Source: Candidatus Altimarinota bacterium (GTDB lineage Bacteria > Patescibacteriota > Gracilibacteria > BD1-5 > UBA2023). Taken from it: a stretch of DNA of 45,277 nucleotides. A program made the translations under genes and the position numbers. The stretch is from the NCBI GenBank assembly GCA_028277205.1, contig JANQGT010000027.1:1-45277 (forward strand), written 5' to 3'. Positions 1 to 45,277 of this stretch are shown piece by piece. Each line of letters opens with the position of its first letter. Within the stretch, counting starts at the first letter, position 1. The notes under the pieces were generated by a model that saw only the letters and a program-made list of their open reading frames with translations, was not told the DNA's origin and did no database searches.

Positions 1-405
1 GTACTCACGGGGGCGGCGGGCGTCCCTCCGCGGCGCTCTATGATGCGAAAATACATCACCCAAGTGTGAAAATATATTTTTTCACTGCCGGGTTTTTCCC
101 GGTTTCGATCGAGAATTTCCCGGTATGCCTCCTCTCGGGACGCGAGAAATGCCGGCGATCTGTATGCGATTTTTCGCGCTATCATCGCCGAGGACAGTCG
201 TCCCGACTACGCGCGGATATCCGTGCCGACGCTGCTTTTGTGGGGGCGCGACGATGACGAGACGCCGCTCTCGGACGCCGAGACGATTCACTCGTTGATT
301 GCGGGTTCGCAGCTTTTCGTGTATGACGGCGGGCACTGTTTTTTCTCGGACGTACCCGATGCCGTCTACCGGGAGATAGATACATTTTTTCACTCACACG
401 CATAA
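1..405 (+). CDS. alpha/beta hydrolase, C-terminal part (5' end outside window)
   Basis: Frame 1 is open from the first base to TAA at 403-405, with one TGA read as Gly at 67-69. The visible 134 residues end with the C-terminal signature of alpha/beta hydrolases: the strand PTLLLWGRDD supplies the acid residue of the triad, and GGHCFFSDVPD supplies the catalytic His, followed by a last helix. The nucleophile elbow lies upstream of the window, so substrate and exact subfamily cannot be judged. The stop overlaps the ATG of the following Mur ligase by one base, which suggests translational coupling in one operon. Family assignment is from motif recognition; function is otherwise unknown. Confidence 0.75.
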
Positions 406-1844
406 TGCGCCCTATCCTCCGACTCCTCCTCCTGCTGCAGCTCGAGCACTATGAGAGCATCCGATTTCTGCGCAGCGTACTGCAAAATCCCGCGTTTCTC
501 TTTGTCGGGTCGTCGCGTCAGTGTATCGACTGGACCGCCAAGATGCGGGCGATCCTGTTTGTTTTGGCTTTGTTTCTCGTTGCGGGCTTTGGCGCATTCG
601 TAGTCGGCACTGTCTTTTTTGAAATCAGTATTGTCATCACGGTGCTCGGCTCCGTACTGCTGATCACGCTCATGCCGATCTGGATCGTCTGTGCAAATAT
701 CCTTCTCTTGCCGCTTGATCGATTTTTGAAATATCGGCTCATCCGGAGCACGCGCCTGAAAATCCAGCACATGAAAGCGCGGTGAATGCGCGTGATCGCC
801 ATCGCCGGCAGCTATGGAAAGACGACGCAAAAACATATCCTCGCGCATATGCTCGCCTCGTCGCATGACGTGCTCTGGAGCGAGGAAAATTTCAATACGC
901 CCCTGGGCGTCAAGCAGCTTTTTAGCGGTCTGGAGTCTGATCGGATCCCCGATATCGCCATCATCGAGATGGGTGAGCACTATCGCGGCGACATTCGAGA
1001 GCTTGCGCATCTCGTGCGTCCCGATATCAGCATCGTGACGGGGATCACCCATCAGCACCTCGAGCGGATGGGGACGATCGACGCGATCATCGATACGATA
1101 TTCGAGCTGCCGCTGTCGCTGGATGCGGCGGACGCCTGTCATTTTCATACCGAGAGCGAGTATGTGCGGACGTGACTGGAGCGGTATGGATCCGACATCC
1201 GCGCGCAGATCGTCGAGTGCGATGCGCATATCGCCTACGAGCCGCTTGAGGATTTTTCCGGCAGTCGTTTCGTGATCGACGGACTCGCGCTCCAGACGCC
1301 ACTTTTGGGCGAGCATCTCTGACCGGCGTTTGCCATCGCCGTGCGTATCGCGCGATCGCTCGGAGTCGACGACGCCGATATCCACAATGCAGTAAAGTCC
1401 ATACCGTTTGTCGCGCATCGGCTGGCAGTGATGCGAAATCCCGCGGCAAATCTGACGATCATAGACGACAGCTACAATGGCAATGTCGAGGGATTTCGAG
1501 CGGCGGCGAAGATCATGCGGGACACCCCGAAGCCTGCAGGAGCGATACTCGTGACACCGTGACTCGTCGAGCTCTGATCCGATGCACTGCGGATTCACCA
1601 CCTGCTCGGAGCCGAGATAGCCGACGCCTACGATCGTGTGATCCTCATCGACAATTCCTCGACTCGTGCCCTGGCTCGATGACTGGAGGACGCTGGATTT
1701 TCACGGGAGTGCATCCATTTTTATCCGGATGCTACGAGTGCTCACGCGTCGTTACCCGAGCATATTCACGATGCGGATACGACGATATTTCAGCGGGGAC
1801 GGGGCACTATCGTCTTTCAAAACGACTGGACCGACAACTATTAG
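405..1844 (+). CDS. membrane-anchored Mur ligase (MurF-like)
   Basis: This 479-residue protein holds six TGA-Gly codons, the first at 783-785 and 1173-1175, and ends at TAG. Residues about 49-71 and 74-93 are two hydrophobic helices. A Mur-ligase ATPase domain follows, with P-loop GSYGKTT near residues 135-141, EENFNTPLGV, IIEMGEHYRGDI and the His-containing stretch ITHQHLERMG. The C-terminal domain carries the MurF-type motif DDSYNGNVEGFRAA. MurF adds D-Ala-D-Ala to UDP-MurNAc-tripeptide in the cytoplasm. Here the usual N-terminal UDP-binding domain is missing and membrane helices take its place, so the substrate may be lipid-linked or otherwise different. The start overlaps the hydrolase stop by one base. 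The Mur ligase fold is sure; the MurF reaction is an inference. Confidence 0.85.
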
Positions 1845-1916
1845 ACATACTGCGTTCGAGCGACCAAGTCGCCTGTTATCGGGCGCGATACGCTCATACC
1901 ATCATATCAGTATCGT

Positions 1917-2540
1917 CTACGATTCGCTTTCGGTCTCGGCATTTTCGACTGCGGCGTCGATCAGACGCAGGAGCTCATCGAGCGTCGAGTAGCGTACGAG
2001 CGAGCCGTCTATGAGGACACTCGGCGTACCGGGAAGATCTTTCTCCATCGCCTCCCGGTACTCGTCGCGTACCTGGGTGAGATAGTGACTTTCCTGCATA
2101 CAGGTCGTAAATGTCGGTACGTCGAGCTCCAGATCCTGCGCGAGATCGATGCGATCCCCATCGGAAACTCGGCGTCCGCCTCGCTCCGACTCGAGAGCGT
2201 AGATCGCGTCCGCGTAGTCCAGATAGCGATCCTGCGCCTCAGCACAGAGCGCCGCGAGTGCGTCTCGCTCGGCATTTGGATGGATATCGAGCGGAAAGTG
2301 TTTGTAGGTGATATGAAGCCTTCCGGTATTTGCGTACTCGTCTATGATGCGTTTTTCAGCATACTCATGAAATACCGCACACGCGGAACACTGATGATCG
2401 GAGTAGATCGTCATCGAGACGCCAGCGTCCGGATCGCCGACGGTCGGAGATGGGATGGTCTTGTCGACGGTGGGGGTCGTCTCGCCGCATGCGGTCAGTG
2501 TAAGCGAGGCGCAGAGCACGAGCAGAGAGGCAATTTTCAT
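1917..2540 (-). CDS. DsbA-like thioredoxin-fold lipoprotein
   Basis: The 207-residue product begins with a lipoprotein signal peptide ending in LTAC, so Cys18 is the predicted lipidated residue; Lgt is encoded in this window. The mature part is a DsbA/thioredoxin_4 fold. It has a redox motif CSAC at residues 51-54 after IYSDHQ, a DsbA-type helical insertion, and the cis-proline loop GTPSVLIDG near the C-terminus. It probably makes or isomerises disulfides in exported proteins; the secreted propeller protein encoded next is cysteine-containing. It converges on the Mur ligase with 72 bases between the stops and no strong terminator there. There is no in-frame TGA, and the gene ends at TAG. Confidence 0.85.
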   Translation of the reverse strand: MKIASLLVLCASLTLTACGETTPTVDKTIPSPTVGDPDAGVSMTIYSDHQCSACAVFHEYAEKRIIDEYANTGRLHITYKHFPLDIHPNAERDALAALCAEAQDRYLDYADAIYALESERGGRRVSDGDRIDLAQDLELDVPTFTTCMQESHYLTQVRDEYREAMEKDLPGTPSVLIDGSLVRYSTLDELLRLIDAAVENAETESES

Positions 2541-2649
2541 AAAAAACGGCAGTAGGGAATACTATGAGCGTAGTGCGCATCCTATGAAAAAATCATTATT
2601 TTACAATACGCGCTTCTATTTTTACAGTGATGAGCGACGATCAAAAAGA

Positions 2650-2677
2650 CTTGCAAAAAGAAAATTCTTCGTATAGT
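2650..2677 (+). promoter_or_regulatory. putative promoter of tRNA-Thr
   Basis: A TATAGT box at 2672-2677 lies 13 bases before the tRNA 5' end. The -35 is only fair: CTTGCA at 2650-2655 with a 16-base spacer, or TTGCAA with 15. The same GTATAGT core recurs before the propeller gene and valS. Confidence 0.45.
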
Positions 2678-2689
2678 GATGAGCACTTT

Positions 2690-2765
2690 GCCACCTTAGC
2701 TCAGTTGGTAGAGCGGCGGTATCGTAAACCGTAGGTCATCGGTTCAAGTCCGATAGGTGGCTCCA
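2690..2765 (+). tRNA. tRNA-Thr (anticodon CGU)
   Basis: A complete 76-base cloverleaf. The acceptor stem GCCACCU pairs with AGGUGGC, and the D-stem GCUC pairs with GAGC. The anticodon stem GCGGU/ACCGU carries the loop AUCGUAA, giving anticodon CGU, which reads ACG (Thr). The T-arm is AUCGG-UUCAAGU-CCGAU, and CCA is encoded. It is a single tRNA, not part of a cluster. The glycine tRNA with anticodon UCA that this code requires is not in the window. Confidence 0.95.
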
Positions 2766-2784
2766 CAAAGACTCAACAGCAGAT

Positions 2785-2804
2785 ATCCGCTTTGGCGGAT
2801 TTTT
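2785..2804 (+). terminator. intrinsic terminator after tRNA-Thr
   Basis: Stem ATCCGC/GCGGAT with loop TTTG, followed directly by TTTTT. It sits 20 bases after the tRNA 3' end and probably separates it from the propeller gene. Confidence 0.75.
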
Positions 2805-2832
2805 GCATTCACGAAAAAATCACGCAGCCAGC

Positions 2833-2860
2833 TTTTGATTTTTATAAATCGGCGTATAGT
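2833..2860 (+). promoter_or_regulatory. putative promoter of the beta-propeller gene
   Basis: A TATAGT box at 2855-2860 lies 16 bases after a weak TTTTGA. A second box, TATAAT at 2890-2895, is only 10 bases before the ATG, so a very short leader is also possible. The two cannot be told apart by sequence. Confidence 0.35.
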
Positions 2861-2905
2861 GACCACGCTGCTCGAGCACTTACATAGTTTATAATTTCTC
2901 TTTTT

Positions 2906-5404
2906 ATGAAACGTACACTGTTACCGCTTGTCGTTTTTGCGACGCTTGTTCCCGTGCACGCTCTCGCTCAGGAGGATGCCGATACTGGCAGCGAAGACGT
3001 GTCTTGTATCCAAGTAATCCAGCCCGCGGTCGATCCCGAGACAAACGAGTGTCGGGAGTTTTCCACGCCGTGTGACGTCCCCGAGGGATGGGAGCCGGTA
3101 TCTTCTTGCGAAGGTGTCGAAGAAGATTTTGAAGATACGCAGCTGGAGGATCTGGAGGGACGAGAGATCGAGCGCGAGATCTCGGTGCGAATGCAGCAGT
3201 TTTCGAGCTGTGATGATTTCAAAGATCGCATGGCAGAGATTTTCGCGAAGACCTATCAGTACTATCCGTATCCCCGGGGACCGGTGCCATTTGTGGATTT
3301 TGCCGAGGACGACGCTCTGGATTTCGACGACGAGGCCATAGAGACAAACGGTGCCGATGGATTCGGACGCGGAGGTGCCGTATCGCAGGGAGTAAAAGCG
3401 GAAGATTTTTCCGATACGAATGTACAGGTTTTGGGTGTCGACGAGTCCGAGCGCATCAAGACGGATGGAGAATTCATCTACTACTACAATGAGCACGCAA
3501 AAAGCGTCTTTATCGCTCGCGCATTTCCGACGGATCGTGTCGAGATCATTCGCTCTATAAAGATTCCCGATTCGTTTTACAATCCCGAGCTGTATCTGCG
3601 AAACGACAAGCTCGTCATTTTGGCATCGCGATACTCGTCGCCCAGGACGCACAATTCGCGTATCTGGTACGACTATACCAATAAAACGGCGGTCGTCGTT
3701 TACGACGTCTCGGATATCTCTGATCTAAAGATCGAGCGCTACAGCCTCGTGGACGGATCGCTGGATCGCTCGCGAGTCATCGGTGATACGCTCTATGTCG
3801 TCTCCAGCAACTATATTTCCCCAGTCCTCAAAAATCACACGCGAGGCATGAGTGTCGAGGATATCCGAGAGGCGATGGACGAGGCGCGGATTTTACCGCA
3901 CTATGCCGATATCCATCGTACTGCGGAGGGACAGACCGGAGAGCTAAAAGTCAATAATAAGACACTCCCGTACAGCGTCGAAATCGACGAGGCGGCGAGC
4001 TGCGACGAGATCGAGTACCTGCTCCCTGACGACGAGACGATAGAGGAGCTCGGATTCACGCCCCGGATGGTGACGATCTCCACGATCGATCTCTCCGACG
4101 CCCAGAGCAGTATCGAGACGAAAGCAGTACTCGGAGACGTCTCCGAGATCTACATGAGCCTGGAAAATCTCTACCTCACGACCCGCGTCTATACCAGTAC
4201 TCCCGGTGATTTCTTTTGTCCGGAGCTCGCACGCTGCATCCTGCCGATAGGAGGATTTTCCACGACCAATACCATCATTCATAAATTTTCGGTGGACGAG
4301 CTCGAGGTGGACTATGAGGCGAGCGCATTCGTCGCCGGTGCTCCGCTCAATCAGTACTCGATGAACGAACGAAACGGAAATTTTCAGATCATCACGAGCG
4401 TCTGGCATCCCGAGCGCGCCACGCATCTGTTTGTGCTGGATGAAAATCTGGAAAAAATCGGGTCGGTGACGGATATCGCACCGGGCGAGGAATTCAAATC
4501 GTCGCGCTACATCGGTGACAAGCTCTACCTCGTGACGTTTCGCGCCATTGATCCGCTTTTCGTCATAGACATCGCCGATCCGAGTGATCCCGAGATCATC
4601 GGAGAGCTGAAAATACCGGGATTTTCCACCTATCTGCATCCCTACGATGACAATCATCTCATCGGTCTCGGCTACGATACGATGGAAAATCAGTGGGGTG
4701 GCACACAAACCGCGGGCGTCCAGGTCTCGCTATACGAGATCGACTACACTCGCTCGGAGACGGCGGAGAGTCGATGCGGAGCGCTGCAGTGAGTGGACGA
4801 CGTGCGCTACGAGGAGTGTCTGGACGACGTCGATCCGTCGCGCATCTACGTCGCACAAAAGACGAGTGCGACATTCGGAGGGCGCGGCAGCTCGTCCGAA
4901 GTGCTCAATAATCCCCGACTCTTCGTCTGGAATGCGTCAAAAAATCTCCTCTTCATGCCGGTAGAGCTGAGCTGGCACGACGACGAATTTGAAGAGTATC
5001 GCATTACCGATGCGTTTTTTGGGACGCTCGCCGTCTCTGTCACGCCTGCGCGCATCGCCGAGGAGGCACGGATCACGCACTTCGATTCTGCGGATTTCAA
5101 ACAAAAGCGCGAGGAGGAATGCCTGGAGTACAGTGAGCGTGCTACTCGTGAAACGCAGTGTGTAGAGATCATCGGCGGCGGGACCTACTGCCCGGACAAG
5201 ACCGACTATATCCCTCCGTACTGCTACGCCGACGCACCCATCGAGACGTATATCGCTCAGCAGCGCTGGCAGTATCGGCAGTACATGGTCACGCGAAATC
5301 TCTACTTTGACGATACGCTCTTTGTAGTGAGCGATGATCACATGACACTGCATGATATGGATGATGACTACGAGCGTGTAGACGCACTGGAGTGGAAACA
5401 GTAG
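2906..5404 (+). CDS. secreted beta-propeller domain protein (PF09826-like)
   Basis: This 832-residue exported protein has one TGA-Gly at 4790-4792 and ends at TAG. A signal peptide of about 21 residues ends VHALA. A short cysteine-bearing segment follows (CREFSTPCDVPEGW), of a kind common in CPR secreted proteins. The main body matches the beta-propeller family PF09826: VQVLGVDESERIKTDG, repeated DTLYVVS and DKLYLVTF blades, and the stretch from PGFSTYLHPYDDNHLIGLG. The last 200 residues carry further blades and several Cys. The family is extracellular or membrane-linked, and its biochemical role is not established. The gene stands alone between a terminator on each side. Strong coding signal; family call fairly sure, role unknown. 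Confidence 0.85.
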
Positions 5405-5764
5405 ACACGACGTTTTGATGAGCTTCTGGAGAAAATAGGCGAGATTCATACCGTGTACGATGACCTGACATCTCTCGCCCTGTGAGCAAAATCCTCGACG
5501 CCAGTCGGGGGTTTTGATGTCGTAGACTGGAGAATTCATGATAAACCTTCCGGCAACAGACTCTCTTTTTGTATTACTACATTGCCTCGACAGCCGGATG
5601 TCACGAAGAGGGGTTGTATTTCAGTCGTGCAGCGATGATTATTGTGATGATGAGATTACGATTTTAGCTATACGAATCATCCACAGCTCTACACCATTGA
5701 TGAGTGATAAAACGAGGGGAAATCGTAGCAGATTTTATCACAGCATAGCTGATACAATACGCAT
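5405..5764 (+). other. intergenic region, no gene seen
   Basis: 360 bases between the propeller stop and the converging ctpA stop. It contains the terminator at 5493-5515. Beyond that I see no conserved ORF on either strand even with TGA = Gly, no tRNA and no clear ctpA terminator. A short ORF from 5538 runs into the end of ctpA antisense and looks spurious. Confidence 0.6.
5493..5515 (+). terminator. intrinsic terminator after the propeller gene
   Basis: Stem CCTCGAC/GTCGGGG (one T-G pair) with loop GCCA, then GTTTT. It lies about 90 bases after the stop codon. Confidence 0.7.
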
Positions 5765-7279
5765 TTATTTGTCCATCTCCACACTCTGCGCATACTCCAG
5801 TATCGCCTGATCGTCGTACTCCTCCGGATCGAGGATGACATCGGGTGCGACACCCTCGCCGTCGATTCCGTCTTTTGACTTCGCGGAAAACCATTTGGCG
5901 GTGGTGAATTTCAGTGCCGAGCCATCACGATACGGAAAGTAGTTTTGGACGGAGCCTTTACCGTAGCTCTGCGTGCCGATGATGAGGGCGTGCGGCAGGT
6001 AGTCGCGCACCACCAGCGCGAAAATTTCCGATGCTGATGCGCTTCATTCATTGATGAGGATGACGACTTCGCGGTCGTACAGGAGTGGACGATTTTCGCC
6101 GGAGCTCACCGCTATCTCCTCGTCTTCGCGCGAGCGCACGAGCACCGTCGGCTCACCGGCAGGCACGACGAAGTCCGAGAGCATCCGCTCTACCGCGTCG
6201 AGGCTGCCGCCCGGGTTATTTCGCAGGTCGATGATGACGCGCGAACCGGTTTCATTTTCCCGCACGTTTTGCATCGCTGTCGCGAATTCCTGTGCGACCC
6301 GGTCTCAAAATGTGGTGATGCGTATGTAGTCTGCTCCCGAGTCGAGACGCTCATACTCTACAAACGGTATTTCGATTTTCGCGCGCTCTACGGACACTGT
6401 GAGCATCTCGCCGTCCCGCTCGATCAGGAGCTTGACCCGGGTTCATGCCGGTCATTTGATGCGGGCGATCGCCTCGTCGGTCGTCGTCGATTCGGTGATA
6501 GGCTCGTCGTCTATCGCGCGGATGATATCGCCCGGTGCGAGACCGGCACGATCTGCGGGCGTACCGGGGATCGGCGAGATGATGACAAATTTGCCCGGTT
6601 CTTCCATATCCACATACGCGCCGATTCCCTCAAATTCTCCCTCGAGATGCTCTCGAAATACGTCATTTTCACTCGGCGGAAAGTAGGCGCTAAACTCATC
6701 GTCCATCACCTCCACCATGCCCTCGATCGCTCATCGCACCAGTGCTTCGTCGGAGATGCTGTCTCCCTCGATATGTCGAGTTTTGAGCTTTTCGTAGACG
6801 TCGAGGAGGATCGGAAATTGCTCGCTTGCCGTAAAGCCGTTTGTATCACTTCGTATGCGACTGAGCGGCTCGAGATCCTGAAGCTCCGAGAGTGACGCCG
6901 CGAGATCCAGCGAGGTGAGCGGTACGACATCGTCTTCGAAATCCAGATCGAGACCGAAATCCCGCTCGACAATTCGTAAAAACGAATTGACACTCATGGG
7001 TCGCGAGAGCTCGATATTGACTTGCCGATTCGGGATCATGTCGTAGTATACCGCCCGCTGGAGCGCATCATAGAGGGGTGTGGCTTCTTCGACATTTGTA
7101 TAGTATAGCTCGATGTATTCGGTTGCACGCGGCGCGTCGTCCAGGATGGCGCCGTAGTACTCTACGAAAAATTCTCAGACCGTCACGGCGCGGGTAAAAG
7201 CGAAAGCGGGGACAGTCGCCGAAAAGACGAGCGCGCATCCGAGGCAGAGCGCGAGACAGCGACGAAACAGAGAAGTCAT
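5765..7279 (-). CDS. ctpA: carboxy-terminal processing protease (S41, CtpA/Prc family)
   Basis: This 504-residue exported serine protease carries six TGA-Gly codons and ends at TAA. A signal sequence (VFSATVPAFA) comes first, followed by a helical N-domain. A PDZ domain has EGIGAYV and PADRAGLAPGDIIRAID, and the peptidase core has RVIIDLRNNPGG. The catalytic serine is Ser413 in NEGSASASE, where Gly412 is a TGA codon. The general-base Lys441 lies in SYGKGSVQ. The family trims C-termini of exported proteins and cell-wall enzymes. The start is the ATG at 7279, the only one that yields a signal peptide. It is divergent from the VirD4-like gene, and the 197 bases between them carry that gene's promoter. 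Confidence 0.93.
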
Positions 7280-7404
7280 GGATGAAAAATGCTACGTAAA
7301 AACACCAGTATATCAAAAGGTTCTTATGAGTCACGTACTTTTTTTGCGGGCTTTGCAGACATTTGCACTCGGATATTTTGAAAGGACAATTGGTATCCCG
7401 ACAT

Positions 7405-7432
7405 TTGACAGCATACGCGAGAATCGTATATT
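7405..7432 (+). promoter_or_regulatory. promoter of the VirD4-like gene
   Basis: A consensus -35 TTGACA at 7405-7410, a 16-base spacer, and -10 TATATT at 7427-7432. The predicted start of transcription is near 7439, about 38 bases before the ATG at 7477. Confidence 0.7.
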
Positions 7433-7476
7433 TGTTTGTGTAGATTTTTTGGTGCTTTACGAAATATCCGAGTCTC

Positions 7477-9717
7477 ATGCTTTTTCGTCGGATCAAGGTC
7501 TTTCACGGTCATGAAAATCCCCAGGAGAGTTTTCGTGATTTTTTGGATAAAATCGGACAAACCCTCAAGGACGCCCGAATCGCCTTTTCGCTGCATGCCG
7601 AGAGGGGAGAGCTATTTTACGGCGCAAGCGTCTCTGATGGCTATGCGAGTGCCGTGGAGACACAGTTTTATTCGTCGTATCCGCGATTTCAGCTGGAGTC
7701 TGCGATCGCCTCACTGGAGTACGATCCCGAGCGTACCATCATCGCCGAGATCTCTTTGGAAAATCGGGAATTTTTCCCGCTCAAATATCAAAATGATCCG
7801 AAGACCGAATTTATCTACCGACTCTTTCGCACGTTTGAAAATCTCGATATTTCCCGCGATCGCGCCGCCTACGTCGTGGATGTGCAGCCTATCGTCTCGG
7901 AGGGAATGTGATTTTATATCGTGACACAGGTACGAAAGCTCCTCTTTCGCCTGCGACTTCTTCTCACGTTTTTTCGCTATGTTTTCAACTATAAAATCCA
8001 GAAAAACTGGAAAAGCGACGGGTACAAATACTTTTCGAAAAAGCTCGACCAAGAGCTGTTTCGTACGCGTCTAATACTGCTCGTAGAGGGTGCGGATCGC
8101 ATCGACGCCGAGGCGAAAGCACGCACGATTTTTCATAATTTTCTGATCTACGACAACTATCCGCAAAATCGTCTCGTCCTGCGAATGCTGCCGTACCCGC
8201 AGAAAGGATTCTTTACCGCGCGCACGAAATCCACGATCCTCTCAAGCGAAGAGCTCTCGAGCCTCTTTCATTTCCCATACAGTCCGACAAACGAGACCGC
8301 CCTGGTGAAGGTAAAATCCGCGAAATTTAGCCCGCCCACCGGCATCCCCACGATACCGGGGCAGCTGCATGCCGAGTCGGGCGAGATCATCCCAAAGCCG
8401 TACGACGGTCCGATGCAGATCATCGGCATATCCGACTATCGCTCTACACGCGTGCCCATCGCGGTGTACGATGAGGATCGCCTGCGGCATACCTACGTCA
8501 TCGGAAAGACCGGTGTGGGAAAATCGAAACTCCTGGAGCATGCGATCGCAAGCGACCTCGCGCGCGGACACGGCGTGGGACTCATAGATCCGCACGGCGA
8601 TCTGGTAGAGGAGGTACTGATGCGTCTGCCGGAGTCGCGCATCGAGGATGTCATCATATTTGATCCGACGGATACCCAGTATCCCTTTTGTTTCAATCCG
8701 CTGGATGTCCGCACGAGCCAGTCGCGCCAGATCCTCGCAAAGGGATTTATCGATATTTTTCGAAAATTTTTCGGAGCAAACTGGAATGCGAAGCTGGAGC
8801 ACGTCCTGCGCATGGTCTTCTTGGGACTTCTCGATACACCCGGTTCGACGCTCTTTGATATCATCCGGGCGCTCACGGATCGCGATCATCGCTACCATAT
8901 GGTAGAGCATATCACGGACGACGTGGTCAGAAATTTCTGGACAAATGAATTTGCAGCGTGGTCCCAGCAATTCAACACGGAGGCGATCATGCCGATCCTC
9001 AATAAAGTCGGACAACTCCTCTCCGTCGACATGCTCAAAAATATTTTCACCGCAAAGGAGAGCAAGCTCGATTTCTTTGCTGCGATGCAGCAGAAAAAAA
9101 TCCTCATCATAAAGCTGCCGAAATGACAGCTGCAGGAGGAGATCATGGGATTTCTCGGGGCGATGTTTGTCACAAAATTATTTCAGTCGGCGATGTCGCG
9201 GCAGGGCATGGACAAATCCGAACGCACACCATTTTTTCTCTATATCGACGAGTTTCAAAATTTTGCCACCGATACATTTGGCGAGATCCTCTCCGAGGCA
9301 CGAAAATACGGACTGGGGCTCACCGTCGCCCACCAGTATCTCAGTCAGATGCCGGATGCTATTTCCCGGGCGATATTTGGAAATGTGGGGACACTCATGT
9401 CGTTTCGCGTGGCGAGCGACGACGCGCTCATCCTGGAAAAACACCTCACGCCTTTTGTCACGGCATACGATCTCGCGAATCTCGACGCGCGCGAATTTTA
9501 CTGCAAGACACTCGTGAAATGACAGTCCAAAGATCCCATGAGTCTGCGTACAGTATACACACCCGATGCTCATATCCGGCACGATGTGATCGCAGATCTC
9601 TACGCGCTCTCGCGCGCCCGGTACGCTCGCCCGCTCGAAGAAGCGAAGACGGCGGGAAAGGAGCAGCATCAGTCGGTCATCGAGACGCTTGGGAATTTTT
9701 CGGAGCCGTTGTTGTAG
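7477..9717 (+). CDS. VirD4/TraD-like conjugative coupling ATPase
   Basis: This 746-residue protein has TGA-Gly codons at 7909-7911, 9124-9126 and 9520-9522 and ends at TAG. Residues about 1-300 form an N-terminal domain of unknown function with a hydrophobic patch near 155-165. The hexameric motor domain has Walker A GKTGVGKS at 343-350, GLIDPHGDL, and Walker B FFLYIDEF with acidic residues near 591-592. TraG/TraM-recognition-like sequence follows (ARKYGLGLTVAHQYLSQM). Coupling proteins pump DNA or protein through type IV systems. CPR genomes often carry such an ATPase, and no other type IV secretion gene is visible here. A role in DNA uptake, pilus work or chromosome handling is a guess. Confidence 0.85.
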
Positions 9718-9772
9718 TCGCGTCATCGTATACTCACCTTTCTCTTCGGATCTCCGGACAGCGGCAAATTGA

Positions 9773-9792
9773 CGACGACACACCTGTTGTCG
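9773..9792. terminator. possible bidirectional hairpin between converging genes
   Basis: Stem CGACGACA/TGTTGTCG with one G-T pair and loop CACC, lying between the stop of the VirD4-like gene and the stop of the ferredoxin. Neither side has a good T-run, so it is a weak candidate. Confidence 0.3.
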
Positions 9793-9810
9793 GCTGAATA
9801 AATTTCACTC

Positions 9811-10053
9811 TTACTCTTTGCTTTCCCGCCAGCTGATGGCGCCCACGGGACAGGCGGCGATGGCGTCGTCCACATCTTTTCCCTCGTAGGATTCGCAGGG
9901 TTTGACGATGGCGACGCCTTCGTCTTCGTCCATCTCAAACACCTCGGGAGCGACATGCACGCAGGTCTCGCACCCGATACACGTCTCGTCGACATACGGG
10001 ACTCGGCGGAGAGCATTTGCGGCGCTTTGGACTTTTTCCGGATTGATGGGCAT
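9811..10053 (-). CDS. ferredoxin, single 4Fe-4S type
   Basis: An 80-residue acidic protein with ETCIGCETCVHVAP supplying a CxxCxxC triplet and AIAACPVGAI supplying the fourth cysteine in a CP motif. This is the one-cluster bacterial 4Fe-4S ferredoxin pattern. It is a soluble low-potential electron carrier. Its partner enzyme is not evident nearby, as the neighbours are a DNA-pump ATPase and polysaccharide genes. No in-frame TGA; stop is TAA. The gene is divergent from the Wzy-like gene with 82 bases between the starts. Confidence 0.93.
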   Translation of the reverse strand: MPINPEKVQSAANALRRVPYVDETCIGCETCVHVAPEVFEMDEDEGVAIVKPCESYEGKDVDDAIAACPVGAISWRESKE

Positions 10054-10135
10054 GATGTTTCGTCTTTGGAGAAAAACAAATGGGATTGCGAATTGTATTC
10101 GTCTCTATATGATAATCAACCCTCATCATTTTCAC

Positions 10136-11422
10136 ATGTTTGACCGACTCACCCGACTCCTGCTCGTACTGCTGCCGTTTCATGTGCTGCTGTCCATATT
10201 TTTTCAGTTTGAGGTTGGCATCCCATACGTCGCTTTTTGGAAAGAAATCGTCCTGCTTGTACTTGCTTGACTGCTCGTAGCCGACTGTATCCGACGGCGC
10301 GCATTTCCAAAGCTCGATGTGCTCGACTGGCTCGTCGGCGGCTACGTCGCGTATATGCTTATGATTTCGCTCGTATCGGGGACATCGATCGCGGGGATCG
10401 TCTACGGCGGACGGTATGCATTCGAGTTTCTCTTTGTACTCATCCTCTATAAACACGGGGCATACCTGCTCTCACGATCGGTGTCGTACTATGTCCGCCT
10501 CTTTCTCTTGAGCGCTACCATTGCCATCCTCATGGGAATACTCGTACGATTCGCGGTCGGTGAGGATATTCTTTTGTATTTTTGATTTTCCGCCAATCTC
10601 TCAAACTGGTCACTCGGTGAGAGCATTCCTATCTATCACGGCATTCCGCAGGCGAATGTGCGGCGGTTTCAGGGGATATTCGACGGACCAAATCCGACGG
10701 CGTATTTTCTGCTCGTATCACTCGGCGCACTCTGGTACTCGGTGCGTACGCGGCGTGACTACTGGGGCATCGCGGCGCTCTGGACGCTCGTGCTACTCGG
10801 ACTCATCCTCCTCACCTATTCGCGCAGTGCCCTCGTCGGCATCATCTTGGCGAGTGGTCTGACGCTCGCACTCCTCCTGCGCACGATCATAAAGAAATAC
10901 CGGTATACGCTCCTCTCCCTCGCACTCATCGCAGGGGTGCTCGGATTTGGATTTTATCTGCGGTACGAGCACTCTCTCGAAAAAATATTTTTGCGTGAAG
11001 GCTCTACAAAAGGACATCTGGAGCGCATGACGATCGGACTCGAGCGCTTTGTAGAAAAGCCCTGGGGACACGGACTCGCCGCCGCCGGTCCGGGATCGCG
11101 ACATACGTACGATGTTACGGCACTTTCCAGTGACGAGCTGCGCGATATGGAGGACTACACCATCCCCGAGAGCTGGTATATCCAGCAGCTCGTCGAGGGG
11201 TGAGTCGTAGCTTTTGTTCTCTTTGTCTGGATCATGCTCGTCATCATGTGGCGGACATTTGCATTTTCGCCGGTGCTGTTTTGGATGGTGTCCAGCGTAC
11301 TTGCGATGAATGTATTTTTGCACACCTTTGAGGCGCTGTATATATCCATTGCGCTTTTCACACTGCTCGGTATCGTCGTCTCTCCCGTCCGTAATGCCCG
11401 GATCCATGCGCTGCGATGATAG
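10136..11422 (+). CDS. O-antigen ligase/polymerase-like membrane protein (Wzy_C family)
   Basis: A 428-residue polytopic membrane protein with TGA-Gly codons at 10268-10270, 10583-10585, 11201-11203 and 11417-11419, the last followed directly by the TAG stop. About ten or more hydrophobic helices flank a large loop with IYHGIPQANVRRFQGIFDGPNPTAYFL and ERFVEKPWGHGLAAAGPGSR, the pattern of the O-antigen ligase/polymerase superfamily. It would polymerise lipid-linked glycans or move them to an acceptor at the outer face. It heads a polysaccharide block with a glycosyltransferase, a large membrane protein and a flippase. An ATG at 10109 is an in-frame alternative start. Its last 17 bases overlap the next gene. 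Confidence 0.8.
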
Positions 11423-12593
11423 ATTTACACTCTCGTTTGCCGGGAGACTGTCGGAGGAAAAGGGATTTGATCGACTTCTTGTCGTGCTTGATGCGATTTG
11501 AAAACACATTCCGATACGACTGCTCGTCGCAGGAAGCTGACCGCTTGAGCGACTCCTGGATGCCCGGGCGGATGTCATCGACGGTCGCAGTGTGCCGATT
11601 GCCGATATCGATTCACTGGCATCTCGAGATCGCGTGCATATCATCCGTCTGGGATGGAGGACAGTGTCCGAGGTACTGGAGATATTTGCAATGTCGGATG
11701 GCGTCTGCATGCCATCGCGCTTTGTAGAGACATTCGGGTACAGTGCGCTCGAGGCGCTCTCTGTCGGGACGCCCGTGATCGGACCGCGCGTCGGCGGACT
11801 GGAGCAGTTTATCCCCGAAGAACTTGCAATCGATGTTTTTTCGGATGACGCTGCGGATCGTCTTGCCGGTATTCTCGCGCATATTCGCAAGCACTCTGAT
11901 CAGATCCGCCCGAATGCCCATGCGTGTACACAAAAATTTACAAAAGAAGCGTGGCTCGAACACATGTCGCCGATCCTCTGATCACGCAAAAAAATCCTCC
12001 TCGTCTCCGACTATATCGACGCCATCGGCGGGACAGAGCGGCACGTGCTCGACATTGCGGACGCACTCTCGCAGGCGGGATGCGACGTGCGATTATTTGG
12101 AAAAAAAGTCGAAAATTGGCGCCTGTCGAAATCCGAGAAAATCCGCGATATGCTCGCGACGTTTGCGCGAGGGTGGGGGAGGAGGGAGGTACGCACCATC
12201 CTGGACGAATTTCGTCCCGAGATCGTCTGGACACACGGCATCACAAAGGTATTTGATATCGCCACGATCGAGCGGCTTTTGGCTGCGCGTACGCTGCATA
12301 TCCATACGTATCACGACTTTTCGCTCTTTCATCCCTTTGCGAGTGCGATGCGAGGGATGGATGATATGCCGGTGGATGATTCGCTTTTTTCGTGGCTTGC
12401 ATGCGGACATACCAAAAATCCCCCCAAGCTCGCCTATCTGGTCGCAAAGTATTTCAAGGTGAAACACCTTCGAAATCTGCTCTCGCATGCTGATTTTCAT
12501 ATCGTCCCGAGCGAATTTCTCTCGCCGGTCGTCGAGCGATTTATCCGTCCATCTCGGGGGCGGATCCTGACGGTGGCGCACTTTCTTCGATAG
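11406..12593 (+). CDS. GT4-like glycosyltransferase with C- and N-terminal halves in swapped order
   Basis: One 395-residue reading frame with TGA-Gly at codons 36, 48 and 192, ending at TAG. Residues 7-190 are the nucleotide-sugar-binding (C-terminal) Rossmann half of a GT-B enzyme. It has LSFAGRLSEEKGFDRLL, LLVAGSGPLERLL, and EX7E at Glu108-Glu116 in ETFGYSALEAL, then VGTPVIGPRVGG. Residues 195-395 are an acceptor-side (N-terminal) half: KILLVSDYIDAIGGTERHV, WTHGITKVFDI, HIHTYHDFS and ADFHIVPSEF. The total length equals one normal GT4 enzyme, so it reads as a circular permutation. The alternative is two half-genes joined by a rearrangement. It probably adds a sugar in the surface-glycan pathway. 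The frame overlaps the Wzy-like gene by 17 bases and its 3' end overlaps the opposite-strand gene by 53. Confidence 0.8.
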
Positions 12594-15500
12594 CAGACTG
12601 TACGGGTCTATCCGGCAGCACCCGAAACAGCGCTGTCCAGCCATGACCCACGTTTTGCGCTATGAGCTTGGAGAGTTGTTGATCACTCATGCTGGGACTT
12701 CGCTCGATCGCACTCGAAAGCCAATCAAATGATCGACTCGCATCCGTCGGCAGCGCATTGGTACGGGCGAGCTCGGCGATATATCCACGGCATGCGGAGA
12801 GTTTTTGGCTGCGGTGGATGCGCGAGAGTCCGGCATCAGTCTGCATGTACGACTCGGAGTTGACATGCGCGAGCGTGATAAATTCGTCTCTTGTGAGGAT
12901 ATTTTTTTGTGCGAGGGCGAGCTCCAGACAGGGACTGTCGGTCGCGATGAGCTGTAGTCTGTCACTCTGAAATGCCAAAATCAGACCCTCGAATCGGCGA
13001 GTGAGATCGCGACGGGGATCTTTGTCTATCGTCGCAGCATTCAGATCCACCAGCAGAAATCCAAACCCGGCATCGCTCATGTGCTCGATGGTCGTGTCGG
13101 GATCGTCGTGAGCGAAAAATACATCGAATCGCCGCACGAGACTATCCTCGTAGTAGCGTCGAGGATTATCATCGATAAAGTAGGTCAGAAACGTCCCGAT
13201 GCGATAGATGGGACCGGTCTCGCGGATATCCTCCGGCGGAAAGAGCACGAGATCATACAGTGCCTCGAGTGTATCCTGGGCGTCGTTTCGGATACTCGTC
13301 GCCTCGACGGGAGAGATGTCAGCGATCCGTGTGATATCGGCAGCGAGGATGCTTCGCAGGATGATTTCCAGAGTCTGAAAATTTCGCGTTTCTGCGAGAT
13401 TTTCCTCCAGAGTATGACGCAAAAGCGGTGCTTTCACCGTCTGCATCACCCGATCAAACAGCGCATCTCTGTCGGATATATTCAGATGCGCGAGGATGGG
13501 CAGGTATTTCGGCTGACTGGAAAATATGCTCTCGTTTGCCGTTTGTCGTCCGGATCGATAGAGCTCGTATCCGCGCTCATGCAGACTCTCAAATGCTTCT
13601 GGAATACCAGTACGAATAAAAAATATCCCGACGATCATCATGAAGATACCGGACGCAAAAAATCGGACGTACCGGGATTTGCCGCTCTCATGCTCATCGA
13701 TACGAGACATATGCGATGCTGCGACGGCGATATACGAGAGCAGGATAAAGTACAGCATGATGCCGTACCACGGAATGCCGTGCCCCGAGAGTCCGTACAA
13801 AAATGCGTACACCGATCAAAAAAGCGCAAGCGCCCAGAGTGTCCTCCATTCGCGAGAGCTGCCCTCATGCACCTGTCGCGTACCGTATCGGAGGGCGAGT
13901 GTGAACGCTATCAAAATCCCGAGGAGGATGCCGTATCCCTCGGGGAGCATCCATCCGGAAAAAAATTCCGTCATGCCTCGTGTGTGCTGGAGCGCGTCTC
14001 ATACGGATGCCGTGATGGAGTGTGATCCTATCGTCCCCTGTCGGACTGCGGAGGCGATGGCATCCGCGATGGGGGGCGCCGCCGTATAGGCGAGATAGGC
14101 GAGCGTGGATGAGACGATGAGCAGAGAAAACCACCATCGCTGCGGGAGAAAGAGGAGAATACCGGGAAAAAATGCGAGGTACCAGTACCCGATCTGCGTA
14201 AATGCTCCGCTTTGATTTGTCTGCATCGTCATGTTGTACGGGAGCTTCAGGTAGTTGTTGATACCCGGTTCGTAGCCCAGATACCGTCAAAAATCTTCAT
14301 TGGTTGTTTGTCCCTCTCTGTCTGCGGCGATGACGCGTTCGTATCGTGACTGGCGTTCGGAGAGTTCTTCGGGAGTGTAGATCGCCTCAAAATCCGGTTT
14401 GAACCGGGGTGATTCTCCGCTTATGAGCGTTTGGATCGTCGGAGCATTTTCAAAATGCACGGCGTGAAATACCAGCCACGGTGCGACCACTCAGACGCAT
14501 CCTGCGAAAAATACCGCTATCCATCCGACCGCGCCGAGAAATTTTCTATCTCACCATCATACGATGATGATGGCGTAGCCGAGGATGGCGAGCGCTGAAA
14601 ATACCATCGTGATGACTCCGAGCGATACTCCTCATGTCTCGGGGATCACCACTTTGAGAAATTCCCAGAGTCAGAGTCCCGTAAAGCTCGCGATCAAAAA
14701 TGCAAAAAACGAGAGAAATCCCACCACGCCAAAGACCGCACCCGCAAATACCGAGACGAGTCACAAGAGCAGCATCACCGCCGTGAGCTTTATGGTAAAG
14801 GCGAAACCGGTAAGCACTCCGATGATCATCATCCAGAGGATATTTTCCCGAGTGAAAAACCGGAATGCCCCTGACTGCATACCCGGTATTACCCGCTCGC
14901 GCACGTACCAGATTGCCGTGTAGAGCGCCGTGATACTCACGAAGAGGAGTGCCGGATCGAGCTTCATGTCCTTCGCCTGCTGAAATATGATCATGGGCGT
15001 CGCGATGACGATCGCGGTCATGATCGACGGCAGATGCAGAAATGTCGCTCGTCGCATCAAAAGTCCCGATATCGCCGTCCAGACGCCGATGGCGGCGAGG
15101 ATGCCCCCCAGATTATTGAGAAAAAATGCCTGCGTCGCCGACCCCGCCAGATAGCCGATACCCGTCACCGTCTGCCATGAGGCCAGTCCCATGCCGGGCA
15201 GTATAAAGCCCTGTGTCGCCATGAGACGGGGATAGTTCATATAGACGCCGAGGTCGTCCCAGCCTATGGGGAGCGGACGGACGATACTCAGAAAATTTAC
15301 TGCGAGAACGAGCGTGATGACAAAGAGTGAAAATTCGAGTGTGATCAGCGGCAGATTGAGATTTTCCATCCAGTCGCGTCCACCGCGGTGCGCCCGATAT
15401 TCGACTGCGTATGTCCAGAGGGATGCGACGGCTTGTCGGAGTTCTTTATGGGAAATGATCGCAAATACTCACACTGTCAGTAGCAGTGTCCAGACAGTAT

Positions 15501-16035
15501 ACAGCCCGAAAAACCCGAGCACCGCCATGATACTCGCAAATTTCGCGAGTCCGAGCCCGAGCGGCAGCAGTGTGCACAGACCACTGTTTTGCTGCATGGA
15601 CTGTGCGAGTCCCAGTATGCGCGCGACCCGCATGCCGAGTGCCCACCAGAGCAGTCCGAGCCCGAGCGGGAGGACGAGGTATCCGATGATGGATGCAAAT
15701 AATGTGAGCGCATTACCCGCGACGGATCCCGGCATTCCCGCCTCCTCGAGCACCGTGAAGTACAGGATACATACGACGAGCACTTGTGCGATCAGGAGCA
15801 GTCCGGGATATATCGGTCGCAGGATGATGGTCTTTGCATTGAAAACGACGAGGATGATTTTGTACGCCAGATAGGCGAGCGATACACCGAAGATGTACAC
15901 CGGAATACCCGCGATGTCTCATGAGCGGGCGATCGCATCCCACGTCACCTCCCGAAGACCGTCCGCATAGTAGAGAAATATGACGAGCGTCGCGACGATG
16001 ACCACGAAAAACAAGCGCAGGAGAAAGCCGAGCAT
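12541..16035 (-). CDS. large polytopic membrane protein, GT-C glycosyltransferase-like
   Basis: A 1164-residue protein with about eleven TGA-Gly codons, ending at TAA. The start at 16035 gives a leading helix (MLGFLLRLFFVVIVATLVIF). About the first 780 residues hold well over ten membrane helices. An early loop has the acidic pair WDDLGVYMNYPR near residue 260, where GT-C enzymes keep catalytic Asp residues. The last 370 residues, after the final helix near IFFIRTGIP, are mostly soluble and helical, and would lie outside if the GT-C topology holds. GT-C enzymes use lipid-phosphate sugars. The placement between a glycosyltransferase and a flippase supports a glycan role, but no close family is recognised. 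The 3' end overlaps the permuted glycosyltransferase by 53 bases. Confidence 0.75.
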
Positions 16036-16044
16036 AGAGGAGAT

Positions 16045-17604
16045 TTATGAGGAGTCGGAGCGCCTAGCACGCCGCAGTGTCCGGATGATGTTTCGGGTAT
16101 CGGAGAAATTGGCGAGAGCGTAGACGAGTATAGACGAAAATCCCAGCCCGCCAAGTATCACAAGAAGCAGGATACGATCATCCGGGAGCATGGGAGTGAT
16201 GTATCGTCACGCCGCCACGATGACGATCAGTGCCACGATATTTTTGATGATAAACAGGATTCGGAGTTCACTTGCTTCTTTTTTCAAAACATACTCCGAC
16301 AGTCCGTACATGACGACCCACGCGATGGCGACACCCAGACTCACGCCGCTCGTGCCGAGTCCCTCTATCAGTGCCAGAGAAGCGCCGATATTCACGACGA
16401 GTCCCACGATCAAAATGATCATGCGGATTTTCATGCGATCGGTCGCACCCAGGATCTGAAAATTGAGCTGGAGCAAAAGATTGAACACGATCAGGAGGCT
16501 ACTGTAGGCGAGGATGACTCCCGATGCGCGATACGCCTCACCGAAAAACAGCACCGCCATCGGCTCGGAAAATGCAAAGAGAAATCCTCCGGACAGCAGT
16601 CCAAATACGACAAACGCCCGGGTAAACGCACCCTTGAGGATGCGGATTTTTTTTCGGGCGGTCTCGTCGTCCATGTGCGCGATGACGGGAAAGAGAAAGT
16701 GTATCGCGGGTACGCTGAAGATAAAGGGAATATTGATGAGCGAGAGATAGTTTGAGTAGTATCCCGCCTCTCTCGTCCCGAGCAGCAAGAGCACGATCTG
16801 CATATCCACCTGAGCGAGGATCATGGTGACATTTGCCGTGAGGACGACCCAGAGGGCGTATCGGACAAACTGACCCAGCTCTCGGCGAGTGATCGCGGTC
16901 GGGACATGGGCGAGATACGCGCGCCAGTAGGAGCGATAAAGCGGCACGAGCGACACGGCGATGCCCATCCCGAGACCGAATATCCATGCGGGCGCGTATG
17001 CCGAGATCGTGCTCGCACCCGAAAACCAGAGTACCACGACGAATGCGAGCATGCTCGCGAGACGGACAAACTCAGCTCATTTTTGCAAAAAAGTGTTTTG
17101 CGTCGCCTCAAAAACGGTAGTCGCAATCTGAAAGATATTGACCCCGAGGAAAAACAAACAAAATACCGCGATGACGTCCGCCGCTCGTGCATCGTGAAAA
17201 TATCCGATGGCGAGGGCATTTCGACTGAAAAACAAGATGGCGCCGATGAGTACGCTGGTCACTATCTGCGCGCCGAATGCCACTGCGAGATACGCGCGAA
17301 ATCGTGACCAGTCTCACACTGCCGCCGCCTTTGGCAGAAAATAGTTGAGCGCCTGGGTGCATCCGAGGTCATTGTACGTGGCGAGGAGCATCACGAGACT
17401 GACCACACCGTAGAGGATTCAGATTTCCTCGACCGAGAGTGTCCCTGATAGGATGATCTTGACGGCGTAGCTGACAGGACCGAAAAAAAACGTGAAAAAA
17501 TACAGCCACTTGCCACGTCGAATAAATTTTTTTTCGAGATTTTCGTTTGGATCGATCACGATTTTGGGGTATTTAGCGAGACAGTCGCAGGTGTCGCAGT
17601 CCAT
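16045..17604 (-). CDS. polysaccharide flippase, Wzx/MATE-like
   Basis: A 519-residue membrane protein with four TGA-Gly codons, ending at TAA. It shows the paired-helix layout of MOP-superfamily flippases, about twelve to fourteen helices, with VLIGAILFF, EAGYYSNYLSLINIPFIFSVPAIHFLFPVIAHM and NFQILGATDRMKIRM. These export lipid-linked oligosaccharides across the membrane, upstream of a Wzy-type enzyme, which is also present here. Its 3' end is 10 bases before the start of the large membrane protein, so the two are probably co-transcribed. The start is uncertain: ATG at 17604 overlaps rhomboid by 32 bases, an upstream codon at 17637 is possible, and GTG at 17559 would avoid overlap. Confidence 0.82.
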
Positions 17605-18130
17605 AGTATCCGGCGCCGACGACCGCTCCCGCCGCATGACCTATGAGGCTGATGCCCGGAGAGAGTCCGATGAGGATATTGATACCCAGTACCAAAAATG
17701 CCGTATTCGCCTCGGGATGCCGCTGCGCCCTGAGCTCCAGCGCCAGATAGGCGAGTATCGCCATGGTAAATCCGCTGATGCCGATCGTCGTCGCCTGGGA
17801 AAATACAATGATGGCAGCTGCGGATGCGAGTGTCTCGAGTACGAAGAGGAGGATGTAGCGCCCCTCGCCGAGCATGCGCTCCACCGTATTTCCAAAGAGG
17901 TAGAGAAACAATGAATTTCCAAGCAAATGCAAAATCCCGCCATGCAAAAACTGAAAGAGGATCAGCTGTATTGCGAGCATTCACCAGTCCTGCGTGAAAA
18001 ATGCGAAACTATTCATCCCAAATCGCAAAATCTCCGGCTCTATAAACGAGAGGAGTGTGACGAATGCCGAGACGATGATGAGAATGTTTGAGAGGGAGAG
18101 TCGATTGTTATCGACGTTTGGATACAGCAT
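17573..18130 (-). CDS. rhomboid-family intramembrane serine protease
   Basis: A 185-residue protein with about six membrane helices and one TGA-Gly at 17981-17983. Hallmarks are the second-helix block FLHGGILHLLGNSLFLYLFG, the catalytic serine Ser119 in GISGF, and the catalytic His165 in LIGHAAG. The usual GASG is varied to GISG, but both dyad residues are in place, so it should be active. Rhomboids cut membrane-anchored proteins inside the bilayer. Its ATG overlaps the end of lgt by 23 bases, and its stop overlaps the flippase start. The lgt-rhomboid-flippase order suggests one minus-strand transcript for envelope functions. Stop is TAA. Confidence 0.88.
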
Positions 18131-18869
18131 GAGAGCGATGAAAAAAGAGAAAATACGCTCCGACCGCGAGCATCGGTATCGAGAGGACGTGTCCCATCGT
18201 GAGCCAGTCCGTCCCCGCCAGATAGCCGATATGCGCATCCGGCAGGCGCACAAACTCTACGAGTCCGCGAAACACCGCGTAGAAAAAGACGAATGCTCCC
18301 GCGACCTGCCCGGGTCTGTGGGGTCTGCGGATCATGATAGCCACGATGATAAAGAGTACAACTCCCTCAAGCAGTGCCTCCAAAAGGGGAGACGGAAAAT
18401 GCGGCACGCCGCCCACCCGCATCGCGAAGGGTCCGGTATATCCCGGGTATCCGTAGAGCTCGTTATTCAGATAGTTGCCGATGCGTCCGAGTCCGATCCC
18501 GATGGGTACGACGTGTGCGACCTCGTCCGCGATTTTTAGAAATGCGATCCGGTTTCTATATGAAAAAATCGTCATGGCGACGATGACGCCCAGGATACCA
18601 CCGTGAAAGCTCATGCCGCCATTCCATGTCGCTACCAAATCAAGCGGATCCAAAAAGAGCGACGGCTGATAAAATATCGCGTATCCGAGTCGTCCGCCCG
18701 CGATGACTCCGACAAAAGTATAGATGATGAGCCGCTCGATCGTGTCTCGATCGAAGCTGGCACGCCGGACGACGATCGCATATCCCGAAAGAAATCCGAG
18801 TGCGTAGGCGAGTCCGTAGTAGGTGGGAGCTATGGTGATGCCGAAAATGCTCACCGAAAAGATTTCCAT
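18108..18869 (-). CDS. lgt: prolipoprotein diacylglyceryl transferase
   Basis: A 253-residue membrane protein matching Lgt over its full length, with no in-frame TGA and a TAA stop. Conserved stretches include GGRLGYAIFY, the essential NGGMSFHGGILG segment, and the Lgt signature GLGRIGNYLNNELYG followed by GPFAM. A late loop has VFRGLVEFVRLPD. Lgt attaches diacylglycerol from phosphatidylglycerol to the lipobox Cys of lipoproteins in the cytoplasmic membrane. The DsbA-like lipoprotein at 1917-2540 would be a substrate. It is the first gene of the minus-strand envelope cluster, with 212 bases upstream before the malic enzyme stop. Confidence 0.95.
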   Translation of the reverse strand: MEIFSVSIFGITIAPTYYGLAYALGFLSGYAIVVRRASFDRDTIERLIIYTFVGVIAGGRLGYAIFYQPSLFLDPLDLVATWNGGMSFHGGILGVIVAMTIFSYRNRIAFLKIADEVAHVVPIGIGLGRIGNYLNNELYGYPGYTGPFAMRVGGVPHFPSPLLEALLEGVVLFIIVAIMIRRPHRPGQVAGAFVFFYAVFRGLVEFVRLPDAHIGYLAGTDWLTMGHVLSIPMLAVGAYFLFFHRSHAVSKRR

Positions 18870-19045
18870 GCTTGGGGAGAGAATGGGGGTATTGTAGGGA
18901 TTTCGAAGAAATTATCCAATAGTGTGGAGTATCATTTCTCGTGTTTGCATACAATCGGGAAAGCAGAGTGACAATAAATAACTCTTCATAAGAGAAGCAA
19001 CTGGCAAAGGCATGGGATATAACGTTGTCCTACAACTCCTTAGAG

Positions 19046-19075
19046 AAATAAAAGTATATTATCCGAAACGATAAT
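19046..19075 (-). terminator. intrinsic terminator of the malic enzyme gene
   Basis: On the minus strand the stem ATTATC/GATAAT with loop GTTTCG lies 7 bases past the stop. A T-rich stretch (ATACTTTTATTT) follows. The stem is short and A+T-rich. Confidence 0.5.
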
Positions 19076-19081
19076 CTCTTT

Positions 19082-20221
19082 CTACCTCCTCACCGCCTCC
19101 GCCACGACCCGACTCGCCCGCGGATCAAAAAGATCGGGGATGATATGCTCTGTGTCCGGCACCTCGACGAGCGAGGCGATGGCATGCGCAGCGGCGAGTT
19201 TCATCGCATCCGTGATGTCTCGGACTCGCGCCTCCAGCGCCCCCAGAAATATTCCCGGAAAGGCAAGGGCGTTATTGACCTGATTTGGATAGTCGGATCG
19301 TCCGGTGGCGACGATGCGGGCGCCTGCCGCATGCGCGTCCTCGGGGCGGATCTCCGGCTCGGGATTTGCGAGCGCAAATATGATCGGATCCGGCGCCATA
19401 GTCTGCACATGCTCGGCTCAGAGCACTCCTGCCACACTCACCCCGATAAATACATCCGCACCCTCGACCGCTGCAGCGAGATCTCAGAAGAGATCGCGGG
19501 GATTTGTTTTTTCGGCGATTTTTTGTTTATACGCATTCAGATCCGTGCGATGATTTCCCACGATGCCGCGACTGTCGCAGGCGACGATATCGCGCACTCC
19601 GAAATCCAACAGTAGATTGATGATCGCTGTACCGCCGGCGCCGAGTCCATTCACGACGACGCGCAGAGCTTCTTTTGTTTTTCCCGTGACCCTGAGGGCA
19701 TTGATGAGTCATGCCAGTGTGACGATCGCTGTGCCGTGCTGATCGTCGTGCATGACGGGGATGTCTAGCTCCGACTTTAGGCGCTCCTCTATCTCGAAAC
19801 ATCGGGGCGCGGCGATATCCTCCAGATTGATCCCTCAGTATGCTCCGGCGATGCTTTTGACCACACGGATACACTCTTCGGTATCACGCGTATCCACGAC
19901 TATCGGTACGGCATTCAGTCCCGCAAACTCTCGAAAGAGTACGCATTTTCCCTCCATCACCGGCAGAGATGCGAGCGCACCGATATCACCGAGTCCGAGC
20001 ACCGCCGACCCGTCGCTTATGACGGCGACGGTATTTGATTTCATCGTGTAGTCGTAGGCGGCAGCTGGATTTTTTGCGATCTCCCGGCACGGCTCCGCGA
20101 CTCCCGGAGAGTAGGCGAGCGCCAGATCTTCGCGGGTGGCAGCTGGTACTTTCGAGACGGTTTCGAGCTTGCCACGATGCAGGCGATGGAGCTCGAGACT
20201 TTTCATGTAGACGTCGGACAT
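19082..20221 (-). CDS. malic enzyme, NAD(P)-dependent, decarboxylating
   Basis: A 379-residue protein with four TGA-Gly codons, ending at TAG. It is the short bacterial form without the phosphotransacetylase tail. Conserved parts are [10 protein letters not shown] near the N-terminus, the Lys-bearing [21 protein letters not shown], the metal-binding stretch [10 protein letters not shown], and the dinucleotide fold [10 protein letters not shown] with [18 protein letters not shown] and the C-terminal IPDLFDPR complete the family pattern. It converts malate to pyruvate and CO2 with NAD(P)H. With few other carbon genes here it may be a main pyruvate source or an anaplerotic step. It is divergent from rpsO, 209 bases apart. 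Confidence 0.95.
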
Positions 20222-20430
20222 GAGCGTATGGTGAGAGAGTATGATGGCAGCGTATTCGCATTTGCACGGTTTTTAAATTATCGTATGCGCATTGGCAGCG
20301 TCATAAGTCGCGCTTCTTCATGAGTGTTTTGTCTTGCTTTTCTATAAAAAATTCCTACCATGTTCCCACTTCGCGCCGTACTGGTGTCTTTTCCGGTCGG
20401 CTCGACACTATTTTCTTTCTCCCCACTCTC

Positions 20431-20694
20431 ATGAAAAGACAGGAAAAAAAAGAGCTCATCGCGAAATTCGCGACGCATCAGGGCGATACCGGATCACCGG
20501 AGGTACAGATCGCCATCCTCACCGATCGCATCGAGCGACTCAAAAATCATCTCGAGCAAAATCACAAGGATAATCACTCTCGGCGCGGTATCATGCTCAT
20601 GGTGTGAAAGCGACGCCGACTCCTCGACTACCTGAAACGCAAAGACGTCTCTCGCTACGAAGCGGTCATCACGGCGCTCGAGATTCGAAAATAG
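20431..20694 (+). CDS. rpsO: 30S ribosomal protein S15 (uS15)
   Basis: An 87-residue protein of standard length with one TGA-Gly at 20605-20607 and a TAG stop. [26 protein letters not shown] and [14 protein letters not shown] are diagnostic of uS15, which binds the 16S rRNA central domain. Reading the TGA as Gly restores the family's [13 protein letters not shown]-type segment exactly, so this gene is one of the cleanest proofs of the recoding. No Shine-Dalgarno motif is seen; the leader before ATG is pyrimidine-rich. The gene is monocistronic and has its own terminator. Confidence 0.97.
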
Positions 20695-20722
20695 TGTTCT
20701 ACTTTCTTTCGCACCATCTCGC

Positions 20723-20752
20723 CTCCTGCCTACTTCTTGGCAGGGGGTTTTT
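20723..20752 (+). terminator. intrinsic terminator of rpsO
   Basis: An eight-pair stem CTCCTGCC/GGCAGGGG (one T-G pair) with loop TACTTCTT, followed by GTTTTT. It lies 28 bases after the rpsO stop. Confidence 0.85.
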
Positions 20753-20784
20753 GTATGAGTGCATCCTCTCTCTTGCATATGCTC

Positions 20785-20816
20785 AAAAAATCCCGCTTGC
20801 GAGATGCTTGCGGGAT
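20785..20816 (-). terminator. intrinsic terminator of the large secreted protein gene
   Basis: On the minus strand the stem ATCCCGC/GCGGGAT, with a 13-base loop, is followed directly by TTTTT. It lies 33 bases past the stop at 20849 and faces the rpsO terminator. Confidence 0.8.
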
Positions 20817-20848
20817 CTTGGTGCTTTTAGTATGTTATGGAGTCGTGT

Positions 20849-22720
20849 CTACTGCGAGAGAAAATCCTCGAGGTACTCCTCGTCGCTCAGGGTCGGTGTA
20901 TCTCATCAGGAAATCGAGGATCCAAATACTTCTTCGAGTACCGCTTCACCGTCTTCGGCATCGGAGACGGGAGTGATCGGGAAGTTTCCCAATGTTTCCT
21001 CCGCGACTCCCTCGAGACTGATATTGAGGTCAAATTCATTTGGAACCATGAATGGAATGACCGGTACTGTCCATGAAAATTCGAAATCATACTCGGTCGT
21101 CCGATCGACGGTCGTCGCAACCAGTGTGGCTACACGGTCCCCATTATACTCTGCTACGAGATCGACACGGGCATTGTCGGCGACTCCGGTGATCGTAAAC
21201 TCCATGTCTTCCTCGTATTCGTAGAAAGCGAATGTCTGTACGGAGAAGTCAAACGCGCCTTTCACCCATCGAAGCGATGAGGAGATTTGCTCATCCGCAT
21301 TGAATGTAAACGAGTATTCGTCGGCATTCATGAGAAATTCAAAATTATTCATCTCGCGCATGTCGGGATGATAGATGTTTCCCGAGAGCTCCAGCATCTC
21401 ATCGTCGCGCATGAGAGCGAGTGAGACATATCCGTCAAATTCTTCACTTTTCGGCATGTCCAGGTACAATTCATACTGCTCTACGGATTCACGCCACAAA
21501 AGTCCGGGAATCGGCATTGGATCAGCATCCATGCTATCCTCTGCAAAGACGCGCTCGCCAAAGTATGATTCGGTCGTATCGTCGACTGCTCTCAAAAAGG
21601 CGGGATTTGTCATGAGAGGATTTCCCGATCTCGTCTTCATGACGGGCACGAAGATTGCCTCCTCCTCCAAAAGGTGAACGATCTCATCGGCATATCGGAG
21701 GTACTCGGCTGTATTTGCATCCATGAATGGCATGGCAAATTCGGATGCCATGGGATCCTGCATCGCTTCCATATCAAAGCGCAGGGCTCTTCCTTTCAGT
21801 GTCTCGATCGTATCCAGCATCGTCGTGATTTCGGTCGCCTCCGTGTCTCAGAGCGCACTCGTATCTATATCGTGTGTCATGTCGTCGAGACGGATGACGA
21901 TCTCGGATTTGATCTGCTGGACGAAAAGATCCATGGTGATGACTCCGCTCATCTCGGGCATATCCGGAAACGTCTCGGAGGGACGCGTATCAAATGTCAG
22001 GCGTGCTTCTACAGTTGCCTCCTGACGACCGGTCAAAAGCGAGAGCATACTCGTGTAGGTCTCGTACACGAGCGATATCTCGACTCCGTCCGTCTGGATG
22101 GAGAGATCCATATCCCCGGTTTCCTTGTAGTCGTTTTCCATGTAGGGCTGTACGTACTCATCCCATGCCGAGACAAATACGCTTTGTAGCTCGATCATGT
22201 GCGACTGTATATCCGCACGCTCCTCTGCAGAGAGACGAAAATCCTCCGGATCCTGCGCGTAGGATCGGGCACTTGAGAGGAGGGACTTATACTGTGAGAG
22301 CGGCTTTTTGAGCATGTTCAGATATTCGGAGCCGCTCATCGCGTATCAGAATCCTTCTTCGTATTGCCCTTCGATATCCCAGGAGATATCGGATTTCATA
22401 TGTGCGTATACCGTCTCGGTATTGTCCAGGATCGTCTCAAACATGCTTGTATAGTACACCTCTACGAGCGGAGCATCTTCGATTTGCTCCAGCATCTCAT
22501 CGAGACTGTTTTCCATAAATGCATATATGTCGTCTTCGAGCTCTAAAAGCTTTCTTGCAAGCCCGTCGGGGGCTGCTTCGATATACTCTTCTTGCGTATA
22601 TGAACTTGCGGGAGAGGTATAGTACATATCCGGTACTGGTGTCAGATCATTTGCAAATGCCGAACCAGCGGACGAGACGAATATCGCGCATGCCGCAATT
22701 GCGGCGACAACTCTTTTCAT
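20849..22720 (-). CDS. large secreted protein of unknown function
   Basis: This 623-residue exported protein has four TGA-Gly codons, two of them adjacent at 20903-20908, and ends at TAG. A clear signal peptide ends SSAGSAFA. The mature protein is acidic, poor in cysteine, and rich in Asp, Glu, Met and Tyr. It has helical stretches in the first half (ARKLLELEDDIYAFMENSLDEML) and beta-rich sequence after about residue 400 (VSLALMRDDEMLELSGNIYHP and similar). I recognise no family. Long, fast-diverging exported proteins like this are typical of CPR genomes and could be surface or host-contact factors, but nothing here proves that. The start at 22720 is set by the signal peptide. Confidence 0.75.
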
Positions 22721-22757
22721 AAAATGGGAATGGATAAAAAATAGCACGAACGTGCCC

Positions 22758-22785
22758 AGTATACTGCTGACAGCATAAGAAGCAA
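22758..22785 (-). promoter_or_regulatory. promoter of the large secreted protein gene
   Basis: On the minus strand TTGCTT, a 16-base spacer and TATACT lie in the 69-base gap upstream of the ATG at 22720. The likely transcript would begin with a small GCAC/GTGC hairpin and a run of Ts, which might act as a weak attenuator. Confidence 0.5.
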
Positions 22786-22789
22786 ACGA

Positions 22790-23470
22790 TTATTCCATAT
22801 CGCGCAGATCGATGGTACCCGGTCGCGAGAGGGCGCGCTCCCTCGCCTCATGCGCTTGCGTGTCATCTTCGCTGACTCGTCCCTGCAGGTGCTCGCGTAC
22901 GACTCCCTCCAGGACTTCGACGAGTTTTTCAAACGGTTCCGGCTCCGGTGGTGCTTCATGCGAGGCGACACTACTTGCCGCGGTCTGGATGATTTCCACG
23001 ATTTCTTTTGGTCTGCTCGCGTCAGAAAGGGTAAACTCGACTCACTCCGACTGCGTGCGAATGACGATGTCCGCACGGGAAAAGAGCATATCGAGCAGCC
23101 CCCCCTCGACGACGTCTATGCTTCCGACGTCTTCGTAGCCGATGTGCTGAGCGCGTTTTCGAAAAAAGCTCCAATCAAGATCGACGATACTGTCGCCTGT
23201 GATGATCCAAACATCATTGTACCAGTCGAAGACCCGATACATGAGAAACAAATACACGACTCAGAGATACAGTGAAAAATATCCGACGTTCGTGATCGAG
23301 CCAATGCCGATTATATTTTGATGGTATACGTAAAACGGCAGCAACACACCGAAAAACAACCCGATCGCCACGTCATCGAGGATGGAGAGCACGTGTCGAT
23401 GGCATACTCCCAGGATCTCCGCCGAGTCGGAAACGTATGACCGAAAGAACCAGAGATCGAAGCTATTCAT
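22790..23470 (-). CDS. membrane protein with bacterial PH-like domain
   Basis: A 226-residue protein with two TGA-Gly codons, ending at TAA. Two membrane helices (near VAIGLFFGVLLPFYVY and FSLYLGVVYLFLMYRVF) come first. A bacterial PH-like (membrane-flanked, PF03703-type) domain follows: YNDVWIITGDSIVDLDWSFFRKRAQHIGYEDVGSIDV and DIVIRTQSEGVEFTLSDASRPKEIVEII. The C-terminal 60 residues are charged and probably disordered or coiled. Such domains sit at the inner face of the membrane; the role is unknown. The start follows the stop of the lytic transglycosylase by a few bases (ATG 23470, or GTG 23473), so the two are one transcript. Confidence 0.75.
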
Positions 23471-23474
23471 CACG

Positions 23475-24362
23475 CTATTTCGACGAGTGAAGAGTGCGAA
23501 TCTCCCAAACTCACTCCGGGAGTCGATCCGAGAGGATCCAGGGATTCAAAAATTTTACCGAGGCGTATGAGAGTCCCAGATCACGTCCGAGTGTCGCGAT
23601 ATCGATCGGACCCTCTACCATGATCGTATGCGTTTCGGGCTTTGAAAACGGCTCGCCGAGCTCGTGCGCCTCGTAGAGAGTATCGCGATTTTCGAGGACG
23701 TATTTGATAGCGAGGATGCGAAAAATGTATCGGGACGTTTCTTCATTGAGATACAGGTCGTAGTATGAGTCGACGCCCTGCGCGTCGAGCGCGCGCTGCA
23801 GTCCGTTTTCCCCGCGATTGTACGCTGCTGCTGCGAGTGTCCAGTCATCGAATTTTTGATGCAGATCCGAGAGGTATGCAATGGCGGCGTCGGTCGCTTT
23901 TTCAAAATGAAATCGCTCATCGACGAACTCGTCCACCCGCAGTCCGTACCGTCGTGCCGTCTCGGGAATGAATTGCCATATGCCCCCTGCGCTCGCGCTC
24001 GAGACCGCCGTATTTATGAGAGCGCTTTCGGCGATGGCGAGGTATTTGAAATCATCGGGCACTCACGCTTGCGCGAGTTTTTTCTCTATATGTCAAAAGT
24101 AGAGCGGAAGGCGTTTGTGATAGAGACGTACCTGATAGGTGGCAAAATACGTGATGGAGAGCTCTCGCTCGAATTTTTCCCGATTGAAATAATGCTCGTC
24201 GCCAAACGGCACCGGCTCTCATGCAAACTCCACGCGCGCAAGCTCGACGATGTCTTCGGCATCCAGTCGCGACGGACCCAGCGCAATATCCGACAAAGCC
24301 CACACTCCCGCGATGACGACAGACGCGGCAATGAGACCGAAAAGAAGAAATCGCAGAGACAT
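23475..24362 (-). CDS. membrane-anchored lytic transglycosylase (SLT domain)
   Basis: A 295-residue protein with four TGA-Gly codons, ending at TAG. An N-terminal helix (FLLFGLIAASVVIAGVWAL) anchors it. The SLT goose-lysozyme fold has the catalytic Glu112 in YLAIAESAL, then SASAGGIWQFIPETARRYGL, and AAAAYNRGENGLQRAL (AYN motif). This MltD/Slt-like pattern cleaves peptidoglycan with 1,6-anhydro product. The C-terminal 50 residues (HTIMVEGPIDIATLGRDLGL) resemble the start of a LysM-type or linker segment. It could serve wall remodelling or passage of envelope machines such as pili. It leads a two-gene unit with the PH-like protein. Confidence 0.9.
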
Positions 24363-24387
24363 ATGGCTGATACAGTATGGATTTCGC

Positions 24388-24415
24388 AGTATATGTGAGA
24401 CGGGGAGTTTTTCAA
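24388..24415 (-). promoter_or_regulatory. promoter of the lytic transglycosylase unit
   Basis: On the minus strand TTGAAA, a 16-base spacer and TATACT. The -10 box ends 25 bases before the ATG at 24362. Confidence 0.65.
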
Positions 24416-24796
24416 AATATGTTGCCGAAATTCACGGTATATCCCGCTATCACGCATGGACAATCAAAACACCGCACGAAGCCCAAGATAACGAAGCAAT
24501 ACAATAGTCCGAAGCAAACGGATCTACGTCGAGGATCGTATGAACGATTTTGAAAACGAGGGCGAAAAAAGTCCGGGAAAATACGATACTGAAAACGCAT
24601 TTATAGCAGTGAACGTGATGACAATCGCGGACATGAAAATGCTGCATATTTTGCAGACTTTCGAAAAATCGCGCTCACGGATACGGTAGTACGCGGATGA
24701 TTCGGATGATTACTGCCTCGATACTCGCCGGCGGATAAACTGAGAATTTCCAGCAAAATATACCACCCCGCCGAAATGCACCGGACGCTCACGCAT

Positions 24797-24832
24797 AAAA
24801 TCTCAGAAGCATGCCAACGCATTATTCTGAGA
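24797..24832 (-). terminator. intrinsic terminator of the secE-nusG-greA unit
   Basis: Perfect eight-base inverted repeat TCTCAGAA/TTCTGAGA with an inner ATGC/GCAT stem. On the minus strand it is followed by TTTT. It lies 36 bases past the PAP2-like stop. Confidence 0.75.
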
Positions 24833-24867
24833 TCTCCTTTGGATTTGTATTTCAGTCCAGGCTCTCC

Positions 24868-25281
24868 CTACACGCTCATGCACGCTACGGCGACGGCGAT
24901 ACCCACCACACTCCCGACAAACGCTTCGTCCGGGAGGTGTCCTATCGATTCATTGAGTGCTCGGTCTTCAGAGTCCGAAAGGCTATTGAGAACGCGCGCA
25001 TGCAGACCCGCCTCAAATCGGACATTGATAGCATCATAGATGATGATCGCCGTGAATACGAGAGACACAGCGAAAATATCGCTCATAATGCCGTACTTTA
25101 TGCCGATTGCCGTCGAGAGACTCGTGACGAGCGCAGCATGGACGCTCGGCATTCCTCCGGAGCCGAGAGCTTGCGAGAGGGAAAAATTTTTCGCAAGCAG
25201 TCCGTACGCTCCCTTGAATATCACGGCGACGACCCATGCGATCGTCGGCACCAGGAGCAGATGATCGAAAAAAAATCCCAT
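24868..25281 (-). CDS. divergent PAP2-family membrane protein (DUF212)
   Basis: A 137-residue membrane protein with no in-frame TGA and a TAG stop. It matches the small DUF212/divergent PAP2 family, with SQALGSGGMPSVHAALVTSLSTAIG and DIFAVSLVFTAIIIYDAINVRFEAGLHA followed by a late ESIGHLPDEAFVGSVVGIAV. SGGMPSxHxA and GHxxxE correspond to parts of the PAP2 phosphatase signature. The family may act on lipid phosphates such as undecaprenyl-pyrophosphate, but no substrate is proven. The start at 25281 gives the usual family length; longer in-frame sequence upstream overlaps greA. It is the last gene of the secE-nusG-greA unit, 19 bases after greA. Confidence 0.85.
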   Translation of the reverse strand: MGFFFDHLLLVPTIAWVVAVIFKGAYGLLAKNFSLSQALGSGGMPSVHAALVTSLSTAIGIKYGIMSDIFAVSLVFTAIIIYDAINVRFEAGLHARVLNSLSDSEDRALNESIGHLPDEAFVGSVVGIAVAVACMSV

Positions 25282-25300
25282 GCGCAACTGAAGGATACTG

Positions 25301-25789
25301 CTATCAAATGGAGATGATCGAAACCTCCACTGTGCCCGATGGCGCCTTTCCTCGGACGGTCTCTCCCGCCTCATGACCCATGATGAGGCTTCCGATGGGG
25401 GATTCGTTTGAGAGTTTTGATTCAAATATATTCGACTCCGTGGATCCTACGATGCGAAATTCCTCGGGATCAAATTGCTTTTCTTCACTTGTTACTTGGA
25501 TTTTTACGATGCTGCCGATCGAGACGACGCTCTTTTTCTTGCTCTTTTTTTCGGCGTCGATTATCTCATAGTTTTTCAGGATTTCCTCGATCTCAAAGAT
25601 GCGGTGCTCTACTTGCGCTTGACGCTCGCGCGCTGCCTCGTACTCGGCGTTTTCGCTCAGATCACCGAAAGAAATCGCTTCTTTGAGTTGTTCGGCGACT
25701 TCCGCACGGGTTTGCTCTTTGAGCACTTGCAGCTCGTCTTGCAGCTGCGCGAGTCATTCTTTGGTGAGCTGGTGTTTTTTCGTCGCCAT
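25301..25789 (-). CDS. greA: transcription elongation factor GreA
   Basis: A 162-residue protein with TGA-Gly at codon 12 and again as the last codon before TAG. The N-terminal coiled coil has the catalytic tip sequence AISFGDLSENAEYEAARERQAQVEHRI, with the acidic D and E pair that reaches the polymerase active site. The C-terminal FKBP-like domain ends with SPIGSLIMGHEAGETVRGKAPSG. GreA rescues backtracked RNA polymerase by inducing transcript cleavage. It sits downstream of nusG, so two polymerase factors share one transcript. The N-terminal KKHQLTKEGLAQLQDEL is standard only if TGA is Gly. Confidence 0.96.
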
Positions 25790-25801
25790 ATTTTATGATG
25801 A

Positions 25802-26563
25802 TTATGGTGAAAGAAGTGCGGATTCGAGCCTATCGTAGGCGGTATCGATGACTTCGAATGCGAGTGTGGTACCGTCCCGAGAGATGAGAAAACGAACCGG
25901 GGAATTGCTTGCCGGTATTCTCGGATTGACGTATATCGTCGGATCTCCGAATACCGTCGTCGGATTTATATCGTAGCGGTCATCCGGGAGACCCAGTCCT
26001 CAGAGTACCTCTGAAATCTCAGCATCCACCGCCCATACGAAGAGTCCTCCACCCTGTGTGTCGGCGTACTGACTGTATCGCAGCCCTCCCGAGTCGAGTC
26101 CGAATATACCGAACTTTTCATCTTTTTCAAGAGTGAATGCAGTCGCTACTTTTTGAAATGTCATACTCGGAATCGCGATGCGCTTTTCGGATGTCGAGAT
26201 CGGCAAGAGTGCGGGTGTTTCTGATCATGTCTTTGATTCATCGAAATCATCAGAATCATCCGTATCTTCCATGTCTCTATCGCTACCGCTATCATCGTGA
26301 GCATCCGAGACGACAGTCGTGCCCCTGACGGGATTTTTTGCAGTTGTGCCCCTGTCGGGAGCATCGGCATGTTCGGATGTCTCGTCTTCGTGTTGCATTT
26401 TCGTCATCTGTCATGCCAGTCAGAAAATATCCGCATTTTCTCCCCATAGCTCTGTTTTCGCCGTGCGCCAAAAATCCGCATAAGAATCAAACGCAAGCGA
26501 CAGTCCGACATTGACGACGAAGAGCATCGCAAGGATGCCGATGAATACGGAGAAAAAGCGCAT
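25802..26563 (-). CDS. membrane-anchored or secreted protein of unknown function
   Basis: A 253-residue protein with four TGA-Gly codons, ending at TAA. An N-terminal helix (FFSVFIGILAMLFVVNVGLSLAF) is a signal anchor or signal peptide. Residues about 52-115 are a low-complexity linker rich in Asp, Ser, Glu and Thr. The rest looks globular (IAIPSMTFQKVATAFTLEKDEKFGIF, then GGGLFVWAVDAEISEVLG). No family is recognised. It lies between nusG (1-base gap) and greA, so it is expressed with transcription factors, although its topology places it in the envelope. Confidence 0.7.
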
Positions 26564-26564
26564 A

Positions 26565-27125
26565 CTACCGTGACTGGGATTTGACACTCGCAAAATCAAG
26601 CTCCACCGGCGTATCCCGTCAGAGGAGATTGACGTTTACTTTGACGAGACCTTTTGCTTCATTGACTTCGATGATTTTTCCCTCACTCTCCTCAAACGGT
26701 CACTTCGTCACGATCACCATATCACCGGGACGAAATCGAATTTCGTACTCCTCGCTCTTTTCCGTGAGGATTCCCTGCAGACGCTCGAGCTCTTCACCCT
26801 TGACCGGAACAGGAATAGTACCCGCCCCCAGAAAACCGGTGACATTCGGCGTATTGCGAACGATATACCAGCTCTCGTTCGTCACGACCATTTTCACGAG
26901 GATATATCCGGGAAATATATTTTTCTTGCGCGTTACTTTTGTGCCGCCGCTCCTGAGGGATACGCTGTCATGCGTCGGGACAAACACGTCCAGTATGGCA
27001 TCCTCGAGACCGAATGCCTCGCGACGCTGCATGATGGATTCTTTGACGGTTTCCTCCGTGCCGGATATCACGCGGATGACGTACCATTCCCCGCGCTCAT
27101 TACTGCCTGGACCGAGAGTGATCAT
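26565..27125 (-). CDS. nusG: transcription termination/antitermination protein NusG
   Basis: A 186-residue protein of usual length with two TGA-Gly codons, ending at TAG. The NGN domain has WYVIRVISGTEETVKESI, FVPTHDSV and RKKNIFPGYILVKMV, with NTPNVTGFLG at its end. The KOW domain has FRPGDMVIVTKGPFEESEGKIIEVN, in which the Gly after VTK is TGA. NusG bridges RNA polymerase with ribosome or Rho. The secE-nusG pair is a conserved bacterial order. The usual downstream rplK is absent, and an unknown envelope gene follows instead. Confidence 0.96.
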
Positions 27126-27147
27126 AGAGAAGATTTCAGAAAATCGG

Positions 27148-27600
27148 TTATTCGTCTGAGTCCGTCGTCTCCGACTCGGAAGCGACGGGAGATTCGGGAG
27201 TCGTCTCTGTCGAGACCTCGTCGCTTTCCGGGACTCATAGTGACTCGGTCGGCGTCTCCGGCGACTCTATGGCAGAGTCGCTGTCTTCGGATATTTCAGC
27301 ATCATCGACAGGTATTGCGTCCATATCAGTCGAAGTTTCAATATCAAGATCCTCAAAGTCAATCCCATCGAGACCCGATACTCCTGTGTCAGACTCCGAG
27401 AGGCTGGCTGCGGCATCGGGATTTACCAGCTCGCGAGTCTCCGAGAGTCCCGTCCCGAGAAGCGATCCGATGATAAACAGATAGATCGTCATCGCGACCA
27501 GGACGCTCAAAACGATGGAAAAATACGTGCGAGTCTCGGTGCGTGTCGGAAATACGACGTGATCAAATTCACGAAAAGACTCTCGAAAAAAACGAAACAT
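27148..27600 (-). CDS. secE: preprotein translocase subunit SecE with long acidic C-terminal tail
   Basis: A 150-residue protein with one TGA-Gly at 27235-27237, ending at TAA. Residues 1-50 are a normal single-helix SecE: MFRFFRESFREFDHVVFPTRTE, then the helix YFSIVLSVLVAMTIYLFIIGSLL. In ordinary bacteria the protein ends there. Here about 95 more residues follow, dominated by Asp, Glu, Ser and Thr (SESDTGVSGLDGIDFEDLDIE and similar), which would face the outside. The position directly before nusG supports the identity. The start may be ATG 27600 or ATG 27606. The tail keeps frame to a TAA only when TGA is Gly. Confidence 0.9.
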
Positions 27601-27625
27601 AGACATACAATAAAATCGCGAAAAA

Positions 27626-27653
27626 ATTATATAAATGTCCGATTCCAAGTCAA
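27626..27653 (-). promoter_or_regulatory. promoter of the secE-nusG unit
   Basis: On the minus strand TTGACT, a 16-base spacer and a perfect TATAAT. The leader to the ATG at 27600 would be about 20 bases, without a Shine-Dalgarno motif. Confidence 0.7.
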
Positions 27654-27827
27654 AAGAAAATACCGAAATCCAAAATATCCCTGCCGTCGCTGCATTTCAC
27701 CGTTTTTGAAAATCATGCTCTGCCATGAAAGATATTTCCAATACTCATCGGTCATGACTCATCATTGCTCGCATCGTTCGTTCCCGCAGTTTCGTGCTAT
27801 CTTCGCTGATTCGTCGTCTCAAGAACA

Positions 27828-28016
27828 ATGGCAAAATATCTCACCTCAAAAAGCGCCGTGTCTTGGGTAAATACTGTGGCGGATTTGCTGAGTTTTGTCT
27901 CGAGAACGCAGGACAATAAGCTAAACGATGATTTGCTTTTTCTCGCTTTGCATCTGCATCTGAAGTCCCGAGATCTGGATCGAGAGCAGCTAAAAAACAA
28001 GCTTTCGAACGTATAA
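27828..28016 (+). CDS. small hypothetical protein
   Basis: A 62-residue ORF ending at TAA with no TGA: a helix-prone N-half (SAVSWVNTVADLLSFVSR) and a charged C-half (SRDLDREQLKNKLSNV). The composition is protein-like, but there is no recognisable family, ribosome-binding site or strong promoter. It converges on the 453-residue gene and overlaps its 3' end by 27 bases. Confidence 0.4.
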   Translation: MAKYLTSKSAVSWVNTVADLLSFVSRTQDNKLNDDLLFLALHLHLKSRDLDREQLKNKLSNV

Positions 28017-29351
28017 CAGCGGCACGCTGATCATATACCTCGCTGCCGGTACGAGCGATACGGATGTCGGATCGGCTATATACCACGTGCGAGTTTTGGG
28101 AGTCCGCACCGCGATACGATCCATGGATCACTCACTCCACGGATGCGCGTATCTCAGACGGACAAATCGTACTTCATCCGAAAGCGTCGTGAGCGTTTTT
28201 TCGAGCGTTCAGCGATGCTCGACAGTGATCTCTCTGGCATGAAATAGCTCTCGCATGAGTACGGGAAAGAGATTGTCCCATGCAATTTTGACGTCTCATC
28301 AGAGGATGCCGGCACTCGTCATGTACGATCGCAGCAGCTCATGCATTTCCGCTATCGGCTCGCTTTGTATTGTTTCGATGTCAAAGATTCGCTCGCACCA
28401 TCATCGGCAAAGCCTGAGTATCTCGTCATACTCGGAATCGCATGCAAAGCACGTCTTTTGGAATTTGCACATACCAGAAAGGATGCGCCGTCCGCGATTT
28501 GCCAGTATGAAACACTCGCGACGATGCTCATCCGCGAGGGTATGACGAGGCTCGACACAGGGGGTAGGATCGACGATGCGTATCCGACATCCACTCCACC
28601 AAAAGCATGTCATGCTCCTCCCGTCAATCGAGACGTATTCGTCTCGCTGCCCACAAAAAAGCAGATCGGTATCCTCTATGTGAATGCGCGCGGGACGCTC
28701 TGGAAATAAAAAATACAAAGAAGGACGACTCCACTCATCATCGAAATGCCCGGGGACAAACAGGTATTGCACACCCGCACGTACCGGCGTGACGATATGC
28801 TCACCGGTTTCCCCGGTGCAAAATATGCGCCACAAAAGTGGCGCATCATCCCCGAAAAGCATCATGATATCTGCGACATCATACGTGTCATCGAGCCGAA
28901 AGCGCTGAAATTTTGTATCCACAAGATCCAGGCGGTGCATCAGGGTGCATATCGCACTGTTTCGGAGGCGAGCAGCGCATCGCAGTCGTATCAGGAGCGC
29001 CTCGCTTATCACTCGAAAATGGTTGGTTTTGAGGCTGTCGGGATTGCTGTTTTCGACTTCGTGAAATCCGCACAATGCAGCATAGCTCGCGAGCATGAGG
29101 CGCAGTCGAGCAGGCAGCGGCGATCACTCAAAGAGCGCCGTATCGCACACCCCGATCCAGTCTGAAAACAACCGAAAGAGTATCAGCTCTAGGATGCGTC
29201 GAAACTGCCCGCGCACTTCTTCTGTTTCGAATGCAAGCGATGCACATCGAAGCATGTCTGCATCGATTTCACCGGAGCGTCCGGAAAGTCCGCAAGACGT
29301 ATGTGCAGCCGGGACTTGGGATTTTTTTGTCTCTAAAACAGTGCTGTGCAT
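27990..29351 (-). CDS. cysteine-rich protein of unknown function
   Basis: A 453-residue frame with six TGA-Gly codons, two of them adjacent, ending at TAG. I recognise no family. It has about seventeen cysteines, unlike its neighbours, including the cluster CKFQKTCFACDSEYDEILRLC near residue 320, which could bind metal. There is no signal peptide or membrane helix, so it is probably cytoplasmic. The middle has beta-rich sequence (YLFVPGHFDDEW, PSLYFLFPERPARIHIED). The composition is protein-like and no other frame in the region is open as long. An in-frame GTG at 29375 is an alternative start. It may be a divergent housekeeping protein or an acquired gene. Confidence 0.6.
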
Positions 29352-29459
29352 AGAGGAGTAAAAGACTCAACACACCCTGAATTATCGAGCCGGGACTTTC
29401 GATCCGGTTCGAAATTTTCACGATGAAAATCGTATGCATCTCGGTACGACATAAAAACT

Positions 29460-29645
29460 CTAGTATGTATCAATATCAAGTAACAGCGATCGCGATACGA
29501 TTTTATAAAACAGCTCAAATATTTCGGGATCATCACCCAAATCTTCGAGCATGATGACGATGCCGTTGGCTGGAAACCAGTGGGGCGAGAGTCTGGAAAA
29601 CAGGTGCACGAGCGCGTCGTGTCTGGAGGCAGTATTGGTATGCAT
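29460..29645 (-). CDS. small hypothetical protein downstream of efp
   Basis: A 61-residue ORF ending at TAG, with a plausible folded sequence (ALVHLFSRLSPHWFPANGIVIMLEDLGDDPEIFELFYKIV). The frame extends to 29723 upstream, but the ATG at 29645 gives the most protein-like start. It follows efp by 82 bases on the same strand. Unknown function. Confidence 0.45.
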   Translation of the reverse strand: MHTNTASRHDALVHLFSRLSPHWFPANGIVIMLEDLGDDPEIFELFYKIVSRSLLLDIDTY

Positions 29646-29727
29646 GATGGATGGACGGTTTTGATTTTTATTTTGGGACGAAATGCCTTTTTGCAGTATC
29701 TCACACTTTGTCCGGAAAGACAACCGC

Positions 29728-30303
29728 CTACTCTTTCGCCCGTTCGAGGTATTCGCCCGTTTCGGTGTTTACCATGAGCTCGTCACCCGTCTCGATAAAT
29801 CCCGGCACTTTCAGCACGTAGCCGGTTTCGAGTGTCGCGTCCTTTGTCACGCGTCCGTCGGCGGTATTTCCCTTGACACCCGGCTCGGTCTCCGCCACCC
29901 GCAGCTTTACCTGCAGTGGCAGCACGATCCCGACAAATCGTCCGTCGTGCTCCTGGACATCCACGATCTGCCCCTCCGTCAGAAAGTCGCGTGCGTCCGC
30001 GATGTCTTCGGCGGTCAGCTCGATTTGTTCGTAGCTCTCTTGATTCATAAACGCATAGATACCCCCCGCCTCGTAGAGAAATTCCGCTTTTGATCGTTTG
30101 AGGATGATGTCTTCCAGTTTGTCCTCGCTGTCGTAGACTTCCTCTGCGATCGCGCCCGTGATGAGATTTTTCAGGCGCATCTGGACGAGGTAGCCCTTGC
30201 CGCGTCATTTGTTGGTGGATTTCAGCGTATGCTTTATGACACGAAAGATATCGTCGCCGATCGTGATGACAGTGCCCGTACGGGCGTAAAATGCGGTTTT
30301 CAT
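29728..30303 (-). CDS. efp: translation elongation factor P
   Basis: A 191-residue, three-domain EF-P with one TGA-Gly at codon 33, ending at TAG. Domain I has FRVIKHTLKSTNKGRGKGYLVQMRLKNL; the OB-like domains follow with YDSEDKLEDI, EAGGIYAFMNQESYEQIEL, and GDELMVNTETGEYLERA at the end. EF-P relieves ribosomes stalled on polyproline. The tip of the domain-I loop reads Lys32-Gly33(TGA)-Arg34-Gly35-Lys36. Position 34, modified Lys in E. coli and Arg in some other bacteria, is Arg here, but the loop is one residue longer so alignment is not certain. No modification enzyme is seen in the window. Confidence 0.95.
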
Positions 30304-30307
30304 GAGA

Positions 30308-30685
30308 TTATTCGTTTATGATATAGTACTCTGAAAGGGCGCGTTTGGCGGATTCGAGATCGGATACGCGAATGAGAATATAGTCGGTATCGTATGTCGA
30401 TATCGCAAAGATACTAATGTTGGCATTCGCGAGTATACTGGAGAGTTTTGAGAGAATTCCCGTCAACGAGAAGTCAAGTGGTCATTCGACTTTGATCGCA
30501 TGAAAGGGTCATTCATGAGTAGCATCAGGAGGGATATCTGACTCATGCACAACGAGAGATAGCTCATCCATCGTACGCGATACAGTGAAAAATCCTCTTG
30601 AAAGATCGATCCAAGAAGGAATCGGCTCCCGTGGTCAGAGTCGGCAAATACCGAGTACATCCGGTAAAACAGAAAGAGTCAGCAT
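30308..30685 (-). CDS. ACT-domain protein (ACT_7/CASTOR-like)
   Basis: A 125-residue protein broken by three TGA codons under the standard code, ending at TAA four bases before the efp ATG. The second half is a typical ACT_7 domain: VEGPLDFSLTGILSKLSSILANANISIFAISTYDTDYILIRVSDLESAKRAL. The first half (LGPREPIPSWIDLSRGFFTVSRTMDELSLVVHE) fits the paired N-terminal ACT-like half of the same family. Members bind amino acids as sensors and are often stand-alone in bacteria. Co-transcription with efp suggests a link to translation or amino-acid status, which is inference only. Confidence 0.85.
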
Positions 30686-30735
30686 GATTACGATAGAATG
30701 AAAGCATCTCGACAGTGAGTATATCCAAAATCCCC

Positions 30736-30763
30736 ATTGGGAAAACAGAAATATTCGTATACT
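30736..30763 (+). promoter_or_regulatory. putative promoter of the ATP-citrate-lyase-like gene
   Basis: A -10 box TATACT at 30758-30763 lies about 30 bases before the ATG. The -35 is weak (ATTGGG with 16, or TTGGGA with 15 bases between). The divergent ACT-domain gene also has a TATACT box on the other strand in this 107-base gap. Confidence 0.4.
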
Positions 30764-30792
30764 GCAGTGGGAGCGATTTTGTCACTGTACCT

Positions 30793-32010
30793 ATGGCGCA
30801 TATCCCCATCCGCGAATACGACGCAAAACGGCTTTTGTCGGAGTTTCTAGGGCAATCGTACGACTGAGTGCTCGTACGTACAGCCCAGGAAGCAAAGTCT
30901 CTGCCGGAATGACGCTGGGTCGTCAAACCCGATCAGTGCTTTGGAAAGCGCGCAAAGCACGGACTCGTCGCCGTCGATGTCTCGGCATCCGAGGCGGCGG
31001 AGTGGATCCATCAGCGTATAGACACGATCGTCGAGATCGATGGAGTGCGGGGAATACTGGACACATTTCTCATAGAGCCGTATATAGAGTACGCGCAGGA
31101 GTGGTACGCGAGTATCGAGTGCGTCCGGGATGGAGAGCTCGTGCGATTTTGCGGGAGCGGGGGTGTGGATATAGAGAGCGAATGGGAAAACACTCGCGAG
31201 TATACCGTGAGCATAGACCGAGAACCGAACGCCAATGCTATTTCAGAGGCGCTCAAAATCCCTCGTGATATCGCCGATTTTTTCGTGAGACTCGTCGCAT
31301 TCGTCCGTGAATACGGGTTTGTCTTTTTCGAGATCAATCCGCTGGTATGCGACAGTGCCGGACGGCTCAGATTCCTCGACGCTGTCGCGAGGATAGACGA
31401 CTGTGAGGTATACCGTCAGAAAAACCGGTGGAAAGATCTGGGATTTCCCCCCGCATTCAGTGCCGTGAAGACCGAGACAGAATCATACATCGAGTCACTC
31501 GACCGCGCGACGGGCGCCAGCCTGAAGCTGACAATACTGCATCCCGATGCGCCGATATGGCTTTTGACCAGTGGGGGAGGAGGCTCGGTCATCATCGCGG
31601 ACACGCTCGCCGATAGGGGATACGCGACCGATATCGCAAACTACGGCGAGTGCTCCGGAAATCCCGATCGGGACAACACGCGCGAGTATGCCCGTGCCCT
31701 TATTCGCGCGATGCTCGACGCAAAAACCGACCGGCAAAAATATCTCATCATCGCGGGTGCCATTGCAAATTTTACGCATATCGACAAGACATTTGCCGGT
31801 ATCATCGACGCACTGGAGGAGTATCAAGTCGAATTAGTCCGGCAGCGCGTCATACTCCTCATACGGCGCGGCGGCATCAATGATACCAAAGGACTCGCCA
31901 TGATGCGAGACGCATGCGATCGGCTCGGCATCTGCGTCACTGTCGCAGATGCGAATGAGGGAATGGTAAATGTACTGGAGAAAATATCGATACAAACATC
32001 CGATATGTAG
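30793..32010 (+). CDS. ATP-citrate lyase beta-like subunit (citryl-CoA synthetase half)
   Basis: A 405-residue protein with TGA-Gly codons at 30868-30870 and 30910-30912, ending at TAG. It aligns from memory along the N-terminal 420 residues of ATP-citrate lyase (AclB in bacteria). The ATP-grasp half has WVVKPDQCFGKRAKHGLVAV, FLIEPYIEYAQEWY, GGVDIE and FFEINPLVCD. The citrate-binding half has SLDRATGASLKLTILHP, SGGGGSVIIADTLADRG, ANYGECSGNP, IAGAIANFTHI and LIRRGG. This half makes citryl-phosphate and citryl-CoA from citrate, ATP and CoA. The AclA half, carrying the phospho-His and the citryl-CoA-cleaving domain, is not in the window, and the gene appears monocistronic. A succinyl-CoA synthetase beta is the main alternative but fits the second half less well. 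Confidence 0.85.
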
Positions 32011-32060
32011 TGTGAGCGCATCACACCACACTAGCCAAGACCAAGAAAATGTTTTCACAT

Positions 32061-32093
32061 GCCGAGAGTATGAGTATACTGTCGGCGTGTTTT
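32061..32093 (+). terminator. intrinsic terminator after the ATP-citrate-lyase-like gene, overlapping a possible promoter
   Basis: Stem GCCGA/TCGGC with an inner AGTAT/ATACT stem and loop GAGT, then GTGTTTT. The descending arm contains TATACT at 32075-32080, a possible -10 box for the pterin dehydratase gene that starts at 32111. Confidence 0.65.
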
Positions 32094-32110
32094 CATAGCT
32101 CTCGTTTCTC

Positions 32111-32401
32111 ATGCCTGCTCCGACGCTGCTTCCTGCATCGCTGCGATCCCGGGGATGGACCGAGACCGATACCGGTCTCATGCGGACGGTTTCCTGTTCG
32201 GATTTTTCGGAGGCATTCGCATATGCTGTGCGCGTAGCACTGCTCGCCGAGCGGCTCGATCATCACCCGGAGATCACGATCTCATACGGACGCCTCGTCA
32301 TCTCGGGACTCGCGACGCATGATGCGGGTGGGATCGTGACCGAGCGTGATATCGCCCTTGCGATGCGAGCAGAGGAGATATTCTCATGATATGAGAGATA
32401 G
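32111..32401 (+). CDS. pterin-4a-carbinolamine dehydratase
   Basis: A 96-residue protein of standard DCoH/PhhB size with TGA-Gly at 32387-32389, ending at TAG. The signature is intact: [39 protein letters not shown], with the catalytic HHPE and the conserved THDAGG turn. The enzyme recycles the oxidised pterin cofactor of aromatic amino acid hydroxylases. No hydroxylase or pterin synthesis gene is in the window, and small CPR genomes are not expected to have them, so another role such as molybdopterin or folate-like pterin handling, or partner-dependent use, is possible. It lies just before the ATPase operon but is probably separate from it. Confidence 0.92.
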
Positions 32402-32519
32402 AAAATATATTTGAAAAAGTCAAGTATAATCCATCAAAGAACGATTTGAAAGCAAAAGAAAATCCTATACAATTCCTCTCCGTTTCGGCGAAGAAATATA
32501 TTTATAATGCATTTTCACC

Positions 32520-32882
32520 GTGCCGCACACCCATACGGACGAGGACATTCTCCAAACCATACGCAAAAAAGAAGAAATCATAGAGTCGGCGATCAGCGAG
32601 CACGACCGCAATGAGCGACAAAAACTGGAGTCTCTGCAGCGCACCAATGAAGAAAAGCGCAGTACCCTCATGACCCATACTCGCGCGGAGCACCGTCGCA
32701 AGCTCCAAGAAGAATATAAACGCCTGGAGATGGAAAATGCCACGAACCTGCAGCAGTACGAATCGGCACTCGCATCGGCGTACGAGCGCGATCTGGAGAC
32801 GAGCGAGCGCTCCGAGGGTGATCTTTTTTGATTTCTCGTGTCGCGCATACGAGAGCATGCGAACACCTCACATAAACAGTAG
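32520..32882 (+). CDS. V/A-type ATPase peripheral stalk subunit (G/H-like)
   Basis: A 120-residue protein with a GTG start, TGA-Gly at 32829-32831 and a TAG stop. It is almost entirely a charged coiled coil (TIRKKEEIIESAISEHDRNERQKLESLQR and onward). First position before subunit I is where the H/G subunit of archaeal-type ATPases sits; it pairs with subunit E to form the stator stalks. The sequence itself is too low in complexity to prove homology, so the identity rests on size, coil and position. The start codon is inferred, as no in-frame ATG is near. A TATAAT at 32503-32508 could be its -10 box. Confidence 0.75.
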
Positions 32883-32888
32883 CAACGT

Positions 32889-34886
32889 ATGGCGGTCCGA
32901 CAAATGACAAAGGTGCGAATTCTCTTCCCGCGCGAAGCGCTCGAGGAGTTTTTGCAGACGCTGCAGTCGACCGGACTCATACAGGTAAACGAGCTTTCCG
33001 GACGGTCTTTTGAGATCTCAAAGGAAAGCGAAAAGGCACTGCTTTCAGCGTGTCCGTGGACGCTTCAGGAGGTCGAATCACTGATCCAGCGCCTCAAGAC
33101 CTTTCGTCGGGGAAAAGTGAATCTGCGGCAAAAATTTCTGGGTGATATCGCGGAAATGACAAAGGAAGAGTTTTCCCACTACATCGAATACTTTGACTAC
33201 AGCCATACCATCGGGCAGCTTCGACCCTTGCTCGAGGAGCACGATGCAAACGCCGAGTTGGTACACTCACTCTCGCTCGAGGCGCGTCGTCTGTCCGTAT
33301 GGGAATCGCTGCCCGTCACGATAGAGCGATCACTCGAGACCGAGTCTACCCGATGGCATACGCTCAAAATTCCGATACAAAAGCTCGCGTCTTTTCAGGC
33401 GCAGCTTTCGGATGACACGGTCCTGCAGATCGTCTCGCAAAACGAACATACCGCTCAGCTATTCCTCTGACACCTCAAAGATGACGATCGCACAGACAAG
33501 CTCTGCGAGGATTTCTCAGGAGAGTATGTCGATCTGTTTCAGCCTTCGTATGAGGGACAGCGGATCGTAGAGATCCTGCACGGCATCCGCCTCAAAAGGC
33601 GTGAGGCGCGCGTACGTCTGGAGATCGTCCGTGACGAGCTCGCGGAGATGACCAGTGCGCTCAGTGCCCTGAAGGCACTGTACGATCACCTGCTCGCCGC
33701 CGATATCCGCGAGGAGACGACGCATCATGTCGGAAATACGCGACGATTTCGATTTGTAGAGGGATGGACGCAGGAGCGACATCTCGAGCGTCTGCGCGCC
33801 ATCGCGTCAGAGCTATCGCCGTTTTCCCATGTCGAAATCATACAGCCCGAGTCCGGAGAGGAGCCGCCGGTCTATATCGTCAATCCGGTTTTTTTCAAAC
33901 CGTTTGAGATGATCACGAGTATGTACGGACTCCCGGGAAAATCCGAGATGGATCCGACCGTCCACCTCGGACCGTTTTTCATTCTCTTTTACGGGCTGTG
34001 TCTGACGGACGCCGGATACGGACTCGTACTCACCGCACTCGCGCTCGCGCTCATTCTCTTCGCGCGTATCCCACTCTCGCGCGGAGGACTGCCCTGGCTT
34101 CTTTTGTATGCCGGTATTGTCACCTTTTTTATCGGGATTCCGTTTGGTGGATGGTTTGGTGTACCGCCGGAGCGGGCGCCGGATTTTCTACTGGCAAATG
34201 CCGGAGCGCCAATATCGGAGCTGCGATACATCGGACAGGTCTGGAATCTCGGAGAAAAATCCGGTATCGACTTTCTGACGATCCTCGCCATCGCCGTCGG
34301 TATCGCCCAGATCGCATACGGGACATTTCTCTCCGGCTACTGGAAAGTCGTGCACGGCAAAACCGTGCAGGCGATCTATCAGGATTTCAGCCTCCACGTG
34401 CTCATCCTCGGTGTCGGGATTTTCCTCTTGCCAGAGCCTATCGCGGCGATACCATCGATGGTCCGCGATATCGCGCTCTGGGTGTCGGTCGGATTTTTCA
34501 TCTGGTCGCGCGGATACGGGTCGCCGTGGTATTTGCGACCGTTTGCGGGTGCATTTCTGAGTCTCGTCTTTTTCATGAGCGGCATCAGCAATGTCCTCTC
34601 ATACCTGAGACTGCTGGCGCTCGGACTTGCGACGGGTGCGCTTGCTTTCGCGATCAATGAAATGGCATGAGTACTCTCGGGATTTTTTCCGGGCATTCTC
34701 GGCATGCTCGTGTTTGTCGTGATACTGCTCGGCTGACACCTCCTGAGCATCGTGCTCAATGCGCTTTCGGCATTCGTACATTCCGGCAGACTCCAGTTCA
34801 TAGAGTTTTTCTCAAACTTTTATGAGGGAGGCGGCGCGGCATTCGAGCCGTTCGCACGAAAACGCAAATACACACTCCTCGTGTAG
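32889..34886 (+). CDS. atpI: V/A-type ATP synthase subunit I (stator a)
   Basis: A 665-residue protein with TGA-Gly at 33468-33470, 34668-34670 and 34734-34736, ending at TAG. The first half is the cytoplasmic helical arm, starting AVRQMTKVRILFPREALEEFL. The second half is membrane-embedded with about seven or eight helices: PTVHLGPFFILFYGLCLTDAGYGL, IGIPFGGWFGVP, and the ion-path segment SNVLSYLRLLALGLATGAL, whose Arg is the conserved residue facing the rotor. It forms the ion half-channels with the K ring. The gene comes 6 bases after the H-like gene. Confidence 0.95.
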
Positions 34887-34910
34887 TCTATTTTTTCACT
34901 TTTCTTTTTT

Positions 34911-35393
34911 ATGGAAACGGCTGCTATGGAAATGATGCTTCCCGGACTCGGACTCGCCTTGGCGTTTCTCGGGGTCGCGATCGCGACATTTCTCTCGGGT
35001 ATCGGATCGGTCTTTGGCGTCAGTCTTACCGGACAGGCGGGTACGGGCTTTCTAGTCGAAAAGCCCAAGGAATTCGGAAAAATGCTCGTACTCGAAGCGC
35101 TTCCGGGTTCGCAGGGAATCTACGGTCTCGTGATCTCCTTTATCTTCGTCATGACATTTGATCTTGCGACGATCGATCTGTATAAGGGATTGCAGGTTTT
35201 TGCGGCGTGTCTTCCGGTCGCGATTACGGGATACTTTTCAGCGCAATACCAAGCAAAGGTGTGCGTATCGGGAATGAATATGATCGCAAAGGACGAGAAA
35301 AACCTCGGAAAGGTCATCACGATGGCGGCATTCGTAGAGACGTATGCGATCCTCGGATTTCTCATGTCGCTGTTTATGCTGTACGCCATATAG
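34911..35393 (+). CDS. atpK: V/A-type ATP synthase subunit K (rotor ring), Na+-type site
   Basis: A 160-residue duplicated-hairpin proteolipid with four helices, no TGA, and a TAG stop. The ion-binding carboxylate is Glu143 in AFVETYAILGF; the first hairpin lacks one in the matching place. Leu64, Ser67 and Gln68 in ALPGSQGIYG together with a Gln in AQYQAK match the spacing of the sodium ligands Leu61, Thr64, Gln65, Gln110 and Glu139 of Enterococcus hirae NtpK, with Thr changed to Ser. A sodium-coupled ring is therefore likely but not shown. The leader before ATG is almost all T and C, with no Shine-Dalgarno motif. Confidence 0.95.
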   Translation: METAAMEMMLPGLGLALAFLGVAIATFLSGIGSVFGVSLTGQAGTGFLVEKPKEFGKMLVLEALPGSQGIYGLVISFIFVMTFDLATIDLYKGLQVFAACLPVAITGYFSAQYQAKVCVSGMNMIAKDEKNLGKVITMAAFVETYAILGFLMSLFMLYAI

Positions 35394-35424
35394 CACGATA
35401 ATCATTTTTTTCTAACGCGCTACT

Positions 35425-36012
35425 ATGTCCCTCCAAGCGATGCTCGCCCACCTCGAAAGCGAAAAAGAACGCGAGATTTCCCGCCTTACTGAAGAGTACG
35501 CTCAGCGCCTCGAAGCCGAGAATGCCTCGCACGAAGCTGAAATGACACGTCTTTCGGCGAGTCTCGCAGAAGAGGGCGAGCGCCTCATGCGCGAAGAGCA
35601 AATCCGCCTGCAAAAAGAACACGATCTAAAGAAAAAACGTCTCCTGCTGTCGAAAAAGCGAAAGCTCGTCGATGCGATCCTGGCGCGTCTGGTCGACAGT
35701 CTCACATCCGAGCCGAGACGAGGCGAGCTACTGTGAGTACTGCTCGACTCTATCGCAAGTGGAGACGGCGGCACGATCACTCCCGCCCGAGGGTACGGCG
35801 AGACGATCGCCGCCCTCATACGCGAGCGGGGACTATGACTGGAGCTGTCTTCAGAGGATCCGTCTCTGGACTCTGGATTTCTCTTTCGGGGTGCCGGATA
35901 CGAGAGCAATGTTTCTTTCTCTCATATCATCCATACCGTTCTCGCGGAGGATATCGAGGCGTATGTGCATTCTCATCTCATGACACACCTTTCCCATGCT
36001 CGCGTTTGATAG
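35425..36012 (+). CDS. atpE: V/A-type ATP synthase subunit E (peripheral stalk)
   Basis: A 195-residue protein with TGA-Gly at 35734-35736 and as its last codon before TAG. The N-terminal 100 residues are a charged coiled coil (LAHLESEKEREISRLTEEYAQRL), and the C-terminal globular part (ARGYGETIAALIRERGLGLELSSED) has the fold that caps the catalytic head in this family. It pairs with the H-like subunit to make the stator stalk. Identity follows from architecture and from position between K and C. Its 3' end overlaps subunit C by 17 bases. Confidence 0.88.
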
Positions 36013-37036
36013 CGTCGCGACAGCTCCCGAGCGGATTATCGACTCCTATGCGGAGGCGGTCGTACGCGCGCGCATCGATCTGCAGGAGGGAGTCTCGGCG
36101 TCACTCTTCGATCGACTGCTGCATGCGGATACGGCAGAAGAAGTCGAGAAAATGCGTCCGGATATTCCCGAGCGATGGCGACCGGAGGATATAGGCTTGG
36201 TACGGGAAATTCTCTATCGAAAATTGCGCGTACTGCGAAAGACCGTCGCAAATATCGATCCCGAGCACGGACGATTTCCGAGCCTCTGGATCGACGAGGA
36301 CATCCACAATATTCGCACGATTTTGCGCTTTCTTGACACGCAGATTTCTGAGGATTCGCTCCTGCATGACATTGGAAATTTCGCCGTCGAAGACCTCAAA
36401 AATTACGCATGGTATGATACCGGGAAGCGCGGTGATTTTCCCAATATCATCATCAAAACCATCAAAGAAGCCAAGGGCATCATGTCCGCCATGGAGCGAG
36501 ACGCCCTCATCGAAAAACGCCTGACGGAGTGGGCGCTTGCTCGAGAGTGCGCATTTCCCGACAATGAGTATATCACCGATCTCGTGCGGCTGCGGATCGA
36601 TATCGCCAATCTCTCGATGACGCTTCGTATTCGTCGGGGAAATCTAGATCTGTCAATGATGCGGTACGGCATCGAGTGATGACGGATCACCCCGGAGCAG
36701 TTTGAGACACAGCCAAATCTCGACTCCTGCCTGCAAAATCACGAGTTACTTGATATTCTCCGCGATATCGGAGAGGATCGCTTGCTGTCCGATGACGTCT
36801 TTGCATGGGCGGAGTATGATCGCGGCTGCCGTCGTCTGCTGGAAAATCGGTGCCGCTCGGCACTGTCGCTCGTCGCCGGACCGGAGCCGCTGTATGTCTA
36901 CGGACTGGCTATACGCTACAATCTTGCAGAGCTTCAGCGCCTGTTTTTCCTCGCGGATTATCGCGTAGACGAGACATCGAAACGAGATACGTCCATCGCC
37001 CCCATTCTCTCTACACTGTATGATCGAAATGTCTAA
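35996..37036 (+). CDS. atpC: V/A-type ATP synthase subunit C (central socket)
   Basis: A 346-residue, mostly helical protein with TGA-Gly at 36677-36679, ending at TAA. It follows the AtpC/NtpC/d-subunit pattern: repeats of helical bundles with DIHNIRTILRFLDTQISEDSLLHDIGNFAVEDL, RLRIDIANLSMTLRIRRGNLDL, and a late AGPEPLYVYGLAIRYNLAELQRLFFLADY. Subunit C is the funnel that fixes the central shaft on the membrane ring. It overlaps E at its start and F at its end by 17 bases each, so the three are translationally coupled. Confidence 0.92.
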
Positions 37037-37397
37037 CATCACCGAATATCGCATCGCCGTGCTCTCCGACAGTGCCACCGTTTCATTTCTCGGGATGGCG
37101 GGGTGTATCGGATTTTGCGTCGAGCCGGATATCGATTCGCGAATGCTCGGGACAAAACTGCGCGCGATCGCAGGCGAAAAAATCGATACGGGCACGGGCG
37201 AGCAGCGATCGAAATACGCCATCATCTTCGTCGATGAGGCACTCTTTGTCCGAATCCCGGAGGATGATTTTTCCCGTATCGCCGGAAAGAGCGTACCGGC
37301 GGTCATACCGCTTCCGGGTATCCGCGGCTCGACGGGGCTCGGTCTTGCGAATCTCAATGCCACTATCGAACGCGCTCTCGGTATGAGTCTCGAATAA
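37020..37397 (+). CDS. atpF: V/A-type ATP synthase subunit F (central shaft)
   Basis: A 125-residue protein with no TGA and a TAA stop. A CheY-like alpha/beta fold is visible in [20 protein letters not shown] and [18 protein letters not shown], ending with the conserved [14 protein letters not shown] turn and a C-terminal helix that would pack on subunit D. It is slightly longer than usual. An ATG at 37029 is an alternative start with less overlap with subunit C. Confidence 0.92.
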
Positions 37398-37420
37398 TCT
37401 TATCCCTTTTCGTTTTTCCT

Positions 37421-39199
37421 ATGCAACAGCAGGCAACGATCATCAAAGTCTCCGGTCCTCTCGTCGTCGCGAGCGGAATGAACTCGGCACGCATGTACGA
37501 GGTCGTACGCGTCTCGGAGAAAAAGCTCGTCGGCGAAGTCATCCAGATCGAGGGTGGTACCGCATCCATCCAGGTCTATGAGGAGACGACCGGTATCGGT
37601 CCCGGCGAACCGGTCTATCTGACCGGTATGACGATGAGTGCCGAGCTCGGTCCCGGTCTTTTGGAAAATATGTTTGACGGTATTCAGCGACCGCTCTCGG
37701 CGATCGAGCGCGAGTCGGGACATTTTATCGGGCGCGGGATCGACGTGCCGGCACTCGACCGGACGCGAAAATGGCAATTTAGTCCGAAAAAACAAGTAGG
37801 CGATTTTGTAAAAGAGGGCGATATTCTGGGAGAAATTCCCGAAACTACCCTCATCACCCACCGCATCATGACGCCTCCCGGCGTCTCTGGAAAGATCGCC
37901 TCGATAGAAATAGGGGAGTTTACGGTCGAGGAGGCGGTCGCCACCATCGAAACCGAGGGCGGGGGAGTGGAAACCGTCACGCTCATGACGCGCTGGCCCA
38001 TCCGTCGCGCTCGTCCCATCGCGCGAAAATTTGTTCCCAGTAAGCCCCTCCTATCCGGAGTCCGGGTTCTCGATGTTTTTTTCCCGGTCGCGAAGGGAGG
38101 AGCAGCGTGCAGTCCCGGTCCGTTCGGATCGGGAAAAACCGTCACCCAGCAATCGCTTGCGAAATACTCTGACGCCGAGGTCATCGTCTACGTCGGATGC
38201 GGGGAGCGCGGAAACGAGATGACGGATGTACTCGCCGAGTTTCCAGAGCTAAAAGATCCCAATACCGGGGAACCCCTGATGAAACGCACTATCATGGTAG
38301 CAAACACGTCGAACATGCCGGTCGCTGCCCGGGAAGCATCGGTCTATACCGGTATCACCATCGCGGAGTACTACCGCGACATGGGCTACCACGTCGCGCT
38401 CATGGCGGACTCTACGTCGCGCTGGGCGGAGGCGATGCGCGAGATCTCGGGACGCCTGGAGGAGATGCCCGGTGAGGAGGGATATCCCGCCTACCTCGGG
38501 TCGCGTACTGCGGCATTTTACGAGCGGGCGGGGTATGTCTCCTGTCTCGGCAGCGATGATCGCGAGGGATCGCTGACCGTCATCGGCGCCGTCTCGCCCC
38601 CGGGTGGAGATCTCTCGGAGCCGGTGACGCAAAACACCTTTCGAGTGACGAAAGTATTTTGGGGGCTCGATGCCTCGCTCGCGAAAAAACGGCACTATCC
38701 CGCCATAAACTGGCTCTCCAGCTACACGCTGTATATGGAAAATATCGCGGAATATCTCAATAATTTGGCGGGATCCGATTTTACCGCGCTGCGCGAGGAA
38801 GCACTCGCCATCCTCCAAGAGGAAGCCCGCCTCGAAGAAATCGTTCGACTCGTCGGTGTCGACGCGCTCTCCATGCGCGAGCGACTCCTCCTAGAGACGG
38901 CGCGATCCATTCGCGAGGATTTTCTTTTTCAAAATGCATTTGATCCCGAGGACGCCTACACGCCGATTTCCCGACAGTATCTGATGCTCAAATCGATTCT
39001 CGCTCTCTATACTCGCATGAAGCCCATCGTCGAAGACGAAGACTTTGAGTTTTCCCGGTATCTTGATCTTGTGGTTCGCAGCGAATTTGCCGGACTGTCA
39101 AAGAAAACCGAGGATGAGCTTGCATCGCTTCTTGCGCGCATAGAGACTGAAACAAACGAGCTGACTCATGCTCCCGCCGCCATTTCTTCCGCTTCCTAA
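37421..39199 (+). CDS. atpA: V/A-type ATP synthase catalytic subunit A
   Basis: A 592-residue catalytic subunit of normal length with no in-frame TGA in nearly 1.8 kb, ending at TAA. The beta-barrel domain starts [16 protein letters not shown]. The non-homologous bulge domain is present (about residues 115-195, [16 protein letters not shown]). The P-loop is GPFGSGKT at residues 233-240, followed by [11 protein letters not shown] and [31 protein letters not shown]. It hydrolyses or makes ATP at the A-B interface. Alone it would not reveal the unusual code. No Shine-Dalgarno motif: the leader is CTTATCCCTTTTCGTTTTTC. Confidence 0.98.
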
Positions 39200-39211
39200 T
39201 CGCTTTTCACT

Positions 39212-40597
39212 ATGCAACGCGAATACCGAAATCTCTCCTCCGTCATCGGACCGCTCGTCGTCGTCGAGGGTGTAGAGGGAGCCAAATACGACGAAACAGT
39301 CGAGGTCATCCTCGCCTCGGGCGAGTCTCGATTTTGAAAAGTGCTCGAAGCGCACTCCGATCGCGCGCTCGTCCAGATGTTCGAGTCGACGCAGGGCTTT
39401 TTGAAAGAGGGGGCACGAGCGCGCTTTACCTGAAAAACGCTCGAGCTCGCCGCATCGCCCGATATGCTCGGACGCATTTTTGACGGACGTGGACGCCCGA
39501 AAGACGGCGGTCCCGAGCTCATCGCCGAAAAGCGTCTGGACATAAACGGTGCCGCCATCAATCCAGCATCGCGCGCTCAGCCAAACGATTTTATCCAGAC
39601 GGGTATCACGACGCTGGATCTCCTGAATACACTGGTACGCGGACAAAAACTTCCGATATTTTCCGGAGCCGGTCTCCCGCACAATAAAATCGCCGCACAA
39701 ATTGCCCGCCAGGCAGCCGTCAACGACGGATCGGATTTCGCCGTCGTATTCGCTGCGATGGGAGTCCCGTTTGAGGAGGCGGAATTTTTCACCTCCGAAT
39801 TTCACAAAACAGGCGCACTGGAGCGGTCCGTACTGTTTATAAACACTGCCGCCGACCCGGTCGTCGAGCGCATCGCCACACCGCGATACGCCCTCACCGC
39901 CGCAGAGTATCTTGCTTTCGAGCGGGATATGCACGTCCTCGTCATCCTGACCGACATGACAAACTATGCCGAGGCGCTGCGCGAAGTGTCTGCCGCCCGG
40001 AAAGAAGTACCCGGACGCCGCGGCTATCCCGGCTATCTGTATACTGATCTCGCGACACTGTACGAGCGTGCCGGTCGCGTGAAGGACAAAACCGGCTCCA
40101 TCACGCAGATCCCCATCCTCACGATGCCGGAGGACGACATCACGCATCCCATCCCCGATCTCACGGGATATATCACTGAGGGGCAATTCGTACTCTCGCG
40201 TGATCTGCATAATAAAGGAATTTACCCCTGCGCCGATGTCCTGCCCTCGCTCTCGCGCCTGAAAGACAAGGGACAAGGCGACGGAAAAACACGCAAAGAT
40301 CACGGATGAGTGCTCAATCAAGTCTACGCCGCCTATGCCCGCGGAAAGGAAATCCGCGAGCTCGCCGTCATCCTGGGTGAATCGGCGCTCTCTGATGCGG
40401 ATCGACAGTATCTGCGATTTGCCAATGAATTTGAAAATCGCATGGTGCGTCAGGGTATCGACGAAAATCGCACTATCATCGAGAGTCTCACGCTCGCATG
40501 GGAGCTCATGGCGATCCTGCCGAAAAACGAGCTCAAGCGTGTGAAGCCCGACGATATCGAAAAGTATCTCCCGAAAGCCGAATCCGAAGCCGCCTAA
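39212..40597 (+). CDS. atpB: V/A-type ATP synthase regulatory subunit B
   Basis: A 461-residue protein with TGA-Gly at 39335-39337, 39431-39433 and 40307-40309, ending at TAA. It starts [24 protein letters not shown] and has the non-catalytic site loop [19 protein letters not shown], in which the Walker Lys is absent as usual for [26 protein letters not shown] and [19 protein letters not shown] follow. It forms the hexameric head with A. The first 84 codons become readable only with TGA as Gly. Spacing to A is 12 bases. Confidence 0.97.
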
Positions 40598-40612
40598 TCT
40601 CTCCAAGCGTCT

Positions 40613-41245
40613 ATGCCGATACTCAATGTCAATCCGACCCGGATGGAGCTCATGCGCCTGAAGACGCGCCTCAAGCAGGTGACGCGCGGGCACAAACTCC
40701 TCAAGGACAAACAGGACAGTCTCATCCGCGAATTCATGCAGATCGTGCATACCGTGCGCGAGATGCGACGCGAAGTGGAGGACGAGCTGTCGCGGGTACA
40801 GCGTATGTATCTGCTCGGTGCAGCGCCGATCATGCCTACCGTACTCGATGCGCTCATGAGTCGCCCCGAGCTCGATACCCGCGTCGGCATGACTATAAAG
40901 AACGTCATGTCCGTGCGCGTCCCGGAATTTCAGGTGCGTACGGAGGGGAATATTTTCGCCTATGGATTTCTCTCGACGAATGGGATACTCGACATCGCAT
41001 TTGAAAAGCTGCAAAAACTCGCCCCAAAGCTCGTAGAGCTCGCAGCCCTCGAAAAGCGCGCGGAGCTCATGTCATCAGAGATCGAAAAGACGCGGCGCCG
41101 CGTGAACGCGCTCGAACATCGCATCATCCCCGATGTGAAAGAAACAATCAAATTTATCCGGATGAAGCTCTGAGAGCTGGAACGCGGCAACATCGTCAAT
41201 ACGATGATCGTAAAAAAACGGGTGGAGGCGCGAGCAGCAGGGTAG
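40613..41245 (+). CDS. atpD: V/A-type ATP synthase subunit D (central shaft)
   Basis: A 210-residue protein with one TGA-Gly at 41171-41173, ending at TAG. It has the long antiparallel coiled coil of subunit D: NPTRMELMRLKTRLKQVTRGHKLLKDKQD at the start and ALEKRAELMSSEIEKTRRRVNALEHRIIPDVKETI before the end. It rotates inside the A3B3 head. It is the last gene of the operon; no strong terminator is seen in the 91 bases that follow. Confidence 0.95.
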
Positions 41246-41336
41246 TGGACGTGAATCGGTAATCTTTTGTAGTTCATTTGCGGGAGTGTGAAAAATGAGT
41301 ACCATGCGAGCGATTATTTCGTAGCGTTCGTTTTTC

Positions 41337-41696
41337 ATGGAAACTATCAAACACCTAGAGCTGGAGCTCCTCGCCTCTGAAACACGAAAAAATCCCAAAC
41401 GACTGGATGCGCTCCTCGCGGATGATTTCTTCGAATTTACGAGAAAGGGCGCCATTCACACAAAAAAAGACATCATCGAGGCGCTGCCAAAGTGCCCCGA
41501 AGAACGATTTGACACATCGGAATTTCAGGAGACTCTGCTCGCGGACGGGGTCATTCTCGCCACCTATCAGGTCGAGCGCATGACGCTCTCGACCGGCGAG
41601 CACTCGCGCATGCTCTGCAGCTCTATCTGGCAAAAACGAAACAACATCTGGCAAATGCGATTTTTTCAGGGGACGACGATCTCCGGGGATCAGTAG
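41337..41696 (+). CDS. small NTF2/DUF4440-like protein
   Basis: A 119-residue cytosolic protein with no TGA, ending at TAG. Sequence from LELELLASETRKNPKRLDALLADDFFEFTRKG to WQKRNNIWQMRFFQGT fits the SnoaL/NTF2-like cone fold of DUF4440 proteins, which usually bear helix-rich starts and a final beta sheet. Function is unknown; such proteins are ligand binders or small enzymes. It converges on valS with 38 bases between stops. It may be read through from the ATPase operon or have its own promoter. Confidence 0.7.
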   Translation: METIKHLELELLASETRKNPKRLDALLADDFFEFTRKGAIHTKKDIIEALPKCPEERFDTSEFQETLLADGVILATYQVERMTLSTGEHSRMLCSSIWQKRNNIWQMRFFQGTTISGDQ

Positions 41697-41734
41697 ATAT
41701 TTCTGATCACCTCCCATAATCTACCGATAAGAAG

Positions 41735-44383
41735 CTACACAAGCTTTTCATACTTCTCCCGCAGCTTTTGCAGCTGCTCCTCCGCCTGCCGCTTTTTCTC
41801 CATCTCGGCACGTACGACGGACTCGGGCGCATTTTTCGTAAAATTCGGATTGAGGAGTTTTTCGTCGAGGGTTTTGATATAGGATTGTTTGTCCTCGATG
41901 AGCGCGGACAGTCGCTCCGCTTCGGCGATGCCCTGACTGCGATGCTCTGCCGCGTAGATAAAAATCTCCATGTCGTCCACCACCAGATAGGCGTACTCAT
42001 TTTCATCGGGACTCGTCTCGGTGAAATCGAGCGTCCCGAATCGCATCATGCCAGAGAGAATATCGCGATTCGTCTCGACGAGCTCGCGGGTCTGCTTGTT
42101 TGCGCGTACGATCACGCCGATCGTCTCGGTCGGCTTTACGCGCATCTCGGCGCGATAGTTTCGTACGCTGCGGATAAAGCGCTCGAGCGTCTGAAATCGC
42201 GCCTCCAGCGACTCGTCACGCTCGAATGGTACTGACGCCCAAAGCGCCGTCGCAAGCAGTCCATCGCCCGGCGAGACGTGTGAATGAATTTTTTCGCTGA
42301 TAAACGGGATAAATGGGTGGAGGAGTCGCAGGACTGTGAGCAGTACGAATCGCAGTACCACTCCACCGAGCACTGAATGCTCCCGTACGATTTTGCACTC
42401 CTCCACGAAAAAATCTGCGTACTCGTCGCGTACGAAATGCATCACCGTATCACCGCCCTCCGAAAACTCGAACGCATCCAGGTGTCGCGTCACGCTATCC
42501 GTCATGTATCGCACCCGAGACAGGATCCATCGCTCGTGTTCCAGGAGCTCGCTCCCGCGGTTTTGGATTTCTGTCGCAAGCTCTGCATACGTCCGCGTAT
42601 CATCCTCCGTCATCGAGTGGACAAATCTGGCGATGTTCCAGAGTTTATTCAAAAACAGAGTATTTGCCTCGACGGTCTGCATGGAGACGGGAATATTGTT
42701 TCCGGGTGTCGATCCGATGGAGACTGTCAAACGTACGCTGTCCGCGGAGTGCGCCTCGATGATCTCCAGCGGATCGAGGACGTTTCCCCATGATTTGCTC
42801 ATTTTTCGTCCCCTTTCATCCGTGAGCATACCGTGCAGATAGACCGTCTCAAAGGGGGTTTGTCCAGTAAAATGGTAGCCCATCAAAAGCATCCGTATCA
42901 CCCAGAAAAAGAGAATATCGTACCCGGTCTCCAGCACCTGCGCGGGATAAAATTTCTGATACAGCTCGCTCGGATTTTCAAAATCCCAGTCGAGCACTCC
43001 AAACGGCCACATGGCGGACGAATACCATGTATCGAGCGTATCATCGTCTTGGCGGATATTTTCCTGTCAGTACTGTGCATACAGCTCGCTCGGGTCGGTC
43101 GTGACACCGAGCAGCTCTCCCGTCTCGACATGGTAGTACGCGGGGATACGGTGTCCCCACCAGAGCTGACGGGAGATGCACCAGTCGCGCAGATTGTAGA
43201 TCCAGTCTTCAAAGGTTTTGTTGAATCGGTCGGGGATGATGACAAATTCTTTCGTCTCGTATCCCTCGATCACGCGCTTTGCGAGCTCACCGGCTCGTAC
43301 GAACCACTGCGTAGAAACGATGGTCTCGATGCGACATTTGCCGCGCGAACAGTAGCCGACCCGCTGCGTGTGCGGCTCGATCTTTTCCAGGTTTCATTTC
43401 GCGCGCAGGAGCTCGACGATATTTTCTCTGGCGGTGAGGGCATCCTGCCCGACGAAGAGTCCGGCATTGTCGTTCATCACGCCGTTTTTGTCGATGACGG
43501 CGTAGTCTGTCGGCAGTCCGTGTCGTCGTGCCGCCTCGAAATCCGCGGGGTCGTGCGCCGGTGTGATTTTTACTGCGCCGGTCCCAAATTCTCGATCGAC
43601 CATCTCATCCGCGATGATGGGGATCTCCCGATTGACGATGGGGACGATGACGGATTTTCCGATGAGCTTTTTCATCTCGCGATCCTGCGGATGTACGGCG
43701 ACCGCCTGATCCCCAAGCAGTGTCTCGGGTCGCGTCGTCGCCACGGTGAGCTCGCGATCCGATCCTGATACAAAGTAGGTGATGTAGTAGAGTTTTCCCT
43801 CCTCCTCCTGATACTCGACCTCGATGTCGGAGACGACGCTCTCGAGGGCGGGGGAGTAGTTTACCATATAGTCGCCGCGATAGATGAGCCCATCATTGTA
43901 GAGTGAAATAAACGTCTCCTCCACAATTTTCGAGAGTCATTCATCCAGTGTGAATCGCTCGCGCGACCAGTCGACACTCGCCCCCATTTTTTTGATCTGC
44001 TCGGTAATATTGGCGCGGTAGGTATCCATCCATCACCACATTTCCCGCATAAATTGTTCGCGTCCCATTTCGCGCCGACTCTTTCCCTCCGCCTCGAGTT
44101 TTCGCTCTACGACCGCCTGCGCCGCGATGGCGGCATGATCGGTCCCGGGCACCCAGATCGTCTCGTCTCCGCGCATTCGGTGATAGCGGATCATGATATC
44201 CTGCAGCGTCAAAAATACCGCATGTCCCATATGCAGATTTCCCGTGACGTTTGGCGGTGGAATGGGAATGTAAAACGTCTTTCCGGTGCGGCTCGGCTGC
44301 GGCGAAAAAGCATCCGTCTCTTCCCAACGTTTGATGATCTCGGCTTCAGTCTCGGACGGACGATAGTGTTTTGAAAATTCCAT
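41735..44383 (-). CDS. valS: valine-tRNA ligase
   Basis: An 882-residue class I synthetase of normal length with four TGA-Gly codons, ending at TAG. The HIGH-type motif is [15 protein letters not shown], and the KMSKS motif sits in [21 protein letters not shown]. The CP1 editing domain has [17 protein letters not shown] and [40 protein letters not shown] is specific to ValS. The anticodon-binding part and a C-terminal coiled-coil arm with the family's late [17 protein letters not shown] sequence are complete. One TGA follows the editing-domain stretch VELLRAK and another follows MREMW, where Gly is expected. Confidence 0.98.
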
Positions 44384-44410
44384 GGACGATCGATAGTGGA
44401 TAATACTCCG

Positions 44411-44438
44411 ACTATACGCATCCCTATCGGAAAATCAA
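44411..44438 (-). promoter_or_regulatory. promoter of valS
   Basis: On the minus strand TTGATT, a 16-base spacer and TATAGT; the leader to the ATG at 44383 is about 20 bases. No T-box leader is visible, so regulation by tRNA is unlikely. Confidence 0.6.
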
Positions 44439-44569
44439 CGCCACTTTTATAAATACATTTGCGTTTTTGAATGAGTCTCTTATCATAGGCGCGATTTGGC
44501 TGTATGCCTTTGGAGGGGTATACAGTCGAGCTCTTTTTTCGTGTTATTTCTTCTTTTTGCTTTTTTCTC

Positions 44570-45277
44570 ATGCACACGACCATCATCCAGGACTGTACCG
44601 ATGAAAATGCCGTCGGAAGACTTGCGGCGCGTACTGCGTCACTCTTTTCCGGCTCGGTGCAAATGGTGCGAGTCTCGGAATACCCACTGCAGACGAGTGC
44701 GAGTATCATCGCTGCAGGATGGCTCGTGGATATGATCGATGCGTATGAGGATCGCGAGGGAGTCATCCTGGTCAATGCTGCGCCGCGCGGAGAGAAAACA
44801 CCTGGCATGCCAAACGGCAATCCGTTCGGATACTTTCGGTACAAAAATGTGCTCGTAGTCTCGACGATCGGAGGCTATACACTCTCGCTCGCGCATCGAC
44901 TCGGCATTGTCGAGGAGATGAGCGTATTTGATATTCGCACGGTGCTCGCCAGTCTGCCGGACGCAGTCCGTCCGGACGCGGATGAGTGCGAGCGTATCGT
45001 ACGCACACAGTTTCGCAGCTACGAATTTCAGCCGCGCGTCGCAAAATGGCTCTGGGACGGGATCGACGTCGCCGCAAAGTCGTTTGATCTCTCGACGATG
45101 CCGGCACTCCCGCCGTCGATATTTCACATCGACAATTTTTGAAATGCCAAAACGACGCTCCTCCCGGAAGACGTCGAAAGTCTGAAAAACGGCATCGAGA
45201 CGCGATGGGGACACCTGCCGTTTTACGAGCGACTGTCCGAAGTCCCGAAGGACGAATCCGCTGTCATCATCGGAAGC
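44570..45277 (+). CDS. SAM hydroxide adenosyltransferase-like protein (PF01887), 3' end outside window
   Basis: At least 236 residues, open to the end of the window, with TGA-Gly at codon 191. The N-half has TIIQDCTDENAVGRLAARTASLF and a strand GVILVNAAPRG; the C-half opens with SIFHIDNFGNAKTTL, matching the FGN motif of the DUF62/SAM hydroxide adenosyltransferase family, where the Gly is the TGA codon. Known members cleave S-adenosylmethionine to adenosine and methionine using water; the physiological role is unclear. The N-terminal half is divergent, so substrate is uncertain. ATG 44570 follows a T/C-rich leader; in-frame codons upstream back to 44504 look non-coding. Confidence 0.72.

Follow-up and report, generated by a model that had tools for sequence, protein, structure and literature searches.

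GT-B glycosyltransferases are very common, and most annotation profiles assume that their domain order is fixed, as does the notion of the inter-domain linker as a hinge. The locus described here raises the question of whether an enzyme of the GT4 kind can be naturally encoded with its two domains in the opposite order. It lies in a 45,277-nt stretch of DNA (the window, analysed at its full length) from a genome of 1.06 Mb in 52 contigs, the relatives of which are recorded as Gracilibacteria. An earlier note, made from the sequence alone, had read positions 11406-12593 as one 395-residue frame encoding a circularly permuted GT4 enzyme. We conclude that the product is very likely (probability about 0.9) a GT4-type GT-B glycosyltransferase with a natural circular permutation.

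Reversed domain order in one frame read with TGA as glycine

Under translation table 11, the frame 11406-12593 contains in-frame TGA at codons 32, 45 and 192. It is one 395-aa frame solely with TGA read as glycine (code 25), a requirement on which the earlier note was silent; its claim of a single frame held only on that reading. The reading is supported. TGA as glycine is the published code of Absconditabacteria/SR1 (PMC8080830) and is documented for Gracilibacteria as well, codon 45 aligns with a glycine column that is invariant across the permuted-GT4 family, and the genes of two relatives, G017 and G232, specify the complete C-N protein (donor-binding C domain followed by acceptor-side N domain) and lack in-frame TGA. 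Because of the invariant glycine and these full-length, TGA-free proteins, 11406-12593 is one gene; a wrong genetic code joining two genes was ruled out by the same two relatives. In most relatives, the start lies at this position or a few residues from it.

In Pfam, the first half of the protein matched PF00534 (Glycos_transf_1, 58.7 bits vs a cut-off of 26.4) and the second half PF13439 (Glyco_transf_4, 37.9 bits vs 28.5), the acceptor half diverging from its model. The donor domain precedes the acceptor domain, which is the reverse of the GT-B order. Searches of NCBIfam and of PDB sequences gave matches almost exclusively in the first half, which aligned with the C-terminal portion of GT4 enzymes already known, and no NCBIfam glycosyltransferase equivalog scored above its curated cut-off, all 21 matches being far below. 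Features of the locus are listed in Table 1; further motifs in the protein are TPVIGPRVGG, KILLVSDYIDAIGG from aa 196, and HIVPSEF.

Table 1. Features of the permuted GT4 gene and its neighbours in the window
Feature	Position	Strand	Remarks
Permuted GT4 gene, 395 aa with TGA as Gly	11406..12593	+	Stop codon TAG
First half (aa 1-192), donor-binding Rossmann domain, usually C-terminal	11406..11981	+	PF00534 at aa 5-145, E 6.7e-16
Second half (aa 193-395), acceptor-side Rossmann domain, usually N-terminal	11982..12590	+	PF13439 at aa 207-378, E 2.4e-9
GRLSEEKG (aa 13-20), putative donor diphosphate-binding Arg14/Lys19	11442..11465	+	Both residues invariant
EX7E motif, E108...E116	11727..11753	+	E108 invariant; E116 at least 90% in set of 17 relatives
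Seam residue Gly192 (TGA)	11979..11981	+	Joins last helix of donor domain (H180-191) to first strand of acceptor domain (E196-203)
Gly208-Gly209 loop, acceptor domain	12027..12032	+	Gly209 invariant; Gly208 at least 90%
His303-Asp304, acceptor domain	12312..12317	+	His303 invariant; Asp304 at least 90%
Wzy_C O-antigen ligase/polymerase-like membrane protein	9902..11422	+	Gene end overlaps ATG start of permuted GT4 by 17 nt
Convergent 1164-aa protein without Pfam/NCBIfam match	12541..16035	-	Conserved beside permuted GT4 in 6 own-family loci
MurJ/Wzx-like lipid-linked glycan flippase	16045..17637	-	Near permuted GT4 in the window

The invariance of Arg14, Lys19, Glu108, Gly209 and His303, and the conservation of Gly208 and Asp304 at 90% or above, were seen in an alignment of 27 sequences with 22-34% identity to the query. 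Arg14, Lys19 and Glu108 were likewise invariant in 17 relatives, with Glu116 conserved in at least 90%; several members from the Absconditabacterales-like family have a non-acidic residue at the latter position. Following what is generally known of GT4 enzymes, we take Arg14/Lys19 to be donor-phosphate binding, E108...E116 to be the EX7E motif and the Gly-Gly and His residues to be the acceptor-side catalytic loop.

When the two halves were exchanged in silico, alignments with two normal-order proteins that had covered one half grew to cover almost the full length. Local scores against proteins of normal order increased for all five permuted proteins tried (e.g. from 339 to 543 and from 154 to 281). 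Similarly, a profile of the permuted family matched the normal-order GT4s of the phylum as two pieces with their order swapped.

AlphaFold predicted the structure of the window protein with pLDDT 91.2 and pTM 0.87, and that of an SR1-group member with pLDDT 91.5 and pTM 0.88. A two-Rossmann GT-B fold with a cleft is a putative reading of these confident models, made without an order-independent superposition. Foldseek against the PDB mostly matched one domain (about 180-200 columns for most matches), with TM scores of 0.63-0.79 to isolated GT4-type C-domains and about 0.3 to whole enzymes, as expected of a sequential aligner given a permuted chain. The helix that ends the donor half (aa 180-191) is followed within four residues by the strand that opens the acceptor half (aa 196). 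In GT-B enzymes, the C-terminal helix crosses back to the N-domain; the old termini are therefore close, and a short seam is possible.

The structure prediction and the search of related genomes described below had both been proposed in the earlier note. Its placement of GRLSEEKG, E108-E116, TPVIGPRVGG and HIVPSEF held, as did its claims that the donor half comes first, that the cut falls in the inter-domain linker and that the protein is as long as a single enzyme. Its reading as a circular permutation is supported: reversed order, linker cut, length, related genomes and half-exchange alignment agree.

Distribution of the permuted form and its exceptional members

The family was searched for in 353 genomes of the class, among which f1 is the window's own family, f5 the Absconditabacterales-like family and f18 a standard-code lineage. 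Full-length collinear matches were present in most f1 and most f5 genomes. The acceptor-domain profile found the family in 69 genomes (23 of 27 in f1, 45 of 49 in f5 and one in f18), and 63 of these carry C-then-N in a single frame (21 f1, 41 f5 and the one from the standard-code lineage). Matching named records are MAGs of Candidatus Gracilibacteria, SR1 and Absconditabacterales. Within f5, three single-contig assemblies of 1.04-1.18 Mb carry the C-then-N form. Recurrence of the reversed order in 63 genomes, including these three, excludes chance and misassembly, and an assembly artefact was ruled out on this basis; raw reads of the window's MAG were not part of the evidence.

The f18 case, G232, uses the standard code and has its permuted GT4 at L109:167-1216, adjoining atpDC. 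Contamination was ruled out for this genome, the AtpD of which is 88% identical to that of another genome of its own family. The remaining families of the window's order, f2 and f3, are without the permuted form; their matches are ordinary GT4s, as seen for f2 in G120 and G122. Outside the class, a phylum-wide sample gave ordinary-GT4 matches only, mostly to the donor half; the ones that were examined have the normal order. As to a viral origin, only two weak donor-half matches were found in IMG/VR, and Foldseek gave no convincing full-length permuted match among viral proteins.

A minority of members depart from the permuted form. In G072, a single 412-aa frame (L143:431-1666) encodes the two domains in the normal order, inside an otherwise permuted clade. 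In G052 the halves are two stand-alone single-Rossmann-domain genes on different contigs (L144:503-1105 and L145:4977-5528), whereas in G067 they are adjacent genes in the order C, N (L149:4512-6069). G068 has the acceptor half only. One in-frame TAG in the family gene of G014 and the overlapping frames of the halves in G091 are most likely errors or decay. The earlier note had held that its reading would be refuted by normal order in relatives, by an assembly join near 11979 or by the halves being separate genes. The second is answered by the single-contig genomes; the first and third failed as general explanations, relatives sharing the reversed order, with normal order only in G072 and separate genes only in a minority (G052, G067) of the same clade.

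In trees, the whole family separates as a single clade from the sampled GT4s of normal order (support 100/100). The standard-code permuted G232 branches first, G072 is nested near G067, and the split forms sit among permuted members. An AU test did not reject G072 as sister to all others (p 0.318). We favour an ancestor that was already permuted, fission and reversion having come later, without regarding this as proven; likewise, it is likely but unproven that the reversed order is ancestral to at least most of the family and that split and normal-order members are rare variants. Clearly, the reversed order is not obligatory, as shown by the normal-order G072 and the split G052 and G067. The existence of normal-order, unlinked-gene and adjacent-gene members indicates that chain order is evolutionarily fluid in this family. 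By a small margin, we also incline towards a bolder reading, in which this is a near-universal, natively permuted GT4 family of Gracilibacteria and Absconditabacteria; permutation, fission and reversion would all have occurred, so that a core envelope glycosyltransferase would function however its chain is connected.

Possible origins of the reversed order

Tandem duplication followed by loss of the outer halves, the route suggested by the earlier note, remains unproven: no N-C-N-C or C-N-C-N tandem intermediate was seen in the family genomes examined. Given the split forms and the amoebal Alg13-Alg14 precedent, fission and reversed re-fusion is as plausible.

The rival that survives best states that the gene arose by reverse-order fusion of one gene for a donor domain and one for an acceptor domain, which came from a split GT-B enzyme or from two different GT4s; the product would work alike. 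In its favour, split forms exist (unlinked in G052, adjacent C and N in G067), Alg13/Alg14 was split and re-fused reversed in amoebae (PMC8993221), and the acceptor domain has few normal-order relatives (G446 at 84 bits, others at most 66), the donor domain resembling many GT4s. However, the normal-order member G072 and the normal-order outgroup G446 are related to the family in both halves, consistent with one parental enzyme, and the split forms are placed among permuted ones in the trees and so look like later fissions. On balance, the evidence weighs slightly against this rival.

A second rival proposes that reassignment of TGA to glycine fused tandem in-frame GT4 genes into N-C-N-C, of which the outer halves were then lost. 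The seam residue of the window protein is a TGA-coded glycine, and the standard-code relative G557 has two tandem normal-order GT4 genes in one frame with a single TGA between them (L106 1523-3793), which would fuse under code 25. Yet TGA is not enriched at the seam (22/62 seam glycines vs 685/1742 overall; Fisher p 0.60), and G232, with the standard code, has the permuted enzyme and branches first. This route is very unlikely.

The weakest rival, two neighbouring gene fragments (pseudogene pieces) or an assembly join merged merely by reading TGA as sense, draws on the three in-frame TGA under table 11, one exactly at the seam, but is all but excluded by the TGA-free fused proteins of G017 and G232, the fused C-N gene in single-contig genomes, the conserved residues of the permuted GT4 and the published SR1-group code.

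Neighbourhood, proposed function and relation to known systems

The Wzy_C gene is directly upstream of the permuted GT4 in 13 of the 18 f1 loci with upstream sequence, often behind FtsW/RodA, and a prepilin-like gene is downstream in some f1 loci. The f5 loci lack the Wzy_C linkage, their neighbours being TrmD and a T4SS-pilin-like protein; assignment to a pathway is weak for this reason. From Wzy_C upstream and the flippase nearby, a role in a surface glycan pathway is suggested, an inference from neighbourhood alone.

Two side observations concern the surroundings of the gene. Proteins like the convergent neighbour are 1164-1200 aa long, appear hydrophobic by eye, and are convergent with the permuted GT4 in six Gracilibacteria loci, as in the window and at L053:3457-7053. 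Farther along the window, a V/A-type ATPase operon lies at 32889-41242 (+; I, c-ring, AC39, A, B and D subunits), and contig C14 of the same genome encodes an F-type AtpD, so that both kinds of rotary ATPase are present in 1.06 Mb.

For the permuted GT4, order, conservation, distribution and a confident fold prediction are shown. Catalysis, retaining stereochemistry, substrate and pathway are all inferred from conservation and context, and no activity is known. In the proposed mechanism, a seam of few residues would link the two Rossmann domains where the C- and N-termini of the unpermuted enzyme had been, the new termini lying in the former inter-domain linker. Folding of the halves is predicted to give the usual two-domain GT-B enzyme, its active site being in the cleft. 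Binding of the activated sugar would fall to the first half (Arg14, Lys19 and EX7E) and presentation of the acceptor to the second (Gly-Gly loop and His303); most likely, a retaining glycosidic bond would be made on a lipid-linked acceptor. The putative surface glycan pathway would also use the Wzy_C ligase/polymerase and the flippase, and its product may be a polysaccharide or protein-linked.

With its split and normal-order homologues, this widespread natural permutant offers a ready test of whether retaining catalysis needs the hinge, and the normal-order homologue in G072 is a natural comparison partner for the permuted members. Sequential profile and structure searches detect merely half of such proteins. 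The bacteria that carry the permuted GT4 are tiny and probably host-dependent; if the inferred pathway is correct, the enzyme would belong to a surface-glycan step conserved in predatory or epibiotic CPR bacteria, the glycans of which are almost unstudied.

The earlier note knew of no GT4 family with this order, and no permuted GT4 was found described in the open-access literature that we searched (subscription literature and CAZy were not covered). Retaining GT-B enzymes of GT4 (e.g. MshA, PimA and GlgA-like C-domains) have in common with the permuted GT4 both domains, EX7E, GRLxxEKG, the Gly-Gly loop, the His motif and the predicted two-Rossmann fold, but place the acceptor domain first, whereas the permuted GT4 is reversed with its new termini in the inter-domain linker. 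A phylum relative, the normal-order GT4 of G446, is one of the normal-order relatives that score best with both halves (N 81 bits, C 88 bits); it has the N-C order and the standard code and stands outside the permuted clade. The GT99/GT107 retaining beta-Kdo transferases (WbbB, KpsC) are likewise unusual, modified GT-B enzymes of bacterial glycan assembly, but they are unpermuted: a helical insertion displaces their N-terminal Rossmann domain, which is reduced (PMC9587256). A GT99/KpsC-type architecture was ruled out for the window protein. The Alg13-Alg14 reverse fusions of Entamoeba and Dictyostelium, which arose by split and re-fusion (PMC8993221), resemble the permuted GT4 in having the donor domain first and the acceptor domain second. 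In contrast to it, they are eukaryotic UDP-GlcNAc transferases of the MurG/Alg13-14 type, a GT-B lineage other than GT4; no Glyco_tran_28_C (MurG/Alg13 family) match was found in the window protein with Pfam, which gave GT4-type models only, and no bacterial or GT4 case of reverse order is described in PMC8993221. The reversed Alg13-Alg14 fusion of amoebae is thus the closest precedent, and the permuted order is new for GT4 as far as the searched literature shows.
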